NCBI RefSeq assembly: GCF_021172045.1
Contig: NZ_CP087164.1
Location: 2,046,001 to 2,110,000, forward strand
Direction: 5' to 3'
Source of the DNA: Capillimicrobium parvum
Lineage (GTDB): Bacteria > Actinomycetota > Thermoleophilia > Solirubrobacterales > Solirubrobacteraceae
DNA length: 64,000 bases
Shown here: one piece after another, positions 1 through 64,000 of the stretch
Numbering within the stretch: the stretch's first letter is position 1
How the letters are laid out: every line of letters starts with the position of its first letter
The notes under the pieces: model-generated
What the model was told of the DNA's origin: nothing
The model's database searches: none
The model's input: only the letters and a program-made list of their open reading frames with translations
Made by a program: the position numbers and the translations under genes

Positions 1-339
1 AGCCTCGCGGCTGACGACGTACACGCGGTCACGGAGTTCGTCGACGCTGATGTCCTGCTGGGCGAACAGGTCGGCCAACTCCGCCGAGGTCTGCTCGCCG
101 CTGATGAGGAACCAGCGCAGCGGCGGGACATCTCGGCCAAGGAACTGCTCACCCTTGATCGACGCGGCGATCATGGCGACCTCCACCGTGGTCTTCGAGC
201 CGCCCCGTGCTCCGCTGGTCATCTGCACGCGGTTGGCAGCGAGCCAGTCGCGAATCAGCCAGGGCGAGCGGCGCTCGGCCGGGTTGGTGAGCTGGCGGAG
301 GACTTCGATGCGGGTTACCTCCGCAAAAAGTGCCTGCAA
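1..339 (-). CDS. AAA-type ATPase fragment (RepA/AAA_25-like), runs off the left edge
   Basis: The minus-strand frame that leaves the window at base 1 reads as the N-terminal part of a P-loop ATPase. It has a short lead ending in a WLIRDWLAANR-type segment, a Walker A-like GARGGSKTTV (near bases 205-235), a FLGRD element, a hydrophobic strand WFLISGEQ and a DRVYVVSRE motif. This order matches the AAA_25/RepA-like ATPases of phages and plasmids, where the P-loop is usually GxxGxGKT; here the Gly before Lys is Ser. The frame is closed by a stop near base 410 and has no ATG. A TTG at 339 is the only ordinary start; a GGAGGT about 20 bases further in has no start codon behind it. It may be a 5'-truncated mobile-element remnant or a true gene with a TTG start. 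Confidence 0.55.
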   Translation of the reverse strand, partial: MQALFAEVTRIEVLRQLTNPAERRSPWLIRDWLAANRVQMTSGARGGSKTTVEVAMIAASIKGEQFLGRDVPPLRWFLISGEQTSAELADLFAQQDISVDELRDRVYVVSREA

Positions 340-649
340 ACACCAGGCTTTTTCGATTCTTCGTTCGCTAGACGACCGTCTCGCGCACGAAGCGCGCAGT
401 GGAGAAGCACATCAACGCCAGCTTCCTCAAGCTCAACCTCTCCCAATCTCCCACGGTCGATGAGGTCAGCCGGCGCGTGAAGGCTGCGCTCGTCCTCCTC
501 TCGGGGTCGAAGGCGCTTAGCACACATGCGGATGGGGAACGACGCACCCCTGAAAATCCTGGGGCGCGCCCCATCGCCGCCCATTCGCCGACCACCTACA
601 GTCGCAGTAACCCTGGCGCGAAGCGACGCATGACGGCACAGCCGGCGAT
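340..649. other. Gene-free stretch
   Basis: About 310 bases between the ATPase fragment and the receiver-domain gene. Several overlapping short frames exist on both strands, but none has a recognisable motif, a ribosome-binding site or the codon pattern of the neighbours. Base composition is less G+C-rich around 330-375. I see no hairpin strong enough to call a terminator. Confidence 0.5.
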
Positions 650-1024
650 GTGACCGTGGACGTGCGTGTCCTCACCGTCGATGACCAAGCGGTCTTCCGG
701 GGGCTCGCCCGCGGGGTGATCGACGCAACACCGGGTTTCGAGTCGGTCGGGGAGGCCGCCGGGGGCGCGGAGGCGCTGGAGGCCGTCGACCGGCTCGCGC
801 CGCAGCTCGTGCTGCTCGACGTGCGCATGCCGGGACTGGACGGACTGGAGGTGGCGCGACGGCTGCGTTTGACGCACCCGGACACGCTCGTCGTGCTGAT
901 CTCGATCGACGAACCGGCGGACCTGACCCCACCATCGCCGATCGTGCGAAGCGTGCCGCTCGTGCGAAAGCAGGACTTCGGCCCCCGGCTGCTGTCGCGT
1001 ATCTGGCGCGAGCATCGGGCGTGA
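650..1024 (+). CDS. Stand-alone response-regulator receiver domain
   Basis: A 124-residue protein that is only a CheY-like receiver domain. The acidic pair is D11-D12 (TVDDQ), the phospho-acceptor is D57 in LLDVRMPG, a Ser stands at the conserved Thr/Ser position (S85) and the switch Lys is K107 in VRKQDFGP. The loop between S85 and K107 is proline-rich and a little long. No DNA-binding or enzymatic output domain follows, so it should act through protein contacts, like NarL-type receivers that have lost their HTH. No kinase is adjacent. The start is a GTG at 650; another GTG two codons later is equally possible. The gene stands alone between degraded sequence and the minus-strand DUF6325 pair. 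Confidence 0.8.
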   Translation: MTVDVRVLTVDDQAVFRGLARGVIDATPGFESVGEAAGGAEALEAVDRLAPQLVLLDVRMPGLDGLEVARRLRLTHPDTLVVLISIDEPADLTPPSPIVRSVPLVRKQDFGPRLLSRIWREHRA

Positions 1025-1106
1025 GCCGCCCGGTGCGCGGCTTCGTTGCCCGCACGCCGGGCAGCAGTCTGGCCTGCGTCGCGGCCCTCCGGCGAGTGCG
1101 CGGTGC

Positions 1107-1274
1107 CTACCGGCCGAAACCGCGGTCATCGCGCCGATCGCCTCGGTCATCGCGGCGATCCGCTCGCCGGTCATGACCGTGTTTGACGACGGCCGCGGTA
1201 CCGACGACGGCTGCGGTTCTCGTGACCGGTCCGCCGATCAGGCCGCGTCTGCCTGCCCGTGGGCGCAGGGGCAT
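1107..1274 (-). CDS. Small basic protein downstream of DUF6325
   Basis: A 55-residue protein beginning MPLRPRAGRRG, with a small hydrophobic Ala/Val stretch (residues 20-31) and a tail of DRRDDRG-type repeats that is highly charged. The start at 1274 is chosen because AAGGAG lies six bases upstream. The N-terminus resembles that of the SHOCT protein at 28622-28903 (both begin MPL, then a basic patch and a TRTAA or ARTAA element), but here the SHOCT tail is replaced by the Arg/Asp repeat. It starts one base after the DUF6325 stop codon, so the two are surely co-transcribed. Function unknown; membrane association through the short hydrophobic segment is possible. Confidence 0.6.
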   Translation of the reverse strand: MPLRPRAGRRGLIGGPVTRTAAVVGTAAVVKHGHDRRADRRDDRGDRRDDRGFGR

Positions 1275-1275
1275 G

Positions 1276-1731
1276 TCATGCTCCTTCCGGTTCGGATTCG
1301 ATTGCGGCCAGCAGTGCCTGCGTCGGGATGCGCCCACTGGCGATCAGTTGGCCGCCCGACCGCCGTACCGCGGACCCGAACGGTCCGGCCCAGCGGTTCT
1401 CGTACACAAGCACCGCCGCAACGCTGCCGGGCTCGATCGCCAGGCCGACCGCTTCGATGTCCTCCTCGGCGAGCAGCATTGCGAGTTCGCTTTCGAGCCC
1501 GAGCAGCTCGCCCACTCTGCTCTCCTCGACCTCGTCCAGCTCCGCGGCCTCGACCGATCCATCGGCGTCCTTACGCAGGATCAGCAGATCCAGCACGCGC
1601 ACGAGCCCGCGGTCGACCAGCGCCGTCAGCTCTGCCGCCATCTCACCGGAGAAGTCGGCCTTGTCGGCCGGGAACTCGACCACCAGGTAGTCGACCGGCC
1701 CGAGAACGTCAAGCTCGCTTTCGCTCATCAT
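1276..1731 (-). CDS. DUF6325 family protein (copy 1)
   Basis: A 151-residue protein of the DUF6325 type found in actinobacteria. Visible family features are the opening LGPVDYLVVEFP, the central VDRGLVRVLDLLILRKDADG, the Glu/Asp-rich middle (about residues 65-95) and the closing block EPGSVAAVLVYENRWAGPF followed by a GGQLIASGRIP segment. A GAAAGG precedes the paired ATGs at 1731/1728; either may start the protein. It has exactly the same length as the paralog at 28929-29384 and, like it, is followed by a small MPL-type protein. The family is probably cytoplasmic and is often near stress proteins; no enzymatic residues are evident. No function should be assigned beyond membership. Confidence 0.8.
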   Translation of the reverse strand: MMSESELDVLGPVDYLVVEFPADKADFSGEMAAELTALVDRGLVRVLDLLILRKDADGSVEAAELDEVEESRVGELLGLESELAMLLAEEDIEAVGLAIEPGSVAAVLVYENRWAGPFGSAVRRSGGQLIASGRIPTQALLAAIESEPEGA

Positions 1732-2057
1732 CGCCTTTCGATCGGGCGCAACAGACGAACAGGTCCCCGGAATCACGGGATTGCCGAGGAGCAGGGCTGG
1801 ACGGTATGACTGTGGCTGGGGCGAAGTCATCATCCGATCGGGGTGAAGCCAGGATCGCAGCGAACGGACGCCCATCTCGTTCCATGCCGGTGTCCAGGAG
1901 CTGGAGCACTTCAGGGCCAGCGGCGCTGATGGGTCCCGGTCCGACATCTGGGACCCGCCGCAGCGCCATCGTCGTGATGATGTAGCCCTGCGGCTCACCT
2001 GTCGCCGGCGGCCGTTCACGGGTCGTGTCCGGCGGCGGTCCGAGGCCGCCTTGTCGA
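1732..2057. other. Gene-free stretch upstream of DUF6325 copy 1
   Basis: About 325 bases that must carry the promoter of the minus-strand DUF6325 pair. Frames continue through it on both strands but show no recognisable protein. It separates the DUF6325 pair from the broken glycine-zipper gene, which lies on the same strand and may once have belonged to the same stress-type cluster. No clear promoter hexamers were found. Confidence 0.4.
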
Positions 2058-2392
2058 TCAGGCTGCAGGAGCGCCTGCAGCCGCGGTCTGGAGGGCTTCG
2101 TCGGAGAGTTGGTGGGCCTCGGGCGTGCCGCCGATCTGGTTCACGAGATCGGAGATCGCGGGCGCGGTGTCGGAGTGGGCCAGCACGCCGACCGCTGCCT
2201 TGCCGGCGGTCAGTTCAACGGTGAGGCGCGCCTTGTCGGTATCGGTCAGCCCCAGGTTCTTGTGGTGAAGTGCCCCGGCAGCCGTGCCGCCGACAACACC
2301 GACACCCAGGACCGCCGGGCCCATGAGAAAGAGAGGACGCCCCCGATCGCGGCACCCTTGCCAGCGCCTCGCGCGCCCACTCGCACAATCAC
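2058..2392 (-). pseudogene. Frameshifted glycine-zipper/DUF1269-like small protein
   Basis: Two minus-strand frames join into one sensible protein. The first (GTG near 2392) reads VGARGAGKGAAIGGVLSF. The second, shifted by one base near 2325-2340, continues LMGPAVLGVGVVGGTAAGAL and then LGLTDTDKARLTVEL, a GKAAVGVLAHSD strand and a DEALQTAAAGAPAA end. Together they give the usual layout of DUF1269-like actinobacterial proteins: a glycine-zipper membrane hairpin followed by a soluble domain of the elongation LTD-(x)-ARL, AVGVL. The frame change equals loss of one base. The downstream part alone has an ATG at 2324 and could still be translated as 88 residues, but it would lack the first half of the zipper. 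A sequencing error would look the same. Confidence 0.55.
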
Positions 2393-2532
2393 AGATCGAA
2401 GAGCTTCGCTCGTCGGACGCCGACTGACGAGATCACCCGATCCGGATGAAGATGCCCCGTCGCGTGCGCGCGACGCTGGGCCACTGGATTACGGGTACAT
2501 CCAACACGTCGCGCCGTCGCCACCGCGCGAGG

Positions 2533-2553
2533 AGCGCCCTTCGGGCGGGCGCT
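2533..2553 (+). terminator. Terminator-like hairpin
   Basis: A perfect seven-base-pair stem AGCGCCC/GGGCGCT with a seven-base loop, followed by TTCTTC on the plus strand. It lies just upstream of the broken membrane-protein gene. It could end a plus-strand transcript from the degraded sequence to its left. The U-run is weak, so the call is tentative. Confidence 0.3.
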
Positions 2554-2582
2554 TCTTCGGCTGGTCCTTCGTCGCCTCGTCG

Positions 2583-2830
2583 ATGTTCTGGCCGCGCATC
2601 TTCATCCTCGCGCGGTGGATCTTCGGCAGCCAGCTCGGACGGGCCTTCGACTCCTGGGTCATTCCGGCGATCGGCTCTTCATCCTGCCGTGGACGACGGT
2701 GGCATACGCGTTCATGTGGAGCATCTCGTCGGACACGGTGTCGGGTACCGAGTGGATCGTCGTCGCGTTGGCGTTCGCGCTCGTCGCCGACCTCCTGACC
2801 TGGCTGACCTGCGTGGCTCTGCGTCGCTGA
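2583..2830 (+). pseudogene. Frameshifted small membrane protein
   Basis: The first frame starts at ATG 2583 and reads MFWPRIFILARWIFGSQLG, then AFDSWVIPAIG. A second frame, one base out of register from about 2672-2690, continues LFILPWTTVAYAFMW, SGTEWIVVALAFALVADLLTW and stops at 2830. Joined, they form a three-helix membrane protein of about 80 residues of a type common in actinobacteria (a FWP-R-WIF helix, an LPWTT-Y helix, a ...DW/EW..ALALLADL helix). The second frame alone would start inside the protein, so the gene as written is broken. It is the second one-base frame change within 700 bases; either this island is decaying or the local assembly has indel errors. Confidence 0.55.
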
Positions 2831-2873
2831 ACGCAGCGCCGTCCATGTTGCGGCTGACGCCCCGACTCGGGGG

Positions 2874-3545
2874 TCAGCCGGTCAGCCCGGCGATGCCGTT
2901 GCGCAGCAGCGCGGCGGCGAGCAGCAGGACGATGATCGCGGCGACCGTCCGCGCGTGCCGCTCCAGCCAGCCGCGGAAGGACTCGAGCGTGCGCTTCGCG
3001 GTGTTCGGCACCACGGCCAGCATCACGAGCGCGAGTGCGAGCGGCAGCAGAGCCACCACCGTGAATCCCACCCACTGGGCGATGTACTCGGTGGCGCTCG
3101 GGTCGGTCTCGGAGATCGTCTTCAGCGCGATCGGAATGAACCCGCCCGGGTTGGCGAGCGTCGCGCCCGCGCCGACGATCGCGATCGCCGGCGACGAGGC
3201 GACTTTGCCGATCTGCTCGATCATTCCGTTCATCCGCGCCTGGTTCACGGGTCGCCGGAGGACCTTGATGACATAGGCCACCAGGAGGACGGCCGCGACG
3301 ATGTCGACGATCGCGACCCACGTCTTCGGCGTGGAGGGCTCGGAGGAGGCGGCGGCGTCCCCGATCACGAAGGCCGCCACGATGCCGACCGCCAGCGTCG
3401 CACCAAACGCCCCGAGGTAGAACCACGCACCCGTACGCAGCGGCCGGTCGCCGAGCACGAGCGCGAACACGCTGAACGACAGCGTCGTCGGCGACACCAT
3501 CGCCGCGAGCGCCACGAGCACGAGCTCGGTGTCGGTCCACCCCAT
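2874..3545 (-). CDS. GAP family (Sap/LysE-like) membrane protein
   Basis: A 223-residue integral membrane protein with about six hydrophobic segments. The N-terminal VLVALAAMVSPTTLSFSVFAL, with Pro-Thr-Thr in the first helix, and the paired Pro/Gly motif in the fourth helix (LANPGGFIPIALKTI) match the GAP family (peptidoglycolipid-addressing or sulfolipid-addressing protein, LysE superfamily) of mycobacteria and relatives. Members are thought to export or localise lipids, or small molecules in the case of LysE. The length is normal. The start is the ATG at 3545. It is isolated: decayed sequence on one side and the broken membrane gene on the other strand. The substrate cannot be read from sequence. 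Confidence 0.8.
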   Translation of the reverse strand: MGWTDTELVLVALAAMVSPTTLSFSVFALVLGDRPLRTGAWFYLGAFGATLAVGIVAAFVIGDAAASSEPSTPKTWVAIVDIVAAVLLVAYVIKVLRRPVNQARMNGMIEQIGKVASSPAIAIVGAGATLANPGGFIPIALKTISETDPSATEYIAQWVGFTVVALLPLALALVMLAVVPNTAKRTLESFRGWLERHARTVAAIIVLLLAAALLRNGIAGLTG

Positions 3546-4250
3546 GCCTACGTGCCGGGACGAGCCTGGCGGCCGGCCTGCCGTACCCGCACCGAAGGCG
3601 AGCGCCGACTCATCGGGGCTGAGGCGGGTCGCCCGCTCGTGACGTGCCGCTGCTCTCGATCCGCTCGAGGGCGCCGAGCAGCTGACCTTCGAACTCGGCG
3701 CCGGGGGCGACGCGACAAGCGTGGAGCTGGACGTTCGGCCTCATGCGAACAGCCTCGCACGGATGGGCCGCTCCTGCCTCATCCACATGGGATGACCTTC
3801 GTCGCTGATCGCGCAGCCGTTCAGCACGATGAGCCGCAGCGGGACCGATGACCCGGTAGCGGGCACATCGAAGAGCCGGCTGCGCGATTCCGTCGGCGAA
3901 GCGGCCGCCCTCGAGTGCGCGGTGGCCCACGAACAGCATCGTGGCCACCGGCGTGGCGCGCCGCGACGATGCCCCGGACCGGCCTCCGCCCGGCGGACGG
4001 GGGAGGCGGTGCCGGAACCGTGCGCGCGTACCGCGAGGCGATGCGCCGGTTCGCCGAGCTCGGGCATCGGGAGCGGGCGCTCAGCTGACGCGCGACGGCG
4101 GGCGGCGTCCAACCGCGGAGAGGACGCGTCGCGCGGCGCGAGAGCTACAGGCCGCGCGTGTCGACGCGGGAGGCGCTGACATCAGCCTCCCGCTGTGCGC
4201 CGGCATGGCTCGGGTCGTGTCGGTGTGATGGCATGGGGGACACCTCTTCG
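3546..4250. other. Decayed stretch without an intact gene
   Basis: About 700 bases without a convincing gene. On the minus strand, 3741-3948 carries two pieces in different frames that could join: TMLFVGHRALEGGRFADGIAQ and then LFDVPATGSSVPLRLIVLNGC, ending ISDEGHP. The GHRALEGG and LIVLNGC elements resemble the core of CHAT protease domains (VGHG and VVLNAC strands), so this may be a CHAT remnant. On the plus strand a 39-codon frame (3969-4088) ends YREAMRRFAELGHRERALS, a natural-looking helix with no known family. A run of minus-strand Arg/Ala-rich frames beyond 4000 looks like antisense noise. Confidence 0.3.
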
Positions 4251-5492
4251 TCAGCTGTCGGGCGTGGTACGGACCCTCGACGGTGAGACCAGGGGCGGTG
4301 CGGGGTTGTGGTGCTGGGCGGCGACGCCGCGCTCGAGCACCTCGTCGGCTGCCGCCTCGCTGAGCCCGGCCTCCAGCAGGAGGGCGCGCGAGTGCGCGCC
4401 GAGCGCAGGGACGTCGCCCATCGGTGCCTCGAAGTCCTGGAATGTCGCCGGCGGCAGAAGCGCGTCGATCCGGGCGAACTCGGTCCCGATCGAGCGCCAG
4501 CGCTCGCGCGCTCGGAGCTGGGGGTGCTCGACGACCTCGGCAAGCTGCTTGACCTGGGCGGCGGGGACTCCTGCGCTTGCCAGTCGGGCATCGAGCTCGG
4601 CGGTCGTCCACTCCCGGGTGCGCCGCGCGACCTCGGCGTCGCACTCGGCACGGTTGCTGACCCGCTGGACGTTCGTGGCGAAGCGTTCGTCACACGCAAG
4701 CTCGGGTGAGTCGAAGACCTCGGTGACGAGGTCCCGCCACCCGCGGTCGCTCTGGACGCCGATGAGCATCTGCCCGTCGCGGGTCGGGTAGGTGTCGTAG
4801 GGGGCGATGGACGCGTGACCTACCCCCATGCGCGGCGGCTGTCGCCCGGTGTGCAGCTGGGTGTACAAGGCATGGCCCATCCACTCGATCGTTGCGTCCA
4901 GCATCGAGACCTCGATGGTCGCGCCCTCCCCGGTCCTGGCGCGGCGCAGGAGCGCCGCGAGCACCGACTGGGCGCAGTACATGCCGGCCGCGATGTCGGC
5001 GGTCGGGATACCGGTCTTCACCGGCTCGTCGGTGGTGCCGGTGATCGAGATCAGGCCGGCCTCGGCCTGGATGAGCATGTCGTAGGCCTTGCGCTGGGCC
5101 ATCGGGCCAACGCTGCCGTAGCCGGACAGGTCGACCACGACCAGGCCGGGGTTGTCCGCACGGAGGGCCTCGGCGTCGAGGCCGAGACGCGATGCCGCTC
5201 CGGGCGCGAGGTTCTGGACGAACACGTCCGCCTGGCTGATGAGTCGCCGGACGACGTGGATGCCGTCCGGAGACTTGAGGTCGATCGCCAGCGATTCCTT
5301 GCCGCGGTTGAGCCAGACGAAGTGCGCCCCCGTGCCTTCGACCACGTGGTCGTACCCCCGCGCGAGGTCGCCATCCCCGGGTCGCTCGACCTTGATCACC
5401 CGCGCGCCGAGGTCGCAGAGGTTGCGGGTCGCGAGCGGCACCGCGACCGCCTGTTCCAGAGCGACCACCGTGTGGCCCTCGAGGGGCAGCAT
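4251..5492 (-). CDS. CaiB/BaiF CoA-transferase family III protein
   Basis: A 413-residue class III CoA-transferase. Family marks are EQAVAVPLATRNLCDLGARVIKVERP at the N-terminus, LNRGKESLAIDLK, VFVQNLAPGA, DLSGYG and the segment TADIAAGMY, in which the Asp (about residue 166) is the expected acyl-anhydride nucleophile. The small domain ends with EHPQLRARERW. These enzymes move CoA between carboxylic acids, often to activate a substrate for beta-oxidation. The start ATG at 5492 overlaps the stop of the upstream acyl-CoA dehydrogenase (TGATG), so the two are translationally coupled. The pairing implies that the transferase makes the acyl-CoA that the dehydrogenase oxidises. The C-terminal 25 residues are Pro/Arg-rich and poorly conserved. 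Confidence 0.9.
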   Translation of the reverse strand: MLPLEGHTVVALEQAVAVPLATRNLCDLGARVIKVERPGDGDLARGYDHVVEGTGAHFVWLNRGKESLAIDLKSPDGIHVVRRLISQADVFVQNLAPGAASRLGLDAEALRADNPGLVVVDLSGYGSVGPMAQRKAYDMLIQAEAGLISITGTTDEPVKTGIPTADIAAGMYCAQSVLAALLRRARTGEGATIEVSMLDATIEWMGHALYTQLHTGRQPPRMGVGHASIAPYDTYPTRDGQMLIGVQSDRGWRDLVTEVFDSPELACDERFATNVQRVSNRAECDAEVARRTREWTTAELDARLASAGVPAAQVKQLAEVVEHPQLRARERWRSIGTEFARIDALLPPATFQDFEAPMGDVPALGAHSRALLLEAGLSEAAADEVLERGVAAQHHNPAPPLVSPSRVRTTPDS

Positions 5493-6670
5493 CACGCGCC
5501 GTCGGATCGCGCGGCCTTCACGAGCGCGCCGCCGATGATCAGCCGCTGGATCTCGCTCGTGCCCTCGTAGAGACGCAGCAGGCGGACGTCGCGGTAGAGG
5601 CGCTCCACCGGAACCTCGCGCATGTAGCCCGATCCGCCGTGCACCTGCACCGCGAGGTCAGCCGCCCGCCCGGCCATCTCGGTGCAGAACAGCTTCGCGG
5701 TGCTCGGCATGACGCGCCGGTCCTCGCCGGTGACGTAGCGGCGTGCGGCGTCGCGCACCAGCGCGCGACCGGCGTCGAGCCCGACCCTCTGGTCGGCCAG
5801 CATCGCCTGCACCAGCTGGAAGTCCCCGATCGGGGTGCCGCCCTGCGTCGCCGACGCGGCGTACGACACCGACTCGTCGAGCGCACGCTGGGCGCAGCCG
5901 ACCGCGAGCGCGGCGACGTGGACCCGTCCGCGTGCCAGCGACGTCATCGCGGCCCGGTAGCCGACCGCCGCTTCTTCTCCGACGAGCGCCTCGGGGCCGA
6001 CGCGCACTCCATGGAGGAAGACCTCCGCGGTGCCCGAGCCCGCATGGCCCATCTTGGCGTCCTTGCCGCCGACCTCGACCCCCGCCGCATCGGCGGGTAC
6101 GAGGAACACGGCGATACCCGGACCCGTCTCCTGTGCGGGGCGGAGCCGCGCGAAGACGACGAAGAGGCCGGCGTCGGGTGCGTTGGTGACGAACTGCTTG
6201 GACCCGTCGATCACCCAGCCGTCGCCGTCCACGGTGGCCGTCGTGCGCAGCCCGGCGGGGTTCGACCCGGCGCCGGGCTCGGTCAGGGCGAAGGACGCCA
6301 CGACCTCCCCCGAGGCGATGCCCGGCAGCCACCGCGCCTTCTGCTCCTCGGTGCCGAAACCGACGAGCACCTGTCCGGCGATGCCGTTGTTGGTGCCGAA
6401 CATGGAGCGAACGGCGAGCGAGGTGTAGCCGAACTGCATGGCGAGCTCGACGTCCTGGACGAGATCCAGGCCGCCCCCGCCCCACTCCTGGGGGATCGCG
6501 TAGCCGAACAGGCCCATGTCGGCGATCTGCGCCCGCAGGTCGCCCGGGATCGCGTCGGACTGCATGATCTCGAGCTCTCGGGGGACGACCCGGGTCCGCA
6601 CGAACTCGGACACCTGCCTGAGGACGTCAGCGAAGACGTCGTCGGGGACGTCGGGGTTGCCGGTGTACAT
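5492..6670 (-). CDS. Acyl-CoA dehydrogenase
   Basis: A 392-residue flavoprotein. It shows the N-terminal helical domain (DMGLFGYAIPQEWGGGG), the beta-domain flavin motifs FALTEPGAGSNPAG and WVIDGSKQFVTNA, and the C-terminal QVHGGSGYMREVPVERLYRDVR. The catalytic base is the Glu of LYEGTSEIQ (about residue 369). It oxidises an acyl-CoA to the enoyl-CoA, passing electrons to ETF. The ATG at 6670 (MYTGNPDV) is chosen because it gives the normal family length; upstream in-frame codons run into the LysR promoter region. It heads the minus-strand pair with the CoA-transferase and is divergent from a LysR regulator, which probably controls it. Chain length of the substrate is unknown. Confidence 0.92.
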   Translation of the reverse strand: MYTGNPDVPDDVFADVLRQVSEFVRTRVVPRELEIMQSDAIPGDLRAQIADMGLFGYAIPQEWGGGGLDLVQDVELAMQFGYTSLAVRSMFGTNNGIAGQVLVGFGTEEQKARWLPGIASGEVVASFALTEPGAGSNPAGLRTTATVDGDGWVIDGSKQFVTNAPDAGLFVVFARLRPAQETGPGIAVFLVPADAAGVEVGGKDAKMGHAGSGTAEVFLHGVRVGPEALVGEEAAVGYRAAMTSLARGRVHVAALAVGCAQRALDESVSYAASATQGGTPIGDFQLVQAMLADQRVGLDAGRALVRDAARRYVTGEDRRVMPSTAKLFCTEMAGRAADLAVQVHGGSGYMREVPVERLYRDVRLLRLYEGTSEIQRLIIGGALVKAARSDGA

Positions 6671-6689
6671 GGCTCCACTCTGGGTCACC

Positions 6690-6736
6690 ACATTGAGTTC
6701 AGTCCAATACAAAGTGGGTCCGTCTGTAATACTGAA
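6690..6736. promoter_or_regulatory. Divergent promoter/operator between acyl-CoA dehydrogenase and LysR
   Basis: The gap between the divergent genes is unusually A+T-rich for this genome. It contains an interrupted inverted repeat: GTTCAGTCCAATAC on the left and GTAATACTGAAT on the right, whose outer TTCAGT/ACTGAA arms pair exactly and whose inner parts are similar. LysR regulators usually bind such interrupted palindromes upstream of a divergent target, so this is the likely regulator site. Confidence 0.45.
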
Positions 6737-6774
6737 TGGGCATATATCTGGTGAGGCGTACTGGAGGTCGTGAC

Positions 6775-7674
6775 GTGGACGTCGGACAGCTGCGGTCCTT
6801 CCTCGCGGTGGCGGAGGAGCTGCATTTCGGGCGAGCAGCCGAGCGGTTGCACATGGCACAGCCGCCGCTGAGCCGGACCATCAAGCAGCTCGAGCGGGAG
6901 CTCGGCACCACCCTGTTCGACCGCAACACCCGGCGGGTCCATCTGACGGCGAGCGGTCGGGCTTTGCTCGGGCCGGCGGCCGAGGTGCTCGACGCGACCC
7001 GGCGGGCCCAGGCGGCCGTGAGGTCCGCGGCCGAGGGGGAGAGCGGCGTCGTCCGGATCTCGTTCGCGGGAATCTCGACGTATCGGCTGGTGGCGCGCCT
7101 GGCCCGGGCGGTGCGGTCCGAGCGTCCCGGGATCCAGCTCGAGCTCTCGAGCCAGCAGTTCGCGCAGCCGGCGTTGAAGAAGCTCCAGCAGGGTGACACC
7201 GACCTGGCGCTGGGACGCTGGGACGTCGTGCCCGCAGACCTCGAGGCCGAGGTGGTGATGACCGATTCCCTCGTGCTCGCCCTTCCCGACACCCACCCGC
7301 TCGCCCGCAGCACGACGGTGGCGGTCGCCGACCTCGCGGGCGAGCAGTTCGTCTCGCTGTCGCCGCTCGAGGGCGCGGTCCTGCCGGAGCGGCTTCGCCG
7401 GTTGGCCGGCGACAGCGGGTTCTTGCCCGACATCGTCCAGATCGCGCCGGACACGCAGACCGCGTTGGCGCTGGTGGGCGCCGAGGCGGGTTGTCACCTC
7501 ACCCTGGCTTCCGTCGCCGCGAACGACAACGATCCACACATCAGCTTCGTCCCGGTCGCAGACGAGGCGCCGGATGTGCACCTGCGCATGGCGTGGCGTC
7601 GCACCGAGACCGATCCCGCACTGCACGCGGTGCGACGCCAGGTGGCCGCCTGGGATTGCTCGACCGACGGGTGA
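6775..7674 (+). CDS. LysR-type transcriptional regulator
   Basis: A 299-residue LTTR. Residues 1-60 form the winged HTH, with the typical LRSFLAVAEELHFGRAAERL and QPPLSRTIKQLERELGTTLFDR sequence. A linker helix and a periplasmic-binding-like effector domain follow (VRISFAG, LALGRWDVVPADLEAE). The start GTG at 6775 (MDVGQLRSF) has GGAGGT six bases upstream; an earlier ATG at 6736 would add an untypical tail. It is transcribed away from the acyl-CoA dehydrogenase/CoA-transferase pair. The shared intergenic region carries a split palindrome, so it probably activates that pair in response to a pathway acid or CoA ester and limits its own expression. Confidence 0.92.
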   Translation: MDVGQLRSFLAVAEELHFGRAAERLHMAQPPLSRTIKQLERELGTTLFDRNTRRVHLTASGRALLGPAAEVLDATRRAQAAVRSAAEGESGVVRISFAGISTYRLVARLARAVRSERPGIQLELSSQQFAQPALKKLQQGDTDLALGRWDVVPADLEAEVVMTDSLVLALPDTHPLARSTTVAVADLAGEQFVSLSPLEGAVLPERLRRLAGDSGFLPDIVQIAPDTQTALALVGAEAGCHLTLASVAANDNDPHISFVPVADEAPDVHLRMAWRRTETDPALHAVRRQVAAWDCSTDG

Positions 7675-7719
7675 GGGGCTCCTACTGCCGTGCCGTCCGC
7701 AGGCCGGCGCGGCCGCTGC

Positions 7720-9555
7720 TCACCTCTCGGCGGGCTGCTCCGACGCGGGCAGAAGCGCGTCCTCCTCGATGCCGAGCCCTCGCAGCTTGCGATACAGGGT
7801 GGTGCGACCGATGCCGAGCAGGCTGGCAGCCTTCGACCGGTTGCCGTTGGTCTGACGGAGAGCCGCGACGATCTCGGCCCGCTCGGCCAACTGGATCCGG
7901 GTGAAGGTCCGCCGGTGCGCAGCGTCCCACATGCACTCGGGCAGGTGATAGGGGCTCACGGACTGGCCGGGCAGCTCCCGGGCGAGGTCCTCGAGCAGGC
8001 ATCGAAGCTCGGCCACGTTGCCGGGCCAGTGCCACCTCAGGAGCACCTGCAACGTGGCTGCGGACAGGACCGGTCGCCGCGATGGGGCGTCCCGCTCCAG
8101 GAGCGTGTCCACGAGCTTCGGGATGTCCCGGCCGCGACTCGACAGCGGCGGCAGCTCGACTCCCGGCGTGACCTGCACGAGCGCGCCCACGGTCGAGTCG
8201 GTGCACCGGCCCAGGTCGGCGGTGATCACCAGTCGCGCCGGTGACTCGCCGTGCCCGGAGTCCACAGTCGGGGCACTTGAGTCGTCGGGAGCAGCACGCG
8301 CGGCACCCGCGCTGAGTGCCTTGACGGCGTTGACCTGGTTGACGGGCAGGTCCTCCAGCCGCCGGAGCACGACTGCTCCCTTCGCCTCGAGCGCCGCCAG
8401 CGCGTCGCCTCGCCATGATGGGCGGTTCTCGAGGTCGCCGGCGTCGAGCACCAACGGCTCGGGATGACCCACCGAGCGCAGCCATTCGAGGGCGACGTGC
8501 AGCTTGCCCGACCCACTGGGACCGGTCACCGACACCGCCCTCGCGGATCGACCCGCCGCGCGCTGGAGCTGGGCGACGAACGGGTCGTGGAACGTCGGGA
8601 CTGCCCCGCGGGGCCGGGTCCCGGGGGGACGCCGTCGGTTCAGGATCTCGACGGCAAAGGCCGGCTCCTCGCCAACATCGTCGAGCCGGTGGGCCAGGAC
8701 TCGCGTCTGCAGCGCCTGGAGGTCGAGGTCCAGGACGCACGGCCCATGGGACCAGTCCTGGGAGAGCAGCAACTCCCACAGGCGGCCATGGCTCTCGACG
8801 TTGAGGAACGACAGCCCGGTGACGTTGCTCATTACGGTGTCGCTGTTGAGCACGATGACCGGACCCTTGTCCCGGTGCCGTTGGTAGCTGCGCCCGAGGG
8901 CGAGCTCGCGCCGCCCGACGGTCAGGCTCAGGTTGTCTACGATCTGCCGAGCGCCCTCGCGGACCAAGGCCAGCATCATCGTCTCGGCTGCGTCGGCGGG
9001 TGCAGCCAGGGACAGCGAGCCCACCATTCGCCCCGTCGCCGGGTGCCGGATGCCCGCACCGGCGCAGGCGAGGTCCTCGAGGGCATCGTTGAAGTGCTCG
9101 GGTCCGCGCACGAAGACGGCTCCCGCTTCCTGGATGGCGGTACCGAGCCCGTTCGTACCGATGCTCTCCTCGGAGAAGTCGAACCCCTCGGCGGCGCACG
9201 CATTGTCGAACCTGGCCCGTTCGCTGCGTCCAGCGACCCGTCGGGCCACGATCTGGCCCGTTCGGTCCGCCAGGAAGATCGAGGTCCCGAGGTCCTGCAG
9301 CATCCCCTCCAGCCGATCGAGGATCGGTCGCGCGGCGCGACTCAGTTCGCTGTCTGCGTCGAACTCGTTGACGTAGTGGAACGATCCCGGCTTCCGGGTG
9401 GCACCTGCGGTGATCGAGCGCCGCCAGCTCCGGTCGATCTCCCCGGGCAGCCATTCCGAGTTCCACTCGGCATGCATGAGGCCGTTCGAGATGAGGACTT
9501 CCTTTGCCGACCGGACCTCGTCGGCTTCCACGGAGCTGCGGCGCAGACGACTCAT
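7720..9555 (-). CDS. AcoR/MimR-like GAF-AAA-Fis regulator without GAFTGA
   Basis: A 611-residue regulator. The N-terminal third carries a GAF-type sensory domain (ESIGTNGLGTAI, HFNDALEDLACAGAGIRHPATG), as in AcoR and MimR. The middle is a degenerate AAA domain with GPSGSGK as Walker A but no GAFTGA loop, the element that contacts sigma-54. The C-terminus is a Fis-type HTH (NRSKAASLLGIGRTTLYRKL, about residues 565-590). Loss of GAFTGA fits actinobacteria, which mostly lack sigma-54. The ATG at 9555 has TGGAG upstream; a GTG at 9603 is less likely. It is divergent from the esterase/Baeyer-Villiger pair, with two palindromes between, so it most likely controls that operon in response to its substrate. 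MimR regulates monooxygenase genes in mycobacteria in the same way. Confidence 0.88.
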   Translation of the reverse strand: MSRLRRSSVEADEVRSAKEVLISNGLMHAEWNSEWLPGEIDRSWRRSITAGATRKPGSFHYVNEFDADSELSRAARPILDRLEGMLQDLGTSIFLADRTGQIVARRVAGRSERARFDNACAAEGFDFSEESIGTNGLGTAIQEAGAVFVRGPEHFNDALEDLACAGAGIRHPATGRMVGSLSLAAPADAAETMMLALVREGARQIVDNLSLTVGRRELALGRSYQRHRDKGPVIVLNSDTVMSNVTGLSFLNVESHGRLWELLLSQDWSHGPCVLDLDLQALQTRVLAHRLDDVGEEPAFAVEILNRRRPPGTRPRGAVPTFHDPFVAQLQRAAGRSARAVSVTGPSGSGKLHVALEWLRSVGHPEPLVLDAGDLENRPSWRGDALAALEAKGAVVLRRLEDLPVNQVNAVKALSAGAARAAPDDSSAPTVDSGHGESPARLVITADLGRCTDSTVGALVQVTPGVELPPLSSRGRDIPKLVDTLLERDAPSRRPVLSAATLQVLLRWHWPGNVAELRCLLEDLARELPGQSVSPYHLPECMWDAAHRRTFTRIQLAERAEIVAALRQTNGNRSKAASLLGIGRTTLYRKLRGLGIEEDALLPASEQPAER

Positions 9556-9878
9556 CGCCGCTCCAGGCGCTCGGACATCACTCAAGTATGGAGCGCCGGT
9601 CACAGTCCTACGAGATCATAAGGCCGAGTATTGATACCAATCGGGTTCCGATTCATGCGCGACTGACATCAGTTGCCGCGACAACCAGGCGCACCGCATG
9701 CCGGACCCGGCCCCCGACGCCCAGGCCCGCGGGGTGTCTCAGATCGGAACACATCGGTGGCCCTGGGCGCGCTTACCATCGCCGCTTGCAGACACCAGCG
9801 CTGGTGATGCGGCGGGCCCTCACGCCGGCCATCGAACCCCGTCGGGTCTGTCCCGACCATGCGGAAGGAACGTACGAC
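9556..9878. promoter_or_regulatory. Divergent control region with two palindromes
   Basis: A 323-base region with no gene between the GAF-Fis regulator and the esterase operon. It is A+T-richer than its flanks around 9585-9660. Two close dyads stand out: GTATTGATAC at 9628-9637 and AATCGG-GTT-CCGATT at 9639-9653. They are candidate binding sites for the Fis-type HTH. A Shine-Dalgarno-like GGAAGGA lies about ten bases before the esterase ATG. Confidence 0.4.
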
Positions 9879-10793
9879 ATGAACCACCAGGCGCTCGCCG
9901 AGGCGGTCGAGCAGGACCCGGTCAAGGATCTCTACACCGACTGGTCGCAGATCCTCGCCACGACCCCGGATCTCACGATGCGGCTGTTTCGCAGCATCTT
10001 CGACGAGTGGCATCAGCCGACCAAGGAGCCCGAGGACGTCACCTACGCCGAGGCCACGGTCGGCGGCGTGGCCGGGATCTGGTGTCGCCCGGTCGGCGCC
10101 GACTCCTCGCGGGTGCTTCTGTACACCCATGGCGGCGGGTTCGCCGTCGGGTCGGCGTCGAGTCATCGCAAGCTCGCCGCGCATGTGGCGAAGGCGCTCG
10201 GCGTCGTCGCGTTTGTCCTTGATTACCGTCGTGCGCCGGAGCATCCGCACCCGGCTGGCCTTGAGGATGCCGTGTCGGCCTTTCTGGCCCTGACCGAGCA
10301 GGGCGTGGCGCCGGAGAAGATCACCACGATCGGTGATTCGGCAGGCGGCAACCTGGCCGTGGCGACTGCTCTGGCGCTCAAGGACCGCGGTAAGCCGCTG
10401 CCCGGCAGCGTGATCGCGTTCTCGCCGTGGCTGGACATGGAGAACTCGGGTGAGACGCTGCAGACCAACGACGCCACCGATGCTCTGATCACGGTCTCCT
10501 TGCTGGAGGGGATGATCGCCGGCGTCCTGGGTGAGCAGACGAGCCCCACGGCTCCGTTGGCCAACCCGCTGTATGCCGACTTCGAGGGGTTCCCGCGTCT
10601 CTACGTCAACGCCGGCGGTGACGAGTCGCTGCTCGACAACGCCACCCGGCTTGCCGAGTTGGCCAAGGCTGCCGGCGTGGATGTGACCCTCTCGGTCGTC
10701 GACGGGCAGCAGCACGCGTTCCCGATGAACGCCGGCCGGACCGCGGCGGCAGATGACGAGATCGGCCGCGTCGCCAAGTGGTATCTCGCATGA
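9879..10793 (+). CDS. HSL-family esterase/lactone hydrolase
   Basis: A 304-residue alpha/beta hydrolase of the hormone-sensitive-lipase family. The oxyanion motif HGGG is at 84-87, the nucleophile S154 is in GDSAGGN, the acid is D249 (GGDESLLDN) and the base is H279 (QQHAFP). The YRRAPEHPHPAGLEDA segment is also typical. The ATG at 9879 gives the usual length. Its stop overlaps the start of a Baeyer-Villiger monooxygenase (ATGA). Such pairs occur in acetone/methyl-ketone pathways (AcmA/AcmB) and in monoterpene degradation, where an HSL-type epsilon-lactone hydrolase opens the lactone made by the monooxygenase. It therefore most likely hydrolyses the ester or lactone product of the next gene. 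It is cytoplasmic, with no signal peptide. Confidence 0.9.
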   Translation: MNHQALAEAVEQDPVKDLYTDWSQILATTPDLTMRLFRSIFDEWHQPTKEPEDVTYAEATVGGVAGIWCRPVGADSSRVLLYTHGGGFAVGSASSHRKLAAHVAKALGVVAFVLDYRRAPEHPHPAGLEDAVSAFLALTEQGVAPEKITTIGDSAGGNLAVATALALKDRGKPLPGSVIAFSPWLDMENSGETLQTNDATDALITVSLLEGMIAGVLGEQTSPTAPLANPLYADFEGFPRLYVNAGGDESLLDNATRLAELAKAAGVDVTLSVVDGQQHAFPMNAGRTAAADDEIGRVAKWYLA

Positions 10794-12445
10794 GCGGGCT
10801 GAGAGACTCGGACGTCGCCGCGGGCGGCGACTCCCGCGTCGACTACGACGTCATCGTCATCGGCGCCGGATTCGGCGGCATCTACATGCTGCACAAGCTG
10901 CGCAACGAGCTCGGCCTGTCGGTGAAGGCGCTCGAGAAGGGCGGGGGAGTCGGCGGCACCTGGTACTTCAACAGGTACCCGGGCGCCAAGTCCGACACCG
11001 AGGGTTTCGTCTACCGCTACTCGTTCGACAAGGACCTCCTGCAGGAGTGGAACTGGCGCACCCGTTACCTGGATCAGCCGGACATCCTGGCCTACTTGGA
11101 GCACGTCGTCGAGCGCTACGACCTCGGCCGCGACATCGAGCTGAACACCGAGGTGACCGGAGCCACGTTCGACGAGGACATGAGCATCTGGACGATCACC
11201 ACGGCTGACGGCAAGCGGTACACCAGCCGTTACGTCGTCAACGCGCTGGGTCTGCTCGCCCGGACCAACATCCCCGACATCGCGGGCATGGACACGTTCG
11301 CGGGCCGGATGGTGCACACGAACGCCTGGCCGGACGACCTCGACATCACCGGCAAGCGGGTCGGCGTGATCGGGACCGGCTCGACGGGAATCCAGTTCAT
11401 CGTCGCCGCGGCAAAGATGGCCGAGCACCTCACCGTCTTCCAGCGCTCGCCACAGTACGTCGTTCCGTCCGGCAATGGCCCGGTGGATCAGGCGGACGTC
11501 GACCGCATCAAGGAGAACTTCGACGCCGTCTGGGACCAGGTCCGCAGCTCCGTCGTCGCTTTCGGGTTCGAGGAGAGCAGCACCGAGGCGATGAAGGTCT
11601 CCGAGGAGGAGCGGCGCCGGGTGTTCCAGGAGAACTGGGACAAGGGCAACGGCTTTCGGTTCATGTTCGGCACGTTCGCCGACATCGCGATCGATCCGGA
11701 GGCGAACGCTGCCGCCGCGGAGTTCATCCGTTCCAAGATCGGCGAGATCGTGCATGACCCTGAGACCGCGCGCCAGCTCACCCCGACCGACCTCTACGCC
11801 AGGCGCCCGCTCTGCAACGAGGACTACTACGAGACCTACAACCGCGACAACGTCGAGCTGGTCTCGATCAAGGAGAACCCGATCGAGGAGATGACCCCGG
11901 CCGGCGTACGCACCGCCGACGGGGTCGAGCACGAGCTCGACGTCCTGGTCCTGGCCACCGGGTTCGATGCGGTCGACGGCAACTACCGGGCGATGGACCT
12001 GCGCGGCCGCGGCGGGCGGCACATCAACGAGCACTGGACCGACGGCCCGACCAGCTACCTCGGACTGTCGAAGGCCGGCTTCCCGAACATGTTCATGATC
12101 CTCGGACCGAACGGCCCGTTCACCAACCTGCCCCCGAGCATCGAGGCCCAGGTCGAGTGGATCGGCGAGCTCATCGGCCACGCCGAGCGCAACGGCGTAC
12201 AGACCATCGAGCCGACCCCGGAGGCGGAAAGCGGCTGGTCCGCCACCTGCCAGGAGATCGCGAACATGACGCTGTTTCCGAAGGTCGAGTCCTGGATCTT
12301 CGGGGCCAACATCCCGGGCAAGAAGCACGCCGTCATGTTCTACATGGGCGGGCTCGCCAACTACCGCGCCCAGCTCGCCGATGTCGAGAACGACGGTTTC
12401 CGCGGGTTCGCGTTCAACCAGGTGCCTGACGAGGCCCCCGTCTGA
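10790..12445 (+). CDS. Baeyer-Villiger monooxygenase (cyclohexanone monooxygenase type)
   Basis: A 551-residue FAD- and NADPH-dependent enzyme. The FAD Rossmann motif GAGFGG is at 25-30, followed by GGVGGTWYFNRYPGAKSDTE. The Baeyer-Villiger fingerprint FxGxxxHxxxW is complete (F170, G172, H176, W180) and is followed by the NADPH-binding GTGSTG at 195-200. A conserved ATGFD strand near the C-terminal third closes the FAD site. It inserts one oxygen of O2 next to a ketone carbonyl, giving an ester or lactone. The start ATG overlaps the esterase stop, so the two are translated together. This supports a ketone-to-ester-to-acid route; ring or chain ketone cannot be decided from sequence. Confidence 0.93.
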   Translation: MSGLRDSDVAAGGDSRVDYDVIVIGAGFGGIYMLHKLRNELGLSVKALEKGGGVGGTWYFNRYPGAKSDTEGFVYRYSFDKDLLQEWNWRTRYLDQPDILAYLEHVVERYDLGRDIELNTEVTGATFDEDMSIWTITTADGKRYTSRYVVNALGLLARTNIPDIAGMDTFAGRMVHTNAWPDDLDITGKRVGVIGTGSTGIQFIVAAAKMAEHLTVFQRSPQYVVPSGNGPVDQADVDRIKENFDAVWDQVRSSVVAFGFEESSTEAMKVSEEERRRVFQENWDKGNGFRFMFGTFADIAIDPEANAAAAEFIRSKIGEIVHDPETARQLTPTDLYARRPLCNEDYYETYNRDNVELVSIKENPIEEMTPAGVRTADGVEHELDVLVLATGFDAVDGNYRAMDLRGRGGRHINEHWTDGPTSYLGLSKAGFPNMFMILGPNGPFTNLPPSIEAQVEWIGELIGHAERNGVQTIEPTPEAESGWSATCQEIANMTLFPKVESWIFGANIPGKKHAVMFYMGGLANYRAQLADVENDGFRGFAFNQVPDEAPV

Positions 12446-12518
12446 ACGGGCGGCAGCCGGCGTTGTGAACGACCGACCTCGGTCGTGCGCGCCCACTGGA
12501 CGGCGGAATCGTTGCCGG

Positions 12519-12536
12519 CTGAACACCTGAGTTCAG
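12519..12536. promoter_or_regulatory. Short dyad upstream of the binding-protein gene
   Basis: CTGAAC and GTTCAG are exact inverted repeats separated by six bases. The dyad lies 74 bases after the monooxygenase stop and about 200 bases before the binding-protein start. It may be an operator for that gene; a role as terminator is less likely because the stem is short and there is no T-run. Confidence 0.25.
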
Positions 12537-12596
12537 GGGCCGCCTGACATTCGCTGGGCGGCGGAAGCGCAGCAGTCATGGGTCGCGAGGGTGCCC

Positions 12597-12615
12597 GGAG
12601 CCTGACTCAGGCTCC
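12597..12615. promoter_or_regulatory. Perfect 19-bp palindrome upstream of the binding-protein gene
   Basis: GGAGCCTGA-C-TCAGGCTCC is a perfect nine-base dyad around one central base. The odd length and exact symmetry suggest a dimeric repressor site, as with LacI-type regulators of sugar binding proteins. The same sequence could also fold as a six-pair hairpin and act as a weak terminator for the esterase/monooxygenase transcript. No LacI gene is nearby. Confidence 0.4.
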
Positions 12616-12731
12616 GGTGGCGCCAAGGCCTTCTCCATGCGACAGGACGCGACCGGGCCACCTGCCTGGGCGTGAGGCAGACGCGGTGCCACAGAGGAGC
12701 GGCCGCGGCGACAAACAGGAGGACATGAAGC

Positions 12732-13802
12732 ATGACGAGATGGTTCGCATTGCCCGCGGTGATCGCGGCGGTGCTGTTCGCAGGATGCGGCAGCAGCAAC
12801 GACAGCAGCAGTACGAGTGCCGGCACGAGCGCCGGCACGAGCGGCGGGGACTCCGGTCTTCCGGCCGACAAGGGCGGCCCGGGCGCCAAGGTGTCCTACA
12901 TCAGCCCGGTCGCGGCGCAGCCCGGCCAGCAGGAGATCTTCCAGGGCATGAAGGCGGGGGCGAAGGAGCTGGGCTGGGAGGCCGACGTGCTGGACTCGAA
13001 CCTGTCGCCGGACAAGCAGGTGGCGAACGTCGACACCGCGATCACGCAGGGACGCACCGCGATCGCGAGCTTCACGCTCGATCCGGGCGCCGCGGCAGCC
13101 GCGTATACACGCGCGGTCGCGCAGGGCGTCCCGGTCATCGGCATGAACTCCGAGGGCGAGGGCGTCACGTCGACGGTCTGGTTGGAGGTCCTGACGTGCG
13201 AGCCGGGCGGCCCCGGCGAGGCGGACGCAGCGTTCATCGCCAAGAAGACGCCGGGCGCCAAGACCATCGTCATCGGCGGTCCGCCCGTTCCGTCGATCAC
13301 CGCGTCGGTGAAGTGCTTCACCAACGCGGCCAAGAAGCAGGGCCTGAAGATCATCGGCAAGGCCGACAACACGGCCGACACCGCCGACGGCGCACAGCGC
13401 CTCATGCAGGATCTGCTCACCAAGCACCCTGACGTGCAGGCGGTGTGGAACTACAACGACCAGTCCGCGCTGGGCGACTCGGCGGCGATCACCGGAGCGG
13501 GCAAGAAGGTCGCCACCGCGACCGCCGACGGCATCATCGTGGTCGGGCGCAATGGCGACGCCGACGCCATCACCGCCGTCAAGGAGGGCCGGCTGACCGG
13601 AACGTGGGACCTGAACACCGTCGCGTCGGGCCTGGCGGCGATCAAGCAGATGCAGACGGCGCTGAAGGGCGGGGCGGACAAGACGTACCCCGCGCTGACG
13701 GTGAAGTCGACGTTCTACAGCAGCGACAACATCGACACCTACAAGCCGCCGGCCGAGCGTCACGAGACGCTCGACTCGATCCCGCTGACGGGCGGTTCGT
13801 GA
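12732..13802 (+). CDS. Sugar-type ABC transporter substrate-binding lipoprotein (orphan)
   Basis: A 356-residue exported protein. It has a short signal peptide ending in the lipobox LFAGC (lipidated C19), a Ser/Thr/Gly linker to about residue 50, and then a periplasmic-binding domain of the ribose/galactose (Periplasmic_BP_4) class: KVSYISPVAAQPGQQEIFQGM, DTAITQGRTAI, AVAQGVPVIGMNSEG, AVWNYNDQSALG. AGGAGG lies nine bases before the ATG. No permease or ATPase gene follows; a strong hairpin terminator comes 52 bases after the stop, so it is monocistronic. It may serve a transporter encoded elsewhere, or act as a sensor. Its place in the catabolic block suggests an aromatic or terpenoid ligand as readily as a sugar. 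Confidence 0.88.
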   Translation: MTRWFALPAVIAAVLFAGCGSSNDSSSTSAGTSAGTSGGDSGLPADKGGPGAKVSYISPVAAQPGQQEIFQGMKAGAKELGWEADVLDSNLSPDKQVANVDTAITQGRTAIASFTLDPGAAAAAYTRAVAQGVPVIGMNSEGEGVTSTVWLEVLTCEPGGPGEADAAFIAKKTPGAKTIVIGGPPVPSITASVKCFTNAAKKQGLKIIGKADNTADTADGAQRLMQDLLTKHPDVQAVWNYNDQSALGDSAAITGAGKKVATATADGIIVVGRNGDADAITAVKEGRLTGTWDLNTVASGLAAIKQMQTALKGGADKTYPALTVKSTFYSSDNIDTYKPPAERHETLDSIPLTGGS

Positions 13803-13854
13803 GAACCCGGTGAGGCACGCCGTCCAGGATCGTCAGGACGGACCGACCACGAAG

Positions 13855-13882
13855 AAAGCTGCGGCCTCTCGGCCGCAGCTTT
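13855..13882 (+). terminator. Strong hairpin terminator
   Basis: A perfect 12-base stem, AAAGCTGCGGCC paired with GGCCGCAGCTTT around a TCTC loop. The right arm ends in TTT and the left begins with AAA, so it can act in both directions. It lies about 50 bases after the binding-protein stop and ends that transcript. Confidence 0.85.
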
Positions 13883-13982
13883 CGCGTGCACGCCGCGACC
13901 CGATGGAACCAGAACGCGACGTGGACGATATCGGCGCGCCGTCGAGCTGAGATGCCGAGGCAAGACCTGGCGCTGTCTGAAG

Positions 13983-14011
13983 TTGACGTAATTCTTATTA
14001 CTCTGCTATCC
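13983..14011 (+). promoter_or_regulatory. Candidate housekeeping promoter
   Basis: TTGACG at 13983-13988 and CTATCC at 14006-14011 are separated by 17 bases in the most A+T-rich short stretch of this area. The first matches the -35 consensus well, the second the -10 only in part. The pair lies 18 bases before the ATG of the 88-residue protein, so the leader would be very short. Confidence 0.45.
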
Positions 14012-14029
14012 ACCGGGAACGAGTGTCAA

Positions 14030-14296
14030 ATGTGTCCCGTGTGCTTCCTGAAACTCAACGTCCGCAAGGAGGTCGTCGACCCGCTCTCCGACGAGCCGGT
14101 TGGCTACATGACCATGACCGAGACCACGTTCGAGCCGCTCGAGCTCACTGGCGACGAGCAGGAGCAGATCGGCCGCTGCAAGTCGATCGAGCGCGTGCTC
14201 GCTGATGGCACGACGGTCAAGGCGCGCGCCGCGCTGTGGCGGGTCGCCGCCGGCGCCGACGGTACGCCCCGACCGGTCTATGAGGCGGCGGCGTGA
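14030..14296 (+). CDS. Small conserved-looking protein coupled to an alpha/beta hydrolase
   Basis: An 88-residue soluble protein that I do not recognise. It starts MCPVCFLKLN with a CxxC pair at residues 2-5 and has a third Cys at 50 (GRCKSIERV). The rest is acidic in the middle (LTGDEQEQIG) and ends with a basic-hydrophobic strand and an Ala tail. A promoter-like TTGACG-N17-CTATCC lies just upstream. Its stop overlaps the start of the next gene (TGATG), so the two are translated in concert and probably work together. The CxxC could bind metal or be redox-active, but a third and fourth ligand are not obvious. An internal ATG at residue 27 is a less likely start. Confidence 0.65.
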   Translation: MCPVCFLKLNVRKEVVDPLSDEPVGYMTMTETTFEPLELTGDEQEQIGRCKSIERVLADGTTVKARAALWRVAAGADGTPRPVYEAAA

Positions 14297-15168
14297 TGAG
14301 CGGTTTCGATCCGTTCGACGGACGTACGACGCCCGACGGTGGACGCGTCGTGCAGACCGACCGCGTGGCGCTGTGGTGTCACGACGACGGTCGGACGGGC
14401 GAGCCCGTCCTGCTGATCGGTGGCTTCACGGCCGGGCATTTCGTGTTCGACCTCGCCCGGCCGCATCTCGCCCATCACCGCCTGATCACGTGGGAGCCGC
14501 GCGGTCTCGGGCGCTCGGAATGTCCGGACCCGGCGGTCGAGCCGTATTCCGTGGCGATGTGGGCGGACGATCTCCGTGCGCTCATGGACGCGCTCGACCT
14601 GGAGCGTGCCCACATCTGGGCGGTCGGGTTCGGTAGCTACATCGCCCATCGCTTCGCGTCGCAGTACCCGGAGCGTGTGGGCGCGTACGTCACGTACACC
14701 GACGTGTGGGCCGGCGACTCGCAGAAGGGCTATTCGCAGATCTGGGCGGTGTACTCGGCGATCGCGCACAACTTCGGCACGACCGGGTTCGGCGCGCGGG
14801 TGCTCGCCAATGTCTTCGACGTCTCCGATGTGCCGTGGTTCGGCGCGTGGGAGTCGCAGAACATCGAGGAGGTGCTGCATCCGGAGACGGTCGACGCGAC
14901 CGTCGGCTACTGCCTGACGGAGGCCGACGTCCGTGAAGACCTGGCCGGCATCCAGGCGCCGACGCTCGTGCTGCAGGGCAGCCGGACGTGGGACGGGCGC
15001 ACGATCGACCCGTCCGAGGACCCGTCGCTGCAACTGATGCTCGAGCGCGTGAAGCGCATCGAGACGCATCTCATCCCCGATGCCCACCCGGGCTACGTCT
15101 CGGTGCAGAAGCCGGCGGAGTTCGCTGCGGGCGCTCGCGACTTCCTGGCGCGCCACCCGCTGGCGTGA
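14296..15168 (+). CDS. Alpha/beta-hydrolase-fold protein lacking the nucleophile Ser
   Basis: A 290-residue alpha/beta-hydrolase-fold protein. Typical elements are VLLIGGFTAGHFVFD (oxyanion loop), HHRLITWEPRGLGRSE and a C-terminal PTLVLQGSRTWDG, with the expected base in IPDAHPGYV. At the nucleophile elbow, where GxSxG is expected, the sequence is VGFGSY (residues 110-115), with Gly113 at the nucleophile position and Ser only one residue later. This may be an inactive or repurposed fold, for example a cofactor-free oxygenase or lyase type, or one using the shifted Ser. The start ATG overlaps the 88-residue gene's stop. It sits between the binding lipoprotein and the alcohol/aldehyde dehydrogenase pair, so a role in the same catabolic set is likely. 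Confidence 0.82.
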   Translation: MSGFDPFDGRTTPDGGRVVQTDRVALWCHDDGRTGEPVLLIGGFTAGHFVFDLARPHLAHHRLITWEPRGLGRSECPDPAVEPYSVAMWADDLRALMDALDLERAHIWAVGFGSYIAHRFASQYPERVGAYVTYTDVWAGDSQKGYSQIWAVYSAIAHNFGTTGFGARVLANVFDVSDVPWFGAWESQNIEEVLHPETVDATVGYCLTEADVREDLAGIQAPTLVLQGSRTWDGRTIDPSEDPSLQLMLERVKRIETHLIPDAHPGYVSVQKPAEFAAGARDFLARHPLA

Positions 15169-15395
15169 GCATGCCGGACCGGCCGGTGGCCTCTTCCTGG
15201 CCCGGGTGGTGTCCCTGAAATGTGTCCATCAATCGGCAGCAAGAAAGAGATAAAGGCGGCACGCCACCGCGCTGCTGTGCCTAGTATTGTCACGAGAAGA
15301 TGGGCCGACGCGCTTCTCGGTTGCCATCGCGCGCCTGCCCGCCCGAGGGCCACCCGGCGACACGGCCACGAAACTACGTTCCCAAGCGAGGTCCC

Positions 15396-16463
15396 ATGCG
15401 CGCATTCGCAGTGTCCGCGGGCAGCACGGCCCTGTCCGAGTTGGAGCTTCCCACTCCCACTCCCACGCCCCAAGGCACGGAGGTGCTGCTGCGCGTCACC
15501 CACTCCGGGGTGTGCCACACCGACACCCATCTGAGAGCCGGCTATTACGACCTCGGACGTCGGGGCAAGCTGCGGCTGGTCGACCGGGGGATTCCCTATC
15601 CCATGACGATGGGCCACGAGGTCGTAGGAGTCGTGGAGGCCGCCGGGCCCGAGGCCGACGGCGTGGAGGCTGGCAGAACCCGGCTGGTCTACCCGTGGAT
15701 CGGCTGCGGCGAGTGCGCAGCGTGCCTCGACGGCCGCGAGAACGCGTGCCCGAAGGGGCGCAACCTGGGTGTCGCCCGCCCGGGAGGCTACGCCGACCAC
15801 ATCCTCGTCCCGCACCCTCGATACCTGCTCGGCATCGGCGACCTCGACCCTAGCTGGGCGGCGACACTGGCGTGCTCGGGGCTCACCGCGTATGCCGCCG
15901 CCAACAAGGTGCTTCCCCTCCCGCCCGAAGCGCCGGTCGTCGTCATCGGCGTCGGCGGCGTCGGGCTGACCGCGGTCGCCACGCTGCACGCGTTGGGCCA
16001 CCGCGCGATCTGCGCCGTGGACCGGGAGGAGGCGAACCTGGCCGTGGCAGCGGAGTTGGGCGCCTCGCTGGCTGTGCCCGCCGGCTCCGGTGACCTCGCC
16101 GCCGACGTGCTCGCGGCGACCGGGCAGCCGGTGGCTGCGGTCATCGACTTCGTCAACAACGAGCAGACGGCATCGGCCGCGTTCGAGGTGATCGTCAAGG
16201 GGGGCCGCATGGTGCAGGTCGGCCTCTTCGGCGGCGAGGTGACGATCCCGACCGCGCTTCTGGCGCTCAAGATGGTCACCATCCAGGGAAGCTTCGTCGG
16301 CACGCTGACCGAGCTCCACGAGGTGGTGGAGTTGGCTCAGCAGGGCCGCGTCCCGCGGATCCCGGTCATCGACGGGAAGCTCAGCCTCGACGGAGTCACT
16401 GATTCCCTCGACCGGCTCGCAGCCGCGGGAGTGGCCGGCCGCATCGTTCTGAAGGGTGAGTGA
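15396..16463 (+). CDS. Zinc-dependent alcohol dehydrogenase
   Basis: A 355-residue medium-chain dehydrogenase. Catalytic zinc ligands are C40 (GVCHTD) and H74-E75 (GHE). The structural zinc is held by C104, C107, C110 and C118, and the cofactor motif GVGGVG is at 185-190. A PTPTPTP run near the N-terminus is unusual but harmless. The ATG at 15396 gives the standard length; GAGG lies just upstream. It oxidises a primary or secondary alcohol with NAD(P)+. The aldehyde dehydrogenase gene starts two bases after its stop, so the pair should take an alcohol to the acid, possibly the alcohol released by the upstream esterase. Confidence 0.92.
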   Translation: MRAFAVSAGSTALSELELPTPTPTPQGTEVLLRVTHSGVCHTDTHLRAGYYDLGRRGKLRLVDRGIPYPMTMGHEVVGVVEAAGPEADGVEAGRTRLVYPWIGCGECAACLDGRENACPKGRNLGVARPGGYADHILVPHPRYLLGIGDLDPSWAATLACSGLTAYAAANKVLPLPPEAPVVVIGVGGVGLTAVATLHALGHRAICAVDREEANLAVAAELGASLAVPAGSGDLAADVLAATGQPVAAVIDFVNNEQTASAAFEVIVKGGRMVQVGLFGGEVTIPTALLALKMVTIQGSFVGTLTELHEVVELAQQGRVPRIPVIDGKLSLDGVTDSLDRLAAAGVAGRIVLKGE

Positions 16464-16464
16464 G

Positions 16465-17835
16465 ATGAGTCGGTATGCGACCGTGGACCCGACCACCGGC
16501 ATGGTGGTAGCGGAGTTCGACACGATGTCCGACGCCGAGGCGGAGCGCTCGGTGGAGAATGCCCACGCGGCGTTCCAGACCTGGCGGCGGACCGACGTCG
16601 CCGAGCGAGCGGCAATCGTGCAGCGCATCGCCGACGGTCACCGTGAGCACGCGGACGAGTTGGCCGCCCTGATGACGCTGGAGATGGGCAAGCCCGTCGC
16701 TCAGGCCAGGGGGGAGGTGGCTCTCGCGGCGTCGATCTACGAGTACTACGCCACCAAGGGGCCCGAACTCCTCGCGGACGAGAAGCTCGACATCGCCGGC
16801 GCGGGCACGGCCGTGGTGCGCACCGACCCGATCGGCGCGCTGCTCGGCATCATGCCGTGGAACTACCCCTACTACCAGGTGGCGCGATTCGTCGCCCCGA
16901 ACCTCCTGCTGGGCAACACGATCCTGCTCAAGCACGCCAGCAACTGCCCGCAGCAGGCGCTGCGCATCGCGGACATCATCGCCGCGGCCGGGAGCCCCGA
17001 CGGCGTCTACCACAACGTCTTCGCCTCCAACGACCAGGTCGCCCGCATGATCGCGCACCCGCTCGTCCAGGGAGTGTCCCTGACCGGTTCCGAACGTGCC
17101 GGCAAGGCGGTGGGCAGCGTTGCCGGCGCCAACCTCAAGAAGAGCGTCCTCGAGCTGGGCGGCTCCGACGCGTTCATCGTCCTCGCCGACGCTGACCTCG
17201 ACATCGCCGCCCGCGACGCCGCAGCAGGGCGCTTCGCGAACGCGGGGCAGGCGTGCACGTCCTCCAAGCGGCTCGTCGTCGAGGACGCAGTCTGGGACGA
17301 CTTCCTCGAGGCATTCCTGGCCTACGCGGAGCAGTGGACCATCGGCAACCCCACCGACGAGGCCACCAGGCTAGGACCGATGTCGTCCCTGGCCGCACGG
17401 GCCGACCTCGTAGCGCAGGTGGAGGACGCCGTGGCCAAGGGAGCCACGGTCCACCTCGGCGGGGTCGTCCCCGAGGGGCCGGGCGCCTTCTACCCGGCCA
17501 CGGTCCTGTCCGGCGTCGACGCCACCATGCGCGCGTACCACGAGGAGCTCTTCGGCCCCGTGGCGGTCGTCCACCGCGCGAGCTCGGCCGACGACGCGGT
17601 ACGGATCGCCAACGACTCTCCCTACGGTCTCGGCGGCGCGGTGTTCAGCAGCGACGAGGCCCGAGCCGCTCACGTCGCAGACCGGCTCGACGTCGGCATG
17701 GTCGGCATCAACACGACCATCAAGAGCGCACCCGACCTGCCGTTCGGCGGCGTGAAGAACTCCGGGATCGGCCGCGAGCTCGGCAGGTTCGGGCTTGACG
17801 AGTTCGCGAACAAGAAGCTGGTGCGAACGATGTAG
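16465..17835 (+). CDS. Aldehyde dehydrogenase (succinate-semialdehyde type)
   Basis: A 456-residue NAD(P)-dependent enzyme. The cofactor region GIMPWNYPYYQ is near 128-138, the general-base Glu is E230 in LELGGSDAF, and the nucleophile is C264 in NAGQACTSS. The C-terminal block PFGGVKNSGIGRELG is typical. The overall pattern, with MGKP near 75 and a short N-terminus, places it with GabD/YneI-like semialdehyde dehydrogenases. The ATG at 16465 (MSRYATVD) lies two bases after the alcohol dehydrogenase stop and has an AGGGTGAG upstream. It should oxidise the aldehyde from the previous enzyme to the carboxylate, the likely substrate of the CoA-transferase further left. Confidence 0.93.
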   Translation: MSRYATVDPTTGMVVAEFDTMSDAEAERSVENAHAAFQTWRRTDVAERAAIVQRIADGHREHADELAALMTLEMGKPVAQARGEVALAASIYEYYATKGPELLADEKLDIAGAGTAVVRTDPIGALLGIMPWNYPYYQVARFVAPNLLLGNTILLKHASNCPQQALRIADIIAAAGSPDGVYHNVFASNDQVARMIAHPLVQGVSLTGSERAGKAVGSVAGANLKKSVLELGGSDAFIVLADADLDIAARDAAAGRFANAGQACTSSKRLVVEDAVWDDFLEAFLAYAEQWTIGNPTDEATRLGPMSSLAARADLVAQVEDAVAKGATVHLGGVVPEGPGAFYPATVLSGVDATMRAYHEELFGPVAVVHRASSADDAVRIANDSPYGLGGAVFSSDEARAAHVADRLDVGMVGINTTIKSAPDLPFGGVKNSGIGRELGRFGLDEFANKKLVRTM

Positions 17836-18090
17836 ATGGGAACGCTCGCGCCGCGCACGTCACATCGGATCACTCCCCGACGGTTGCGCAGCGGCACATC
17901 TGAACAGGTCAACCCGTGCAGATTCTCGCGGAAGTGCTCGCCACCGGATCCCGGTCGATACCGGCCGCGCGCCAGCGCAAAGCCGGCCGACGTGCTCGTG
18001 GTCCGCCGAATCTGCGGCCGCTGGCACGACAAAGTGTTCCAATATGGGTCACCACTTTGCGCGTATTGCGGTCGTGTGTACGCTCGAAGT

Positions 18091-18918
18091 ATGGGAAATG
18101 TGACATACGATTTCACCGGCGAAGTAGTCCTGGTTACCGGCGCCGCACGGGGCATGGGCCGCGAGATCGCGGTGTCCTTCGCACGGGCTGGAGCCCAAGT
18201 GGCAGTCAACGACGTGGACGCCCAGGTGGAGCACGTGCCGTACGCGACAGGCACGGTCGAGGAGCTGGCGCAGACCGTTGCGGACATCGAAGCGCAGGGC
18301 GCCGAGGCGCTCGAGGTTCGTGGCGACCTGCGTCGCGAGGCGGATGTCGAGCGTATGGTCGCCGCGACGATCGAGCGCTTCGGGCGCCTCGATGTGCTCG
18401 TGAACAACGCGGGCGTGTACTCCTGCGGTCCGGTGACCGAGCTCACCGAGGAGCGGTGGGACGTGGTCGTCGACACCGTCCTGAAGGCGCCGTTCCTGTG
18501 CTCCAAGCACGCCGCGCGGCACATGATCGAGCGTGGTGGCGGGGGTCGCATCGTGACGATCTCCTCGACGTCCGCGCTCGTCGGCATCCCGGACCAGGTC
18601 AACTACCAGTCCGCCAAGCACGGCGTCGTGGGCCAGATCCGTACGTTGGCGCTGGAGCTCGCGCCGCACGGCGTTACAGTGAATACGATCTGTCCGACCG
18701 CAGTGGCCGACACGGCCATGCTGGATCACGTCATCGACCTCGGCCCAGAATACTTCGGGAAGGTCAACGCGCTGTGCGGCGCCTCGACGGTGTTCCCCGG
18801 CCTCGATTGCATCGAGACGCGCGACGTGTCGCATGCGGTGCGCTGGCTCGCATCGGACGCGGCACGCTATGTGACTGGCGTTGTGCTGCCGGTGGACGGC
18901 GGATTCAGCTGCAAGTAG
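18091..18918 (+). CDS. Mycofactocin-type short-chain dehydrogenase (carveol dehydrogenase-like)
   Basis: A 275-residue SDR. TGAARGMG (16-23) is the cofactor loop, NNAG lies at 105-108, and the catalytic set is ISSTS (157-161) with Y172 and K176 (YQSAK). Between the first two strands is an extra segment, VDAQVEHVPYATGTVEELAQ (about 42-61). That insertion is the mark of the mycofactocin-coupled SDR subfamily, which includes carveol dehydrogenase; these hold NAD(H) tightly and need mycofactocin to be re-oxidised. The ATG at 18091 is preceded by a 255-base non-coding stretch that must hold the promoter. It would convert a secondary alcohol to the ketone needed by the Baeyer-Villiger enzyme. Confidence 0.85.
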   Translation: MGNVTYDFTGEVVLVTGAARGMGREIAVSFARAGAQVAVNDVDAQVEHVPYATGTVEELAQTVADIEAQGAEALEVRGDLRREADVERMVAATIERFGRLDVLVNNAGVYSCGPVTELTEERWDVVVDTVLKAPFLCSKHAARHMIERGGGGRIVTISSTSALVGIPDQVNYQSAKHGVVGQIRTLALELAPHGVTVNTICPTAVADTAMLDHVIDLGPEYFGKVNALCGASTVFPGLDCIETRDVSHAVRWLASDAARYVTGVVLPVDGGFSCK

Positions 18919-19081
18919 GGCCCGGTCGTCAGGTGCTCGCGTGCGCGATGGCGGGCACCTGATCGGCGCGTTTGAGACGCTCGCTGACAGACGCCGACGG
19001 GTACGTCTCACCGCTCCGGCCTACCGGTCGGCTATTTCCGCCACCAGACTGTCGAAGCCAACGGAGAGAGAGAGGACGCAG

Positions 19082-19600
19082 ATGTTCCCGACGTTCGACC
19101 ACACTGCCATCATCACTGCCGACATGCAGGAGAGCGTTCGCTTCTACTGCGAGGGCCTCGGGCTGAAGATGGTGTCAGACGAAGAGATCGTTGGCAACAT
19201 GCAGCGGATCTTCGGTGTCGAGTCCGACTCGGTGCATGCCATCCAGCTCGCTCACCCCGAAGATGTGAACGTCGCCCTCGTGGAGCTGGTCGAGTTCCGC
19301 GACGGTGTCAATCGCAGGGACGAGCCGCCGCGCGGGCTCCCGGCCCGCGGGCTGTGGCTGATCGCGTTTCGCTGCGACTTCGATGCGACGGTTGAGAAGC
19401 TCGCTGCGCTCGGTTACCCGGCGATCGTCGATGCGTTCGACGGCGAGGTCAGCGAAGGCGACGCCTACGACCCATCGATCAAGCTGAGGGTGGGGGTCGT
19501 CGCCGGTCCGGACGGTGAGGTCGTCGAGCTCGTACCCAAGGAGCTCAGCCTCGCCTCGGTGCGGCTGCGCCAACGGGGCGCCGTGGGGTCCGTCGAGTAG
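19082..19600 (+). CDS. VOC-superfamily (glyoxalase/dioxygenase-like) protein
   Basis: A 172-residue vicinal-oxygen-chelate protein with two beta-alpha-beta-beta-beta modules. The first begins FDHTAIITADMQESVRFYCEGLGLKMV, where His-7 is a likely metal ligand. The second includes LIAFRCDFDATVEKLAALGYP and ends GPDGEVVELVP, whose Glu is the usual last ligand. A purine-rich GGAGAGAGAGAGGA precedes the ATG. The family includes epimerases, lyases, isomerases and ring-cleaving dioxygenases, and no finer call is possible. It is the last gene of the plus-strand catabolic block and is convergent with the flavoenzyme gene that follows. Confidence 0.85.
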   Translation: MFPTFDHTAIITADMQESVRFYCEGLGLKMVSDEEIVGNMQRIFGVESDSVHAIQLAHPEDVNVALVELVEFRDGVNRRDEPPRGLPARGLWLIAFRCDFDATVEKLAALGYPAIVDAFDGEVSEGDAYDPSIKLRVGVVAGPDGEVVELVPKELSLASVRLRQRGAVGSVE

Positions 19601-19743
19601 GACTTCCTGAGGTCGCGGGTCTTCTGAGGACCGCGCCGCACGCTTGCCACGCCGGATTCACCCGCTTCATGCGCCGTCCTGTTGGCTTGCGGCGGTGCTG
19701 TGACACCACCACCGCATCCCGGGCGCGCCAACCGCGCGCTCCG

Positions 19744-20973
19744 TCAGCGCAGCGGGTTGAACGGAACGATCTCTACCGGGGTCCGTCCGGTGGTGATCTG
19801 ATGTGCGAGCAGGCGGCCGGTGAGAGGGCCCAGGGTGATCCCCCACATTCCGTGGCCTCCGGCAACGAAGATGCCCTTCGTGCTGGTCGCGCCGATCAGC
19901 GGGAGGCCGTCGGGCGTCACGGGCCTCGGGCCGACCCACTCGTCTCGGCGGCTGGACCAGTCCACGCCCTGGAGCAGCGGCCTCGTCGCGGCCTCGATAA
20001 CTCCGATACGTCGCGCGTCCAGCGGGTCGTCGGCGCGCCGGAACTCCATCATTCCGGCGATGCGCATGCGGCCGTCGACCGGCGTGCACGCTACGCGCGC
20101 TCCGGGGAAGTAGAGCGGGCCCTCGGCCGGCGGATCGGTCTCGACGCTGAAGCTGTAGCCGCGGCCGGCCTGCACGAGCGTCCGAACGCCGTGCGGGGCG
20201 GCGAGCTGCGGCATCCACGAGCCGGTGGCGATGACCGCCGCCTCGCCGTGCAGTGGCGCGGCGCCGTCCGTCTCGACGAGGACGCCGGGCTTCGCGTCCC
20301 GGAGGGCGTGGACCGTGACGCCTTCCCGGATCTGGCCGCCGCGCGCTCGCACGGAGTCGGCGAGCGCCGCGACGTACGCGCCGGGGTTGATGAACCGCTG
20401 AGAACGGACGTCGACCGCGAGCGTGACCGCGTCCGACAGCAGCGGCTGGCGTTCGCGCGCCTGGTTGCCGGTGAGCAGCTCGATCTCGATCTGCTGGCCG
20501 GTGCCCGCCACGAGGCGCAACTCGTCGAGGAGACCCTCGGCTTCGCGGTCGCGGGCAAACGCGGCGAAGATCGAGGCCGGTTGGGAGCGCGCCCGCACGC
20601 CGCCGGCCTCGAGCTGGTCGAAGGCCGCGAGCGCCTGTTCGTTGAGCGAGCGGTACGCGGCCATGCCCGAGCGCCACCGGCGTGGGGTGCAGTGGCGCGA
20701 GAACTCGAGCAGGAACCGCCACAGTCGGGGGTCGACCCGCGCCGGCACGTACAGCGGCGAGCGATGGTCGGCCATGGCCTTGAGCCCGTAGCGCAGCACC
20801 GCAGGCTCCGGCAGCGGCACTGTCAGGGCCGGCGACAGCCAGCCTGCGTTGCCCCACGAGGCCCCCGCCGCGACACCGGTCCGGTCGAGGACCACGACGT
20901 CCACACCCGCCTCCTGGAGAAACCAGGCGCAGGAGAGCCCGACCATTCCGGCTCCGGCAACGATCACACGCAT
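19744..20973 (-). CDS. DadA-like D-amino acid dehydrogenase (DAO family flavoenzyme)
   Basis: A 409-residue FAD-dependent oxidoreductase. It opens with the dinucleotide fold VIVAGAGMVGLSCAWFLQEAG and the DadA-like SWGNAGWLSP. It continues with FINPGAYVAAL, an AAVIATGSWMP strand and a C-terminal GPRPVTPDGLPLIGAT...GHGMWGITLGPLTG block, which completes the FAD site. It should oxidatively deaminate a D-amino acid or a related secondary amine to the imino acid, passing electrons to the chain. The ATG at 20973 gives the normal length. A PucR regulator is divergent, 105 bases away, with a short palindrome between; this is a common arrangement for amino-acid or purine catabolic flavoenzymes. Confidence 0.88.
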   Translation of the reverse strand: MRVIVAGAGMVGLSCAWFLQEAGVDVVVLDRTGVAAGASWGNAGWLSPALTVPLPEPAVLRYGLKAMADHRSPLYVPARVDPRLWRFLLEFSRHCTPRRWRSGMAAYRSLNEQALAAFDQLEAGGVRARSQPASIFAAFARDREAEGLLDELRLVAGTGQQIEIELLTGNQARERQPLLSDAVTLAVDVRSQRFINPGAYVAALADSVRARGGQIREGVTVHALRDAKPGVLVETDGAAPLHGEAAVIATGSWMPQLAAPHGVRTLVQAGRGYSFSVETDPPAEGPLYFPGARVACTPVDGRMRIAGMMEFRRADDPLDARRIGVIEAATRPLLQGVDWSSRRDEWVGPRPVTPDGLPLIGATSTKGIFVAGGHGMWGITLGPLTGRLLAHQITTGRTPVEIVPFNPLR

Positions 20974-21043
20974 GCCTCAGACCGTACGCGCGAAGTCCAT
21001 GCGCATCGAGCGGCGCAGTATCCGATCTTCTCGCCAACTCGTC

Positions 21044-21055
21044 CTACATTTGTAG
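21044..21055. promoter_or_regulatory. Palindrome between DadA-like and PucR genes
   Basis: CTACA-TT-TGTAG is a perfect dyad in the 105-base gap between the two divergent genes, in a locally A+T-rich spot. It is a plausible site for the PucR-type regulator, but it is short enough to occur by chance. Confidence 0.3.
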
Positions 21056-21078
21056 AGCGATCGTCTAGGCTGCGGCGC

Positions 21079-22308
21079 GTGGTACCCGACCGCCTGCAAG
21101 AGCATCTGGACGCCTTGGTGGCGGACATCGGTTACGGCGCGACCGTCGAGGACCTGGACGGGCGCGCGATCGCCTACAGCGCCCAACCGACACCGATCGA
21201 CGAGGCGCGCATGCTGGCGATCCTCACCCGCGAGACGCCGCCCGATGTCTACGACTGGCAGCAGTCGCACGGCATCGCCACGGCCGACAAGCCGGTGCGG
21301 ATCCCCGCCAACCCTGAGCTGAAGATGCACCCGCGCCTCTGCATTCCGCTGCGATACCGCGGCGTCAGGCTCGGCCACTTGTGGATCATCGAGAGCGATC
21401 GGCCGTGCACAGCCGATGAGGTCGCGACCGCCGAGCGGCGCGCCCGCGGCCTGGCTGCGCTGCTGTACCGCGACCGGTCGCCGGCACTGGCCGCCTGGAC
21501 CGAGACGTCGGCGTTGCTTGCCCGCGGGCTCGGCGGCGACCGGCGTGCCGGCGCGCGTGCACTCAGACGTCTCAGCGACGAGCATGGCATTCCGCCGCGC
21601 GCGCCGCTGCGCGTGCTCGCCGTCGTGCCGACGGCACTGGACGGCGCGGGTCGCAGCGAGACGCTCGCCCAGATGCACGTCGCGCTGGCCGACCGGTTCG
21701 CCGCCCGGTCACGCGATCGGCTCGCGGCTGTGGTCGGGGGCCATCTGGCAGTGCTGGCTGTGGACGGCCGCGGCGCGCCCGGCGCGCTGTCGGGCGACGC
21801 CGACGCGGTCCTGGTCGCGGCCCGCCTGCGCGATGAGATGCTCCAAGCCGTCGGCGGGGCGATCGGGGTCGCCGTCGGCATCAGCGACCGCCACGGCGAG
21901 CTCGCCGACGTCTCCTCCGCGCACGAGCAAGCCTGTCGCGCCGCGCAGGCGTCCGCGGTCGACCCGACCATCGGTCCGGTGGCTTCCTGGTCGCAGATCG
22001 GGATCTACCGGCTGCTCATGGCGGGCGGGATGCAGGCGGTTGCCCCCGACATCGCCGCGCCGGCGCTCGAGCGCCTGGGCGGCGGTCGCGACGCGCAGGC
22101 CCTGCGCGACACGCTGGAGACCTACCTCGATCTCGGCGGTAACGTCCAGCGGACCGCCGCCGTATTGCACCTGCACCGCACCAGTCTGTACCACCGGCTG
22201 GGTCGCATCGAGGAGCGTGCCGGCGTCGATCTCGGTGCCGGCCACGTACGCTTGGAGCTCCACGTCGCGCTCAAGCTCGCGCGCCTCGCCGACGCCCCAG
22301 CGCTGTGA
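21079..22308 (+). CDS. PucR-family transcriptional regulator
   Basis: A 409-residue regulator. The N-terminal region (VVPDRLQEHLDALVADIGYGATVEDLDGR, then CIPLRYRGVRLGHLWI) looks like a GAF/PAS-type sensor. A middle GGDEF-like, CdaR-type domain follows (VGGHLAVLAVDG, AIGVAVGISDRHGELADVSSAHEQACRAA). The C-terminal HTH_30 reads LETYLDLGGNVQRTAAVLHLHRTSLYHRLGRIEE (about 350-385). The start GTG at 21079 is chosen because upstream sequence in frame has no start until well inside the divergent gene. PucR/CdaR proteins activate catabolic genes in response to their substrates; the divergent DadA-like gene is the obvious target. Confidence 0.88.
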   Translation: MVPDRLQEHLDALVADIGYGATVEDLDGRAIAYSAQPTPIDEARMLAILTRETPPDVYDWQQSHGIATADKPVRIPANPELKMHPRLCIPLRYRGVRLGHLWIIESDRPCTADEVATAERRARGLAALLYRDRSPALAAWTETSALLARGLGGDRRAGARALRRLSDEHGIPPRAPLRVLAVVPTALDGAGRSETLAQMHVALADRFAARSRDRLAAVVGGHLAVLAVDGRGAPGALSGDADAVLVAARLRDEMLQAVGGAIGVAVGISDRHGELADVSSAHEQACRAAQASAVDPTIGPVASWSQIGIYRLLMAGGMQAVAPDIAAPALERLGGGRDAQALRDTLETYLDLGGNVQRTAAVLHLHRTSLYHRLGRIEERAGVDLGAGHVRLELHVALKLARLADAPAL

Positions 22309-22527
22309 TGCAGGCGTCCCGTTGCTCGCGCGCAGCGCAGCGTGGCGAAGCCCCGGCGCTCCTGCGCGACCTGCGGCGGCTGCCTCCGGAACGCACAACG
22401 GGGCTGAGGACGCCCCGAGGAGGCGACCGAAGAGAACGAGCGCGGCGCGGCCGACCTCCTGAACCGCTACGGCGGCGACCACGCGCGGACGAGCCGTGAC
22501 CGAGCAACACGCGGGCGAGCCCGCAGC

Positions 22528-22569
22528 GAGTGGGCGTCTCCTGCGCGTTGCGCAGCAGAACGCCCACTC
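22528..22569 (-). terminator. Long hairpin downstream of the basic protein gene
   Basis: An extended stem-loop: GAGTGGGCGT pairs with ACGCCCACTC, and an inner CTGCGC pairs with GCGCAG around GTT, with small internal bulges. It lies about 30 bases beyond the stop of the minus-strand 22600-23025 gene and also after the plus-strand PucR gene, so it may end both transcripts. A second short dyad, GCGGGC-GA-GCCCGC, lies just left of it. Confidence 0.55.
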
Positions 22570-22599
22570 GCCGCCGGGTCGGCCTAACGAGCCGTTGGG

Positions 22600-23025
22600 C
22601 TACGGCCGCTCGCCCAGCGGGCCGGGGTGCGGCGGGGTCGGCGGAGCGCCGGGGCTCGTGACCTCGGCCGGGCTGAACCGGTCAGCCGGGTGCTCGTCGC
22701 CGCCCCGGCCGATCAGCTTGCCGAGCTTGTCGCGGTTCTTCATCGCGAGCCCGGCCACGCCGGCGATCGCCGCCATGCCGACACCCTGCTTCGCGCTGGG
22801 CGTGTGACGCTTGGAGGCCTTGCTCCTGCCGCCGCCGAACAGGCCGCCGATCGTGCCGGCCATCTTCTGCAGGGCCGACTGCTTCGGCTGCGGCCGGCCG
22901 AAGCGCGGCGTCGCGCGACCGGCCGACGCGGGCTTGCGCCGCGGCGGGCTGCTCGGCGAGCGGCGCGCGGTCGGGGACTGGAAGCGACCCGCGGAGGCGG
23001 GACGCGATCGCGTACGGGTGGTCAT
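22600..23025 (-). CDS. Small basic, glycine-rich protein
   Basis: A 141-residue protein of unknown function. Residues 1-50 are very basic and Ser/Pro/Arg-rich with SPPRRKPASAGRA-like repeats. The centre has KMAGTIGGLFGGGRSK and a short glycine/alanine helix GVGMAAIAGVAGLAMKNRDKLGKLIG. The C-terminus is Pro-rich and ends GPLGERP. AAGGAGAGG stands six bases before the ATG, which makes this a real gene. The basic N-terminus suggests contact with nucleic acid or with acidic lipid surfaces; similar short proteins occur in soil actinobacteria without known role. Gene-free sequence lies on both sides, with a hairpin terminator downstream. Confidence 0.65.
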   Translation of the reverse strand: MTTRTRSRPASAGRFQSPTARRSPSSPPRRKPASAGRATPRFGRPQPKQSALQKMAGTIGGLFGGGRSKASKRHTPSAKQGVGMAAIAGVAGLAMKNRDKLGKLIGRGGDEHPADRFSPAEVTSPGAPPTPPHPGPLGERP

Positions 23026-23306
23026 GAAACCTCTCCTTGTCGTGGAGCCCGTCGGCTACCCACCGCACCCGTTCCCGCACACTCGGCCGGTCAGGTGCCG
23101 GGCGGCCCCGGCGCGGCGCGCGCTCGACCTGGAAGACTCACCCGGCCGCATCGAGCCCGCGACCTCCACCGCGCGCACGCCGCTTCGCGCGCGGCGCCGA
23201 GCCGTACGAGCGCATCCCGCCGCTGTCGGTGTCCGGGTGCAAGTGCTTGGACCTGAAGTGGGACGTGTCGTTCCCGGTGCTGTGATGCCGCGCAGCGGCG
23301 ACGAGA

Positions 23307-24725
23307 TCAGCGCAATGCTTCTGCTGCGGGCGCGCCGACGCGCTGTGGGTTCGGCGGGAGGCGGAGCCCGGCGGCCAGGCCCACGAGCGCGAGGGCGGCC
23401 AGCACGATCATCGCGATGACGTAGGACGTGTTCCCGCCGCCCAGGTTCGACACGAGGATCGTCCCGGCGATCGCCGTACCGAACGAGGAACCCAGGTTCG
23501 AGACGCTTCGCGACAGACCGGAGATCTCGCCCTGTTGTTCCTCCGGGAAGCTGGACTGCACGAGGTTGACCGACGGTGTCAGCATCACGCCGAGGCCGAG
23601 GCCGATCAGCAGCAGACCCGGGGCGAACGCGACGACCCGCGACGAGGCGCCGACCAGCGCAAGCAGCAGCACGATCCCGGCACCCGTCATGACGAAGCCG
23701 GCCACGATGAGGGTGCGCTGCGGGCGTCGTTTCGCGAGCCGCTCGGCCGCCAGCGACGAAACCAGCACACCGAGCGTGGCCGCGGTGAAGATGACCCCGG
23801 TCTCGATGGCGTCATACCCACGTACGGTCTGCAGGAAGACCGCCACGACGAACGACACGCCCATCAGCAGCAGCCACTGGATGTTCTGGGTGATCAGGCC
23901 GAGGTTCGACACACGGTTCTTGAACAATCGTGTCGAGAGCAGGGGCTCCTGTCCGGAGCGCTCGCGTGCCCGGATGTAGACGAAGAACCCGGCGAGCAAC
24001 GCGCCGCCGACGACGAGCAGGACCGCCATCAGGACCGGATCCCGGTCGGCTTGCAGGATCCCGAAGACGATGAAGAACAGGCCGGCCGCGGAGAGGACCG
24101 CGCCGACCGCGTCGAACGGTCGCTCCGGGTCGGCGGGCAGCGGGTCGGTCACACGGCGACTCAGCAGGACGATCGTCGCGACGATCAACGCCTGGAACAC
24201 GAACGCGGCGCGCCAGCTGATGGCGCTCGTGATCAGCCCGCCGATCAGCGGACCGGCAGCCGCTCCCATGCCGCCGAACCCGCTGATGACGCCGAACGCC
24301 CGGGCGCGCGACATGGTGTCGCCGAACCGGAGCGTCGTGAGGATGTAGACCGGTGGGATCAGCAGCGCCGTCCCGACGCCTTCCAGCACCGAGTTGCCGA
24401 TGATCAGAACGCCCAATCCCGGCGCGGCGGCACTCAACAGGGCGCCGATCCCGTACAGCACGAGGCCCATGGTGAAGCAGCGCTTGCGGCCCCAGCGGTC
24501 AGTGAGCTTGCTGCACGGGATCATGAGGATCGCCATGATCAGCAGGAAGAGCGTGATGGCCGCCTGCACCCCGGCCACGGTCGTGTCGAGGTCCTTGGTG
24601 ATGTCGTTGATCATCACGTTCATGTTCGAGCCGGCGAAGCTGCAGATGAACTGCGCCAGCGCGAGAGGAGCCAGGAACCTGCGCCGGGCGGCGGCCGAGT
24701 CGGCGGCTGCCGGGCGAGCGGTCAC
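23307..24725 (-). CDS. MFS efflux transporter (DHA2-like, 14 segments)
   Basis: A 472-residue drug:H+ antiporter-type protein. The first segment includes FLAPLALAQFICSFAGSNMNVMINDI, the motif A loop is LTDRWGRKRCF, and the antiporter motif C region is GFGGMGAAAGPLIGGLI in helix 5. About 14 hydrophobic segments follow, with a long central loop including RSGQEPLLSTRLF. It should export hydrophobic compounds or drugs from the cytoplasm. The start is a GTG at 24725 whose TGA overlap joins it to a possible 50-residue upstream frame (24722-24874). No regulator of the TetR or MarR kind is adjacent, so its inducer is not evident. Confidence 0.9.
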   Translation of the reverse strand: MTARPAAADSAAARRRFLAPLALAQFICSFAGSNMNVMINDITKDLDTTVAGVQAAITLFLLIMAILMIPCSKLTDRWGRKRCFTMGLVLYGIGALLSAAAPGLGVLIIGNSVLEGVGTALLIPPVYILTTLRFGDTMSRARAFGVISGFGGMGAAAGPLIGGLITSAISWRAAFVFQALIVATIVLLSRRVTDPLPADPERPFDAVGAVLSAAGLFFIVFGILQADRDPVLMAVLLVVGGALLAGFFVYIRARERSGQEPLLSTRLFKNRVSNLGLITQNIQWLLLMGVSFVVAVFLQTVRGYDAIETGVIFTAATLGVLVSSLAAERLAKRRPQRTLIVAGFVMTGAGIVLLLALVGASSRVVAFAPGLLLIGLGLGVMLTPSVNLVQSSFPEEQQGEISGLSRSVSNLGSSFGTAIAGTILVSNLGGGNTSYVIAMIVLAALALVGLAAGLRLPPNPQRVGAPAAEALR

Positions 24726-24874
24726 GCCTGACGCCCGGACGGCGCCACGTCATGTTCCTGATCGGCGATCAGGCCGTAGTCCTCGATGAGCACCGCTGCG
24801 TTCTCCCTGGCTCGGCCGTCGACGAGTATGGCTCCGCCGAATCGAGCACCGCAAGGTGGTGCGCACGTCGGCAT
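24722..24874 (-). CDS. Possible 50-residue leader protein coupled to the MFS gene
   Basis: A short minus-strand frame that ends with a stop overlapping the MFS start (GTGA). It reads MPTCAPPCGARFGGAILVDG, then RENAAVLIEDYGLIADQEHD and ends APSGRQA. The second half looks like natural protein (a strand, a helix and an acidic turn) rather than antisense noise. No ribosome-binding site precedes the ATG at 24874; a GTG slightly upstream could also serve. It may be a coupling leader, a remnant of a longer gene, or chance. Apart from this frame, bases 24875-25041 hold nothing recognisable. Confidence 0.3.
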   Translation of the reverse strand: MPTCAPPCGARFGGAILVDGRARENAAVLIEDYGLIADQEHDVAPSGRQA

Positions 24875-25041
24875 GGGGGGAGCGCACACGACTGACGCCG
24901 CGTCTCCCTTGCGCCCGGGCGTGTCGCGCGTGGAACATCGCTTCGACTCAGCGTGCTCGAGCGATTCCAACCATCGCCGCCGCCGCGTTTGCGCTGCTGC
25001 TGATCGGCCGCTCGCAGACCGCCGGCGACGCGCGCGGCTCG

Positions 25042-26325
25042 TCACATGCGGTCGCTCGCGGCGGGCTGGCCGCGCGCTCGGTGGACGGCGACGCGGACGC
25101 TCTCCATCGCGGGGCGCGCGTTCTCGGGGTGGGCCGTGAACCAGCGGGCGTAACGGATCGCCAGGGGTGCCGCGGAGACGCCGTGGGCGAGGACGGACAA
25201 GCCGACGGTGATGTAGGTGGCGAGGAGGATCGTGGGCGTGTGGGGCAGGTTCGCCTCTTCGACGATCAGGACCGCGAAGACGATCGAAGCCAGCCCGCGC
25301 GGGCCGAACCAGCCGAGGAAGGCTGCGGTCTGCCAGCGGGCGCCGCTGCCGATCAGGGCGATCACGACCGGGAGCATGCGCACGACGGTGAGGCTGAGCA
25401 CGGCGTACAGCGCGGCCTGCCACGTCACGTGTCCGAGCTCGGGGCCGAGCAGGATCGCCCCGAACGCCAGGAACGTCAGCGCGCTGAGCAGTCCGCCGGC
25501 CTGCTCGCCGAACGCCGCGATGTCCCCCGGATCCCGCCGAAGCAGGGCTCCGAAGGTCATTCCGGCCACGAACGCCGCGATGAACCCCGAGCCGCCGAGC
25601 GGGTCCGCGATCCCGTACGCGAGCGCGGCGCCCGCGACCGGGATGATCTGCATCCACATGGGCGTGATCAGCCGGCGCCGGCCGGCCAGGACGACGACGG
25701 CGGCGGCCGCCGCCCCCGCGGCGATCCCGCCGAGGATGCCGTAGCCGATCTCCTCGAGCACCACCGTGACCGCGTAGTGGCCCGTCTGGACATCGGCGTC
25801 GACGTCGGCGACGGCCAGCGCGATCAGCAGCAGCGGGACGCAGATCCCGTCGTTCAGGCCGCTCTCGACGTTCAGTCCCTGCCTGATGCGAAGCGGCAGC
25901 CGTGGTTCGGTGACGACGGCCTGCCCGAGTGCGGCATCGGTCGGCGCCAGCAGGATGGCGAGGACCACGGCCTCGGCGACGGGGAGCTCGGGGTAGAGGG
26001 CCGTGGCGGCGACGGCGCCGGCGACGATCGTCAGGGGAAGCCCGATTCCGAGCAGGCGAGCCGGCAGGTGATAGTCGCGCCGCAGTGCGCGCAGGTCGAT
26101 CCGTGATGCGTCGGAGAACAGCACGAGCGTCAGCGTCGCCTCGGCCAGCACGCGGACCGTCGAGCTCAGGGGCGAGAGGTCGATCTCGCCGATGACGCGC
26201 GGGCCGACGAGGATGCCGATCGCCACGAACACCATCGCCGGTGTGACCGGGGTCCCCGAGAGCAGCCTCGAGAACGAAGCGACGGTGAGCACCGCCCCTG
26301 CGACGATCGCCAGCGTCCAATGCAT
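25042..26325 (-). CDS. Cation:proton antiporter (CPA1/NhaP type)
   Basis: A 427-residue membrane protein with 12-13 hydrophobic segments. The key helix has LAPTDAALGQAVV, the TD pair typical of CPA1 exchangers, followed by QGLNVESGLNDGICVPLLL, in which the ESGLND motif holds the essential Asp. The C-terminal ALIGSGARWQTAAFLGWFGPRGLASIVFAVL is also characteristic (GWFGPRG). The product exchanges Na+ or K+ for protons across the cytoplasmic membrane. The ATG at 26325 is preferred; a TTG five codons upstream is possible. The soluble tail is short and basic (EKARP-like), with no TrkA domain. It lies in the same direction as the MerR-CDF operon but about 80 bases after it. Confidence 0.9.
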   Translation of the reverse strand: MHWTLAIVAGAVLTVASFSRLLSGTPVTPAMVFVAIGILVGPRVIGEIDLSPLSSTVRVLAEATLTLVLFSDASRIDLRALRRDYHLPARLLGIGLPLTIVAGAVAATALYPELPVAEAVVLAILLAPTDAALGQAVVTEPRLPLRIRQGLNVESGLNDGICVPLLLIALAVADVDADVQTGHYAVTVVLEEIGYGILGGIAAGAAAAAVVVLAGRRRLITPMWMQIIPVAGAALAYGIADPLGGSGFIAAFVAGMTFGALLRRDPGDIAAFGEQAGGLLSALTFLAFGAILLGPELGHVTWQAALYAVLSLTVVRMLPVVIALIGSGARWQTAAFLGWFGPRGLASIVFAVLIVEEANLPHTPTILLATYITVGLSVLAHGVSAAPLAIRYARWFTAHPENARPAMESVRVAVHRARGQPAASDRM

Positions 26326-26403
26326 CGGATCTCGAGCCAACCCTACCTTCGAGCGTCGGCCCTGGTGTCCGGCCGGGCATGTCGGCGAGATGGCGCTGAG
26401 CCC

Positions 26404-27105
26404 TCAGGCGGATCGGATATGCGGAGCTGCGCAGTCGCAGCACGTCTCGCCGCGCCAGGCTTCGCGCCCTTCCTTCACCGCGACGAACGCGATGAACAGG
26501 CCGATCAGCGGGTCGAGCCACCAGGCGCCGACGGCGGCGTTGGCGGCCAGGCCGGCGAGGACCGCGGCCGCTTGAACGCCGCACAGCACGTTCTGGGTTC
26601 CCTCGCCGGCCGTGGCGGTCGAGCCGAGTCGCTCGGCGAGGCGGTGCTTGGCCCTGCCGAGCAGCGGCATGAGCACGACGCTGGTTGCCGTGAGCGCCAT
26701 GCCGATGACGGTGATGTCGGGGTGTCCGCCTTCGATCAGGGTCTTGATGCTCTCGAAGAGCACATAGGGCGCGAGGATGAAGAACTGGATCGCGACGAGC
26801 CTCTGGGCGCGATGCTCGGCCGTCTCGGACAGCCGGCGTGAACCGGTGAATCGCCAGACGATGACGGCGGACGCGAGCCCTTCGATGAAGGAGGCCAGGC
26901 CCCAGCCGACAAGGGCGACCGAGCCGGCCGTGGCTCCCTGCCAGACGCCGACCCCACCCTCGATCGCCATGTAGACCAGGCTCAGCCACGACAGCGCGAC
27001 GGCGAGGCGCGCGGCGCGCTGCCAGTCGGCGGTGCGCGCCGTGGGCGGCCCCGGCGGGCGGGCGGCGCCGGCCTGGACCAACGGCAGTTGGTATCCGTTG
27101 CTCAT
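26404..27105 (-). CDS. CDF-like metal cation transporter
   Basis: A 233-residue membrane protein with six hydrophobic segments. It has the compact layout of small CDF-family transporters: AARLAVALSWLSLVYMAIEGG in helix 1, WGLASFIEGLASAVIVWRF in helix 2, and WLDPLIGLFIAFVAVKEGREAW in helices 5-6. The usual HxxxD of helices 2 and 5 is replaced by Glu/Asp-containing WGxxSFIE and DPLIG motifs, as in the TMEM163-like branch. The C-terminal GETCCDCAAPH holds three Cys and a His, a likely metal-binding tail. A MerR regulator lies 39 bases upstream on the same strand, so this is probably its target and exports the metal it senses. Confidence 0.85.
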   Translation of the reverse strand: MSNGYQLPLVQAGAARPPGPPTARTADWQRAARLAVALSWLSLVYMAIEGGVGVWQGATAGSVALVGWGLASFIEGLASAVIVWRFTGSRRLSETAEHRAQRLVAIQFFILAPYVLFESIKTLIEGGHPDITVIGMALTATSVVLMPLLGRAKHRLAERLGSTATAGEGTQNVLCGVQAAAVLAGLAANAAVGAWWLDPLIGLFIAFVAVKEGREAWRGETCCDCAAPHIRSA

Positions 27106-27144
27106 ACGTCGATCCGGTGTCCGGCCATGACCCCTGGGCGGCCC

Positions 27145-27612
27145 TCAGGCGTTGAATGCCGCGGGACGGCTGGTGCCGCGGGTGACGCGTAGCGGGTGAG
27201 GCGCGTCCGACGCGGGTGTGCCGTGGCTCGGCTCGAAGAGCGCGCAGACGTCGAGGCTGGTGCACGAGCAGTCGATGGCGGTCAGCAGCCAGGTGCGCAT
27301 CGCCTGGGCGCGTGCGATGAGCGCGTCGACTTCGGGCAGCTTGCGCTGCGCCAGCTCACGGAGCGACTCGAACGCGGGGGCGCCGGCCCCGGTGCTCTGC
27401 AGCAGCAGCCGTGCCTCGTCGAGAGTGAAGCCCGCCCGCTTGACGACCTCCAGGACTTCGAGGCGCTTTGCCGCGTCGGGCCCGTAACGGCGCTGGCCGC
27501 TGACGCGGGCCGGCTGAGGCAGCACGCCCTCGCGCTCGTAGTAGCGGATGGCCGACGTATTGATGCCGAAGCGCTGCGCGAGCTGCCCGATGGTGAGCGT
27601 GGCCTGGTCCAT
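27145..27612 (-). CDS. MerR-family metal-responsive regulator
   Basis: A 155-residue MerR protein. The N-terminal winged helix reads LTIGQLAQRFGINTSAIRYYEREGVLPQP and continues RRYGPDAAKRLEVLEVVKRAGFTLDEA. A dimerisation helix follows, and then the metal loop DCSCTSLDVC with C115, C117 and C123. The Cys pattern fits sensors of Zn, Cd, Hg or Cu rather than the iron-sulfur SoxR, which has CxxCxCxxxxxC. A perfect palindrome, CTTGAACC-TG-GGTTCAAG, lies 15 bases before the start, so it controls its own operon with the CDF exporter downstream. The ATG at 27612 gives the usual length. The Cys-containing tail of the CDF protein supports a shared metal. Confidence 0.9.
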   Translation of the reverse strand: MDQATLTIGQLAQRFGINTSAIRYYEREGVLPQPARVSGQRRYGPDAAKRLEVLEVVKRAGFTLDEARLLLQSTGAGAPAFESLRELAQRKLPEVDALIARAQAMRTWLLTAIDCSCTSLDVCALFEPSHGTPASDAPHPLRVTRGTSRPAAFNA

Positions 27613-27626
27613 GGACTCTGCCTTGA

Positions 27627-27644
27627 CTTGAACCTGGGTTCAAG
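27627..27644. promoter_or_regulatory. MerR operator palindrome
   Basis: CTTGAACC and GGTTCAAG form an exact 8+8 dyad with two bases between. TTGACT at 27623-27628 on the plus strand, and TTGAAC on the minus strand, could act as -35 elements with the overlong spacer typical of MerR promoters. It stands between merR (minus) and the plus-strand Cys-Cys protein gene, so it may control both. Confidence 0.75.
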
Positions 27645-27687
27645 GAGCAGAGTACCTGCGGTCAACGACTCCGCGGAGCGTCTCTCG

Positions 27688-28017
27688 ATGCCGACCGAAC
27701 TGTCCATAGCGTGCGCCTTGAGCGCGAGCGAGCTGCCTCGGCGCCTGGAGGAGATGGCGCACCTTGGCCGCGCGGCGCTGGTGGACGCGCACGCCGACTC
27801 GCGGTGGGCGAAGCTGTGCTTCGCTGCCGGCGCCGGGGTGCGCGACCGGGTGCTGGCGGTCGCGGCGGCCGAGGCCGGCTGTTGCGCGTTCTTGACGATG
27901 CGCGTGACCGACGAGCCCGACACGGTGGTGTTGACCATCGACGCGCCCGACGGCGCCGAGCTGGTCCTGGCCGAGCTCGTCGCCGCGTTCCGCGGCCGGC
28001 CGGAGCCGGCGCGATGA
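27688..28017 (+). CDS. Small protein next to MerR with a Cys-Cys motif
   Basis: A 109-residue soluble protein. It begins TELSIACALSASELPRRLEEMAHLGRAALVDA, has a RWAKLCFAAGAGVRDRVLAVAAAE strand-helix unit, the motif AEAGCCAFLTMRV and ends VLTIDAPDGAELVLAELVAAF. Proteins with this layout, with an ESACCPF-like core, often sit beside MerR genes in actinobacteria; their function is not established. The adjacent Cys pair could bind the sensed metal. The gene is divergent from merR across the palindrome and is probably under the same control. Its stop overlaps a start codon (ATGA) for a frame that runs into the broken flavin monooxygenase. Confidence 0.72.
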   Translation: MPTELSIACALSASELPRRLEEMAHLGRAALVDAHADSRWAKLCFAAGAGVRDRVLAVAAAEAGCCAFLTMRVTDEPDTVVLTIDAPDGAELVLAELVAAFRGRPEPAR

Positions 28018-28136
28018 GCACGACCAAGCGGGGGCCGTGTCGCTCGGATCTCGCGCTGCTCGGAGGCGGCGTGCTGCTGGCTCTGCGCTCGGCGCGGCAT
28101 CCCACCGCCAGGGCGAATTGGCGAAGGATGGGCGCC

Positions 28137-28450
28137 ATGAGCGCCCAGCGCCATGACGTCGTCGTCATCGGCGGCGGCCAGGCCGGCCTCGCAATCGGCT
28201 GCTTCCTGGCTCGCCAGGGCCGGCGGTTCACCATCCTCGACGCGGCGGCAACGTCGTACACGAGCGCGGCGTGACGGCCGGCCCCGGCCCGTACTTCCTC
28301 GGGATGCCCTGGCAACACACCCGTGGCTCGGCGCTGCTCGGCTGGGTCAAGGACGACGCCGAACATCTGGCCGAGCGCATCAACGCCGGCGCCGAGGCGG
28401 CACCACGTTGGGGGCCCATGGACGGGCCCGTCGATCGCGATCCTCGATGA
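28137..28450 (+). pseudogene. Internally deleted flavin-containing monooxygenase
   Basis: The ATG at 28137 starts MSAQRHDVVVIGGGQAGLAIGCFLARQGRRFTILDAA, the perfect N-terminal FAD fold of a flavin-containing monooxygenase/thioredoxin-reductase-like enzyme. This stops at 28274. From about 28245 another frame reads GNVVHERGVTAGPGPYFLGMPWQHTRGSALLGWVKDD, then HLAERINA, which is the normal C-terminus of the same family. The roughly 300 residues expected between are missing and the frames are out of register, so an internal deletion has joined the two ends. A longer frame starts at 28014 (MSTTKRG), overlapping the preceding gene, and reads into the same FAD fold; its first 41 residues match no family known to me. 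Confidence 0.75.
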
Positions 28451-28621
28451 GCGCCGCGGCGCCCGATCAGACCGGCGCCGAAGGATCTCTGGCAACACCG
28501 CAGCCACTTCGTCGCCGGCCCGCGCTGGTGGCCCCCGTTCTGCATGGTCGTCGACTGGGTCGTCGCGGCGATCATCGTCATCGGGATCGCGGCCGGCGTC
28601 CACCAGCGCCGCGACAGTGGG

Positions 28622-28903
28622 TCAGCTCCCCAGGATCTTGGCCTTCTCCGCCGCGAACTCGGCGTCGGTGAGGATGCCCTGAGCCTTCAGGTCGGCGAGA
28701 TCCTTGAGTTGGGCGACGGTGTCCCGGGCTGGAGGGCCGGGTGCGGCCTGCGGCGAGGGGGCGGGCGCCGGGGCGGCCTGCGCCTGTGCCTCTTCCTCCT
28801 TGGCCTGCCAGCGCTCGCCCTGGCGGCGGCTGACGCGGTTGGACACCGCCGTCGCCGTTCCGGCGATCGCCGCTGTCCGCGCCAGTCCTCTGATCAGTGG
28901 CAT
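28622..28903 (-). CDS. Small SHOCT-domain protein
   Basis: A 93-residue protein starting MPLIRGLARTAAIAGTATAVSNRVSRRQ, a basic amphipathic lead, followed by an Ala/Pro/Gln-rich linker (about residues 35-58). It ends with a SHOCT motif, AQLKDLADLKAQGILTDAEFAAEKAKIL. SHOCT is a short C-terminal helix-turn-helix oligomerisation motif in many small membrane-linked proteins. The start at 28903 is supported by AGGAGACG upstream. It follows the second DUF6325 gene by 25 bases on the same strand, just as the shorter MPL-type protein follows DUF6325 copy 1. The set 29420-29833, 28929-29384, 28622-28903 forms one minus-strand operon. Confidence 0.8.
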   Translation of the reverse strand: MPLIRGLARTAAIAGTATAVSNRVSRRQGERWQAKEEEAQAQAAPAPAPSPQAAPGPPARDTVAQLKDLADLKAQGILTDAEFAAEKAKILGS

Positions 28904-28928
28904 GGTCGTCTCCTGTTCTCCTGGTGTC

Positions 28929-29384
28929 CTAAGCGGCCGTCTCGGGCTCGTCCAGCGCGTCGAGGGCGTCGAGGAGGTCCGCCGCCGGGACGCGTTCGAA
29001 CGCGAGCACCTCGCCGCCGTTACGGCGGACGGCCGCGACGAAGGGGGCGGCCCAGCGGTTCTCGTAGACGATGAGGATGGCCGCCGTGCCGGGCTCAAGA
29101 TCGTCGGACGCCGTGCTCAGGTCCGAGTGGGCCAGGAGCCCCGTGCTGGCCCCCGAGAACGCCGCGAGGTCCGGGAAGCCATCGCCGTCGATGTCCGCAG
29201 CCAAGAAGGCGTCGAACGTGCCGTCCTCGTTCTTCTGCACACCGGCGACGTCGAGGACGCGGATGATGCCGCGGTCGACGAGGTCCAGGAAGATCGGGAC
29301 GGCGTCGCCCGCCTTCGGTGCGTCGGGCGGGTAGCCGATGACGACGATGTCGACCGGTCCCAGTTCCATTGCGTCTGCGCTCAT
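28929..29384 (-). CDS. DUF6325 family protein (copy 2)
   Basis: A 151-residue paralog of the protein at 1276-1731, with the same length. The shared elements are ELGPVDIVVIGYP, VDRGIIRVLDVAGVQKNEDG, the acid-rich centre and EPGTAAILIVYENRWAAPF followed by GGEVLAFERVP. The middle contains DIDGDGFPD, an EF-hand-like or calcium-loop-like run that copy 1 lacks; whether it binds metal is unknown. AAGGAG stands six bases before the ATG at 29384. It lies between a PLDc_N/SHOCT membrane protein upstream and a SHOCT protein downstream, a stress-type cassette. The biochemical role of the family is not known. Confidence 0.82.
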   Translation of the reverse strand: MSADAMELGPVDIVVIGYPPDAPKAGDAVPIFLDLVDRGIIRVLDVAGVQKNEDGTFDAFLAADIDGDGFPDLAAFSGASTGLLAHSDLSTASDDLEPGTAAILIVYENRWAAPFVAAVRRNGGEVLAFERVPAADLLDALDALDEPETAA

Positions 29385-29419
29385 GACGGCTCCTTGGTCG
29401 CGGTGTCGCTCGGCGTCGC

Positions 29420-29833
29420 TCAGGACCGCCCGGCCAGCGCCTTGGTCTTGAGGTCGTCGTATTCGGCGTCCGTGATGGCGCCGGCGTCGAGCAGGCTCTT
29501 GGCGGTGGCGATCTCCGTGGCCGGGCCCGACTTTCCGGCCGCCTCGCGCACCTGCTGGTCGAAGGCCGCCTTGGCGGCCTCCTGGCCGCGCATGTTGCGT
29601 TCGGCGATCGAGTTGTGGTACGCGATCAGGTAGACCAGCACCCCGAGCAGCGGGATGAAGATCACGAAGACGATCCACATCGCCTTGGCGAAGCCGCCCA
29701 TGTCGTCCCGGCGGAAGATGTCCATGAAGACCATGACCGCCAGCCAGATCCAGAACACGAAGCCGACGAACACCAGCATCGACCACATGACTTCGAGGAA
29801 TGGATAGTTGTCGGCAAAGGGAACGTTCGCCAT
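29420..29833 (-). CDS. PLDc_N/SHOCT two-helix membrane protein
   Basis: A 137-residue protein. Residues 10-35 (LEVMWSMLVFVGFVFWIWLAVMVFMDIFRRDD) and 45-70 (AMWIVFVIFIPLLGVLVYLIAYH) form two transmembrane helices with the PLDc_N-type layout in which an FRRDD loop faces the cytoplasm. A charged linker follows, and then a SHOCT motif, ATAKSLLDAGAITDAEYDDLKTKAL. AGGAGG precedes the ATG at 29833. It is the first gene of a minus-strand operon with DUF6325 and the small SHOCT protein; the shared SHOCT motif suggests that the two could associate at the membrane. No enzymatic residues are present. Confidence 0.85.
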   Translation of the reverse strand: MANVPFADNYPFLEVMWSMLVFVGFVFWIWLAVMVFMDIFRRDDMGGFAKAMWIVFVIFIPLLGVLVYLIAYHNSIAERNMRGQEAAKAAFDQQVREAAGKSGPATEIATAKSLLDAGAITDAEYDDLKTKALAGRS

Positions 29834-30284
29834 CGCTCCTCCTGAGGATGGTTGGGGGGATGTCGTGGTCGCCGCTCCACCGTGAGGGTGGCGCCTTAAC
29901 GCGAAGCGGCGCGCCGGGACTCTCGCTGACCGCCTGTGGCCGCGCAAGCAGGCAGGCCGGTGTCTGAACGGGTGTCGGCATCCCCGGGCGACACCGGTGC
30001 GCGCCATTGCCCCGCGTGGTCGGAACGCCGGCGACGACGTGCGGTGAGACGCCGCGACCGAGCCCGGCCTCGACCTCTCCCGGGCCGAGGGCGTCGGCCG
30101 GTGCGCGAGGGGCGCGCACATCGATCCGCGCGTCGACACCCAGACGTCCGGGATGCGCGCAACACCGCAGGATGCTGGCGCGCCGGTTTGCCGCAACCGG
30201 CGCCTGAGCGCAGAGTTCATCGGCGAGGAGTGAGGTCCGCCCGCGCCCGCCGCGGGCGCCGGTGAGCGGAGAGGAGCGCATTCG
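29834..30284. other. Gene-free stretch between divergent operons
   Basis: About 450 bases between the minus-strand SHOCT/DUF6325 operon and the plus-strand amidotransferase. Frames on both strands are Arg/Ala/Pro-rich and typical of non-coding G+C-rich sequence. GGGCCG and GGCGCC dyads near 30080-30250 are short. It must hold two divergent promoters, but I see no clear hexamers. Confidence 0.45.
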
Positions 30285-31163
30285 ATGTGTCGCTGGATGG
30301 CGTGGCTGGGCCAGCCCGTCCTCATGGACGAGCTGCTGTTCAAGACCAAGCACGGGATCGTCGCCCAGAGCCTGCACTCCGACCTCGGCGCGGAGCCCAC
30401 GAACGGAGACGGGTTCGGCGTCGGCTGGTACGGGACCGGTTCCGGGCCCGGCCTGTATCGCAGCGTCGCGCCGGCGTGGAGCGACGCGAACCTCCGCGAC
30501 CTCGCCGCGCATGTCGAATCTCCGCTCTTCCTGGCTCATGTGCGCGCGGCGATCGGCTCGCCCGTGCAGGAGACCAACTGCCACCCGTTCCGCCACGACG
30601 GCTGGCTGTTCGTCCACAACGGCTTCGTCGCCGGGTTCGAGCGGCTGCGGCGCGACCTCATGCTGGCGGTGGACCCCGACCTGTTCCCGCTCGTCCAGGG
30701 CACCACCGACACGGAGGTGGTTCTTCATCTGGCGCTGACGTTCGGCCTCCGGGAGGATCCGATCGGCGCGCTCGAGCGTGCGGTCGGGACCATCGAGGCG
30801 GTCGCTGCGCGGCGCGGCGTTCCAGCGCCCGTGCAGGGCACGTTCGGCATCTCCGACGGAACGGCGGTCTGGGCGGTGCGCTACGCCAGCGAAGGGCTGC
30901 CGCGGACGCTGTTCACGTCGTGCGACGCGGACGCGATCCGGCGCCTGCACCCGGAGAACCCGAGGCTGCAGCGCCTCGGCCATGACGACCGCCTCGTGGT
31001 CTCCGAGCCCTTCTCGGACCTGCCCGGGCTGTGGCGGGAGGTGCCGCCCGGTACGGCGGTCACCGTCCGCCACGGCGATGTGCTCGAGGAACGGCCGTTC
31101 ACGCCTCGGGAGCGCGCGGTGTCGGTGGCGACGGGACCGATCCCTGACACGGCCCGTGGCTGA
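30285..31163 (+). CDS. Class II glutamine amidotransferase (YafJ/EgtC-like)
   Basis: A 292-residue Ntn-hydrolase. The protein starts MCRWMAWLG, so Cys-2 becomes the N-terminal nucleophile once Met is removed. Family features follow: NGDGFGVGWYG, LFLAHVRAAIGSPVQETNCHPFRHDGWLFVHNG and GTTDTEVVLHLAL. These give the glutaminase site (Arg of the AHVR loop, Asn and Gly of the NG oxyanion, and Asp of TTDTE). No synthetase domain is attached. Close relatives include YafJ and the ergothioneine EgtC hydrolase; no egtB or egtD gene lies near, so the role as a stand-alone amidohydrolase is open. GGAG lies about ten bases upstream of the start. Confidence 0.88.
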   Translation: MCRWMAWLGQPVLMDELLFKTKHGIVAQSLHSDLGAEPTNGDGFGVGWYGTGSGPGLYRSVAPAWSDANLRDLAAHVESPLFLAHVRAAIGSPVQETNCHPFRHDGWLFVHNGFVAGFERLRRDLMLAVDPDLFPLVQGTTDTEVVLHLALTFGLREDPIGALERAVGTIEAVAARRGVPAPVQGTFGISDGTAVWAVRYASEGLPRTLFTSCDADAIRRLHPENPRLQRLGHDDRLVVSEPFSDLPGLWREVPPGTAVTVRHGDVLEERPFTPRERAVSVATGPIPDTARG

Positions 31164-31174
31164 ACGGCGTCATC

Positions 31175-31204
31175 GCGGCGCGGCGCGGCGCGGCGCGGCG
31201 CGGC
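31175..31204. repeat. Pentanucleotide tandem repeat (GCGGC)6
   Basis: Six perfect copies of GCGGC lie 12 bases after the amidotransferase stop. The array is outside any gene. Such short G+C repeats can slip during replication and may form a stable structure in RNA. A related array of CGCC(A/G) is found at 53425-53454. Confidence 0.85.
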
Positions 31205-31306
31205 ACTGGTGCACGCACCCGCGCGATTCACCGGAGCGCCCCATGGTGCGGCATGCCGCGCGCGCGGTACGAATGAGCGACGATCCCTCACCACGGAGAC
31301 ACGCTG

Positions 31307-31678
31307 ATGCTGCGACGGATGGACGACATGCCGGCTGGGACGCTCGGCTTCGAGGCGGTCGGCAAGGTGGACGACGACGACTGGGAGGAGACGGTCGAGC
31401 CGGTGCTCCGGCGCGAGATCGCCGAGGGCCGTAACGTGCGGATGCTCTATCTCATCGGGCCGTCGGCGGGCGAGATGGAGGGCGATGCGATGAAGGCCGA
31501 CACCGGGTTCCGGGCGCGGCACGCGTCGTCGTTCGACCGGGTTGCCGTGGTCAGCGACGAGAACTGGATGCGCCCCGCGCTGCGCGGCCTGTCGTTCCTC
31601 CTGCCCGGCAAGGCGCGCGGGTTCCACGTGCGCGAACTCGAGCAGGCGAAGGCCTGGCTCGTCGAGGACGTCGCCTGA
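31307..31678 (+). CDS. SpoIIAA-like (STAS-related) protein
   Basis: A 123-residue protein of the SpoIIAA-like family (a STAS-type fold). It reads MPAGTLGFEAVGKVDDDDWEETVEPVLRREIAEGRNVRMLYLIG at the N-terminus, then HASSFDRVAVVSDENWMRPALRGLSFLLPGKARGFHVRELEQAKAWLVED. The strand VRMLYLIG, the DRVAVVSDENWMR segment and the closing ELEQAKAWL helix are family hallmarks. It has no conserved phospho-serine in the usual SpoIIAA position, so it may bind a lipid or other ligand and not act in an anti-sigma switch. The ATG at 31307 has GGAGA upstream. Monocistronic. Confidence 0.85.
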   Translation: MLRRMDDMPAGTLGFEAVGKVDDDDWEETVEPVLRREIAEGRNVRMLYLIGPSAGEMEGDAMKADTGFRARHASSFDRVAVVSDENWMRPALRGLSFLLPGKARGFHVRELEQAKAWLVEDVA

Positions 31679-31762
31679 CCGGCGCGACGCCGGCGAATCC
31701 GGGCGGGTTCATCCCGCTTGCGCTGCGGTGGATGACCGCCTTGCCGACTCAGTGGACCGGGG

Positions 31763-31927
31763 TCAGTACCACTTGCCCTTCGCGAACCCGCCGAACGCGA
31801 CGAGGCCGATGAGGGCGATGATGATGCCGAGCAGCAGGCTCCACACGATCGCCACCACGATGCCGACGATGACGAGGATCCCGCCGATCCCGATCCCGCC
31901 GATGCTGCCGCCCCTGCTGTCTGCCAT
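31763..31927 (-). CDS. 54-residue membrane protein
   Basis: A small protein below usual annotation cut-offs. It starts MADSRGGSIGGIGIGGILV, has a hydrophobic region VIVGIVVAIVWSLLLGIIIALIGLVAF and ends GGFAKGKWY, so it is a one- or two-helix membrane protein with a Gly-rich N-terminus. GGAGG is six bases upstream of the ATG at 31927, which strongly supports translation. Similar DUF6131-like Gly/Ile-rich peptides are common in soil actinobacteria, without known role. It neighbours another tiny membrane protein on the same strand (32027-32203), and both may belong to a stress or envelope group. Confidence 0.7.
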   Translation of the reverse strand: MADSRGGSIGGIGIGGILVIVGIVVAIVWSLLLGIIIALIGLVAFGGFAKGKWY

Positions 31928-32026
31928 GTCATGTCCTCCGGTTGTGGTGCCCTCGGCTTACCCGGGGAAGGGACGCGTGACGCCTCGGAGCCTGTTGAAC
32001 GTTCCCCGCCGCGAACGGCTGACGGC

Positions 32027-32203
32027 TCAGCGGCCGACGAAGACGCCGCGGCCGCTGACGCCCAGGAAGATGTTCAGCAGGCCGAACGTGATCAGCGCGA
32101 TCGCCGCCGCGACAGACTCGCCGGCGAGCACGATGCCGATCGCGATGGCGCCGGCGCCACACACGACGTAGGTCCAGCGCAGGAAGGCGACGAGCAGGCG
32201 CAT
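32027..32203 (-). CDS. 58-residue membrane protein
   Basis: A small protein starting MRLLVAFLRWTYVVCGAGAIAIGIV with a second hydrophobic block SVAAAIALITFGLLNIFLGV and a short GRGVFVGR tail; two membrane helices. The ATG at 32203 is the likely start because the first helix begins there; upstream in-frame sequence is Pro/Arg-rich and looks non-coding. No strong ribosome-binding site was found (GGGG about ten bases upstream). Its position, 100 bases upstream of the 54-residue protein on the same strand, suggests a shared transcript. Function unknown. Confidence 0.5.
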   Translation of the reverse strand: MRLLVAFLRWTYVVCGAGAIAIGIVLAGESVAAAIALITFGLLNIFLGVSGRGVFVGR

Positions 32204-32497
32204 GCGACCCCGGTTGTAGCGCGAAACGGGCGCGACCGGGGGGTGGGAGGCCGGCCGCGCCTGTGACGCACTGCGATGCAGACCGCGGCCCGGGAGGAGA
32301 GGAGGACAAGGCTCGCGGTCTGTTCCGGTCATCGGCCGGGCGACACGCCACTTGAGCTGAGTGCTCCGTCGGGGAGGATCTGGCGGTCAGACGCCCGACG
32401 TCGGCGACGCGCGCGAGACGTCGCCCCGCTCAGGAAAGCGAGACAGGGACGACCAGATTAGACTGCGCCGCTTCCTCAGACCATGAAGGAGCACACG

Positions 32498-33358
32498 ATG
32501 AAGGCACGCATGCTGACAGGGGCATCGCTGGCTGCAGTCCTCGCCCTGCCCGTCGCCGCCGAGGCCGCCGGGACCCTCTCCGCCGGACCGATCAAGGTCC
32601 GCGACTACAACATGACGGTCCTTGGCACCGACAGCGGCGCCAAGGACACGCTGACCGTCATGTTCAATCGCACGTCGGGCAAGTCGACGCAGCAGCACAT
32701 GTACAGCTTTGACTCGGGCGTGAAGGTCACGAAGACGTCGATGAAGGGCTCGCTCGGGCGATATGGCGCGGTGAACCTGAAGCTCGGCACCGTCCGCAAG
32801 ACCAAGGGGCGGGTGCCGGCGGGGTGCACCGGCCGCGCCGGGAGCGCGAGGAGCGGCACGTTCACCGGCTCGTTCCGGCTCGTCGCCGACACGACGTACT
32901 TCCGCACCGTGACGGCGAAGAAGCTGCCGGGAGTCGGCATCACGGGTGGCAGCATCAAGTGCAGCGGCGACGGCGGCACCGGTGGCGACGGCGGCGGCGG
33001 TGGCGCCGGCGGCGAGCCGATGCTGACCCACACGAAGATGGACGGCGCCGCGATGTTCACGTTCACCGCACGGCGCGGCGGCCAGACCGCCATGCAGATG
33101 GAGGATCAGGCGGCCACGGCGCCGGCGCGGATCATGCACATGATCTCCGGGGGCGGCCAGGGCCTGACCGTCGGAGGCGGTGGCGCGACCGCCACGGCCA
33201 AGGGCATCTCGCCGGACCTGTCGGGCACCGGCGTCTTCACGGGCGAGGGTGCCGCCGGGAACGTGGTGCCCGGGACGCTGGGCGGCGACCTGCGCGCGCG
33301 GTTCGACTCGATCGGCGCGATCAACATCGCGGGCGACGCGATGCTGATGAACCCGTAG
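32498..33358 (+). CDS. Secreted beta-rich protein of unknown function
   Basis: A 286-residue exported protein. The signal peptide MKARMLTGASLAAVLALPVAAEAAG is cleaved after AEA. The mature part begins GTLSAGPIKVRDYNMTVLG and reads as a beta-rich domain of short alternating strands (KDTLTVMFNRTSG, TGSFRLVADTTYFRTVTAKK). A Gly-rich linker (GDGGTGGDGGGGGAGG) leads to a second part, MLTHTKMDGAAMFTFTA, which ends GAINIAGDAMLMNP. AAGGAG lies six bases before the ATG at 32498, which is therefore preferred to the ATG at 32483. It is followed by a strong bidirectional terminator. It is presumably an extracellular or wall-associated protein; no enzymatic motif is seen. Confidence 0.75.
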   Translation: MKARMLTGASLAAVLALPVAAEAAGTLSAGPIKVRDYNMTVLGTDSGAKDTLTVMFNRTSGKSTQQHMYSFDSGVKVTKTSMKGSLGRYGAVNLKLGTVRKTKGRVPAGCTGRAGSARSGTFTGSFRLVADTTYFRTVTAKKLPGVGITGGSIKCSGDGGTGGDGGGGGAGGEPMLTHTKMDGAAMFTFTARRGGQTAMQMEDQAATAPARIMHMISGGGQGLTVGGGGATATAKGISPDLSGTGVFTGEGAAGNVVPGTLGGDLRARFDSIGAINIAGDAMLMNP

Positions 33359-33374
33359 GACTGGGTGACTCCGC

Positions 33375-33400
33375 GGCCGGGACGCGCAGGCGTCCCGGCC
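33375..33400. terminator. Bidirectional hairpin terminator
   Basis: A perfect 11-base stem, GGCCGGGACGC paired with GCGTCCCGGCC around GCAG. It lies between the stop of the plus-strand secreted protein and the stop of the minus-strand 88-residue protein, where a two-way terminator is expected. There is no T-run, as is usual at this G+C content. Confidence 0.8.
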
Positions 33401-33409
33401 GTGTCGCGG

Positions 33410-33676
33410 TCAGTCGTCGACGCCGCTCGTGTCGTCGTCCTCGTCCTCGTGCACGTCGATCTGCACGATCGTCGCGGCGATGGGCGGGTCGTCACGGGCG
33501 GCATGCAGCGTGCGCTGATCGTCGCCGGGAAGCTCCAGACGCCACTCGCCGCCGCCGAGCCACGTCAGCGTGGCGAGCTGCACGTCGCCGTCGGCGAACG
33601 TCACGGTCCCGGCGTCCGTGCGGTCGACCTGCACCGGGCGCCCGGTGTTCGTGCGATGCGTCTGCGGGAAGTCCAT
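33410..33676 (-). CDS. Small acidic-tailed protein
   Basis: An 88-residue protein starting MDFPQTHRTNTGRPVQVDRTDAG. A short beta-rich part (GTVTFADGDVQLATLTWLGGGEWRLELP) is followed by IVQIDVHEDEDDDTSGVDD, a strongly acidic C-terminus. It is not homologous to anything I recognise. The ATG at 33676 and the stop at 33410 fit between the bidirectional terminator and the adenosyltransferase gene upstream on the same strand, with a 42-base gap, so it may be the second gene of that transcript. It may be a small soluble binding or regulatory protein; no firm function. Confidence 0.55.
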   Translation of the reverse strand: MDFPQTHRTNTGRPVQVDRTDAGTVTFADGDVQLATLTWLGGGEWRLELPGDDQRTLHAARDDPPIAATIVQIDVHEDEDDDTSGVDD

Positions 33677-33718
33677 GGCCGCGAAATTATCTGCGCCGGG
33701 CGCCGTGTGCCGTGCCGA

Positions 33719-34279
33719 TCAGCGGAAGCGGCCGGGCTGCCAGAGCGGCTCCTCGCCGCCCGCGTTCGCGGCGCGGCTGAGGATGAAGAGCAGGTCGGAG
33801 AGCCGGTTGAGGTAGCGCACCACCTCCGGGTTCGCGTCCTGCACGAGCAGCGCCCGGCGCTCCGCGCGCCGGCAGACCGTGCGGCAGACGTGCAGGTGGG
33901 CGGCGGCGCGCGACCCGCCCGGCAGCACGAACGACTTCAGCGGCGCGAGCGTGGCGTTGACCTCGTCGCAGCGCTCCTCGAGCCAGGCGACCTGCTCGGG
34001 CACCACGCGCAGGCGCTCGCGGCCGCCGTCCCCGGACTCGGGCACGGAGAGGTCGGCGCCGACGTCGAAGAGGTCGTTCTGGATGTGGCCCAGCCACTGC
34101 GCCTGGTCGGCCGGCAGCTCGCCTGCGGCGAGCGCGAGGCCGAGCTGCGCGTTGAGCTCGTCGACCACCCCGTAGGCCTCGATGCGCGGGTGGGTCTTCG
34201 GCACCCGGCTCATGTCGCCGAGGTGCGTCTCGCCGCCGTCGCCGAGCTTCGTGTAGATGCGGGTGAGGTTGACGGTCAT
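33719..34279 (-). CDS. pduO: Cob(I)alamin adenosyltransferase (PduO type)
   Basis: A 186-residue PduO-type ATP:cob(I)alamin adenosyltransferase. It begins NLTRIYTKLGDGGETHLGD, the ATP-binding N-terminal motif, followed by RIEAYGVVDELNAQLGLAL. It continues with HIQNDLFDVGADLSVP, FVLPGGSRAAAHLHVCRTVCRRAERR and RYLNRLSDLLFILSRAAN, which form the five-helix bundle and trimer active site. It makes adenosylcobalamin from ATP and the reduced corrinoid, the last step in coenzyme B12 activation or salvage. AGGAGG is found just before the ATG at 34279. It is divergent from a DUF4430 lipoprotein, whose fold is related to the B12-binding transcobalamin domain; this suggests a corrinoid link. Confidence 0.93.
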   Translation of the reverse strand: MTVNLTRIYTKLGDGGETHLGDMSRVPKTHPRIEAYGVVDELNAQLGLALAAGELPADQAQWLGHIQNDLFDVGADLSVPESGDGGRERLRVVPEQVAWLEERCDEVNATLAPLKSFVLPGGSRAAAHLHVCRTVCRRAERRALLVQDANPEVVRYLNRLSDLLFILSRAANAGGEEPLWQPGRFR

Positions 34280-34339
34280 GGCCTCCTGGACCGTAGCGCG
34301 AACCGCGGCGGCCCACGGCCTACCCTGAGCGGCCGACCC

Positions 34340-35242
34340 ATGCGCCCCCTTCGTCTCGCCGCCCTGGCCGCCGTCGCGGCCGGCTCGCTCGCCCTCGGCG
34401 CGTGCGGCGGCAGGTCGCCGAGCGGGTCGAGCGACGTCTCGGTGCTCGTGACGCGCGACTCCGGTGCCCAGCGGGTCGGCGACGCCGGGCCGCAGCCGGC
34501 GGCCGGCGGCCAGACGCTGCTGAGCCTGCTGCGCGCGGGCTTCGACGTGCGCGAGTCCGGTGGGCGCGTGCAGGCGATCGACGGGACGCCCGGGCCGTGG
34601 CGCGTCTTCGTCAACGGGGTCCACGAGACGGGTGACCCCGCCAAGGCCGGCGTCCACGCGGGCGACCGCATCTGGTGGGACGCGCACCGGGTTGACGTGC
34701 CGGCGGTGATCGGCTCGTACCCGGAGCCGTTCGCCCACGGGCGGGACGGCAGGCGCTGGCCGGTTCGCGTGGAGTGCGTGCGCCACGGCGACAAGCGCTC
34801 GTGCGACGCGATCGCGAAGCGGCTGGGGGAGAGCGGCATCCTCGCGTCGCAGTCCCTCATCGGGACCGAGGGCGGCGACGAGAACCTGCGCGTGCTCGTC
34901 GGACCGTGGTCGGCGATGCGCGGCGATCGCGCTGCGCGGCTCGTCGACCTCGGCCCGCGGGCGTCCGGCGTCGCGGCCCGCTTCTCCGACGACGGGCGGT
35001 CGCTCGCGCTGCTCGACGCCGGCGGCCACGTCGTGCGGACCCTCGGTCCCGGGTCCGGCCTGATCGCCGCCACCGCGTTCGACGACCAGCCGCCGACCTG
35101 GTTCATCACCGGCACCGACGCCGCCGGGGTGGCCTCGGCGGTCCGGGCGTTCGACGAGGGGACGCTCGCCGATCGCTTCGCGTTGGCGGTCGGCGACGAC
35201 CGCGGCATCCCGCTCCCGCTGCGTTCGCCCGGCACTGACTGA
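34340..35242 (+). CDS. DUF4430-domain lipoprotein
   Basis: A 300-residue exported lipoprotein with lipobox SLALGAC (lipidated C22). Residues 35-115 form a DUF4430-like domain: VSVLVTRDSGAQRVG, GQTLLSLLRAGFDVRESGGRVQAIDG, WRVFVNGV and GDRIWWDAH. This domain resembles the C-terminal fold of transcobalamin. The remaining part, DVPAVIGSYPEPFAHGRDG and onward, has no clear family and might be a second binding domain. It is divergent from the adenosyltransferase by 60 bases, so a role in capturing cobalamin or cobinamide outside the membrane is a fair hypothesis. Its gene ends 55 bases before the transhydrogenase operon. Confidence 0.82.
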   Translation: MRPLRLAALAAVAAGSLALGACGGRSPSGSSDVSVLVTRDSGAQRVGDAGPQPAAGGQTLLSLLRAGFDVRESGGRVQAIDGTPGPWRVFVNGVHETGDPAKAGVHAGDRIWWDAHRVDVPAVIGSYPEPFAHGRDGRRWPVRVECVRHGDKRSCDAIAKRLGESGILASQSLIGTEGGDENLRVLVGPWSAMRGDRAARLVDLGPRASGVAARFSDDGRSLALLDAGGHVVRTLGPGSGLIAATAFDDQPPTWFITGTDAAGVASAVRAFDEGTLADRFALAVGDDRGIPLPLRSPGTD

Positions 35243-35297
35243 GGCAGCACCGTCCCGCCGGTCGTCCGCCGGACCTTTCGGTTAGGTTTCCCGCCTC

Positions 35298-36419
35298 ATG
35301 CGACTGGGGGTTCCTGCCGAGACGGCTGCGGGCGAGACGCGCGTTGCGCTCGTGCCCGAGGTGGTCAAGCGCCTTGTGGCCAAGGGCCTGGACGTCCGCG
35401 TGGCGCCCGGCGCGGGTGCACGCGCGCTGATCCCGGACGCGGCGTTCGCTGAGGCGGGGGCCGAGCTGTCCGACGACGTCTGGGGCTGCGACGTGGTGCT
35501 GAAGGTCGCGCCGCCGGCCGAGGAGGAGATCGGCCGATTGGGTGCCGATTCGGTGCTGTTGGGGTTCTTGAACCCGTTGGGCGCGCCGGGGACGGTGGGT
35601 GCGCTGGCGTCGGCCGGGGTGACCGCGTTCGCGGTGGAGGCGATCCCGCGGATCTCGCGGGCGCAGTCGATGGATGCGTTGTCGTCGCAGTCGAATGTGG
35701 CGGGGTTGAAGTCGGTGATCCTGGCGGCGGAGGTGCTGCCGCGGTTCTTTCCGATGCTGATGACGGCGGCGGGGACGATCCCGCCGGCGAAGGTGCTGGT
35801 GCTCGGCGCTGGGGTGGCGGGGCTGCAGGCGCTGGCGACGGCGAAGCGGCTGGGCGCGAAGACGACCGGTTATGACGTGCGTCCGGAGGTGGCCGAGCAG
35901 GTCCGGTCGCTGGGCGCGCAGTTCCTGGACCTCGGGATCTCGGCGGCCGGTGAGGGTGGCTATGCGCGAGAGCTGACCGAAGAGGAGCGCGCCGCGCAGC
36001 AGCAGGCGTTGACGGATGCGATCAAGGGCTTTGACGTGGTGATCACGACGGCGCTGGTGCCGGGCCGGCCGGCGCCGCGGCTGGTGACCGCGGAGGCGGT
36101 GGCGGGGATGGCGCCGGGCAGCGTCATCATCGACCTCGCGGGCGAGACGGGCGGCAACTGCGAGCTGACCGTGCCGGGGGAGACGGTGGTTCGTGAGGAT
36201 GTGACGATCGTCTCGCCGCTGAACCTGCCGGCGTCGATGCCGCAGCACGCCTCGATGCTCTACGCCCGCAACCTGCTGGCGTTCCTGGACCTCGTGGTCG
36301 GCGAGGACGGCCGGCTGAATTTGAACTTCGAGGACGAGATCGTCGCCGGGGCGTGTGTGGCGCGCGGCGGCGAGGTCGTCCATCCCGCTGTCAAGACTGC
36401 CTTGGAGGCCACGGCCTGA
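35298..36419 (+). CDS. pntAA: NAD(P) transhydrogenase alpha subunit part 1 (dI)
   Basis: A 373-residue protein that is domain I of the proton-translocating transhydrogenase, which binds NAD(H). It starts RLGVPAETAAGETRVALVPEVVKRLV, has the RISRAQSMDALSSQSNVAGLKSVI segment (RQD-loop region), the Rossmann fold VLVLGAGVAGLQALATAKRLGA and the C-terminal NLPASMPQHASMLYARNLLAFL. It passes hydride to domain III across the membrane complex. The stop overlaps the ATG of pntAB (TGATG), so the three subunits are synthesised together in an operon pntAA-pntAB-pntB, the arrangement of the split bacterial enzyme. It provides NADPH from the proton gradient. Confidence 0.95.
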   Translation: MRLGVPAETAAGETRVALVPEVVKRLVAKGLDVRVAPGAGARALIPDAAFAEAGAELSDDVWGCDVVLKVAPPAEEEIGRLGADSVLLGFLNPLGAPGTVGALASAGVTAFAVEAIPRISRAQSMDALSSQSNVAGLKSVILAAEVLPRFFPMLMTAAGTIPPAKVLVLGAGVAGLQALATAKRLGAKTTGYDVRPEVAEQVRSLGAQFLDLGISAAGEGGYARELTEEERAAQQQALTDAIKGFDVVITTALVPGRPAPRLVTAEAVAGMAPGSVIIDLAGETGGNCELTVPGETVVREDVTIVSPLNLPASMPQHASMLYARNLLAFLDLVVGEDGRLNLNFEDEIVAGACVARGGEVVHPAVKTALEATA

Positions 36420-36760
36420 TGTTGGTCACGAATCTGGCGATCCTGGTGTTGGCGGGCTTTGTGGGCTACTACGTGATCTCGAAGGTCCCGAACACGCTGC
36501 ATACGCCGTTGATGTCGGGTACGAACGCGATTCACGGGATCGTGCTGCTCGGCGGCCTGGTGGTGTTGGGGCTGGGCGTGGACGGCTGGCTGAGCAAGCT
36601 GCTGCTGGTGATCGCGATCGCGTTCGGCACGATCAACGTCGTCGGCGGCTTTCTGGTGACCGACCGGATGCTGGAGATGTTCAAGGGCAAGGATCCGAAG
36701 AAGGTGGCGGCGAAGGTCGAGGCGGCCGGGGAGATCGAGCCGGGGGCGGGCCCGCAGTGA
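36419..36760 (+). CDS. pntAB: NAD(P) transhydrogenase alpha subunit part 2 (membrane part)
   Basis: A 113-residue membrane subunit with three or four hydrophobic segments (LAILVLAGFVGYYVISKVP, GIVLLGGLVVLGLG, LLLVIAIAFGTINVVGGFLVTDRMLEMF). The motif HTPLMSGTNAIHGIV is the hallmark of the membrane domain II alpha part, and its conserved residues line the proton path. The tail is short and charged (KGKDPKKVAAKVEAAGE). It starts inside the stop of pntAA and ends inside the start of pntB. Its split from pntAA is typical of the two-gene alpha type. Confidence 0.93.
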   Translation: MLVTNLAILVLAGFVGYYVISKVPNTLHTPLMSGTNAIHGIVLLGGLVVLGLGVDGWLSKLLLVIAIAFGTINVVGGFLVTDRMLEMFKGKDPKKVAAKVEAAGEIEPGAGPQ

Positions 36761-38175
36761 TGTCGCTGCCGTTCGCGTCGTTCGTGCACGACGACGAGTT
36801 CATCTACGTCCTCTACATCATCGCCTTCGCTCTGTTCATCATCGGGCTGGGCGGGCTGACGGGTCCGCGCACGGCGGTGCGCGGCAACCGCATCGCGGCG
36901 GTCGGCATGGCGATCGCCGTGATCGCGACGCTCCTGATCGACGGGATGGGCAACTGGGTGCTCATCGTGATGGGCGTCGTGGTCGGCACGGTGGTCGGTG
37001 TCCCGGCGGCACGCAACGTGAAGATGACGGCGATGCCGCAGATGGTGGCGCTGTTCAACGGCGTCGGCGGCGGCGCGGTCGCGCTGATCGCGTGGGCGGA
37101 GTTCCGCAACACGGGCGGCTTCTCGGGCGAGGCGACCTACGTGGTGGTCTTCGAGCTGTTCGCGGCGATCGTGGGGTCGATCTCGTTCTGGGGCTCGAAC
37201 ATCGCGTTCGCCAAGCTGCAGGAGATCCTGCCGGGCAAGCCGATCGTGCTGCCCGCCCAGCAGCTGATCAACGTCGCGCTGCTGGCGGTCTGCGTCGGCT
37301 TCGGCGTGGCGATCGCGACCGGCACCGACAGCCAGTGGGTGTTCATCGGGATCCTGGTCGCGGCGGCGCTTCTGGGCAACTTCGTCGTGCTGCCGATCGG
37401 CGGCGCGGACATGCCCGTGGTCATCTCGATGCTCAACGCGTTCACCGGCCTGTCGGCGGCGGCGACCGGCATGGCGCTCAACAACCCGGCGCTGATCGTC
37501 GCGGGCATGATCGTCGGCGCGTCCGGCTCGATCCTGACCAACCTGATGGCCAAGGCGATGAACCGCTCGATCCCGAGCATCGTGGCGGGCGGCTTCGGCG
37601 GCGCCGGCGCGCTGCCCGCCGCGGGCGCCGACGGCATCGATCGCACCGCCCGCTCGACCACGGCCAGCGACGCCGCCGTGCAGATGGCCTACGCGAGCAG
37701 CGTGATGATCGTGCCCGGCTACGGGATGGCGGTCGCCCAGGCCCAGCACGCCGTCCGAGAGCTCACCATCGAGCTCGAGAAGCGCGGCGTCGAGGTCAAC
37801 TTCGCCATCCACCCCGTCGCGGGCCGCATGCCCGGCCACATGAACGTGCTGCTCGCCGAGGCCGACGTGCCCTACGACCAGCTCAAGGAGATGGAGCAGG
37901 CCAACCCCCTGTTCCCCCGCACCGACGTGTCGCTGATCATCGGCGCCAACGACGTCACCAACCCGGCGGCCAACGACGACCCGGGCAGCCCGATCTACGG
38001 GATGCCCATCCTCGAGGTCGACCGCTCGCAGTCGGTGATCGTGCTCAAGCGCTCGATGAACTCCGGGTTCGCCGGCATCGACAACCCCCTCTTCTACGCC
38101 GACAACACCTCGATGCTCTTCGGCGACGCGAAGAGCTCGGTCCAGGAGATCACGACCGAGCTCTCCGAGTTCTAG
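36760..38175 (+). CDS. pntB: NAD(P) transhydrogenase beta subunit
   Basis: A 471-residue protein. The first 260 residues contain about eight membrane helices (IAFALFIIGLGGLTGPRTAVRGN, MPQMVALFNGVGGGAVALIAW, FVVLPIGGADMPVVISMLNAFTGLSAAATGMAL). The soluble domain III, which binds NADP(H), follows, with MIVPGYGMAVAQAQH, VNFAIHPVAGRMPGHMNVLLAEA, LIIGANDVTNPAA and VIVLKRSMNSGFAGIDNPLF. It completes the proton-translocating enzyme with pntAA and pntAB. The gene is last in the operon; only ten bases separate its stop from the convergent sulfatase stop, so readthrough in either direction is possible. Confidence 0.95.
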   Translation: MSLPFASFVHDDEFIYVLYIIAFALFIIGLGGLTGPRTAVRGNRIAAVGMAIAVIATLLIDGMGNWVLIVMGVVVGTVVGVPAARNVKMTAMPQMVALFNGVGGGAVALIAWAEFRNTGGFSGEATYVVVFELFAAIVGSISFWGSNIAFAKLQEILPGKPIVLPAQQLINVALLAVCVGFGVAIATGTDSQWVFIGILVAAALLGNFVVLPIGGADMPVVISMLNAFTGLSAAATGMALNNPALIVAGMIVGASGSILTNLMAKAMNRSIPSIVAGGFGGAGALPAAGADGIDRTARSTTASDAAVQMAYASSVMIVPGYGMAVAQAQHAVRELTIELEKRGVEVNFAIHPVAGRMPGHMNVLLAEADVPYDQLKEMEQANPLFPRTDVSLIIGANDVTNPAANDDPGSPIYGMPILEVDRSQSVIVLKRSMNSGFAGIDNPLFYADNTSMLFGDAKSSVQEITTELSEF

Positions 38176-38185
38176 TTACGTTCGC

Positions 38186-39814
38186 TCAGGCGATCGCCGG
38201 GGCCTGGCGTCGCTGCGGGCCCTGGGTGATCGGCTGCGGCGTGTTGGCCAGCGGCTGCAGCCGCTGCGCCTTGACCTTCGACAGCTTGCGCCGCAGCCGC
38301 AGGTACTGCTTCTGCTCGCCCGGCGTGCGCCTGTAGTCGGGGTGGGCGAGGTTCCTGCGCTCCAGCGGGTCGCGCTTGAGGTCGTACATCTCCCACTGGT
38401 GCGGCGTGTCGCTGTTGGGGTCCCAGTACTCCGCGATCTTCCAGCGCTGCTCGCGGATGCTGACGATGTGCTGCGGCGGCTGGACGTACGGGCCGGCCTT
38501 CTGCCCGGCCTGGAAGTCGTCGAACGTGAAGACGACGTAGTCCTGCGGCGGGCGCGACGTGCGGCCGAGGATGTGATCGGAGTAGTCGACGCCCTGCCAG
38601 TCCGCGCGCGCCGACGACGGGGCGTTCACCAGGCTGGCCAGCGTGGGCAGGAAGTCCACGTGGGACACCATCGCCTGCGAGGTCGCCGGCCGGCTCCACA
38701 GCTGCGGGTTGGAGTACACGAGCGGGACCCGCAGCGTCTCCTCGTAGAAGTTGTAGTTCTTCTGGCGCATCCCGCCGTGGCAGAGGCCCATCTCGCCGTG
38801 GTCCGACGTGCGGATCACCACGGTGTCGTCGAGCATGTCCTGGCGCGTCAGCGTATTGAGGATGTCCACGAGGTACGCGTCGGACGCCTTCATCAGGTTG
38901 CCGTAGAAGTTGATGTAGGCCTTCTTCTGCTCCCGGGTCGTCAGCCGGCCGGAGAGCTGGAACAGGCGGACGAACTGGGCCTGCACCGACGGCTTGGTCG
39001 ACAGGTCCTCGGCGACCGTCGGCGGCAGGTCGATGTCGCCCTCCAGCCACGAGTCGTCGTAGCCGCCGTCGAGGTAGTTCTTCGGATACAGCAGCACGTC
39101 GTGCGGGTTGACCAGAGACACGATCATGAAGAACGGCTGCTGCTGGGCGGCCGCGCTCGTCAGGTACTGCTGCACGCCCTCGAGGCCCGCGGCGGGGTCG
39201 CCCTGGCCGTCCATGTAGCGGCCGTCGTGGTCGTAGGCGCCGCCGCCCTCCTGGCTGATGTCCTGGTTGGCGCCGCCGTCCGGCGGGTTCCAGCGCGCGA
39301 AGCCGTACCGCTCGGTGTCCTCAGGCGTGAACGTGTTGCCGTTGATCGGCTTGGTGAGGTGCCACTTGCCCTTGTAGACGACGTTGTAGCCCGCCGCCGA
39401 CATCACCGAGGCGATGTTCTTGAAGTCCAGCGGCAGTTCGACCTGCGGGTACTGGTCCTCGGGCATGTCCTCCTCGAGCGTGTACTTCACGCCGTGCTGG
39501 GCCGGGAAGTAGCCCGTGAGCAGCGAGGCGCGCGAGGGGGAGCACATGCACGCATTGCAGAACGCGTTCTCGAACGTGAGGCCGTGGTTCTTCAGCCGCA
39601 TCAGGCCGGGCAGGTTCTTCTGCGCCCAGTCCCGCGGGAAGTGCATGATGTCGCGGTCCTGGTCGGTGATGAACATGATGATGTTCTTCCCCGCCACGCC
39701 GCCCGAGCCGTGCCCGTTCTGCGCCGCCGCCGTCCCCGTCGCGGCCTGGCCGCCCAGCATCAATGCCGGCGCGGCCACGGCCGCAGACTGCAGAAGCTCC
39801 CTCCGGTTCAGCAC
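38186..39814 (-). CDS. Tat-exported type I sulfatase
   Basis: A 542-residue sulfatase of the alkaline-phosphatase superfamily. The N-terminus LNRRELLQSAAVAAPALMLGG is a twin-arginine signal, fitting export of a folded enzyme. Metal-binding residues are in IIMFITDQDRD. The formylglycine motif is CSPSRASLLTG (Cys-91), to be converted by a formylglycine-generating enzyme. Other marks are GKWHL, NPHDVLLYP and RTSDHGEMG, the second set of metal ligands. It hydrolyses an organic sulfate ester outside the membrane, substrate unknown. The GTG start at 39814 has AAGGAGG nine bases upstream. The C-terminal RRTPGEQKQYLRLRRKLSKVKAQRLQ is a basic helical tail. Confidence 0.93.
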   Translation of the reverse strand: MLNRRELLQSAAVAAPALMLGGQAATGTAAAQNGHGSGGVAGKNIIMFITDQDRDIMHFPRDWAQKNLPGLMRLKNHGLTFENAFCNACMCSPSRASLLTGYFPAQHGVKYTLEEDMPEDQYPQVELPLDFKNIASVMSAAGYNVVYKGKWHLTKPINGNTFTPEDTERYGFARWNPPDGGANQDISQEGGGAYDHDGRYMDGQGDPAAGLEGVQQYLTSAAAQQQPFFMIVSLVNPHDVLLYPKNYLDGGYDDSWLEGDIDLPPTVAEDLSTKPSVQAQFVRLFQLSGRLTTREQKKAYINFYGNLMKASDAYLVDILNTLTRQDMLDDTVVIRTSDHGEMGLCHGGMRQKNYNFYEETLRVPLVYSNPQLWSRPATSQAMVSHVDFLPTLASLVNAPSSARADWQGVDYSDHILGRTSRPPQDYVVFTFDDFQAGQKAGPYVQPPQHIVSIREQRWKIAEYWDPNSDTPHQWEMYDLKRDPLERRNLAHPDYRRTPGEQKQYLRLRRKLSKVKAQRLQPLANTPQPITQGPQRRQAPAIA

Positions 39815-39868
39815 GTTCCTGTTCCTCCTTGGTGTCGTTCGTGACGCTCTGTCATCGGCTCGGCATCC

Positions 39869-40051
39869 TTGCAGACTCTGCGCTTCGAGCACCTGCTCAC
39901 CCGCGCATCAGGTGTCGCGACCTCCCGGCGCCCGGTCCGCGCGGCGATCCAGGCCCCGGTGTCGCCGGCGCTGCAGCTGGTCCAGCAGCAGGCGCACACC
40001 GACTGGTTCTCGCAGCCGCCGAGCGAGTTCACGCGCGCGAGCGACAACTGA
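39869..40051 (+). CDS. Possible 60-residue protein divergent from sulfatase
   Basis: A short plus-strand frame with a TTG start at 39869. It reads MQTLRFEHLLTRASGVATSR, then APVSPALQLVQQQAHTDWFSQPPSEFTRASDN. The second half has a more natural residue mix (Gln, His, Asp, Trp) than the antisense Arg/Ala frames around it. No Shine-Dalgarno sequence is visible, and I recognise no family. It starts 55 bases from the sulfatase start on the opposite strand. It may be real, or the 3' part of a remnant. Confidence 0.35.
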   Translation: MQTLRFEHLLTRASGVATSRRPVRAAIQAPVSPALQLVQQQAHTDWFSQPPSEFTRASDN

Positions 40052-40108
40052 CGCCACCTGACGGGGCGGCTCGCGGGCGCGCTGGGCCGGCTTGCCGCGA
40101 GGAGTAGT

Positions 40109-40468
40109 GTGCGCCCGGTGACCGCGCTGCTCCCCAAGGCGGCGGTCGCCGCCGCACTCGCCCTGGTGCTGGCCCGGGCATTCATGGGACCGCCGCCGCG
40201 GCGGCTCCATCCCCTGCTGACGCTCATCGCCGGGTTCGTCGGCCTCATCGGCTACCCGATCGCCGTGCTGGTCGCGGCCGACCGCCACCCGCAGCTCGCG
40301 TCGATCCTGCTGGGCGGCGCGGTCGCGTCGATGGCGGTCGCGTTCTGGGCCGCGCGCGGCCCCAGCGACGACGAAGGCGACGACGACGACGAGGGGCCCG
40401 AGCCTCCGGTCGACTGGGAGGCGTTCGACCGCGAGCGCGAGCGCTGGGACTGGTCCGCGACGCGGTAG
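40109..40468 (+). CDS. Small membrane protein with acidic tail
   Basis: A 119-residue protein. Three hydrophobic stretches (ALLPKAAVAAALALVLARAFM, LLTLIAGFVGLIGYPIAVLVAA, SILLGGAVASMAVAFWAA) are followed by a strongly acidic segment DDEGDDDDEGPEPP and a closing VDWEAFDRERERWDW helix. A GGAG sits four bases before the GTG at 40109; the GTG at 40118 is an alternative start. I do not recognise a named family. The tail faces the cytoplasm if the positive-inside rule holds. It is followed after about 100 bases by the DUF72 gene on the same strand. Confidence 0.6.
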   Translation: MRPVTALLPKAAVAAALALVLARAFMGPPPRRLHPLLTLIAGFVGLIGYPIAVLVAADRHPQLASILLGGAVASMAVAFWAARGPSDDEGDDDDEGPEPPVDWEAFDRERERWDWSATR

Positions 40469-40570
40469 TGGTCGTCCCGTCAGGCGCTCGCGCCGTGTGC
40501 AGCGCGAGGACGAGGACCATCAGCCCGCGATCTGCCGCCGTCCGCCCTCCATCGGGTAGTACCGCCGGCG

Positions 40571-41449
40571 ATGGGCGCGATCTCCGTCGGCACTTCGAGC
40601 TGGGCCGACCCCGGCTTCGTCGAGGAGTGGTATCCGCCGGGCCTGCCGGCGCGCGAGCGCCTGCCCTGGTATGCGCAGCACTTCGACGCGGTCGAGGTCA
40701 ACTCGACGTTCTACGCGCTGCCCGCGCCGCGGACCGTCGCGCGCTGGGCGCAGTGCACGGGCGAGGGCTTCACGTTCGACGTCAAGCTGCACCGCCTGCT
40801 CTCCCGCCACGCGGCGCCGCCGAGCTCGCTGCCGAAGGACCTGCGCGACGACGTGGCGGTCACCGGCAAGCGCCCGCGGGTCGTGCTCGACGCCGAGCTC
40901 GAACGCGAGATGGCGCGGCGGACGCTGGACGCGTTCGAGCCGCTCATCACCGCCGGCCGGCTGACGTCCCTGCTGCTCCAGCTCACGCCGGCGTTCAAGC
41001 CGGGCGCCCACCAGCTGGCCGAGCTCGAGGACCTCGTCGACGCGCTCACGCCGCTGCGGCTGGCGATCGAGCTGCGCCACCCCGGTTGGCTTGACCCCGG
41101 GCGCGTCGAAGCGACCCTCGCCTGGTTCGAGCACGCCGGGGCCGCGTTCGTGTGCGTTGACGCCCCGCAGGTCAAGGCGCCGACGGCCCTGCCGCCGATC
41201 GACGTCGTCACCCGCGCCGACCTCGCGTACCTGCGCGCCCACGGCCGCAACGCCGAGGGCTACACGCGCGGGCGCTCCGTCGCGGAGCGCTTCGGCTACC
41301 GGTATTCCGACGACGAGCTGCGCGAGATCGGTCAGCGCGCCCGGGAGCTCGCCGCCGAGGCGGCCGAGGTCCGGTTGATGTTCAACAACAACCGGGGCAG
41401 CGACGCGCCGGTGGCGGCCGAGCGGATGAGGGAGCTGCTGGACGTCTGA
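40571..41449 (+). CDS. DUF72 family protein (YecE-like)
   Basis: A 292-residue TIM-barrel-like protein of the DUF72 family. The opening ISVGTSSWADPGFVEEWYPPGLPARERLPWYAQHFDAVEVNSTFYALP is diagnostic, with EVNSTFY the signature. It continues GFTFDVKLHRLLSRH, LAIELRHPGWLD, YLRAHGRNAEGY and RLMFNNNRGSDAP, the last being the family's NN-x-N/G-x-A motif. The family is conserved and of unknown function; proposed links are to DNA or Fe-S repair and are not established. The ATG at 40571 fits the normal length. It is directly followed by the GntR-operator region, but its own promoter is upstream. Confidence 0.92.
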   Translation: MGAISVGTSSWADPGFVEEWYPPGLPARERLPWYAQHFDAVEVNSTFYALPAPRTVARWAQCTGEGFTFDVKLHRLLSRHAAPPSSLPKDLRDDVAVTGKRPRVVLDAELEREMARRTLDAFEPLITAGRLTSLLLQLTPAFKPGAHQLAELEDLVDALTPLRLAIELRHPGWLDPGRVEATLAWFEHAGAAFVCVDAPQVKAPTALPPIDVVTRADLAYLRAHGRNAEGYTRGRSVAERFGYRYSDDELREIGQRARELAAEAAEVRLMFNNNRGSDAPVAAERMRELLDV

Positions 41450-41450
41450 C

Positions 41451-41497
41451 TGTTCGGAACTCTGTTACGGTCCGGAAGTCCGTGACTGTTCCGAACA
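41451..41497. promoter_or_regulatory. Palindromic operator overlapping the GntR start
   Basis: TGTTCGGAAC (41451-41460) and GTTCCGAACA (41488-41497) are exact inverted repeats spaced 27 bases apart, with TCCGGA (a dyad itself) at 41471-41476 midway. The right element lies over codons 2-6 of the GntR gene (GTG at 41482). Such spaced dyads suit a FadR-type dimer binding two sites and repressing its own four-gene operon. Confidence 0.6.
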
Positions 41498-42180
41498 CCC
41501 GGCCCAAGGTCGCCGACGACGTGTTCGCCACGCTGCTGGGGGCGATCCTCGGCGGCCGGTACGCCGCCGGCGAGAAGCTGCCCGGACAGCGCGCGCTGGC
41601 CCGCGACCTCGGCGTGACGATGACCGCGCTGCGCGAGGGGCTCAAGCGCCTGGAGCAGATGGGGCTCGTCGACGTCCGCCACGGCGTCGCCATGCGCGTC
41701 AACGACGTCCGCGAGCGCGGCACGCTCGACGTCCTCGCGCCGCTGCTGATGCGCGGCGGACGGCTCGATCCGGACGTGCTCGCCGACGTCTTCGAGGCGC
41801 GCACGCTCATGCTCACCGAGCTCGGCGCCCTCGCCGCGGAGCGCCGCGACGACGCGCAGGCCGGGCGGCTGTCGGCGCTGGCGGACGCCATCGCGCGCGC
41901 GCCCGGCGACCGCGCCGCCCAGGAGCTCGACTTCGCGTGGGCGACGGAGCTGGCCCATGCCGCGGGCAACCTCGTCTTCGTCCTGATCCTCAACGCGATC
42001 CGGGCCGCGTACTTCGCCAACGCGGACGCGCTGCCGGTGACCGCCGACCACGCCGGGCTGGCGCCGCTCTACGAGCGCGCGGCCGACGCGGTGGCTGCGC
42101 GCGATGGCGACGGCGCCCGGGCCGCGATGCTCGCCCTGGCGCTCGCCCAGCGCGAGCGGGTGGAGGCGCGCCGGCCGTGA
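41482..42180 (+). CDS. GntR/FadR-type transcriptional regulator
   Basis: A 232-residue regulator. The winged HTH reads VADDVFATLLGAILGGRYAAGEKLPGQRALARDLGVTMTALREGLKRLEQMGLVDVRHG (about 12-70). The FCD-type helical domain follows (LADVFEARTLMLTELGALAAERR, AQELDFAWATELAHAAGNLVFVLILNAI), with DFAWATELAHAAGN in place of the usual D-xxFH. Ligand is unknown; FadR-like members sense acyl-CoAs or small acids. The GTG at 41482 lies between the DUF72 gene and the next. The operator dyads surround the start, and the stop overlaps the next ATG (TGATG), so this is the first gene of the four-gene operon. Confidence 0.88.
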   Translation: MTVPNTRPKVADDVFATLLGAILGGRYAAGEKLPGQRALARDLGVTMTALREGLKRLEQMGLVDVRHGVAMRVNDVRERGTLDVLAPLLMRGGRLDPDVLADVFEARTLMLTELGALAAERRDDAQAGRLSALADAIARAPGDRAAQELDFAWATELAHAAGNLVFVLILNAIRAAYFANADALPVTADHAGLAPLYERAADAVAARDGDGARAAMLALALAQRERVEARRP

Positions 42181-42587
42181 TGGCCCGCGCCCGCGACGTC
42201 TTCGCCGCGCTCATCGACGCGGTCGTGGCCCCGGTGCCGCCGCTGCCGCCCCTGCGCGCGGGCGGAGCGTCGGCGTTCCTCGAGCGGGTGATCGCCGCGT
42301 CGCCGCGGGCGAACGCGGCGGCGCTCGTGGTCGCGCTGCTGGCGCTCGACGCGGTGCCGCTGGCGACCGGCGGGGCGCGGTTCCGGCGGCTCGCGCCCGA
42401 GCGCCGGCGCGCCGTGCTCGACCGGCTGGCCCGCACCCCGGCGGCGCCCGCGGTGCAGGCACTGCAGGCGCTGGCCCAGATGGCGTACTACGGCGAGGAC
42501 GACGCCGCGCGGGCCGTCGGCTACGACGCGGACGCCGTGCTGGCGCGGGCGGCCGTCGCACGCGCGCGGCGGAGCGCGGCCGCGTGA
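42180..42587 (+). CDS. Gluconate 2-dehydrogenase subunit 3-like protein
   Basis: A 135-residue helical protein. It begins ARDVFAALIDAVVAPVPPLPPLRAGGASAFLERVIAASP and has RFRRLAPERRRAVLDRLAR and ALQALAQMAYYGEDDAARAVGYDADAVL. It is placed by context and by the ALAQMAYYGDD-type segment with the subunit 3-type partner proteins (DUF3751-like) of GMC oxidoreductases. Such proteins usually assist assembly or electron transfer of their partner. The ATG overlaps the GntR stop and the stop overlaps the GTG of the GMC gene (GTGA), so the operon is tightly coupled. The cysteines or heme sites of true cytochrome partners are absent. Confidence 0.7.
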   Translation: MARARDVFAALIDAVVAPVPPLPPLRAGGASAFLERVIAASPRANAAALVVALLALDAVPLATGGARFRRLAPERRRAVLDRLARTPAAPAVQALQALAQMAYYGEDDAARAVGYDADAVLARAAVARARRSAAA

Positions 42588-44062
42588 TCGTCGACGCCGG
42601 TGAGATGGCCGGCCGGCGCGAGATCCGCGCGGACGTCGTGGTCGTCGGCACCGGCGCGGGCGGCGCGCCCGCGGCCAAGGAGCTCGCCGAGGCCGGCGCG
42701 ACCGTCGTGATGCTCGAGGAGGGCGCACACCACCCGACCGACACGCTGACCGCCCGCCCGCGCGAGAGCCTCGCGACGCTCTACCGCGACGGCGGCCAGA
42801 TCGCCACCGTCGGCGCCCCGCCGATCGTCCTGCCGCTCGGCCGCGCGGTCGGCGGCACGACGCTCGTCAACTCCGGTACCTGCTTTCGCACGCCGCCGCA
42901 TGTGCTCGAGCGCTGGCGGCGGGAGATCGGGCTCGAGCTCGACCTCGAGCCGTGCTTCGAGCGCGTCGAGGCGGAGCTGAACGTCGTCGAGGTCCCGCCC
43001 GAGCTCGCCGGCCGCAACGCCGCGATCGTCCGTCGCGGCGCCCAGGCGCTCGGCGTGTCGTCGGGCTACCTGCGCCGCAACGTGCGGGGATGTGTCGGCT
43101 CCGGCGTGTGCGCCTACGGCTGCCCGGCGGGCGCCAAGCAGCACACCGGGGCGACCTACGTGCCGAAGGCGCACGCCGCCGGCGCCGTCACGTACACGGG
43201 CGTCCGCGTGCGCCGCATCCTCGTCGAGCGTGGACGCGCCGTGGGCGTCGAAGGCCGGACGGCCGCCGGCGGCCGCCTGCGGGTGCGCGCCGGCCGGGTG
43301 ATCCTCGCCGCGGGGGCGGTCCACACGCCCGTGCTGCTGGCCCGCAACCGCCTCGGCGGCGCATCGGGGATGCTGGGCCGCAACCTGTCGATCCACCCGG
43401 CGACCGCCGCCCGCGCGCGCTTCGACGAGGACGTCGTGATGTGGGACGGCGTCCCGCAGTCCTACCACGTCGACGAGCTCGCGTCCGACGGCATCATGCT
43501 CGAGGGGATCGCCGGCCCGCCGGACTACCTGGCGATGGCGATCCCGCGCATCGGACCCGAGCACCGCGAGCTCATGCTCGACGCCCGCCGCCTCGCCCAG
43601 TTCGGCGTGATGGTGTGCGACACCGGGCGCGGGCGGGTGCACGACCTCCTCGGCCGCCCGGTCATCCGCTACGACCTGCACCGCGAGGACGCCGCGCGCT
43701 TCGTTCGCGGCCTGGAGCTCCTCGCCCGCATCTGGTTCGCCGCGGGCGCGCGCGAGGTGGTGGTCCCGGTCAAGGGCGTCCCGGCGCTGCACGACGGGGA
43801 CACCTCCCCGCTGCATGCCGCGCGCGTGCGCCCGCGCGACCTGACGCTGATGGCCTTCCATCCGCTCGGCACCGCCCGGGCCGGCGCCGATCCTGAGCGC
43901 TCCGTCCTCGACCCGGAGCTCCAGGTCCGCGGCACGCCGGGCCTGTACGTGTGCGACGGCAGCGCGGTGCCGACCTCGCTCGGGGTCAACCCGCAGATCA
44001 CGATCATGGCGATGGCGACGAGGCTGGCCCATCGGCTGGCCTGCGTACCATCGCGCGGGTGA
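42584..44062 (+). CDS. GMC oxidoreductase (FAD-dependent alcohol oxidase/dehydrogenase)
   Basis: A 492-residue flavoprotein. The FAD fold reads DVVVVGTGAGGAPAAKELAEAGATVVMLEEG, then PLGRAVGGTTLVNSGTCFRTP. A Cys-rich segment GCVGSGVCAYGCPAGAKQHT (near 168-187), present in many bacterial long-chain alcohol or sterol oxidases, follows. The C-terminal LMAFHPLGTARAGADPERSVLDPELQVRG...LYVCDGSAVPTSLGVNPQITIMAMATRLA holds the active-site His (FHPLGT) and the Asn of NPQ. It should oxidise a primary or secondary alcohol and pass electrons to a quinone or oxygen. Start GTG at 42584 overlaps the subunit gene's stop. The substrate and the acceptor are unknown. Confidence 0.9.
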   Translation: MIVDAGEMAGRREIRADVVVVGTGAGGAPAAKELAEAGATVVMLEEGAHHPTDTLTARPRESLATLYRDGGQIATVGAPPIVLPLGRAVGGTTLVNSGTCFRTPPHVLERWRREIGLELDLEPCFERVEAELNVVEVPPELAGRNAAIVRRGAQALGVSSGYLRRNVRGCVGSGVCAYGCPAGAKQHTGATYVPKAHAAGAVTYTGVRVRRILVERGRAVGVEGRTAAGGRLRVRAGRVILAAGAVHTPVLLARNRLGGASGMLGRNLSIHPATAARARFDEDVVMWDGVPQSYHVDELASDGIMLEGIAGPPDYLAMAIPRIGPEHRELMLDARRLAQFGVMVCDTGRGRVHDLLGRPVIRYDLHREDAARFVRGLELLARIWFAAGAREVVVPVKGVPALHDGDTSPLHAARVRPRDLTLMAFHPLGTARAGADPERSVLDPELQVRGTPGLYVCDGSAVPTSLGVNPQITIMAMATRLAHRLACVPSRG

Positions 44063-45675
44063 TCGCTCGCGCCGACGCCCTCCACGCCCTGACCCGGGAG
44101 CAGTTCGACGTCGTCGTCGTCGGCGGCGGGATCACGGGGGCCGGGTGCGCGCTGGACGCCGCGTCGCGCGGGTACTCGGTCGCGCTGGTCGAGAAGCGCG
44201 ACTTCGCGGCCGGGACCTCGAGCCGCTCGAGCAAGCTCGTCCACGGCGGCCTGCGCTACCTGCAGAACTTCGACCTCGGGCTCGTGCGCGAGGCGCTGCT
44301 CGAGCGCCAGCTCATGGTCGCGCTCGCCCCGCACCTGGTCCACCCGCTCAAGCTCGTCGTCCCCGCCTTCGAGGGCGGCAGCCTCGACCGCCTCGTCGGG
44401 GTCGGCCTGAACCTCTACGACGTGATGTCGCGCGGCCGGCGGCGCCGCGGCGAGTTCGCGGAGTCCTGGAGCCCGGAGCGCCATCGCGTGATCTCCGGCG
44501 AGGAGGTGGCCAAGCTCCTGCCCGCGCTCGCGCCGCGCAACCCGACCTCCGGCTACCTGTTCTACGACTGCCAGACCGACGACGTCCGGCTCGTCCTGAC
44601 CGTGCTGGCCGAGGCCGAGCGCTTCGGCGCCGTGGTGGCCAACCGCGTCGAGGTCACGGAGCTGCTCGACGGCGCGGTCGGCGCGGTCGACGGCGAGACC
44701 GGCGAGTCGCTGCGGATCCGGGCGGCGAACGTCATCAACGCCACGGGCGTGTGGGCCGACCGCCTGCGGCCCGGCGAGCTGCACGACGAGGCCGACATCC
44801 CGCACATCCGGCCGAGCCGCGGCACCCACGTGACCGTCTCGCCCGAGGACCTGCCGCTCGTCGCGGGCGCGATCGTCCCGGCGGCGGGCGGGCGCTCGAT
44901 CTTCGCGCTGCCGTGGCTGGGGCGCACGCTGCTCGGCACGACCGACAACGACTACGAGGGCGAACTGGACTTCATCGCCCCCGACGACGACGACGTCGCC
45001 TACATCCTCGACGCGGCGAACGCCTTCTTCGGCACGAGCCTCACGCCGGCCGACCTCACCGGCGCCTACGCGGGCGTCCGGCCGCTGATCTCCTCCGGCG
45101 ACCCGAAGAAGTCGGTGGACATCTCACGCAAGGCGGAGCTCTACGAGACGTCGAGCGGCATGATCACGATCACCGGCGGCAAGCTGACGACATGGCGGCG
45201 GATGGCGAAGATGGCCGTCGACCGGCTCGTCGAGCGCGACTCGCGCGACGCGCCGTGCCGGACGCACGAGATCCCGCTCGGGCAGGCGGTCGACCCGGCC
45301 TCGCTGCCGCGGGTGGAGGGCGTGCCCGAGGCCGCCTACGCGGCGCTCGCTTCCCGCTACGGCCACGCGGCGCACGACGTGCTGAGCGTCGCGGCGGAGC
45401 GGGGGGAGCTCGCCCAGCGCATCGTCGACGGGCTCCCGGACCTGCTCGCCGAGGCGGTCCATGCGGCCCGGGCCGAGCAGGCGCGCTCGGTCGGCGACGT
45501 CCTGCTGCGCCGCACCCGGCTGGGCCTCCTCGCCGCGCCGGCGGTCACCGGCGACGGGGTGGCCGAGCGGGTCGCCGCCGCGTTGGCGCCCGAGCTCGGC
45601 TGGGACGGCCCACGGACGGCCGCGGAGGTGCGGCGGTTCGCCGAGGAGGCCCAGGCCGAGGGGATCCGCCGGTGA
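44059..45675 (+). CDS. glpD: Aerobic glycerol-3-phosphate dehydrogenase
   Basis: A 538-residue FAD-dependent dehydrogenase. The FAD fold is FDVVVVGGGITGAGCALDAASRGYSVALVEKRDFAAGTSSRSSKLVHGGLRYL, the last part being the glycerol-3-phosphate dehydrogenase hallmark. It continues YDCQTDDVRLVLTV, RPSRGTHVTV, LLGTTDNDYEGELDFIAP and ITGGKLTTWRRMAK. A C-terminal helical DAO_C domain ends at GWDGPRTAAEVRRFAEEAQ. It oxidises glycerol-3-phosphate to dihydroxyacetone phosphate at the membrane, feeding quinone. Its GTG overlaps the GMC stop, so it is the last gene of the operon. The pairing with an alcohol-oxidising GMC suggests glycerol or polyol use; no glycerol kinase lies nearby. Confidence 0.92.
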   Translation: MIARADALHALTREQFDVVVVGGGITGAGCALDAASRGYSVALVEKRDFAAGTSSRSSKLVHGGLRYLQNFDLGLVREALLERQLMVALAPHLVHPLKLVVPAFEGGSLDRLVGVGLNLYDVMSRGRRRRGEFAESWSPERHRVISGEEVAKLLPALAPRNPTSGYLFYDCQTDDVRLVLTVLAEAERFGAVVANRVEVTELLDGAVGAVDGETGESLRIRAANVINATGVWADRLRPGELHDEADIPHIRPSRGTHVTVSPEDLPLVAGAIVPAAGGRSIFALPWLGRTLLGTTDNDYEGELDFIAPDDDDVAYILDAANAFFGTSLTPADLTGAYAGVRPLISSGDPKKSVDISRKAELYETSSGMITITGGKLTTWRRMAKMAVDRLVERDSRDAPCRTHEIPLGQAVDPASLPRVEGVPEAAYAALASRYGHAAHDVLSVAAERGELAQRIVDGLPDLLAEAVHAARAEQARSVGDVLLRRTRLGLLAAPAVTGDGVAERVAAALAPELGWDGPRTAAEVRRFAEEAQAEGIRR

Positions 45676-45768
45676 TTCCGTCCGGCCGATACCGGAACTT
45701 TGCGTGTCCGGGCGGGTTGCGAGCCACGTCCGCGGGAAGCTGACTCGAAGAGGTGTTCTGAGCTGTTC

Positions 45769-47622
45769 GTGTTGCGTCGTTGCCTTGCGCTGTCCGGCCT
45801 GTGCGCCGCCCTGTTGCTGCTGCCGGCCGCCGCCGCGCCCGCGGCGTGGTTCCCCGGGGAGGTCATCGACGGGCCGAACCCCGGGCTCGTCTCCGTCGGC
45901 GGCGTCGACATCGCCCAGAAGGACGGGACGGGCGGGGTCGTCTACCTGCGGCTCGACGGCGGCGCGCCGCACGTGTTCGTCGCGCGCCTCCTCGACGGAG
46001 CCTGGCAGCCGCCGGAGCGCATCGACAACGGCATCGCCGAGGGCGCGTCGGCGCCGGTGATCGCCGCCGGGCCGGGCGGGCGGCTCGTCGTCGCCTGGGT
46101 GTCGGGCGGGTCGCTGATCTCGAGCGTCCGGCCCGATTCGGCGACCGGTTGGACGACGCCGCAGGGGGTCGCGTTCCCGGCGGAGGCGCCGGCGATCGAC
46201 ATGGGCCTCAACGGCCACACGTACGTGACCTGGTCCGCGTCGGGCGACGTGCGGGCGGCCTACATGGGGCGGGGTCTGACGCAGTTCCAGGTCATCCCGA
46301 CCTCGCTCGACATGGAGCCGGCACGCCAGGCCGGTGACGCGGAGGGGCGCCGGCCGGCGGTGGCGGTGTCGGCCGAGGGGCTGGCGCTCGCCGCATGGGG
46401 CGAGGTGTTCGCCGACGGCAGCCAGCACGTCATCGCGCGCCGGGTCAACGGGCTCAGCCTGTCGCCGATCCCGCAGGACGTCACGCTCGGCGACCTCGAC
46501 GGACGGCCCGGCGGCAACGCCGACTCGCCCGACGTGGCGATGTCGGCGGACTCGAGCTTCGGCTGGATCGCCTTCCGGCAGACCTTCTTCGACGGCGGCG
46601 CGCCGATGACGCGGGCCGTCGCCCGGCGGATGCGCGGGTCCCAGTTCGAGGCGGCCCGGCCGATCGACGGCCAGGGCTTCCCGGCCGAGGACGTCGGCGC
46701 CCCGCGGATCGCCGAGAACGTCGGCGGCGCCGGGCTGACGGCGGCTGGGCGGCTGTCCGGCCAGATCTTCGGCTCCACGTTCTTCGAGGAGCGCTACGAC
46801 GAGGTGATCTTCAGCGGTGCGGTGCCGCTGACGTCGTCGCCGAGCCCGTTCTCGCGGCGGCCGGTCATCGCGTTCGCCGAGGACAAGACCGGTCTCGTGG
46901 CGTGGACCGCGCCGGACGCCTCGCTGAGGGTGCGCGAGCGTGCGGGCGAGTGGCAGCCCGAGCAGCTGCTCTCCAAGCCCGAGTTCGGGCCCGTCGACGT
47001 CAACGCCGGGGTCTCCGCGTCGGGCGACCGCTACCTCGACGCGGCGGTCGTGGCGATCCAGGACACGGGTGCCGAGCGGCGCCTGACCGCGGCGATGCTC
47101 GACCGCGATCCGGGCTCGTTCTCCCCGGCGTCGTCGTCGACCTGGTACAAGGAGGTCCCGTCGCGGATCTCCTGGCGCGAGCCGATCAACATCTGGGGCC
47201 CGCTCACGTACAGGGTCTACATCGACGACCGGCTCGCGGGCGAGACGCGCCAGCTCTCCTATCCGCTGACGCAGCTCGGCCTGCGGCCTGGCCAGCACCT
47301 GTACCGGATCGAGGCGGTCGACGTGCGCGGGCAGGTCTCGTCCACGCCGACCCGGCTGATCCGCTTCGACGCCCAGCCGCCGCGGGTGTCGATCAGCTTC
47401 AGCGGGACGCGCCGGGCGGGGCGGATCACGACGGTGAACGTCACCGCGACGGACTCGGGCGGCATCAAGGGCCGGCCGCGGGTGAGCTTCGGCGACGGGT
47501 CGAGCGTCCGCGGCCGTTCGGTCGAGCACCGGTTCCGCAAGGGCACGTGGACGGTGACCGTCCGGGTCAGCGACCAAGCCGGCAACGTGACCGTGCGCAG
47601 CCGGTCGGTCCGGATTCGCTAG
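45769..47622 (+). CDS. Large secreted beta-rich protein with C-terminal Ig/PKD-like domain
   Basis: A 617-residue exported protein. The signal peptide is FVLRRCLALSGLCAALLLLPAAAAPAAW. The body (about 30-500) reads as repeated beta elements of the kind seen in propeller-like proteins (PVIAAGPGGRLVVAWVSGG, APAIDMGLNGHTYVTWSASGD, PDVAMSADSSFGWIAFRQTF, RPVIAFAEDKTGLVAWTAPD). The C-terminal part (ITTVNVTATDSGGIKGRPRVSFGDGSSVRG...VRVSDQAGNVTVRSRSVRI) is a typical PKD/Ig domain. It is probably extracellular or wall-associated. The GTG start is chosen at the beginning of the signal peptide; the TTG next to it is possible. No enzymatic motif or anchor is seen. Confidence 0.75.
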   Translation: MLRRCLALSGLCAALLLLPAAAAPAAWFPGEVIDGPNPGLVSVGGVDIAQKDGTGGVVYLRLDGGAPHVFVARLLDGAWQPPERIDNGIAEGASAPVIAAGPGGRLVVAWVSGGSLISSVRPDSATGWTTPQGVAFPAEAPAIDMGLNGHTYVTWSASGDVRAAYMGRGLTQFQVIPTSLDMEPARQAGDAEGRRPAVAVSAEGLALAAWGEVFADGSQHVIARRVNGLSLSPIPQDVTLGDLDGRPGGNADSPDVAMSADSSFGWIAFRQTFFDGGAPMTRAVARRMRGSQFEAARPIDGQGFPAEDVGAPRIAENVGGAGLTAAGRLSGQIFGSTFFEERYDEVIFSGAVPLTSSPSPFSRRPVIAFAEDKTGLVAWTAPDASLRVRERAGEWQPEQLLSKPEFGPVDVNAGVSASGDRYLDAAVVAIQDTGAERRLTAAMLDRDPGSFSPASSSTWYKEVPSRISWREPINIWGPLTYRVYIDDRLAGETRQLSYPLTQLGLRPGQHLYRIEAVDVRGQVSSTPTRLIRFDAQPPRVSISFSGTRRAGRITTVNVTATDSGGIKGRPRVSFGDGSSVRGRSVEHRFRKGTWTVTVRVSDQAGNVTVRSRSVRIR

Positions 47623-47695
47623 CCTGCGCGGCGTCGCCGGACGCTGTCCAACGCGCCCGGATGCCAACCGACCCCCACAAGAGGAGACACATCTC

Positions 47696-49042
47696 ATGGC
47701 CGTGCTCGACCGCGCCGCTCTCGAGGAGAGCCCGCTCGCCGACCTGCACACCATCGCCCGCGAACTGGGCCTCGACGGCTACCGCCGCCTGCGCAAGGCG
47801 GCGCTGATCGACGCGATCATGCAGGCGCACACCGGCGAGGAGCCGGCCGCGGCGCCGGAGCAGGAGCCGGCCGCGGCGCCGGAGCAGGAGCCGGCCGCCA
47901 AGACGGAGGCCGAACCGGCCGCCGAGCCTGAGGCCGAGGACGAGGAGGAGGAGAAGAAGCCGCGGACGAGCAGCCGCTCGTCGCGCAGCCGCTCCTCGCG
48001 CAGCCGGTCGCGCAGCCGCCGCGACGCCGACGACGGCGACGGCGCTGACGGCGCCGTGGCGGGCGCCCGCGAGAGCCGGGCGTCGACCACGAAGTCCGCA
48101 GCCGCCGCCGCTACCGCCGAGCCAGAGGCCGAGGCCGAGGCCGACAAGGTCGCCGAGGGCACGGTCGAGCTGCTCGGCAACGGCTCCGGGTTCGTCCGCG
48201 TCAGCCCGCCCGACCCGTCGGACGACGACGTCTACATCTCGGCCGCGCAGGTGCGCCGGTGCGAGCTCGTCTCCGGCGACGTCGTCACCGGGCCGCTGCG
48301 CGCGCCGCGACGCTCGGAGCGCTACCCGTCGCTGATCCGCATCGACACGATCAACGGCCGACCGGCCGACGAGGTCAGCGAGGGCACGCCGTTCGACGAG
48401 CTCCCCGCGACGTTCCCGACGCAGCGCTTCGCGCTCGGCGGCGACGACCCGACGCTGAAGGCGATCGAGTGGCTCACCCCGATCGGCCGCGGCTCGCGGG
48501 CGACGATCGTCGGCTCGGCCCGCGCCGGCAAGACCGAGGCGCTGCGCCGGCTGGCGGGTGCGCTCGCCGGCCAGGAGGGCGTCGAGGTGTCGGCCGTGCT
48601 CGCCGGGGTGCGTCCCGAGGAGATCACGGAGTGGCGCGGCGGCCCGGTCGAGCCCGTGACCGCGACGTCGTTCGCCGCGTCCCCCGACGCGCAGGCCGGC
48701 GCCATCGAGCGCGCGGTCGAGACCGCCAAGCGCATCGCCGCCCGCGGCGGCCACGCGGTCGTGCTCATCGACACGCTCGCGATGCTGCCCCCGGGCGCGG
48801 CGCGCCGGACGATGGCCGCGGCGCGCGACATCGTCGACGGCGGCTCGCTGACGCTCATCGCCACGTCCGACAAGCCGGTCGGCGGCGAGACGACGGTCAT
48901 CGCGCTCGACGAGCGGCTGACCTCGACGGGTCGCTTCCCGGCGGTCGACCTCGCCGCGAGCGGGACCCTGCGGCCGGAGCTGCTCGTCGGCGACGCGGGG
49001 GCCGACGCGATCGCCCAGGCGCGCGCGGCCGCGGTCGGCTGA
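47696..49042 (+). CDS. Rho-like protein with degenerate ATPase (short Rho paralog)
   Basis: A 448-residue protein. Residues 1-50 form a Rho_N (SAP-like) domain (PLADLHTIARELGLDGYRRLRKAALIDAI). Residues 50-150 are a low-complexity insertion with EPAAAPEQ repeats, an acidic run and RS repeats. Residues 153-222 are the Rho RNA-binding domain (GNGSGFVRVSPPDPSDDDVYISAAQVRR). The ATPase part keeps a Walker A (GSARAGKT, 273-280) and a Walker B (VVLIDT, 355-360). The segment equivalent to IDERPEEV reads LAGVRPEEI, so the catalytic Glu (E211 of E. coli) is Val305. The Q-loop and the R-loop/arginine-finger region are missing, which shortens the domain by about 60 residues. It is probably a paralog unable to act as a normal translocating helicase. 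GAGGAG precedes the ATG. Confidence 0.85.
   Translation: MAVLDRAALEESPLADLHTIARELGLDGYRRLRKAALIDAIMQAHTGEEPAAAPEQEPAAAPEQEPAAKTEAEPAAEPEAEDEEEEKKPRTSSRSSRSRSSRSRSRSRRDADDGDGADGAVAGARESRASTTKSAAAAATAEPEAEAEADKVAEGTVELLGNGSGFVRVSPPDPSDDDVYISAAQVRRCELVSGDVVTGPLRAPRRSERYPSLIRIDTINGRPADEVSEGTPFDELPATFPTQRFALGGDDPTLKAIEWLTPIGRGSRATIVGSARAGKTEALRRLAGALAGQEGVEVSAVLAGVRPEEITEWRGGPVEPVTATSFAASPDAQAGAIERAVETAKRIAARGGHAVVLIDTLAMLPPGAARRTMAAARDIVDGGSLTLIATSDKPVGGETTVIALDERLTSTGRFPAVDLAASGTLRPELLVGDAGADAIAQARAAAVG
47840..47899 (+). repeat. 24-bp tandem repeat in the Rho-like insertion
   Basis: Two and a half copies of a 24-base unit (GAGCCGGCCGCGGCGCCGGAGCAG) encode the EPAAAPEQ peptide repeats. They sit in the disordered insertion between the Rho_N and the RNA-binding domains. 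The exact identity of the copies suggests recent expansion by slippage, with no frame effect because the unit is a multiple of three. Confidence 0.85.
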
Positions 49043-49099
49043 GGAGGACGCATCCACGGGCGCGGCCGGCGGTCGCCCGCCGCTCTCGGCTCCGCGCGT

Positions 49100-49564
49100 T
49101 CAGCGCGGGGTGTACGCGACCCGGCCCCAGGAGGGCTCGGGGGCCAGCTCGATCGGCTCGCCGTCGCGATCGGGCTGGATGTAGGCGAACGTGTGGCGCT
49201 CGACGTCGAAGGCGACGTCGAGCTCGCCCTCCTTGACGCGCTGGTCCAACCAGGCGCTGCGGAAGACGAGGCGGCGCAGCCAGTGCACGAGGCTGCGGTC
49301 CGCCGGGCCGACGAGCTCGGGCCAGCAGTCGTTGACGTGCTCGCCGAGGGCCGACGTCGGGTCGGGGATCTCGCCGTTGACCGCGAGGTTCACCAGGTCC
49401 TCGAGCTCAGCGTCGCCGAGCCGGTCGCCGACGAAGCCGAGCTTCATCGCCGCCTGCTCGCAACGCTCCTGGAAGTCGCGTTCGTTGAAGGTGAACCGGA
49501 GCTCGCCGTATTCGAGGACGAAGTCCTCGCCCGAGTCGTAGTTGCCGCGTCGTTGCGTGTCCAT
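49100..49564 (-). CDS. Conserved-looking acidic protein of unknown function
   Basis: A 154-residue soluble protein. It starts MDTQRRGNYDSGEDFVLEYGELRFTFNERDFQERCEQAAMKLGF, has a central VNGEIPDPTSALGEHVNDCWPELVGPADRSLVHWLRRLVFRSAWLDQRVKEGELDVAFD and ends ERHTFAYIQPDRDGEPIELAPEPSWGRVAYTPR. It is not a family I recognise. The residue mix, regular helices and the clear end point make a real gene very likely. The ATG at 49564 is the most natural start, though no Shine-Dalgarno sequence is obvious. The gene is convergent with the Rho-like gene (57-base gap) and divergent from the PLP decarboxylase. Confidence 0.7.
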   Translation of the reverse strand: MDTQRRGNYDSGEDFVLEYGELRFTFNERDFQERCEQAAMKLGFVGDRLGDAELEDLVNLAVNGEIPDPTSALGEHVNDCWPELVGPADRSLVHWLRRLVFRSAWLDQRVKEGELDVAFDVERHTFAYIQPDRDGEPIELAPEPSWGRVAYTPR

Positions 49565-49670
49565 TGAGAGAGCGACGCGCCGTTGAAGGGGGGCGCGTCG
49601 TCGCGGCATTCTGACCAACTCCTGCACGGGTGCGAGGGGTGGGCGGAATCTTTCATCTACGTTTAGGCGA

Positions 49671-51050
49671 ATGGACGAGCGAGGCGAGCTGCTGGAGCGC
49701 GCGGCGGCACTGATCGCGGCGTGGGAGGGGCGGTTCGGGCCCGTCGAGCCGCACCCGGCGAGCGTCCCCGACACGGACCGGCTGGAGGCTGCGTGGGGCG
49801 CGTTCGGGGAGCGGATGGCCGATCACTATCCGTTCTTTCATCCGCGCTTCGCCGGCCAGATGCTCAAGCCGCCGCACCGGGTCGCGGCGGCCGGCTACCT
49901 CGCCGCGATGCTCGTCAACCCGAACAACCACGCGCTCGACGGCGGGCCCGGGACGACCGCGCTCGAGGTCGAGGCGGTCGACGCGCTCGCCGACATGTTC
50001 GGGCTCGCGCAGCCCCGGCTCGGCCACCTGACGTCGTCGGGAACGATCGCGAACCTCGAGGCGCTGTGGGTCGCCCGCGAGATGACGGGCGGCAAGGCCG
50101 TGGTCCACAGCGAGCTCGCGCACTACACGCACGACCGCATGTGCCGGGTGCTTGGCGTCGAGCCTCGCGCGGTGGCGGCGGACGCGCACGGCCGCCTCGA
50201 CCTCGACGCGGTCGAGGCGGCATGCCGGGGCGGCGACGTCGGCACGGTCGTCCTGACCGCGGGCACGACCGGGCTGGGCGCGATCGACCGCGTCGACGAG
50301 GCCCTCGCGCTGCGCGAGCGCTACGGCGTGCGGCTGCACGTCGACGCGGCGTACGGCGGTTTCTTCACGCTGCTGGCGCGCGGCGCGGATCCGCTCGTCG
50401 CCGGCGAGCCGTTCGCGGCGATCGCGCAGTGCGACTCGGTCGTCGTCGATCCCCACAAGCACGGGCTGCAGCCGTACGGGTGCGGCGCGGTGCTGTTCGC
50501 CGACCCGTCCGTGGCGGCGGTCTACGCGCACGAGTCGCCGTACACGTACTTCGTCCCCGCCGACCTGCACCTCGGCGAGATCAGCCTCGAGTGCTCGCGC
50601 GCGGGCGCCGCCGCGGCGGCGCTGTGGCTGACGCTGCAGGTGTTCCCGCTCCACGCCGGCGACGGGCTCGGACCCATGCTGGCGGCCTCGCGGCGGGCGG
50701 CGCTGGATCTGGCGGCGCGGCTGCGCTCGGACCCCGGCCTGACGCTCCACGTCGAGCCGGAGCTCGACATCGTCACGTACTTCCCGTCGCGTCCGACGCT
50801 GTCGGACGTCGATGCCGCCACCGAGCGGGCGCTGGCCGTCGGGATGGCCGATGGCGCCGATCCGGTGTTCCTGAGCACGATCCGCGTGGCGGCGAACGCG
50901 TTCGCGCAGCTGCACCCGGGCATCGTGCGGGATGTGGACGCGGCGCGGGTGCTGCGGTCCGTGCTGATGAAGCCGGAGCACGAGACGAACGTCGGCGACC
51001 TGCACGCGCGTCTGTCACGGCTTGCCGAAGAGGTGTCCGCAGCCGGCTGA
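49671..51050 (+). CDS. PLP-dependent group II decarboxylase
   Basis: A 459-residue fold-type I PLP enzyme. It shows FFHPRFAGQMLKPPHRVAAAGYLAAMLVNPNNHALDGGPGTTALE, typical of group II decarboxylases. LTSSGTIANLEAL holds the PLP phosphate. The ring-stacking His is in HSELAHYT (H151), the Asp is D225 (HVDAAYGG) and the Schiff-base Lys is K263 in DPHKHGLQPYG. It should decarboxylate an amino acid (aromatic, glutamate or similar) or act as a related lyase; the substrate-specifying loop cannot be read. The C-terminal EHETNVGDL segment is normal. The ATG at 49671 fits the family length. It is not in an operon with the next gene; 66 bases follow it. Confidence 0.9.
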   Translation: MDERGELLERAAALIAAWEGRFGPVEPHPASVPDTDRLEAAWGAFGERMADHYPFFHPRFAGQMLKPPHRVAAAGYLAAMLVNPNNHALDGGPGTTALEVEAVDALADMFGLAQPRLGHLTSSGTIANLEALWVAREMTGGKAVVHSELAHYTHDRMCRVLGVEPRAVAADAHGRLDLDAVEAACRGGDVGTVVLTAGTTGLGAIDRVDEALALRERYGVRLHVDAAYGGFFTLLARGADPLVAGEPFAAIAQCDSVVVDPHKHGLQPYGCGAVLFADPSVAAVYAHESPYTYFVPADLHLGEISLECSRAGAAAAALWLTLQVFPLHAGDGLGPMLAASRRAALDLAARLRSDPGLTLHVEPELDIVTYFPSRPTLSDVDAATERALAVGMADGADPVFLSTIRVAANAFAQLHPGIVRDVDAARVLRSVLMKPEHETNVGDLHARLSRLAEEVSAAG

Positions 51051-51116
51051 TCCCGCAACCGTCACGAGATCAACCAGCGGGGGGGCGAAGCTTGGCGGGG
51101 CCGGCCTAAGGCGGGC

Positions 51117-51890
51117 ATGAGCGACGACGCTTTCACCATCCTCGTCGTCGAGGACGACGACGCCACGCGCACCTTCCTCGCCGACAACCTCACGGCCGAC
51201 GGCTACGAGCTGCTGGTCACCGCCTCGGTCAACGAGGGCCGGCGCCTGCTGGAACGCCAGTTCCCGGATCTCGTGCTGGTCGACGTCGGGCTGCCGGACG
51301 GGTCCGGGCTGGAGCTCGTCCGGTCGGTCCGCGAGGCCGACGGGGCGACGAGCCGCCTCGATCCGACGACGCCGATCCTCGTCCTCAGCGGGCGCGCGGA
51401 CGAGCTCGACCGGGTCCGCGGGTTCGAGCGCGGGACCGACGACTACGTCGTCAAGCCGTTCTCGTATCCGGAGCTGCGGGGTCGCGTGGCGGCGCTGCTG
51501 CGGCGGGCGCAGGGACGGCGCGTCGCCGGGCGCCTGCGGGTCGGCGGGCTCGTGCTCGACCCGCCGTCGCGGCAGGTGACGCTCCACGGCGAGGTGCTGG
51601 CGCTCTCGCAGAAGGAGTTCTCGCTGCTGCGCGTGCTGGCCTCCGAGCCGACCCGGGTCTGGACGAAGGCCGAGCTCCTGCGGATGGTGTGGGGGCACCA
51701 CACCGCGGGAACGACGCGGACGCTCGACTCGCACATCTGCCGGCTGCGCCAGAAACTCGGATCCGGCGGCGAGCGGTGGGTCCTCAACGTGTGGGGCGTC
51801 GGCTACCGGCTGATCGATCCGCGGCCCGAGGTGGACGTCGAGTCCCCGGCCTCCTGCACCTTCTCCGCTCAGCCGGCGGCGGTCGCATGA
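51117..51890 (+). CDS. OmpR-type response regulator
   Basis: A 257-residue response regulator. The receiver domain has the acid pair E12-D13/D14 (VVEDDD), phospho-acceptor D56 (LVLVDVGLPDG) and Lys K113 (YVVKPFS). The winged HTH (about 145-235) reads LSQKEFSLLRVLASEPTRVWTKAELLRMVWGHHTAGTTRTLDSHICRLRQKLG and ends GVGYRL. The linker RRAQGRRVAGRLRVGG is normal. Its stop overlaps the start of the kinase gene (ATGA). The kinase and a SAF-domain gene follow, so its output probably includes the SAF protein or a larger pilus or stress regulon elsewhere. Confidence 0.93.
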   Translation: MSDDAFTILVVEDDDATRTFLADNLTADGYELLVTASVNEGRRLLERQFPDLVLVDVGLPDGSGLELVRSVREADGATSRLDPTTPILVLSGRADELDRVRGFERGTDDYVVKPFSYPELRGRVAALLRRAQGRRVAGRLRVGGLVLDPPSRQVTLHGEVLALSQKEFSLLRVLASEPTRVWTKAELLRMVWGHHTAGTTRTLDSHICRLRQKLGSGGERWVLNVWGVGYRLIDPRPEVDVESPASCTFSAQPAAVA

Positions 51891-52732
51891 GCTGGGCGAT
51901 GGCGCTGGTCGCGCTGAGCGGGCTCGGTCTGGCGTGGTTCAAGCACCGCCGCCGCATGGAGCTCGTGACCCGTGCGCTGCACGAGCTGCGCTCGCCGCTG
52001 TGCGCGGCCCGGCTCGCGGTCCACGCCGCCGGCCGCGAGCGCGGATGGCCCGCGGTGGCGCGCATCGACGACGAGCTGGGCCGGGCGGCGCTGGCGCTCG
52101 ACGACCTCGATGCCGCCCGGCGCGGGCGGTCCGTGTCGCCGCACCTGCAGGAGGTCGACACCGGCGAGCTGCTCGGGCAGGTCGGGGTGACGTGGGCCCC
52201 GCTCGCGTGGCCGGTCGGCCGGCGCGTCCGGGTCGAGCCACCGGTGGCCGCGCCGGTGGTCCACGCCGATCCGGTGCGGCTGGCGCAGGCCCTCGGCAAC
52301 CTCGTGGGCAACGCGCTCGAGCACGGGACGGGCGACGTGGTGCTGTCGGTGTCGGTCGCGGGCTCTTGGGCGCGGCTCAGCGTGGCCGACGGCGGCTCCG
52401 GCCTGCCGGCGCCGCTCGGGACGCTGCGCCGGCGTGCGCGCGGCGGTCGCGGGTCGCGGGGGCGGGGACTGGCGATCGCCGACGAGATCGCCCGGCGCCA
52501 CGGCGGTCGCCTCGAGAGCTCGCCGGCGGACGCCGCGGGCTGCCGGATGACGCTCGATCTGCCGCTGCCGGTGGGCGAGGTCGAGGACCAGGGTGCGTCG
52601 CTCTCGCTGCATCTCGACGGGATCGAGCTGGACCGCTCCGCGTCGAGGCGGTGGTCGGCGCGCCCGGCGCCGGTCGACTCGGAGGGCCTGCGCTGGGGCG
52701 GTACGGTGCAACCGCTGCGGCGGCGCCGGTGA
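51887..52732 (+). CDS. Compact sensor histidine kinase
   Basis: A 281-residue kinase. It has only one N-terminal hydrophobic segment (MALVALSGLGLAWFKHR) and no extracellular sensor. The H-box is TRALHELRSPLCAARLA with H32; the N-box is ALGNLVGNALEHG (N142); the G-box is VADGGSGLP, followed by GSRGRGLAIADEIARRHGGRLE. The catalytic domain ends near 235, and a 45-residue tail follows (GASLSLHLDGIELDRSASRRW...GGTVQPLRRRR) without known motif. The lack of a periplasmic domain points to an intramembrane or cytoplasmic signal. The start overlaps the regulator's stop and the stop overlaps the SAF gene's GTG, so signal and target are made together. Confidence 0.9.
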   Translation: MSWAMALVALSGLGLAWFKHRRRMELVTRALHELRSPLCAARLAVHAAGRERGWPAVARIDDELGRAALALDDLDAARRGRSVSPHLQEVDTGELLGQVGVTWAPLAWPVGRRVRVEPPVAAPVVHADPVRLAQALGNLVGNALEHGTGDVVLSVSVAGSWARLSVADGGSGLPAPLGTLRRRARGGRGSRGRGLAIADEIARRHGGRLESSPADAAGCRMTLDLPLPVGEVEDQGASLSLHLDGIELDRSASRRWSARPAPVDSEGLRWGGTVQPLRRRR

Positions 52733-53412
52733 GCCGGCGCCGGCGCGGGATCGTCCTCGCGGCCCTCGCGCTCGTCCTCGGCGGTCTGGCCGCCTCGGAC
52801 GTCGCCGGCCGCGAGGCGGCGCTGCGCGAGCGCCTCGGGCCGCTCGTCGCGGTCGTCGTCGCGCAGCGTCCGCTGGGCTCGGGCGCGCGGCTGCGGGCGT
52901 CGGACCTCGGCGTGCGCCGCGTGCCGCAGCGCTTTGCGCCGGCGGGCGCCTTCGCGCGGCCCGAGGAGCTGATCGGCGAGCAGATCGGCGCGCCGCTGGG
53001 CGCGGGGTCGGACATCACGGCCGCGGCGCTGAAGGTGCCGGAGGCGGCGCGGCCGGGCGCGCCGGTGCGCACGGGCGAGCGGGTGGCCGACGTCGTGGCG
53101 ATCGGCTCGCCGCGCGCGATCGTCCCGGGCGGGCGCGTCGACGTGCTCGTCACGCGCGAGGCCGCCGACGGCACCGCGGGGAGCACGGAGCTGGCGCTCG
53201 AGGACGTCGAGGTGCTCGCGGTCCGAGCGGCCGACGTCGGCCCGGGCGACCGCGGCGACCAGCATGTCGCGGCCTCGCTGCGGGTGACCTTGCGCCAGGC
53301 CGTCTATCTCGCCGCGGCGCAGTCGTTCGCGAGCGAGCTGCGGCTGCTCCCACGAGCCGCGGGCGACCGCCGGCACCGGCGCACCCCGCTGGCGGTCGGC
53401 GATTCGCTGTGA
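52729..53412 (+). CDS. SAF-domain protein (CpaB/RcpC-like)
   Basis: A 227-residue protein. It has an N-terminal signal or membrane segment (RGIVLAALALVLGGLAASDVAG) and then a SAF domain: PLVAVVVAQRPLGSGARLRASDLGVRRVP, with FARPEELIGEQIGAPLGAGSDITAAALK (about 38-100). A second part (VRTGERVADVVAIGSPRAIVPGGRVDVLVTRE...LALEDVEVLAV...RVTLRQAVYLAAAQSF) matches the CpaB/RcpC region after SAF. CpaB and RcpC act in assembly of Flp/Tad pili, but no tad genes lie within this window. The GTG overlaps the kinase stop, so it is co-expressed with the two-component system. Confidence 0.85.
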   Translation: MSRRRRGIVLAALALVLGGLAASDVAGREAALRERLGPLVAVVVAQRPLGSGARLRASDLGVRRVPQRFAPAGAFARPEELIGEQIGAPLGAGSDITAAALKVPEAARPGAPVRTGERVADVVAIGSPRAIVPGGRVDVLVTREAADGTAGSTELALEDVEVLAVRAADVGPGDRGDQHVAASLRVTLRQAVYLAAAQSFASELRLLPRAAGDRRHRRTPLAVGDSL

Positions 53413-53424
53413 GCGCCGCCGTCG

Positions 53425-53454
53425 CGCCACGCCACGCCGCGCCGCGCCGCGCCA
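53425..53454. repeat. Pentanucleotide tandem repeat CGCC(A/G)
   Basis: Six CGCCA/CGCCG units lie 13 bases after the SAF gene stop. They are close to the reverse complement of the (GCGGC)6 array at 31175-31204, so both belong to one type of short repeat found just after a stop codon. The array is outside coding sequence. Confidence 0.8.
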
Positions 53455-53502
53455 CGCGCCCCGCAGCGTCGCCGACGTGTGGGCGCTGGTGCCCGTTTGG
53501 CG

Positions 53503-53985
53503 TTACAGCTCCTGCGTGCGGATCAGCTCGAGCTCGCCGCGACCGATCTCGTGACCGTGTTCGCAGCGCAGCTGCGTGCCGACCACCGCCCCGCAGTCGC
53601 GATGGCGGAAGCGCACCGGACCACCGTCGTCGGCCTCCCAGCGGTCGGCCCATCGCATGAGCGCGACCATCGCCGGCAGCAGATCCTGGCCCTTCTCGGT
53701 GAGGCGGTATTGCTGGCGTGTCCGCTGGCCGGGCTCGCGGTAGGGCTCGCGCTCGAGCAGGTCGGCCTCGACGAGCTCGCGCAGGCGGGCGGCGGTCACG
53801 GGCTCGCTGGCGCCGATGCGGGTGACGAAATCGTCGAAGCGGGTCGTCCCGTAGAAGGCCTCGCGCATCAGCAGGAACGACGTCCGCGTGCCGAGGACGT
53901 CGAGCGCCTTGGCCAGCGAGCAGCGCCGCGCCTCCCACCCGCTGCGGGGATCGAGCGCGCCGACGAGCTGAACCGCGTCCTGCAT
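53503..53985 (-). CDS. HxlR-family winged-helix regulator
   Basis: A 160-residue HxlR regulator. The typical CSLAKALDVLGTRTSFLLMREAFYGTTRFDDFVTRIGASEPVTAARLRELVEADLLEREPY holds the N-terminal Cys and the winged HTH. The wing ends QYRLTEKGQDLLPAMVALMRWADRW, followed by a 45-residue tail with HRDCGAVVGTQLRCEHGHEIGRG, a C-H-C-H set (DCG, RCEHGHE) that could bind zinc. The start is at 53985. It is divergent from an MFS transporter, with GCTGACT-N12-AGTCAGC between. HxlR regulators usually respond to aldehydes, quinones or toxins and control the neighbouring transporter. Confidence 0.9.
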   Translation of the reverse strand: MQDAVQLVGALDPRSGWEARRCSLAKALDVLGTRTSFLLMREAFYGTTRFDDFVTRIGASEPVTAARLRELVEADLLEREPYREPGQRTRQQYRLTEKGQDLLPAMVALMRWADRWEADDGGPVRFRHRDCGAVVGTQLRCEHGHEIGRGELELIRTQEL

Positions 53986-53998
53986 CGGCCCGAGTCTA

Positions 53999-54061
53999 GC
54001 TGACTTTGCCAGACAACAGTCAGCCGTGTATGGTGCTGGCTATGTTCAAGCTAAGTCAGCT
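53999..54061. promoter_or_regulatory. HxlR operator region
   Basis: GCTGACT (53999-54005) and AGTCAGC (54018-54024) form an exact inverted repeat with a 12-base gap. A third box, AAGTCAGCT (54053-54061), pairs with AGCTGACTT at 53998-54006. The boxes lie between the divergent HxlR and MFS genes, and the last one lies inside the first codons of the MFS gene. HxlR proteins normally bind paired elements of this type. Confidence 0.6.
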
Positions 54062-55748
54062 CGATCAAGGGCGGGGCGGGGAAGGCCGCACCGGCGGCGC
54101 GCGGGGCGGGGCGTCCCGCGGCGAGGACGGGCGGGGTGGGGCGCTCCGCGGCGACGGCGGGCGGGGTGGGGCGCTCCGCACCGGCGGCGCGCGGGGCGGG
54201 GCGTCCCGCGGCGAGGACGGGCGGGGTGGGGCGCTCCGCGGCGACGGCGGGCGGGGTGGGGCGCTCCGCGGCGATGATGGGCAGGGTAGGGCGCTCCGCG
54301 GCGACGGCGGCGAACCGGCACGCTCGGCGTTCGGCCGCCGCGGCGACGCCTCCTCGCGGCTCGTCCTGCTCATCGTGTGCGCCGGCGTCGTGCTGGCCAG
54401 CCTCGACCTCTTCATCGTCAACGTCGCCCTGCCCGACATCGCGCGGGACTTCGGCACCACGAACCTCGCCGACGTGTCGTGGGTCCTCAACGCGTACGCG
54501 ATCACCTACGCCGCGCTGCTCGTGCTCTTCGGGCGCATGGCCGAGCGGCGCGCGCGCCAGAACGGGTTCCTGCTCGGCGTTGCGATCTTCACCGCCGCGT
54601 CGGCCGCCTGCGGTCTGGCGGACTCGCTGCCGGCGCTCGTCGCGTTCCGGATCCTTCAGGCGGTCGGTGCGGCGCTGCTGACGCCGACGTCGCTGAGCCT
54701 CATCCTGGCGACCACCGACGCCGAGCGGCGGTCCGACGCGGTGCGCGCGTGGACGGCGGTGGGCGGGGTGGCCGCGGCCATCGGACCGGTCGTCGGAGGC
54801 CTGCTCGTCGCCGGCTCGTGGCGCTGGGTCTTCTTCGTCAACCTGCCGATCGGCATCGCCGCGCTGGTCGTCGGCTGGCGGCGCCTGCCGCACGTGCCGG
54901 GCCACCCGGTGCCGCATCCCGACGCGCTCGGCGCGGCGCTCATCACCGTCGGCATCGCCGCCCTGACGGCCGGCCTCGTCAAGGGCGAGGACTGGGGGTG
55001 GGGCTCGGCGCCCACCGTCGTCGCGCTCGCGGTCGCCGTCACGACGCTCGGGCTCTTCGTCCTTCGCTCGCTGCGCCATCGCAACCCGCTCGTCGACCCG
55101 GCGCTGTTCCGGATGCGGGCGTTCTCGGGCGCCTCGGTTGCGATGACGCTGTTCTCGATGGCGTTCGGCGGGATGCTCCTGTCCGTCGTGCTCTGGGAGC
55201 AGGGCGTCTGGGGCTGGTCGGCGCTCAAGACGGGACTCGCGATCGCACCCGGCCCGCTGATGGTGCCGGTGTTCGCCTTCTTCGTCGCGGGCCCGCTCAT
55301 CGTGCGCTTCGGCGCCGGCCGGGTCGCCGCCGCCGGAACGACGATCTTCGCCGCAGGCATCGCCTGGTGGGCGCTGGCGGCGGGCGTCGAGCCCGACTAC
55401 GTCGGCGACATGCTCGGCGGCATGCTCGTCACCGGAGTCGGGGTCGGCCTGACGCTGCCGACGCTCATGGCCACCGCGGCCGGATCCCTGCCGCCTCAGA
55501 GCTTCGCCACCGGCTCGGCGGTGATCAACATGCTGCGCCAGGTCGGCCTTGCCGTGGGCGTGGCCGTGCTGATCGCGGTGCTGGGGACCGCGTCCGGCGC
55601 AACCGACCAGCTTGCCGCGTTCCAGGCCGCCTGGTGGGTGCTTGCCGCGCTCTCGCTCGCGGGCGGCGTGGCCGCGCTGCTGCTCCTCGCCCCGCGGCGC
55701 CGGGCCGCCGTCCACGCGGCGCAGCCCGCGGCCGCGCCGACCCGCTGA
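54042..55748 (+). CDS. MFS transporter (DHA2-like) with repeat-encoded Gly/Arg tail
   Basis: A 568-residue (from ATG 54042) drug-type MFS protein with 14 hydrophobic segments. It includes LVLLIVCAGVVLASLDLFIVNVALPDIARDFG (helix 1 and motif D1), FGRMAERRARQNGF (motif A), GGVAAAIGPVVGGLLV (motif C) and a last helix WWVLAALSLAGGVAALLLLA. The first 90 residues before helix 1 are unusual: a Gly/Arg-rich tail built from ten-residue units such as GRGGALRGDG, encoded by a 30-bp tandem repeat. No start lies between the repeat and helix 1, so the tail should be translated. TTG 54006 or ATG 54030 are other starts. The gene is divergent from HxlR and probably under its control. Confidence 0.88.
   Translation: MFKLSQLDQGRGGEGRTGGARGGASRGEDGRGGALRGDGGRGGALRTGGARGGASRGEDGRGGALRGDGGRGGALRGDDGQGRALRGDGGEPARSAFGRRGDASSRLVLLIVCAGVVLASLDLFIVNVALPDIARDFGTTNLADVSWVLNAYAITYAALLVLFGRMAERRARQNGFLLGVAIFTAASAACGLADSLPALVAFRILQAVGAALLTPTSLSLILATTDAERRSDAVRAWTAVGGVAAAIGPVVGGLLVAGSWRWVFFVNLPIGIAALVVGWRRLPHVPGHPVPHPDALGAALITVGIAALTAGLVKGEDWGWGSAPTVVALAVAVTTLGLFVLRSLRHRNPLVDPALFRMRAFSGASVAMTLFSMAFGGMLLSVVLWEQGVWGWSALKTGLAIAPGPLMVPVFAFFVAGPLIVRFGAGRVAAAGTTIFAAGIAWWALAAGVEPDYVGDMLGGMLVTGVGVGLTLPTLMATAAGSLPPQSFATGSAVINMLRQVGLAVGVAVLIAVLGTASGATDQLAAFQAAWWVLAALSLAGGVAALLLLAPRRRAAVHAAQPAAAPTR
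54088..54297 (+). repeat. Seven 30-bp tandem repeats encoding a Gly/Arg-rich tail
   Basis: Seven direct 30-base units are in frame at the 5' end of the MFS gene. Units 1-3 (54088-54177) are repeated exactly as units 4-6 (54178-54267), so a 90-bp block has been duplicated; unit 7 is diverged (GCGGCGATGATGGG start). A partial unit follows. The encoded tail is about 70 residues of GRGGALRGDG-like peptides. In RNA the G-rich unit could form stable structure close to the start. It is not a CRISPR: there are no spacers. Confidence 0.9.
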
Positions 55749-55772
55749 GCCAGGGCCGGCCGCCGGACCACC

Positions 55773-55815
55773 GAGCGTCGAGTTCCTCAGCCTGCAGCTG
55801 AGAAATTCGACGCTC
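55773..55815 (+). terminator. Long imperfect hairpin after the MFS gene
   Basis: GAGCGTCGA-GTT pairs with AATTCGACGCTC (one mismatch), with an inner TCAGC/GCTGA stem around CTGCA. The dyad is 43 bases long, 25 bases after the MFS stop. It is the likely terminator, though it could also be a regulatory dyad upstream of the phosphodiesterase gene. Confidence 0.55.
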
Positions 55816-55893
55816 GACGTGCCGGCCCTGGTGAGCCGCGCCAAACGGCCGGCGCGGCTGACGCCGGCCGCGACGTGCCATCGTGGCGCGCGG

Positions 55894-56685
55894 ATGAGCG
55901 TGCTGTTGAGCTGGAACGTCGCCGGCCGGGTGCGCAGCGTGCCCGAGCAGGCGCGGGCCATCGCCCAGCGGCCGGCGGACCTCGTCGCGCTGCAGGAGGT
56001 CCGGGTCACGGCGCTGCCGGCGTGGCGGGAGGCGCTCGGGGCGCTCGGCTACGAGCACATCGCCGCCACGCTGGTCGACGCCGGCCCGCGCCCGCCGGAG
56101 CGCCGGCTCGGGGTGCTCGTCGCCGCCCGCGGGCCGATCGAGCCGCTGGCGCCACTCGACCTGCCGTGGCCGGAGCGCCACCTCGCGGTCCGCACCCCGC
56201 TCGACGGCGAGGAGGTCGAGCTGCACGTCCTGCACGCGCCGATCTCGAGCAGGGCCGGGCAGGTGAAGGTGGTCACCCTGGAGACGGTCTACGCCGCGCT
56301 CGCCCCGCCGAGCAGCACGCCGCGCATCCTCACCGGCGACCTCAACACGCCGCAGTACGAGTCGCGCGAAGGCGAGGTGCAGAGCTTCGCGCGGACCCGC
56401 TCGGGCCGCATCCGCCCCACGCACGGCGAGCGTCACGACGCCGCGGAGCTGGGTCTCGTCGTCGGCCTCCTCAACCACGGCTACGCCGACGCCTTCCGCG
56501 TCCTGCACGGCTATGGGCGCCGCGACCGCAGCTGGCTGTATCCGCACGGCAAGATGGGCTACCGCCTCGACCACGTCATCGTCCGCGACCTCGTCCCGAC
56601 CGCCTGCGAGTACGAGCACGCCTGGCGCGACGCCGGGTTGAGCGACCACGCGGCGATCTGGGCGGCCCTGCGCCCGGCGGGCTGA
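55894..56685 (+). CDS. Endonuclease/exonuclease/phosphatase family protein
   Basis: A 263-residue EEP-fold hydrolase. The expected metal and phosphate residues are present: SWNVAG (Asn), LVALQEV (Glu), ILTGDLNTP (Asp-x-Asn), GYRLDHVIVRD (Asp) and LSDHAAIWAAL (the SDH catalytic Asp-His). It is probably cytoplasmic, as there is no signal peptide. It could be a nuclease, a phosphodiesterase or a lipid or inositol phosphatase; the closest small bacterial relatives are annotated as exodeoxyribonuclease III-like. The ATG at 55894 is the first start that gives the usual length. Its stop lies in a 32-bp tandem duplication that also leads into the next gene. Confidence 0.9.
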   Translation: MSVLLSWNVAGRVRSVPEQARAIAQRPADLVALQEVRVTALPAWREALGALGYEHIAATLVDAGPRPPERRLGVLVAARGPIEPLAPLDLPWPERHLAVRTPLDGEEVELHVLHAPISSRAGQVKVVTLETVYAALAPPSSTPRILTGDLNTPQYESREGEVQSFARTRSGRIRPTHGERHDAAELGLVVGLLNHGYADAFRVLHGYGRRDRSWLYPHGKMGYRLDHVIVRDLVPTACEYEHAWRDAGLSDHAAIWAALRPAG

Positions 56686-56743
56686 CCGCGCCCGCCGCTG
56701 CGACGATGTCCGGCTGACCGCGCCCGCCGCTGCGACGATGTCC
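56680..56743. repeat. 32-bp exact tandem duplication over a stop codon
   Basis: The 32 bases GGCTGACCGCGCCCGCCGCT... at 56680-56711 are repeated exactly at 56712-56743. The first copy includes the TGA that ends the phosphodiesterase gene; the second ends two bases before the GTG of the MFS gene. The duplication has moved the next start away from the stop by its length. Confidence 0.95.
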
Positions 56744-56745
56744 CG

Positions 56746-57930
56746 GTGCGCCGGCTCGTCCTGCTCGTCAGCGCGGTGGTCTTCGTGGACACGATGTTCT
56801 ACGCCGCCGTCGTCCCGCTGCTGCCGCACTACGCCGACGAGCTCGGCCTGTCGAAAGCGGCCGCGGGCCTGCTGAGCGCCGCGTATCCCGCGGGGACGCT
56901 CATCGGCGCGATCCCGGCGGGCCTGGTCGTCGCGCGGGTCGGGGCGCGGCCGACCGTGCTGCTCGGCCTGGGCCTGCTCGCCGGCTCGAGCCTCGTCTTC
57001 GGCTTCGCCAACCACGTCGCGCTGCTCGACGCCGCCCGCTTCGTGCAGGGCATCGGCGGCGCGTGCACGTGGGCGGGCGGCCTGGCCTGGCTCGTCGAGG
57101 CGGCGCCGCCCGCGCGCCGGGGCGCGCTCATCGGCACCGCGCTCGGGGCGGCCATCGGCGGGTCGCTGTTCGGCCCCGTCGTCGGGGCGATCGCCGACCT
57201 CACCAAGCCGGAGATCGTGTTCAGCACCGTCGTCGTGGTGGCCGGCGCGCTCGCCGCGTGGGCCGCGACGACGCCCGCCCCGCCACGCGAGGAGCCGCAG
57301 GGCCTGCGCGACGTCGGCCACGCGCTGCGGCGGCCCGCGCTCCTGGGCGGAATGTGGCTCGTGGTGCTGCCCGCCGCGGGGTTCGGCGCCGTCACCGTCC
57401 TGGGCTCGCTGCGCCTGGACGATCTCGGCGCGGGCGGCGTCGCGGTCGGCGCCACGTTCCTCGTCGCCGCCGGCGTCGAAGCGATCATCAGCCCGATCGT
57501 CGGCCGGGTCTCCGACCGTCGCGGCCGCCTGGTGCCCATCCGCGTCGGCCTGGCCATTGCGCCCATCCCGTTGTGCCTGTTCACCGTGCCGCGTCATGCG
57601 ATCGTCCTCGCGGCGCTGATCGTCGCCACGACCGCCGCCCTCGGCCTGTTCTGGGCGCCCGCCATGGCACTGCTCTCCGACGCCGCGGAGGCGTCCGGCC
57701 TGCGGCAGGGCCTCGCGTTCGGCTTCGTGAACCTGGCGTGGGCGGCCGGGATGGTCGTCGGCTCGGGTGGCGGCGGGGCGCTGGCGAAGGCGACGGGCGA
57801 CGCGGTGCCCCCGGCGCTGGTCGCGGCCGCCTCCGTCGTGACGCTCGCCGCGCTCCTGCGCCGCCGTCAGGCGGAGTCGATGCGCGCGAGCTCCCAGACC
57901 GGTGGCGCGTCGCCGGTCAGGGAGGCCTGA
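56746..57930 (+). CDS. MFS transporter (12 segments)
   Basis: A 394-residue MFS protein of 12 hydrophobic segments. The first helix is LVLLVSAVVFVDTMFYAAVVPLLPHYADELGLSKAAAGLLSAAY, where VPLLPHYA is common in DHA1-type exporters. The loop 2-3 is VVARVGARPTV, and motif C is GGSLFGPVVGAIADL. The second half has ISPIVGRVSDRRGRLVPIRVG. It should export small molecules; the substrate is unknown. The GTG at 56746 follows the tandem duplication. The 3' end overlaps the convergent gamma-glutamylcyclotransferase gene by 64 bases, so antisense interference is possible. Confidence 0.88.
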   Translation: MRRLVLLVSAVVFVDTMFYAAVVPLLPHYADELGLSKAAAGLLSAAYPAGTLIGAIPAGLVVARVGARPTVLLGLGLLAGSSLVFGFANHVALLDAARFVQGIGGACTWAGGLAWLVEAAPPARRGALIGTALGAAIGGSLFGPVVGAIADLTKPEIVFSTVVVVAGALAAWAATTPAPPREEPQGLRDVGHALRRPALLGGMWLVVLPAAGFGAVTVLGSLRLDDLGAGGVAVGATFLVAAGVEAIISPIVGRVSDRRGRLVPIRVGLAIAPIPLCLFTVPRHAIVLAALIVATTAALGLFWAPAMALLSDAAEASGLRQGLAFGFVNLAWAAGMVVGSGGGGALAKATGDAVPPALVAAASVVTLAALLRRRQAESMRASSQTGGASPVREA

Positions 57931-58493
57931 AGCGCCGCGAGCTCGCCCGGCCCGAGTGCGCGCAAGCCGGCCGTCACCTGCTGGAGGTACTCGGCGCTGA
58001 TCACCGCGCGCCCCCGAGCCCGGGCGCGGCGCAGCCGAGCGCGCGCACTCGGCGAGCCGGCGTACGCCCACACCCGTCCGGGCGCGCCGTCGATCTGCGC
58101 CGTCACGTCGCGCCGCACGTAGTTGCGCTCGCGGCGGTCGAGCAGCGCGAGCGCCTCGTCGCCGACCGGCAGGCACACGCCGTTGACGGCCGCGCCGGCC
58201 CGCCGGACGATGTCGAGGAACGTGACGAACACCTCGGGCCGCGTGCCGTCCACGAGGCGGTAGTGCTTGTAGCCCGGCAGGTCGCGCGCATTGTCCATCG
58301 CCACACCCCAGCGCCGCGCGAAGCCGGGCAGCTCGGCGATCCAGCCGCGGGCGGACGGCGTGCGCGAGAGCGGGCCCGCGGCGACCGCCAGCGACCCGTA
58401 GGCGAAGACGAACTGCGGCGTGGACAGGCCGCTGAGGCTAGTGGCCCGTCCCGTAACCACCGACCCGAGATGCGGGCCGTCGATCACCGCCAT
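57867..58493 (-). CDS. Gamma-glutamylcyclotransferase-like protein
   Basis: A 208-residue protein with the GGCT-fold motif QFVFAYGSLAVA (the YGSL signature) near residue 29. It continues WGVAMDNARDLPGYKHYRLVDG, GAAVNGVCLPVGDEALALLDRRERNYVRRDVTAQIDG, where the Glu of RRERNYVR is the likely catalytic base, and VWAYAGSPSARARLRRARA. The C-terminal AVISAEYLQQVTAGLRALGP is normal. Such enzymes cleave gamma-glutamyl amides to 5-oxoproline, or act in related cyclisations. The ATG at 58493 is chosen; an upstream start would add an odd basic tail. The 3' end overlaps the MFS gene on the other strand. Confidence 0.82.
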   Translation of the reverse strand: MAVIDGPHLGSVVTGRATSLSGLSTPQFVFAYGSLAVAAGPLSRTPSARGWIAELPGFARRWGVAMDNARDLPGYKHYRLVDGTRPEVFVTFLDIVRRAGAAVNGVCLPVGDEALALLDRRERNYVRRDVTAQIDGAPGRVWAYAGSPSARARLRRARARGRAVISAEYLQQVTAGLRALGPGELAALQASLTGDAPPVWELARIDSA

Positions 58494-58601
58494 GCGGCGT
58501 TTTCGACCGCTCGAAATCCCAAGGGGATTCCTTCGGGTCTGCGTCCTTGCCTGGCGGCGCCGCCGACCCACCTTTCAGGCCGATAGCTACGAGACGAACC
58601 A

Positions 58602-59657
58602 CTAGGCCGCCGCCGCGCGGTCCGCGGTGCGCTCGGCCGTCGCCGCCCGGACGACCGGGGCGACCTCGGTGCCGAACAGCTCGATCGCCCGCATGATCTT
58701 CGCGTGCGGCAGCGTGCCGACGCTGAGCTGGATGAGGAAGCGGTCGTGCCCGAAGATCTCGTGCTGGTGGAGGATCTTCTCCGCCACCTCCTGCGGGCTG
58801 CCGACGAGGTTGGCGCCGTGCAGCGTCCGGCTCGCGTCGAAGTCCTCGCGCGTCATCGGCGGCCAGCCGCGCTCGCGCCCGATCTGGTCCATCGTGACCT
58901 TGAAGGCGGGGAACGCCTCGTCGGCCGCGCGCTGCGACGTGTCGGCGACGTAGCCGTGGGAGTTGATGCTCAGCGGCAGGCTCCCATGGCCGGCCTGTCC
59001 GGCGGCCCGGCGGTGCAGGTCGGCGAGCGGGGCGAACCGCGCGGGCTCTCCGCCGATGATCGCCAGCGCCATCGGCAGGCCGAGCACGCCGGCCCGGATG
59101 ACCGATTGCGGGTTGCCGCCGACCGCGACCCACAGCGGGATGCGCTCCTGCAGCGGCCGCGGGTACGCGACGGCGTCCTCGAGCGCCGGGCGGTGCGGGC
59201 CGGCCCACGTCACGCGCTCGCGGTCGAGCAGTTCGATGAGCAGGTCGAGCTTGGACGCGAAGAGCTCGTCGTAGTCCTCGAGGTCGAGGCCGAACAGCGG
59301 GAACGACTCGATGAACGAACCGCGCCCGGCCATGATCTCGGCCCGGCCGCCCGACAGGAGGTCGAGCGTCGAGAAGGCCTGGAAGACTCGGACGGGGTCG
59401 TCGGACGAGAGCACGGTGACGGCGCTCGTCAGGCGGATGTCGCGCGTGCGCTCGGCCGCCGCAGCGAGCACGACGGCCGGGGCGGACACGGCGAAGTCCG
59501 GGCGGTGGTGCTCGCCCACGCCGAAGACGTCGAGGCCGACCTGGTCGGCGAGCTCGATCTCCTCGATGAGGTCGCGCAGGCGCTGGTGGGGGGAGACGGT
59601 GCGGCCCGTCGCCGGGTCCGGCGTCATCTCCGCGAAGGTGTAGATCCCGAGTTCCAT
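58602..59657 (-). CDS. LLM-class (luciferase-like) flavin-dependent oxidoreductase
   Basis: A 351-residue TIM-barrel flavoprotein. It opens [18 protein letters not shown], with [58 protein letters not shown], in which GEHH is typical of the family's flavin or substrate site. It has [30 protein letters not shown] and [17 protein letters not shown]. It belongs to the group that uses FMN or F420; which is not visible. Similar proteins are found in alkanesulfonate or N5,N10-methylene-H4MPT-type families. ATG at 59657 is preferred over a GTG three codons upstream. It is divergent from the glycosyltransferases by 73 bases. Confidence 0.9.
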
Positions 59658-59730
59658 GGTCGTCACTCAGTCTAGCAAGTAGTTGCATGCGCAATCACTC
59701 GTCCGGGCATTACAGTGCCCGGTCGCGCCC

Positions 59731-60579
59731 GTGCCGACCGAGCCCCACACCACCGCCGCGCCCCGCGTCGCCATCTGCGCGATCGCCAAGGACGAGGGCC
59801 CGTACATCGCCGAGTGGGCCGCGTACCACCACCTCATCGGCTTCGATCCGATCGTCGTCTACGACCACGAGAGCCGCGACGACACCGCCGCCGTCCTCGA
59901 GCGCCTGCACGCCGCCGGGCTGGCCGAGCGGATCCCCTGGTCGGTGGCGCCCGACGTCAAGCCGCAGCTCGCCGCGCACGCCGACGGGATCGCCCGCCTG
60001 GCGGGCCGCGCCGAGTGGATCGCGTTCATCGACCTCGACGAGCTCCTCGTCTTCGAGCGCCACGACAGCGTCCAGGCGTTCGTCGAGCAGTTCGGCGCCC
60101 TCGGCTCGATCGCCATGAACTGGAAGATGCTCGGCAGCGCCGGCCACGAGCAGCGCACGCCGGGCCTCGTCATCGAGCGCTTCGACCGCTGCGCCGAGCG
60201 CTCGTACCGCGGCAACCGCCAGGTCAAGAGCCTGTCGCGGCTGGACCTCGTCACCGGCTCGGGCCTGCACACGCCGCAGCTGCGCGGCGGGCGCGGCGGC
60301 CAGACGCTGCTCGGCGAGACGCTCGCTCCGGTGGCGGGGGACACGCGCGAGATCAGCCACTCGATCGCGCGGGTCAACCACTACTTCACGCGCTCGCGCG
60401 CGGAATGGGACGAGAAGATGGCGCGCGGCAAGGGCGGCAAGAGCGCGATCGACCCGCGCAAGCAGCGCAACGCGGAGGAGTTCGCGATCCACGACCGCAA
60501 CGAGGAGGCCGAGCTGCAGATCGGCGCCTTCGCGCCGGACGTGCGCGCGCTGCTGGACGACATCGGGCTCGAGGCGTGA
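59731..60579 (+). CDS. Glycosyltransferase family 92/2-like protein
   Basis: A 282-residue protein with an N-terminal GT-A-like fold of the type in Glyco_tranf_2_4/DUF23 proteins. It reads RVAICAIAKDEGPYIAEWAAYHHLIGFDPIVVYDHESRDDTAAVL, then IAFIDLDELLVFERHDS, the DxD-type IDLDE metal site. Further are AMNWKMLGSAGHEQRTPG, KSLSRLDLV and INHYFTRS-like RVNHYFTRSRAEWDEKMARGKG. The expected role is transfer of a sugar to an envelope glycan. It is cytoplasmic or membrane-bound; no helix is clear. The GTG at 59731 is the only reasonable start. The stop overlaps the GTG of the next glycosyltransferase (GTGA), so they are partners. Confidence 0.85.
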   Translation: MPTEPHTTAAPRVAICAIAKDEGPYIAEWAAYHHLIGFDPIVVYDHESRDDTAAVLERLHAAGLAERIPWSVAPDVKPQLAAHADGIARLAGRAEWIAFIDLDELLVFERHDSVQAFVEQFGALGSIAMNWKMLGSAGHEQRTPGLVIERFDRCAERSYRGNRQVKSLSRLDLVTGSGLHTPQLRGGRGGQTLLGETLAPVAGDTREISHSIARVNHYFTRSRAEWDEKMARGKGGKSAIDPRKQRNAEEFAIHDRNEEAELQIGAFAPDVRALLDDIGLEA

Positions 60580-62423
60580 CGCTCGGCGTCGGGATCCTCA
60601 GCCACGAGCGCCGCGCGTCCGTGCTGCGCATCGTCGCGGCGGTGCGCGAGCTCAGCGCCGAGCCCGTCGCGCTGGTCGTCGCCGACGACGGCTCGGGTGA
60701 CGGCACGGCGGAGGCCGGCCGGGCCGAGGGCGTTCGCGTGATCGCCGGCGAGCGCCGCGGGCCCGCGTGGAACCGCAACCGCGCCCTGTGGCACCTCCTG
60801 ACCGCGGGCTGCGAGGCGATCGTGCTGATCGAGGACGACCTCGTCCCGGCGCAGGCCGGCTGGGACCGCGAATGGGCCGATGCCGCCGAGCGCTGGGGCG
60901 TCGTCTCCCACGCGCCCGGAGACCGCGCGCACGTGAGGACCCGCGAGGGTGGGGAGGGGACCGCGAAGGATCCGGTGCGGTCGCCCGAGGAGCCCGCCGG
61001 CGCGCTGGGCGTCAGCCGGGCGGCGCTCGAGGCGGTCGGCTTCTTCGACTCGCGCTTTCGCGGCTACGGCTCGGCGCACGGGGAGTGGGCGGCCCGCGCG
61101 CGGCGGGCGGGGTTCGGCGCGGCGCGCCACGAGCGGGCGCTGCCGCGCAAGACGCGGACGCTGTGCATCGGCGGCGGCCTCGAGCCGCTGGCCGACGACG
61201 GGCGCGGCGGCGACGACGAGGAGCTCGCGGGCAACCGGCGGGTCGCGCGGCGCGTCCGCGGCGGCACGCTGTATCGCGATCCGTGGAGCGGCGACGAGCA
61301 GCGCCGCGCGTTCCTGGCCGAGCAGCGGCTGACCGGGGTGCCGGACGGTGGGCGGGTCCTGCGAGTGCGTGCGGTCGCGGCCGCGCCGTCGTCCGGGGAG
61401 GCGATCGCCCGCACGGAGCTCGTCCTGCTCTCGCTCCAGCCCGGGGTCGCGGATCCGCTCGAGGAGCACGTGCTCCGGCGCACGGCGCCCCGCGAGATCG
61501 ACGCCGCACCCGAGTTCCTCACGCGCGTGTCGGGCGGCCTGGTCGACGGGACCGACCTCCTCGCGCTGAACGAGAGCGCCGGCGAGGTGCTCCTCGACGC
61601 GCCGCCCGCGGCGCCGGTCGAGCTGCGCCCGCTCGGGCTCGCCGCGGGCGCCCGGGGCACCCTGACGCGGCCCGCCGGCCCCACCGCCGATGGCGGCGAA
61701 CGCGCCGTCCTCGCCGGGATCCACGGCCGCCATGCCCCGGGCTCGTTCTGGCTCGAGCTCGTGCCGCGCCTGCTGCTCGCCCGCGAGCGGGGGATCCTCG
61801 GCGACGCGCCCGTCCTCGTGCCCCCGCTGCGCGCCGACGAGCACGCGGCGCTCGAGCTGCTCGGGCTCGGCGGGCTCGACCTGCGCACGCCCGTACCGGA
61901 CACGCTGCACCGCTTCGGCGAGCTGCTGCTGCCCGGTCCCGGCGTCGCGCGCGCCCGTCGCGCCTGCCCGGCGGCGCTGCGCCGCACCCGCGCCGCGCTC
62001 GCGCCGGCCGCCGCGGACGCCGTGCTGCCGCGCCGGCTGTTCGTCGCCCGCCGCGACGCGCTCGCGCGTCGCACGGACGAGGACGCGCTGCTCGAGCTGC
62101 TGTACCGCCACGGGTTCGAGGCCGCCTGGGACGACGAGCTCACGCAGCCCGAGCGCATCCACCACTTCGCCCGCGCCGAGGCGCTGCTCGTGGTGCAGGG
62201 CCCGTGGCTCGACGGCGCGCTGCTCGCTCCCGAGGGCGCGTTCGTGATCGAGCTCGTCGCCGAAGGCGCGACCGCCGGGGAGATCGAGCGCGGCTGGACG
62301 CTGACGAGCGCGCTCGGCCAGCGCCATGCGCAGGTCGTGTGCCGGCGCGCGGCTGCCGGGGCCGCGCCGATCACGATCGACCTCGAGCACCTCGACCGAG
62401 TGCTGCTCACCCTGCTGGGCTGA
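60576..62423 (+). CDS. Fused GT2-GT61 two-domain glycosyltransferase
   Basis: A 615-residue protein with two catalytic domains. Residues 1-230 are GT2-like: TLGVGILSHERRASVLRIVAAV, ALVVADDGSGDGTAEAGRAEG, CEAIVLIEDDLVPAQAGW (metal EDD). Residues 250-360 are a low-complexity linker with beta elements. Residues 385-590 are GT61/DUF563-like: HAPGSFWLELVPRLLLARERGI, RRLFVARRDALARRTDEDALLELLYRHGFEAAWDDELTQPERIHHFARAEALLVVQGPWLDGALLAPEGAFVIELV. The two sugars may be added in turn to the same glycan. It is translationally coupled to the GT92-like gene upstream, and its 3' end overlaps the convergent WYL regulator by 17 bases. Confidence 0.85.
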   Translation: MTLGVGILSHERRASVLRIVAAVRELSAEPVALVVADDGSGDGTAEAGRAEGVRVIAGERRGPAWNRNRALWHLLTAGCEAIVLIEDDLVPAQAGWDREWADAAERWGVVSHAPGDRAHVRTREGGEGTAKDPVRSPEEPAGALGVSRAALEAVGFFDSRFRGYGSAHGEWAARARRAGFGAARHERALPRKTRTLCIGGGLEPLADDGRGGDDEELAGNRRVARRVRGGTLYRDPWSGDEQRRAFLAEQRLTGVPDGGRVLRVRAVAAAPSSGEAIARTELVLLSLQPGVADPLEEHVLRRTAPREIDAAPEFLTRVSGGLVDGTDLLALNESAGEVLLDAPPAAPVELRPLGLAAGARGTLTRPAGPTADGGERAVLAGIHGRHAPGSFWLELVPRLLLARERGILGDAPVLVPPLRADEHAALELLGLGGLDLRTPVPDTLHRFGELLLPGPGVARARRACPAALRRTRAALAPAAADAVLPRRLFVARRDALARRTDEDALLELLYRHGFEAAWDDELTQPERIHHFARAEALLVVQGPWLDGALLAPEGAFVIELVAEGATAGEIERGWTLTSALGQRHAQVVCRRAAAGAAPITIDLEHLDRVLLTLLG

Positions 62424-63387
62424 CCGCGACGCCCGCGTCGATGCGCCCGTGCAGGCCGCGCATCCACGCGGCCAGCTCGGGCGGGCCGTGCAGCTCGAAG
62501 TCGCACTCGAGCAGTGAGATGCCCGCGGCCAGCCACGGCAGCGAGTCGCCGGTCATGCGCATCCGGCAGCGCTCGTCGTCGACCGCCTCGACCGTCCCGC
62601 CGAACGGCCGCACCCGGTCGGCCACCGCCTCCGCAGGCACGTGCAGCGTCACATCGGCCTCGTAGCGCGTCGGGATCGAGCGCAGCGACTGGCGCACGAA
62701 CGCCGCTGCGTCCTCGGCCGGCAGCTCGCGCGGTGCAAAGCGCGCGCCCGAGGTGCGCGGCGCCTCGAGGCGGTCGAGCCGGAACGTCCGCCAGTCGGCC
62801 CGGTGCACGTCCCAGGCGACGAGGTACCACCGCCGCCCGACCGACACGAGCCGGTGCGGCTCGACCGCGCGCGTGGCCGACTCGCCGTCGCGGCGCCGGT
62901 ACTCGAACTGGAGGCGCTCGGCGTCGCGGCACGCCTGCGCGAGGATCGTGAGCGTCTCCGGCTCGATGGTCTCGCGCGGCGCGAATGCCAGGGGTACGGT
63001 CACGGTCTTCAGCGTGTTGACCCGGCGGCGCAGGCGCGCCGGCAGCACCTGCTCGAGCTTGGCCAGTGCGCGCACCGACGTCTCCTCGATGCCGGCGATG
63101 GAGCCTCCGGCGGCCGTGCGCAGGCCGACCGCGATCGCCACGGCCTCGTCGTCGTCGAGCAGCAGCGGCGGCAGGTCCGAGCCGGCCTGGAGGCGGTAGC
63201 CGCCCGCGGCCCCGCGCGTGGCGTCGACCGGATAGCCGAGCTCGCGCAGGCGGTCGATGTCGCGTCGCAGCGTCCGCGGGCTGATCTCGAGCCGGTCCGA
63301 CAGCTCGACGCCGGGCCAGAAACGATGGGTCTGCAGCAGGGTCAGCAGGCGCAGCATGCGCGAGGTCGGATCGGTCACGCCGACCAT
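62407..63387 (-). CDS. WYL-domain transcriptional regulator (YafY/DeoR-like)
   Basis: A 326-residue regulator. The N-terminal HTH_11 reads SRMLRLLTLLQTHRFWPGVELSDRLEISPRTLRRDIDRLRELGYPVDATRGAAGGYRL. The WYL domain lies at about 140-210 (ERLQFEYRRRDGESATRAVEPHRLVSVGRRWYLVAWDVHRADWRTFRLDRLE), with WYLVAWD the signature. A C-terminal WCX region follows (VPAEAVADRVRPFGGTVEAVDDERCRMRMTGDSLPWLAAGISLLECDFELHGPPEL). These regulators often control DNA-damage or phage-defence genes in actinobacteria, but no such gene is next to it. The ATG at 63387 is used. The divergent ABC gene, 33 bases away, may be the target. Confidence 0.9.
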   Translation of the reverse strand: MVGVTDPTSRMLRLLTLLQTHRFWPGVELSDRLEISPRTLRRDIDRLRELGYPVDATRGAAGGYRLQAGSDLPPLLLDDDEAVAIAVGLRTAAGGSIAGIEETSVRALAKLEQVLPARLRRRVNTLKTVTVPLAFAPRETIEPETLTILAQACRDAERLQFEYRRRDGESATRAVEPHRLVSVGRRWYLVAWDVHRADWRTFRLDRLEAPRTSGARFAPRELPAEDAAAFVRQSLRSIPTRYEADVTLHVPAEAVADRVRPFGGTVEAVDDERCRMRMTGDSLPWLAAGISLLECDFELHGPPELAAWMRGLHGRIDAGVAVSPAG

Positions 63388-63420
63388 CGTGCCATCCGAT
63401 GCGGTCAGGATGTGGCCTAA

Positions 63421-64000
63421 ATGCCGGGAATCATCTCCGGCATGCCGACCTCAGCCCTTCTTCAGGCGCCGCCGCTGACCCGCCGGCGGCCGCAGAGCGC
63501 TCGCCCGGCCCCGGCGCCTGCCGGCCCGATCATCCGCGCCCGCGGCCTCACCCGCCACTTCAAGACGCGCGCGGGAGTGGTCGAGGCGGTCCGCGGGCTC
63601 GACCTCGACGTCGCCGAGGGTGAGCTCGTCGCCTTCCTCGGCCCCAACGGTGCGGGCAAGTCGACGAGCCTGCGCATGCTGACGACGCTCCTGCGGCCGA
63701 CGGTCGGCGAGGCGAGGGTCTCCGGTCACGACGTCGTGCGTGAGCCCGACGCGGTGCGACGGCGCATCGGCTACGTGGGCCAGGGCAACGCCGCGGGGCC
63801 GGCCCAGCGCGTCCGCGACGAGCTCGTCACGCAGGGCCGCTGCTTCGGCATCGGCGCGCGCGAGGCGCGCGCTCGCACGGAGGAGCTGCTCGCCGCGCTC
63901 GACCTCGAGCCGCTCGCCGACCGCAAGGCGAGCACGCTGTCGGGCGGTCAGCGCCGCCGGCTCGACGTGGCGATCGGGCTCGTGCAGCGCCCGCCGGTGC
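63421..64000 (+). CDS. ABC transporter ATP-binding protein (DrrA-like), 3' end beyond the window
   Basis: The first 193 residues of a DrrA/CcmA-type ATPase. It reads IIRARGLTRHFKTRAGVVEAVRGLDLDVAEGE, Walker A LGPNGAGKST (near 75), then TLLRPTVGEARVSGHDVVREPDAVRRRIGYVGQGNAAG (the Gln of the Q-loop is in VGQ) and the signature LSGGQRRRLDVAIGLVQRPP just before the edge. The start is an ATG at 63421 (MPGIISGMPTS) or 63442; both precede a basic lead of about 30 residues, longer than in DrrA. It would power export of a drug or lipid with a permease gene expected to the right. The divergent WYL regulator may control it. Confidence 0.88.
   Translation, partial: MPGIISGMPTSALLQAPPLTRRRPQSARPAPAPAGPIIRARGLTRHFKTRAGVVEAVRGLDLDVAEGELVAFLGPNGAGKSTSLRMLTTLLRPTVGEARVSGHDVVREPDAVRRRIGYVGQGNAAGPAQRVRDELVTQGRCFGIGAREARARTEELLAALDLEPLADRKASTLSGGQRRRLDVAIGLVQRPPV

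Follow-up and report, generated by a model that had tools for sequence, protein, structure and literature searches.

The window analysed here, a 64,000-nucleotide stretch of DNA from the GC-rich bacterium Capillimicrobium parvum, encodes an alpha/beta-hydrolase-fold protein, P0002, in which Gly takes the place of the nucleophilic Ser. The reading that we consider most likely, with a probability of roughly 60%, is that P0002 is a non-hydrolytic, His264-dependent enzyme in catabolism, and that the open reading frame overlapping its start, P0001, is a relic of a ligase/70-aa protein/dehydrogenase/hydrolase run and not a partner of P0002; the next most likely reading is that P0002 is a pseudoenzyme. 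The invariance of the Gly and the His, the loss of the usual acid, the low dN/dS and the relic pieces were taken directly from the sequences. Proteins of this fold receive the name "hydrolase" by default, and the clade to which P0002 belongs cannot use the textbook mechanism.

The nucleophile elbow and conserved residues of P0002

The features of P0002 are as follows.
14296..15168, plus strand: P0002, a 290-aa alpha/beta-hydrolase-fold protein of the Gly-elbow clade (Abhydrolase_1, E 8.8e-13)
14626..14628, plus strand: codon of Gly111 in the nucleophile elbow A-V-G-F-G (Gly in 7/7 clade members)
14701..14703, plus strand: codon of Asp136, near the end of strand beta6 by alignment, candidate replacement acid (Asp in 7/7)
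15085..15087, plus strand: codon of His264, the catalytic-type His in the DAHPG loop (His in 7/7)

HMMER alignments of P0002 to solved esterases (8v16, 6eb3 and 3om8) and to its relatives placed Gly111 in the Ser column of the elbow, in agreement with the preliminary description of a protein with no Ser at the nucleophile position. The residue type given there, Gly, was right but the register was not, as reading GFGSY as GxSxG points to Gly113, two residues away from the correct Gly111. The DAHPG loop had also been described as kept with its His, and His264 indeed aligned with the His of the corresponding 3om8 loop, while Thr231 paired with the Asp of 3om8. A Gly at the elbow excludes the usual acyl-enzyme route via that residue. 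Single-sequence structure models of P0001 and P0002 were unusable (mean pLDDT 58.0 and 35.9).

A second copy of P0002, 86% identical, is present in the same genome at locus L015. The Gly-elbow clade as a whole comprises seven sequences from five genomes, some of them draft assemblies, and the identities of the other six to P0002 were 86, 72, 69, 52, 70 and 52%. Members were present in 4 of 146 genomes of the family (E 1e-40) and in 5 of 232 genomes of the order, where three further genomes gave remote matches. The class sample contained members in 4 of 399 genomes (E 1e-30), plus three genomes with remote Ala-elbow matches, and in a phylum sample of 396 genomes the clade was found only in the window's own genome. 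A wider profile (E 1e-20) matched 21 of 246 phylum genomes at 27 places, and the elbows read there, a reading that leaves out four places in other genomes, had Ser. A plasmid search with P0002 returned four records, all below 31% identity, and a short-pattern scan of named genomes returned one 29%-identical stretch, in Pandoraea. Within openly available papers, no bacterial Gly elbow in proteins of this fold was found. The second hydrolase of genome G429 (L026 1477-2388, minus strand) is an open frame without ATG, GTG or TTG near the expected N-terminus.

Gly111, Phe112, Asp136, Trp232 and His264 were invariant in all seven members. The nucleophile column held Ser in 38 and Ala in three of 41 other aligned rows, which represent fewer genes than rows because the same genes were seen via overlapping loci (L003, L008 and L037), and from which L036, a copy of P0002, was left out. 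Asp was found in the usual acid column of only one of the seven clade members, compared to 29 of the 32 ungapped other rows. In the tree, whose rows were collected with profiles built from the Gly and Ala groups, the Gly members formed one branch (support 100/100) and grouped with the Ala members (support 100/98); a Ser-bearing close relative may possibly exist outside the sample. The two hydrolase copies in the window's genome gave a dS of 0.56 and a dN of 0.086 (dN/dS 0.154). Together, the conserved loss of the nucleophile and a dN/dS of 0.15 are compatible with a non-hydrolytic function, for example that of a cofactor-free oxygenase. The most conserved stretch of the clade was residues 133-217, which lie between core strands 6 and 7 and correspond by alignment to the cap, with 40 of 85 residues invariant, compared to 33 of 109 in residues 24-132 and 17 of 73 in residues 218-290.

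That P0002 hydrolyses its substrate by way of another nucleophile (Ser114 or a pocket Cys or Thr) or of activated water appears unlikely. The best curated model for P0002 was that of the enol-lactonase PcaD (TIGR02427, residues 36-284), although the score of 64.2 bits lies far under the curated cut-off of 255.85 bits. Cys28 was kept in six of the seven members and Thr135 in all, and the clade gene in L016 is adjoined by an M20 peptidase and a metallo-beta-lactamase, with similar neighbours by eye in L017. However, the usual acid is gone in six of seven members, and position 114 reads S, S, S, S, T, S and N across the clade. As Thr or Asn takes the place of Ser114 in two members, this residue was ruled out as a shifted nucleophile, and the missing nucleophile was not refuted.

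P0002 could also be a ligand-binding or scaffolding protein that uses the hydrolase fold without catalysis, in the manner of DPP10. The NDRG proteins are hydrolase-fold members that likewise lack catalysis, and P0002 gave a match to the Ndr family (PF03096) of 16.1 bits, below the gathering cut-off of 23.3 bits. The loss of the nucleophile in seven of seven and of the usual acid in six of seven members is consistent with such a role, and DPP10 is a documented inactive Ser-to-Gly member of the fold. The sister clade of the Gly-elbow proteins points the same way. These proteins (L022, L023 and L024), from another family of the class, are 33-34% identical, their elbow reads WATATGSY with Ala at the nucleophile position, and their His position is Thr, so that the His is also lost, which fits binding or scaffolding. 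On the other hand, His264 and much of the cap are invariant in all seven Gly-elbow members down to 52% identity, beyond what a pure scaffold would need, and P0002-type genes sit among catabolic-type enzymes. We regard a pseudoenzyme as a rather doubtful, if second-ranked, explanation.

The clade has Gly in place of the nucleophile and most of its members lack the usual acid, while the active-site His and a conserved cap are retained. In the preferred reading, that of a non-hydrolytic His264-dependent enzyme, His264, possibly held by Asp136, would be the general base that acts on an intermediate, cyclic or keto, in the catabolism of outside compounds, and no acyl-enzyme would form. We infer that P0002 is an enzyme and that Asp136 is its acid, and likewise the reaction type and the catabolic role. 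A more speculative proposal, in our view improbable, is that the Gly-elbow clade may be a new class of cofactor-free enzymes, in which the His264-Asp136 dyad alone would deprotonate the substrate and Gly would free the oxyanion site for O2 (in a dioxygenase) or for leaving CO2 (in a decarboxylase). The Ala-elbow, His-less sister would then be a second step away from hydrolysis within one lineage. With the Gly clade and its Ala-elbow sister, the path that leads from hydrolysis to a different chemistry, or to no chemistry at all, can be tested on close relatives.

Origin of the 88-residue open reading frame

The pieces that make up P0001, compared with L015, are as follows.
14030..14296, plus strand: P0001, an 88-aa open reading frame beginning MCPVC, read as a deletion remnant
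14058..14100, plus strand: PaaK-like CoA-ligase fragment, in frame (EVVDP..DEPV), 37/43 (86%) vs L015 9501-9543
14102..14199, plus strand: end of the ligase and first part of the 70-aa small gene, 69/98 vs L015 10036-10133
14199..14296, plus strand: last part of the 70-aa small gene, 68/98 vs L015 10163-10260
14294..14298, plus strand: TGATG overlap, the seam lacking the Zn-alcohol-dehydrogenase gene (L015 10257-11297)

P0001 overlaps the 290-aa frame of P0002 as previously described, with TGA at 14294-14296 on ATG at 14296-14298. It had been called Cys-rich, but has just three Cys in 88 residues. In L015, a PaaK-like CoA ligase (8690-10045), a 70-aa protein (10048-10260), the Zn-alcohol dehydrogenase (10257-11297) and the hydrolase (11294-12172) form a tight run. 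Relative to this run, the window is missing about 490 bp of the ligase and its end, about 29 bp between the two parts of the small gene, including the DELPPF stretch, and the whole Zn-alcohol dehydrogenase gene; similarity in the hydrolase resumes at 14305 (85%). A search of the 5.95-Mb genome with a 66-base query (14041-14106) gave the ligase site as the best non-self match (E 1e-7), followed by a match at E 1.2e-3. As controls, 170 43-mers from other window genes matched the ligase at 29 of 43 positions at most, and the PaaK-like ligase had no other match in the window at E 1e-6.

Two other genomes contain parts of the same run. In G026 (L063), a ligase 80% identical to that of L015 is followed by a small gene (64.5% identity over 62 aa); next comes a TPP enzyme, where the contig stops, and a separate contig carries the hydrolase of this genome. 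In G429 (L027), the hydrolase comes immediately after the dehydrogenase. The ligase-small gene order in L063 and the dehydrogenase-hydrolase order in L027 suggest that the four-gene order is older and that the window is derived. The alcohol dehydrogenase gene of G429 (L027 3632-4668) is split over two frames in the draft assembly.

The small-protein family has two intact members, in L015 and L063, and matches to it came from three of the 146 genomes of the taxonomic family, one match being weak. Both intact genes directly follow the ligase (L015 10048-10260; L063 5388-5594), an arrangement thus seen in two genera, and their products share the core DxLPPFAxRNAIKALAALWQxANG; the L015 protein had no Pfam match. 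In P0001, the core DxLPPFAxRNAIKALAALW is not intact, with ten residues missing and the remainder altered. Between the window and L015, dN was 0.38 for the small gene and 0.086 for the hydrolase, while between L063 and L015 it was 0.29 for the intact small genes and 0.22 for the hydrolases of both genomes. The dN/dS of the small genes is based on 57-68 codons and was also high (0.8) for the intact pair, so it is the DNA pieces and the loss of the core, not this ratio, that support a relic.

It had been proposed that P0001 and P0002 form a fixed translational pair with a two-part function, the CPVC protein being a redox or metal-binding partner. The overlap of stop and start, and a P0001 frame that is open from 14030 to the TGATG seam with coding-like codon use, would be expected of such a pair. 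However, the intact small proteins begin MSDTTTG... and MASETAF..., without the MCPVC start, and residues 13-26 of P0001 come from CoA-ligase DNA, with the TGATG as a deletion seam. A search for the pair in other genomes found it at none of the six other clade members. Directly upstream of the hydrolase lies a dehydrogenase in L015 and L027 and an SDR in L017, where the SDR gene occupies the only 480 bp or so before the contig end; L016, L018 and L028 had no same-strand match there, and no small gene was found immediately before the hydrolase at any of the six. Across the same two loci, moreover, the small gene diverged far more in dN than the hydrolase, as given above. A functional two-part system is thus very improbable, and of the preliminary description the hydrolase half stands while the coupled-pair half falls.

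P0001 is instead most likely a scrap left by gene deletions. The PaaK-like CoA ligase and the 70-aa protein, intact in L015 and L063, would be the source of its pieces. Deletions would have fused pieces of the ligase and of the small gene and brought both against the hydrolase start, while the ligase/70-aa protein/alcohol dehydrogenase/hydrolase run, taken as the older state, survives whole elsewhere in the genome. A variant compatible with the main reading is that the P0001 frame, although its protein is a relic, has been retained as a leader whose translation sets that of P0002 by coupling. Given its open frame and coding-like codon use, P0001 may continue to be translated, with the hydrolase coupled to it, but stop/start overlaps of the TGATG kind are common in bacterial genomes; we see such a leader as possible, while leaning against it. 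If P0001 is a relic, it illustrates how gene deletions can create what looks like a credible small protein coupled to a credible neighbour.

The stretch preceding these pieces, 13803-14057, did not clearly match any of the L015 stretches with which it was compared. Against its own genome, the best other match was a 30-base inverted one within the same stretch, and the others had E values of at least 0.06. This self-inverted match of about 30 bases lies at 13854-13883, downstream of a binding-protein gene, and is perhaps a terminator hairpin; a terminator scan listed none. No sigma-70-like promoter before P0001 was found in a scan of 13780-14320. A TTGACG at 13983 was spotted by eye.

Gene neighbourhoods of the Gly- and Ala-elbow genes

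The genes around P0002 in the window include the following.
9879..10793, plus strand: hormone-sensitive-lipase-type esterase with an ordinary GDSAG elbow
10790..12445, plus strand: FAD monooxygenase, Baeyer-Villiger-like (nearest curated model PtlE, 270/1100 bits)
12732..13802, plus strand: periplasmic sugar-type binding protein of an ABC transporter
15396..16463, plus strand: another Zn-alcohol dehydrogenase, 32% identical to the missing one
16465..17835, plus strand: aldehyde dehydrogenase
18091..18918, plus strand: SDR nearest the mycofactocin-coupled type (274 bits vs a curated cut-off of 300 bits)

Elsewhere in the genome, a gene for an MftC-type radical SAM protein of mycofactocin exceeded its cut-off. 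The lipase-type esterase, the Baeyer-Villiger-like monooxygenase and the mycofactocin-type SDR listed above lie close to one another, which led us to consider a limonene-type pathway around P0002; a literature search added nothing specific on this pathway, which we keep as a lead. Upstream of the monooxygenase/esterase pair, we also observed a Fis-type regulator with a GAF domain (7720-9531, minus strand), and a CoA-transferase III and an acyl-CoA dehydrogenase (4251-6712, minus strand).

The other clade loci have different neighbours. L015 includes a P450, a 3-hydroxyacyl-CoA dehydrogenase, two PaaX-type regulators, a TPP enzyme and a cyclase, and L027 an NtaA-family monooxygenase, an SDR and a dehydrogenase. 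An amidase and an ABC transporter lie in L018, and two SDRs in L028. With neighbours varying in this way, no single substrate stands out; judged by gene content, the shared theme of the loci looks like the catabolism of outside compounds.

In the context of the Ala-elbow sister clade (L057, L058 and L059 for L022, L023 and L024), the L058 gene lies beside large and small subunits of aconitase type and an isochorismatase-type amidase; further neighbours are an SfnB/DszC-type flavoprotein, a PrpB-like lyase and a PuuE-like protein. The gene context of L057 resembles that of L058 by eye. The Ala-elbow neighbourhood may represent a previously undescribed catabolic cluster, one member of which is a hydrolase-fold protein devoid of catalytic residues. 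One contig, L059, has two related hydrolase-fold genes (752-1555 and 4019-4819), and between them lie two genes, for 404 and 408 aa, that are alike by eye.

Comparison with HOD, QDO, MKS1, PcaD and DPP10

In published accounts (PMC3961685, PMC10548524), the triads are Ser101/His251/Asp126 in HOD and Ser95/His244/Asp120 in QDO; the Ser can be dispensed with, the His-Asp pair serving as the base, and in AqdC a natural Ala stands at the nucleophile position. P0002 is similar to HOD and QDO in its fold, in a replaced nucleophile and in the retained His (His264, 7/7), and differs from HOD, QDO and AqdC in having Gly instead of Ser or Ala. The distance from the elbow to the Asp is 25 in HOD, QDO and P0002, and that from the elbow to the His is 150, 149 and 153, respectively. 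Column 136 is Asp in all seven clade members and also in 6 of the 41 other rows, which makes the +25 spacing a weak argument. An hhalign comparison of P0002 with HOD (sequence from pAL1) covered columns 32-143 only, at 24% identity, and set Asp136 two residues away from Asp126 of HOD. With an HMM match of 20.4 bits over columns 29-102, no whole-length relation between the two proteins was found.

Tomato methylketone synthase 1 (MKS1) is described (PMC10548524) as a protein without the canonical triad in which the His is kept as the base for decarboxylation. This plant decarboxylase is likened to P0002 by description alone. PcaD provides the best curated model for P0002, but P0002 lacks both the nucleophile and the usual acid. 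DPP10 is described as having a natural Ser-to-Gly elbow in a protein that retains the fold and is inactive. DPP10 and P0002 thus both have Gly at the elbow on a retained fold, but DPP10 differs in being an inactive membrane-anchored S9B peptidase homologue in which the His and Asp of the usual triad are both retained.

What the first reader, a model, noticed from the sequence alone, without database searches (positions are those of the whole stretch)
47696..49042. Rho paralog that seems to have lost its motor residues
The protein keeps the Rho_N, RNA-binding (GSGFVR) and Walker A/B elements, so homology to Rho is clear. In E. coli Rho the catalytic Glu211 lies in IDERPEEV; here the aligned segment is LAGVRPEEI, with Val305 at the Glu position. 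The stretches equal to the Q-loop (SGKVLTGGVDA) and the R-loop with the arginine finger (DTGSRMD) are missing, shortening the domain by about 60 residues. A 100-residue repeat/acid/RS insertion lies between the N-terminal and RNA-binding domains. It may bind RNA and nucleotide without translocating, and so act as a regulator or antagonist of true Rho.
Basis: partly seen in the sequence, partly recalled or inferred. Interest (0 to 1): 0.7.

Follow-up and report, generated by a model that had tools for sequence, protein, structure and literature searches.

The report
Motorless Rho as the only Rho
In a whole order of soil bacteria (Solirubrobacterales) the only copy of the transcription-terminating motor protein Rho has lost the parts that burn ATP and pull RNA but keeps its RNA-binding part, so it probably binds RNA without working as a motor; other lineages of the same class have no recognisable Rho at all.

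Summary
The ORF at 47696-49042 (+) is a 448-aa Rho relative with Rho_N, the Rho RNA-binding domain, Walker A Lys and Walker B Asp. It lacks the catalytic Glu (V305), the Q-loop, the R-loop and the arginine finger (L425). The 'paralog' reading is wrong: this single-contig 5.95-Mb genome has no other Rho. The gene is the vertically inherited ortholog of rho. The same state runs through the order: of about 103 sampled genomes in its four families none has canonical Rho, about 85 have the motorless form and about 18 have none or are uncertain. The lesions are graded: three families lost Q-loop, R-loop and R366; one then lost Walker-A Lys, one catalytic Glu, one both. Primary RNA-site residues are kept, close species pairs show purifying selection, and the predicted fold is still Rho (Z 28.6). 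A family in another class of the phylum shows a different set of lesions. Best explanation: a motorless, RNA-binding pseudo-ATPase descended from the sole Rho. No paper describing it was found in the open-access library searched. Its cellular role is inferred, not shown.

The parts
47680..47686 (+). Shine-Dalgarno-like AGAGGAG
   Evidence: sequence read directly
47696..49042 (+). rho gene, motorless form, 448 aa, only Rho in the genome
47720..47833 (+). Rho_N domain, residues 9-46
   Evidence: Pfam PF07498
47837..48142 (+). disordered A/E/S/R-rich insert, residues 48-149
   Evidence: mostly pLDDT 40-62; variable length and sequence across the family
48155..48367 (+). Rho RNA-binding (OB, primary site) domain, residues 154-224; F64, R66, Y80, E108, Y110 equivalents kept, F62 is Ser
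   Evidence: Pfam PF07497
48512..48535 (+). Walker A GSARAGKT, residues 273-280; K279 kept (95 of 98 in the family)
48599..48622 (+). LAGVRPEE, residues 302-309: catalytic Glu211 replaced by V305, D210 by G304; Arg valve R306 kept
48758..48775 (+). Walker B VVLIDT, residues 355-360, D359 invariant
48785..48802 (+). site of Q-loop deletion
   Evidence: helix 366-374 follows strand 353-359 directly in the model
48866..48880 (+). site of R-loop deletion
48881..48895 (+). GGETT, residues 396-400; G396, G397, E398, T400 invariant in 98 of 98 family members, not in sister families
48959..48985 (+). SGTLRPELL: arginine finger R366 replaced by L425; protein ends about 30 residues early

Best explanation
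This is the ortholog of rho and the organism's only Rho, turned into a motorless RNA-binding protein in the ancestor of its order. Shown by sequence: the ring-pore RNA grip (Q- and R-loops) and the in-trans arginine finger are missing in all three families that keep the gene, while the primary RNA-binding site is kept. In this family the Walker A Lys and Walker B Asp are also kept and the catalytic Glu is gone. Inferred: it still binds C/U-rich unstructured RNA through the OB site and (in this family) still binds NTP-Mg, but cannot hydrolyse ATP or translocate, so it cannot terminate by motor action. Its most likely job is to bind nascent or untranslated RNA, perhaps helped by the charged disordered insert, with NTP binding at most a structural or regulatory switch. 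Classical Rho-dependent termination would then be absent from these bacteria.
For: Sole Rho (other hits are FliI, and by position AtpA/AtpD). No canonical Rho in the order; 45 genomes elsewhere in the class are above the cut-off. Residue table of 41 order members against 29 canonical class members and of 98 family members. One clade, SH-aLRT 100. Orthologous position: genes upstream of canonical rho also precede the motorless gene in four sister-family loci, and the downstream neighbour is shared across the three families. Purifying selection in close pairs: ATPase-domain dN/dS 0.06, 0.10, 0.13, 0.16, 0.17 in the clearest ones. Predicted model pLDDT above 90 in the folded parts, Z 28.6 to E. 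coli Rho. Published: E211A in E. coli Rho and E386A in M. tuberculosis Rho abolish or nearly abolish ATP hydrolysis without blocking ATP binding, and a hydrolysis-competent site is needed to disrupt transcription complexes (PMC4499133).
Against: No experiment. The RNA-binding function rests on residue conservation; F62 of the primary site is Ser here. NTP binding cannot be general in the order, since sister families lost the Walker A Lys. The protein evolves fast, and complete losses in relatives suggest that its role is dispensable. The in vivo role is not shown.
Confidence: 0.7

Rival explanations
1. It still terminates transcription, but without translocation: it binds RNA polymerase and RNA and inactivates the elongation complex allosterically.
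For: Published work supports a model in which E. coli Rho first sits on RNA polymerase and destabilises the complex allosterically (PMC8828861). RNA-binding and N-terminal parts are kept, and NusG is present in all 30 genomes tested.
Against: M. tuberculosis Rho needs a hydrolysis-competent site to disrupt transcription complexes (PMC4499133). Relatives do without any Rho.
Confidence: 0.15
2. A relic on the way to loss, with little function left.
For: Complete losses in family f4, part of f2 and a few f1 genomes; long branches in the Rho tree; different lesions in each family.
Against: Kept in about 56 of 59 sampled genomes of the family, dN/dS well below 1 in close pairs including the ATPase domain, a family-specific invariant GGETT motif and invariant Walker B.
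Confidence: 0.14
3. A working ATPase motor that uses substitute residues.
For: Walker A Lys, Walker B Asp and Arg valve are kept in this family; E398 in GGETT is newly invariant and lies near the lost R-loop.
Against: Catalytic Glu, arginine finger, Q-loop and R-loop are all gone, and sister families lost the Walker A Lys too. No substitute pore loop is visible in the alignment, and the Q-loop gap is closed directly in the model.
Confidence: 0.05
4. A paralog that antagonises a canonical Rho.
For: Loss of motor with RNA binding kept, as expected of a competitor.
Against: No canonical Rho in the genome or in any sampled genome of the order; orthologous gene position.
Confidence: 0.01

Closest known systems
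Transcription termination factor Rho (TIGR00767, e.g. E. coli Rho, M. tuberculosis Rho 7oqh)
   Same: Ortholog by gene order; same domain order Rho_N, insert, OB domain, RecA-like ATPase; same predicted fold (Z 28.6); primary RNA-site residues and Walker B Asp kept.
   Different: No catalytic Glu, Q-loop, R-loop, arginine finger or last ~30 residues; 180 bits against a cut-off of 509.
NCBIfam NF041509 paralog_Rho2 (Rho, short form)
   Same: A divergent Rho-family protein.
   Different: The window protein scores 138 bits against a cut-off of 628 and is the sole Rho, not a second copy.
Non-catalytic alpha subunit of F1-ATPase
   Same: RecA-like fold of the same superfamily (VIA-align Z about 22); nucleotide binding without turnover is the analogy (from general knowledge).
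   Different: Not a member: the window protein carries Rho_N and the Rho OB domain and is not in an ATP synthase operon.
Degenerate Rho of family f35 (G331, G412, G439-G441), another class of the phylum
   Same: Sole Rho match in each genome, below the Rho cut-off, Walker A Lys lost in all five, R-loop altered.
   Different: Different lesions: Q-loop and arginine finger kept in some members. The tree joins it to the order's proteins (SH-aLRT 95), which may be long-branch attraction.

Membership tests
Transcription termination factor Rho (as a lineage) | Rho_N plus Rho RNA-binding domain plus RecA-like ATPase domain | tested here: met
   Pfam PF07498, PF07497, PF00006; fold Z 28.6
Transcription termination factor Rho (as a lineage) | orthologous gene position and descent | tested here: met
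   shared upstream genes in four sister-family loci; AU test does not reject one clade with the class's canonical Rho, p 0.146
Functional Rho motor (TIGR00767 equivalog) | score above the curated cut-off | tested here: not met
   180 bits against 509
Functional Rho motor (TIGR00767 equivalog) | Walker A Lys and Walker B Asp | tested here: met
   K279 and D359
Functional Rho motor (TIGR00767 equivalog) | catalytic Glu211 and arginine finger R366 | tested here: not met
   V305 and L425; V/A in 98 of 98 and L/I/M/V in 98 of 98
Functional Rho motor (TIGR00767 equivalog) | Q-loop and R-loop of the secondary RNA site | tested here: not met
   deleted in all f1 and f3 sequences aligned; Q-loop deleted and R-loop unrecognisable in f2
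Functional Rho motor (TIGR00767 equivalog) | RNA-stimulated ATPase and translocation | not testable with these tools
   needs purified protein
Functional Rho motor (TIGR00767 equivalog) | hexameric ring | not tested
   only a monomer model was predicted
NF041509 paralog_Rho2 | score above the curated cut-off | tested here: not met
   138 bits against 628

The most novel reading that the evidence does not exclude
An ancient, order-wide conversion of the only Rho into a motorless RNA-bound transcription factor that still acts on RNA polymerase: a natural separation of Rho's allosteric, RNA-binding role from its motor role.
Probability: 0.2. Interest if true: 0.9.

Novelty: new variant of a known kind. 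Interest (0 to 1): 0.74.

Why it matters
Rho is treated as one of the most conserved bacterial motors; an alignment of over 1200 species was reported to show most of its key residues conserved across bacteria (PMC4499133). Here a whole order keeps it as the sole copy after losing the motor, with intermediate states in living sister families and complete loss nearby. That makes a long debate testable with natural proteins: which parts of Rho action need translocation and which need only binding to RNA and RNA polymerase. It also means that a name such as 'transcription termination factor Rho' would probably mislead about function in these bacteria.

Tried and rejected
Second Rho in the genome: searched by PF00006, PF07497, TIGR00767 and by the protein itself; none. 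Coding purine bias as a footprint of Rho loss (idea from PMC13323073): 4-fold purine content was 0.44 in canonical-Rho genomes and 0.43-0.46 in motorless or Rho-less ones, so it does not discriminate. dN/dS for distant pairs: synonymous sites look saturated in these GC-rich genes, so only close pairs are used. NusG: present everywhere, including Rho-less genomes, so uninformative. The structure job was run only with sequences from the search for related loci, as its rule asks, so f2 and f3 were not folded. Literature: no paper in the held library pairs Solirubrobacter or Thermoleophilia with termination factor Rho; two papers hold 'Thermoleophilum' and 'rho' once each, under titles on other subjects, and were not read; subscription journals were not searchable.

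Full report
What is there. The ORF at 47696-49042 on the + strand encodes 448 aa behind a Shine-Dalgarno-like AGAGGAG. Pfam finds Rho_N at 9-46, the Rho RNA-binding domain at 154-224 and the front half of the ATP-synt_ab domain at 254-360. NCBIfam's best models are Rho, far below their cut-offs: 180 bits against 509 for TIGR00767. phmmer against the PDB gives Rho chains only, best 3l0o at E 3e-43.

It is the only Rho. Searches of the single-contig 5.95-Mb genome (96% complete by the tool's table) with the Rho model, the Rho RNA-binding domain, the ATPase domain and the protein itself return this locus plus P-loop relatives at 80275, 1461082 and 1463672. The first is a FliI/YscN-type export ATPase; the other two I read as ATP synthase alpha and beta from their neighbouring positions and PF00006 scores. 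The paralog reading is therefore wrong.

What is lost. In an alignment with E. coli Rho, 29 canonical Rho of the same class and 41 proteins of the order, the window protein has K184, R212 and D265 but Gly for D210, Val for E211, Leu for R366, no R353, and gaps for the Q-loop and R-loop. Across 98 proteins of its family position 305 is Val or Ala in all, K279 is Lys in 95, D359 is invariant, and G396, G397, E398 and T400 are invariant. Primary-site residues F64, R66, Y80 and E108 are nearly invariant; F62 is Ser.

Graded loss. Three families of the order keep the gene. All aligned members lost the Q-loop, a recognisable R-loop and R366, and nearly all lost R353. Family f2 kept E211 in 10 of 11 but changed the Walker A Lys to Arg in 10 of 11. 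Family f1 (this one) kept the Lys and lost E211. Family f3 lost both. The simplest reading, an inference, is that RNA grip in the ring pore and in-trans catalysis went first, in the common ancestor, and that the ATP pocket then decayed differently in each family. The proteins form one clade with SH-aLRT 100.

Vertical descent. Three genes precede canonical rho in the class: a metallophosphoesterase, an unnamed gene and a 2-phosphoglycerate-kinase-like gene. The last two were found in all 14 canonical loci examined and the first in 13. The last two also precede the motorless gene in four f3 loci, and the first in three of these. A downstream neighbour (49100-49774, - strand, no Pfam or NCBIfam match) is shared by f1, f2 and f3 in 37 of 40 loci. 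The free Rho tree with more of the phylum does not place the order's long-branched proteins beside the class's canonical Rho, but an AU test does not reject them as one clade (p 0.146), and gene order favours it. An RpoB tree puts the order in one clade (SH-aLRT 100) that holds only motorless or absent Rho.

Distribution. Of 299 genomes sampled from the class, 45 exceed the Rho cut-off, all in families f6, f8, f9 and f12. By my count of that table, the own order (f1-f4) has 103 genomes: none canonical, about 85 motorless, about 18 without a Rho-type match or uncertain. Families f5, f7, f10 and f11 show no Rho. In a sample of the phylum, nearly all genomes outside the class are canonical. Contig lengths shared between and tie f1 to Solirubrobacteraceae and to named isolates such as Conexibacter arvalis DSM 23288 and Conexibacter sp. 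S30A1; NCBI places Solirubrobacteraceae in Solirubrobacterales, Thermoleophilia.

Still under selection. In close pairs ATPase-domain dN/dS is 0.06 (L153/L161), 0.10 (L132/L057), 0.13 (L130/L150), 0.16 (L156/L055) and 0.17 (L061/L062); other pairs run to 0.3-0.7. The method is Nei-Gojobori, which underestimates synonymous change in GC-rich genes, so distant pairs are not used. The AlphaFold2 model has pLDDT mostly above 90 outside 47-150 and aligns to E. coli Rho up to its residue 389 at Z 28.6 over 302 residues (rmsd 7.8, so overall domain placement differs).

Mechanism. Published mutants show what the missing Glu means: E211A in E. coli Rho leaves ATP binding and oligomerisation and abolishes hydrolysis, E386A in M. 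tuberculosis Rho behaves alike, and a hydrolysis-competent site is needed to disrupt transcription complexes (PMC4499133). Q- and R-loops are the parts that move RNA (PMC8828861). So motor action is very unlikely here. What remains is RNA binding and, in this family, probable NTP binding. I commit to an RNA-binding, non-hydrolysing pseudo-ATPase; its cellular role is inference. The allosteric-termination rival is kept because current models let Rho act while seated on RNA polymerase (PMC8828861).

Beyond the class. Family f35 of another class (five genomes, two genera) also has a single, below-cut-off Rho with the Walker A Lys lost in all five, R-loop changes in all and a Q-loop deletion in two. 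The tree joins it to the order's proteins at 95, but long branches may cause that; the lesion sets differ, so a second decay is the simpler reading. This is not settled.

Limits. All functional statements rest on sequence and a predicted monomer. Literature was searched only in the held open-access library, and few of its papers were read.

Noticed in passing
families f5, f7, f10, f11 of the same class (e.g. G007 and G009, single contigs): No Rho of any kind was found in these families, so complete loss of Rho appears widespread in the class.
   Followed up: partly
L281-L285 (family f35, another class): Sole Rho with the Walker A Lys lost in all five genomes and other lesions that differ between members; possibly a second, independent loss of the motor.
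   Followed up: partly
window 49100-49774 (-): Unnamed protein, no Pfam or NCBIfam match, convergent with the rho gene and kept near it in 37 of 40 loci of three families.
   Followed up: no
window 48881-48895: GGETT motif, invariant at G396, G397, E398 and T400 in 98 family members but absent from sister families, next to the lost R-loop; purpose unknown.
   Followed up: no
G012 and G030 (family f9, genus g51): No Rho match above background although other members of the same genus have canonical Rho; recent loss or assembly gap.
   Followed up: no
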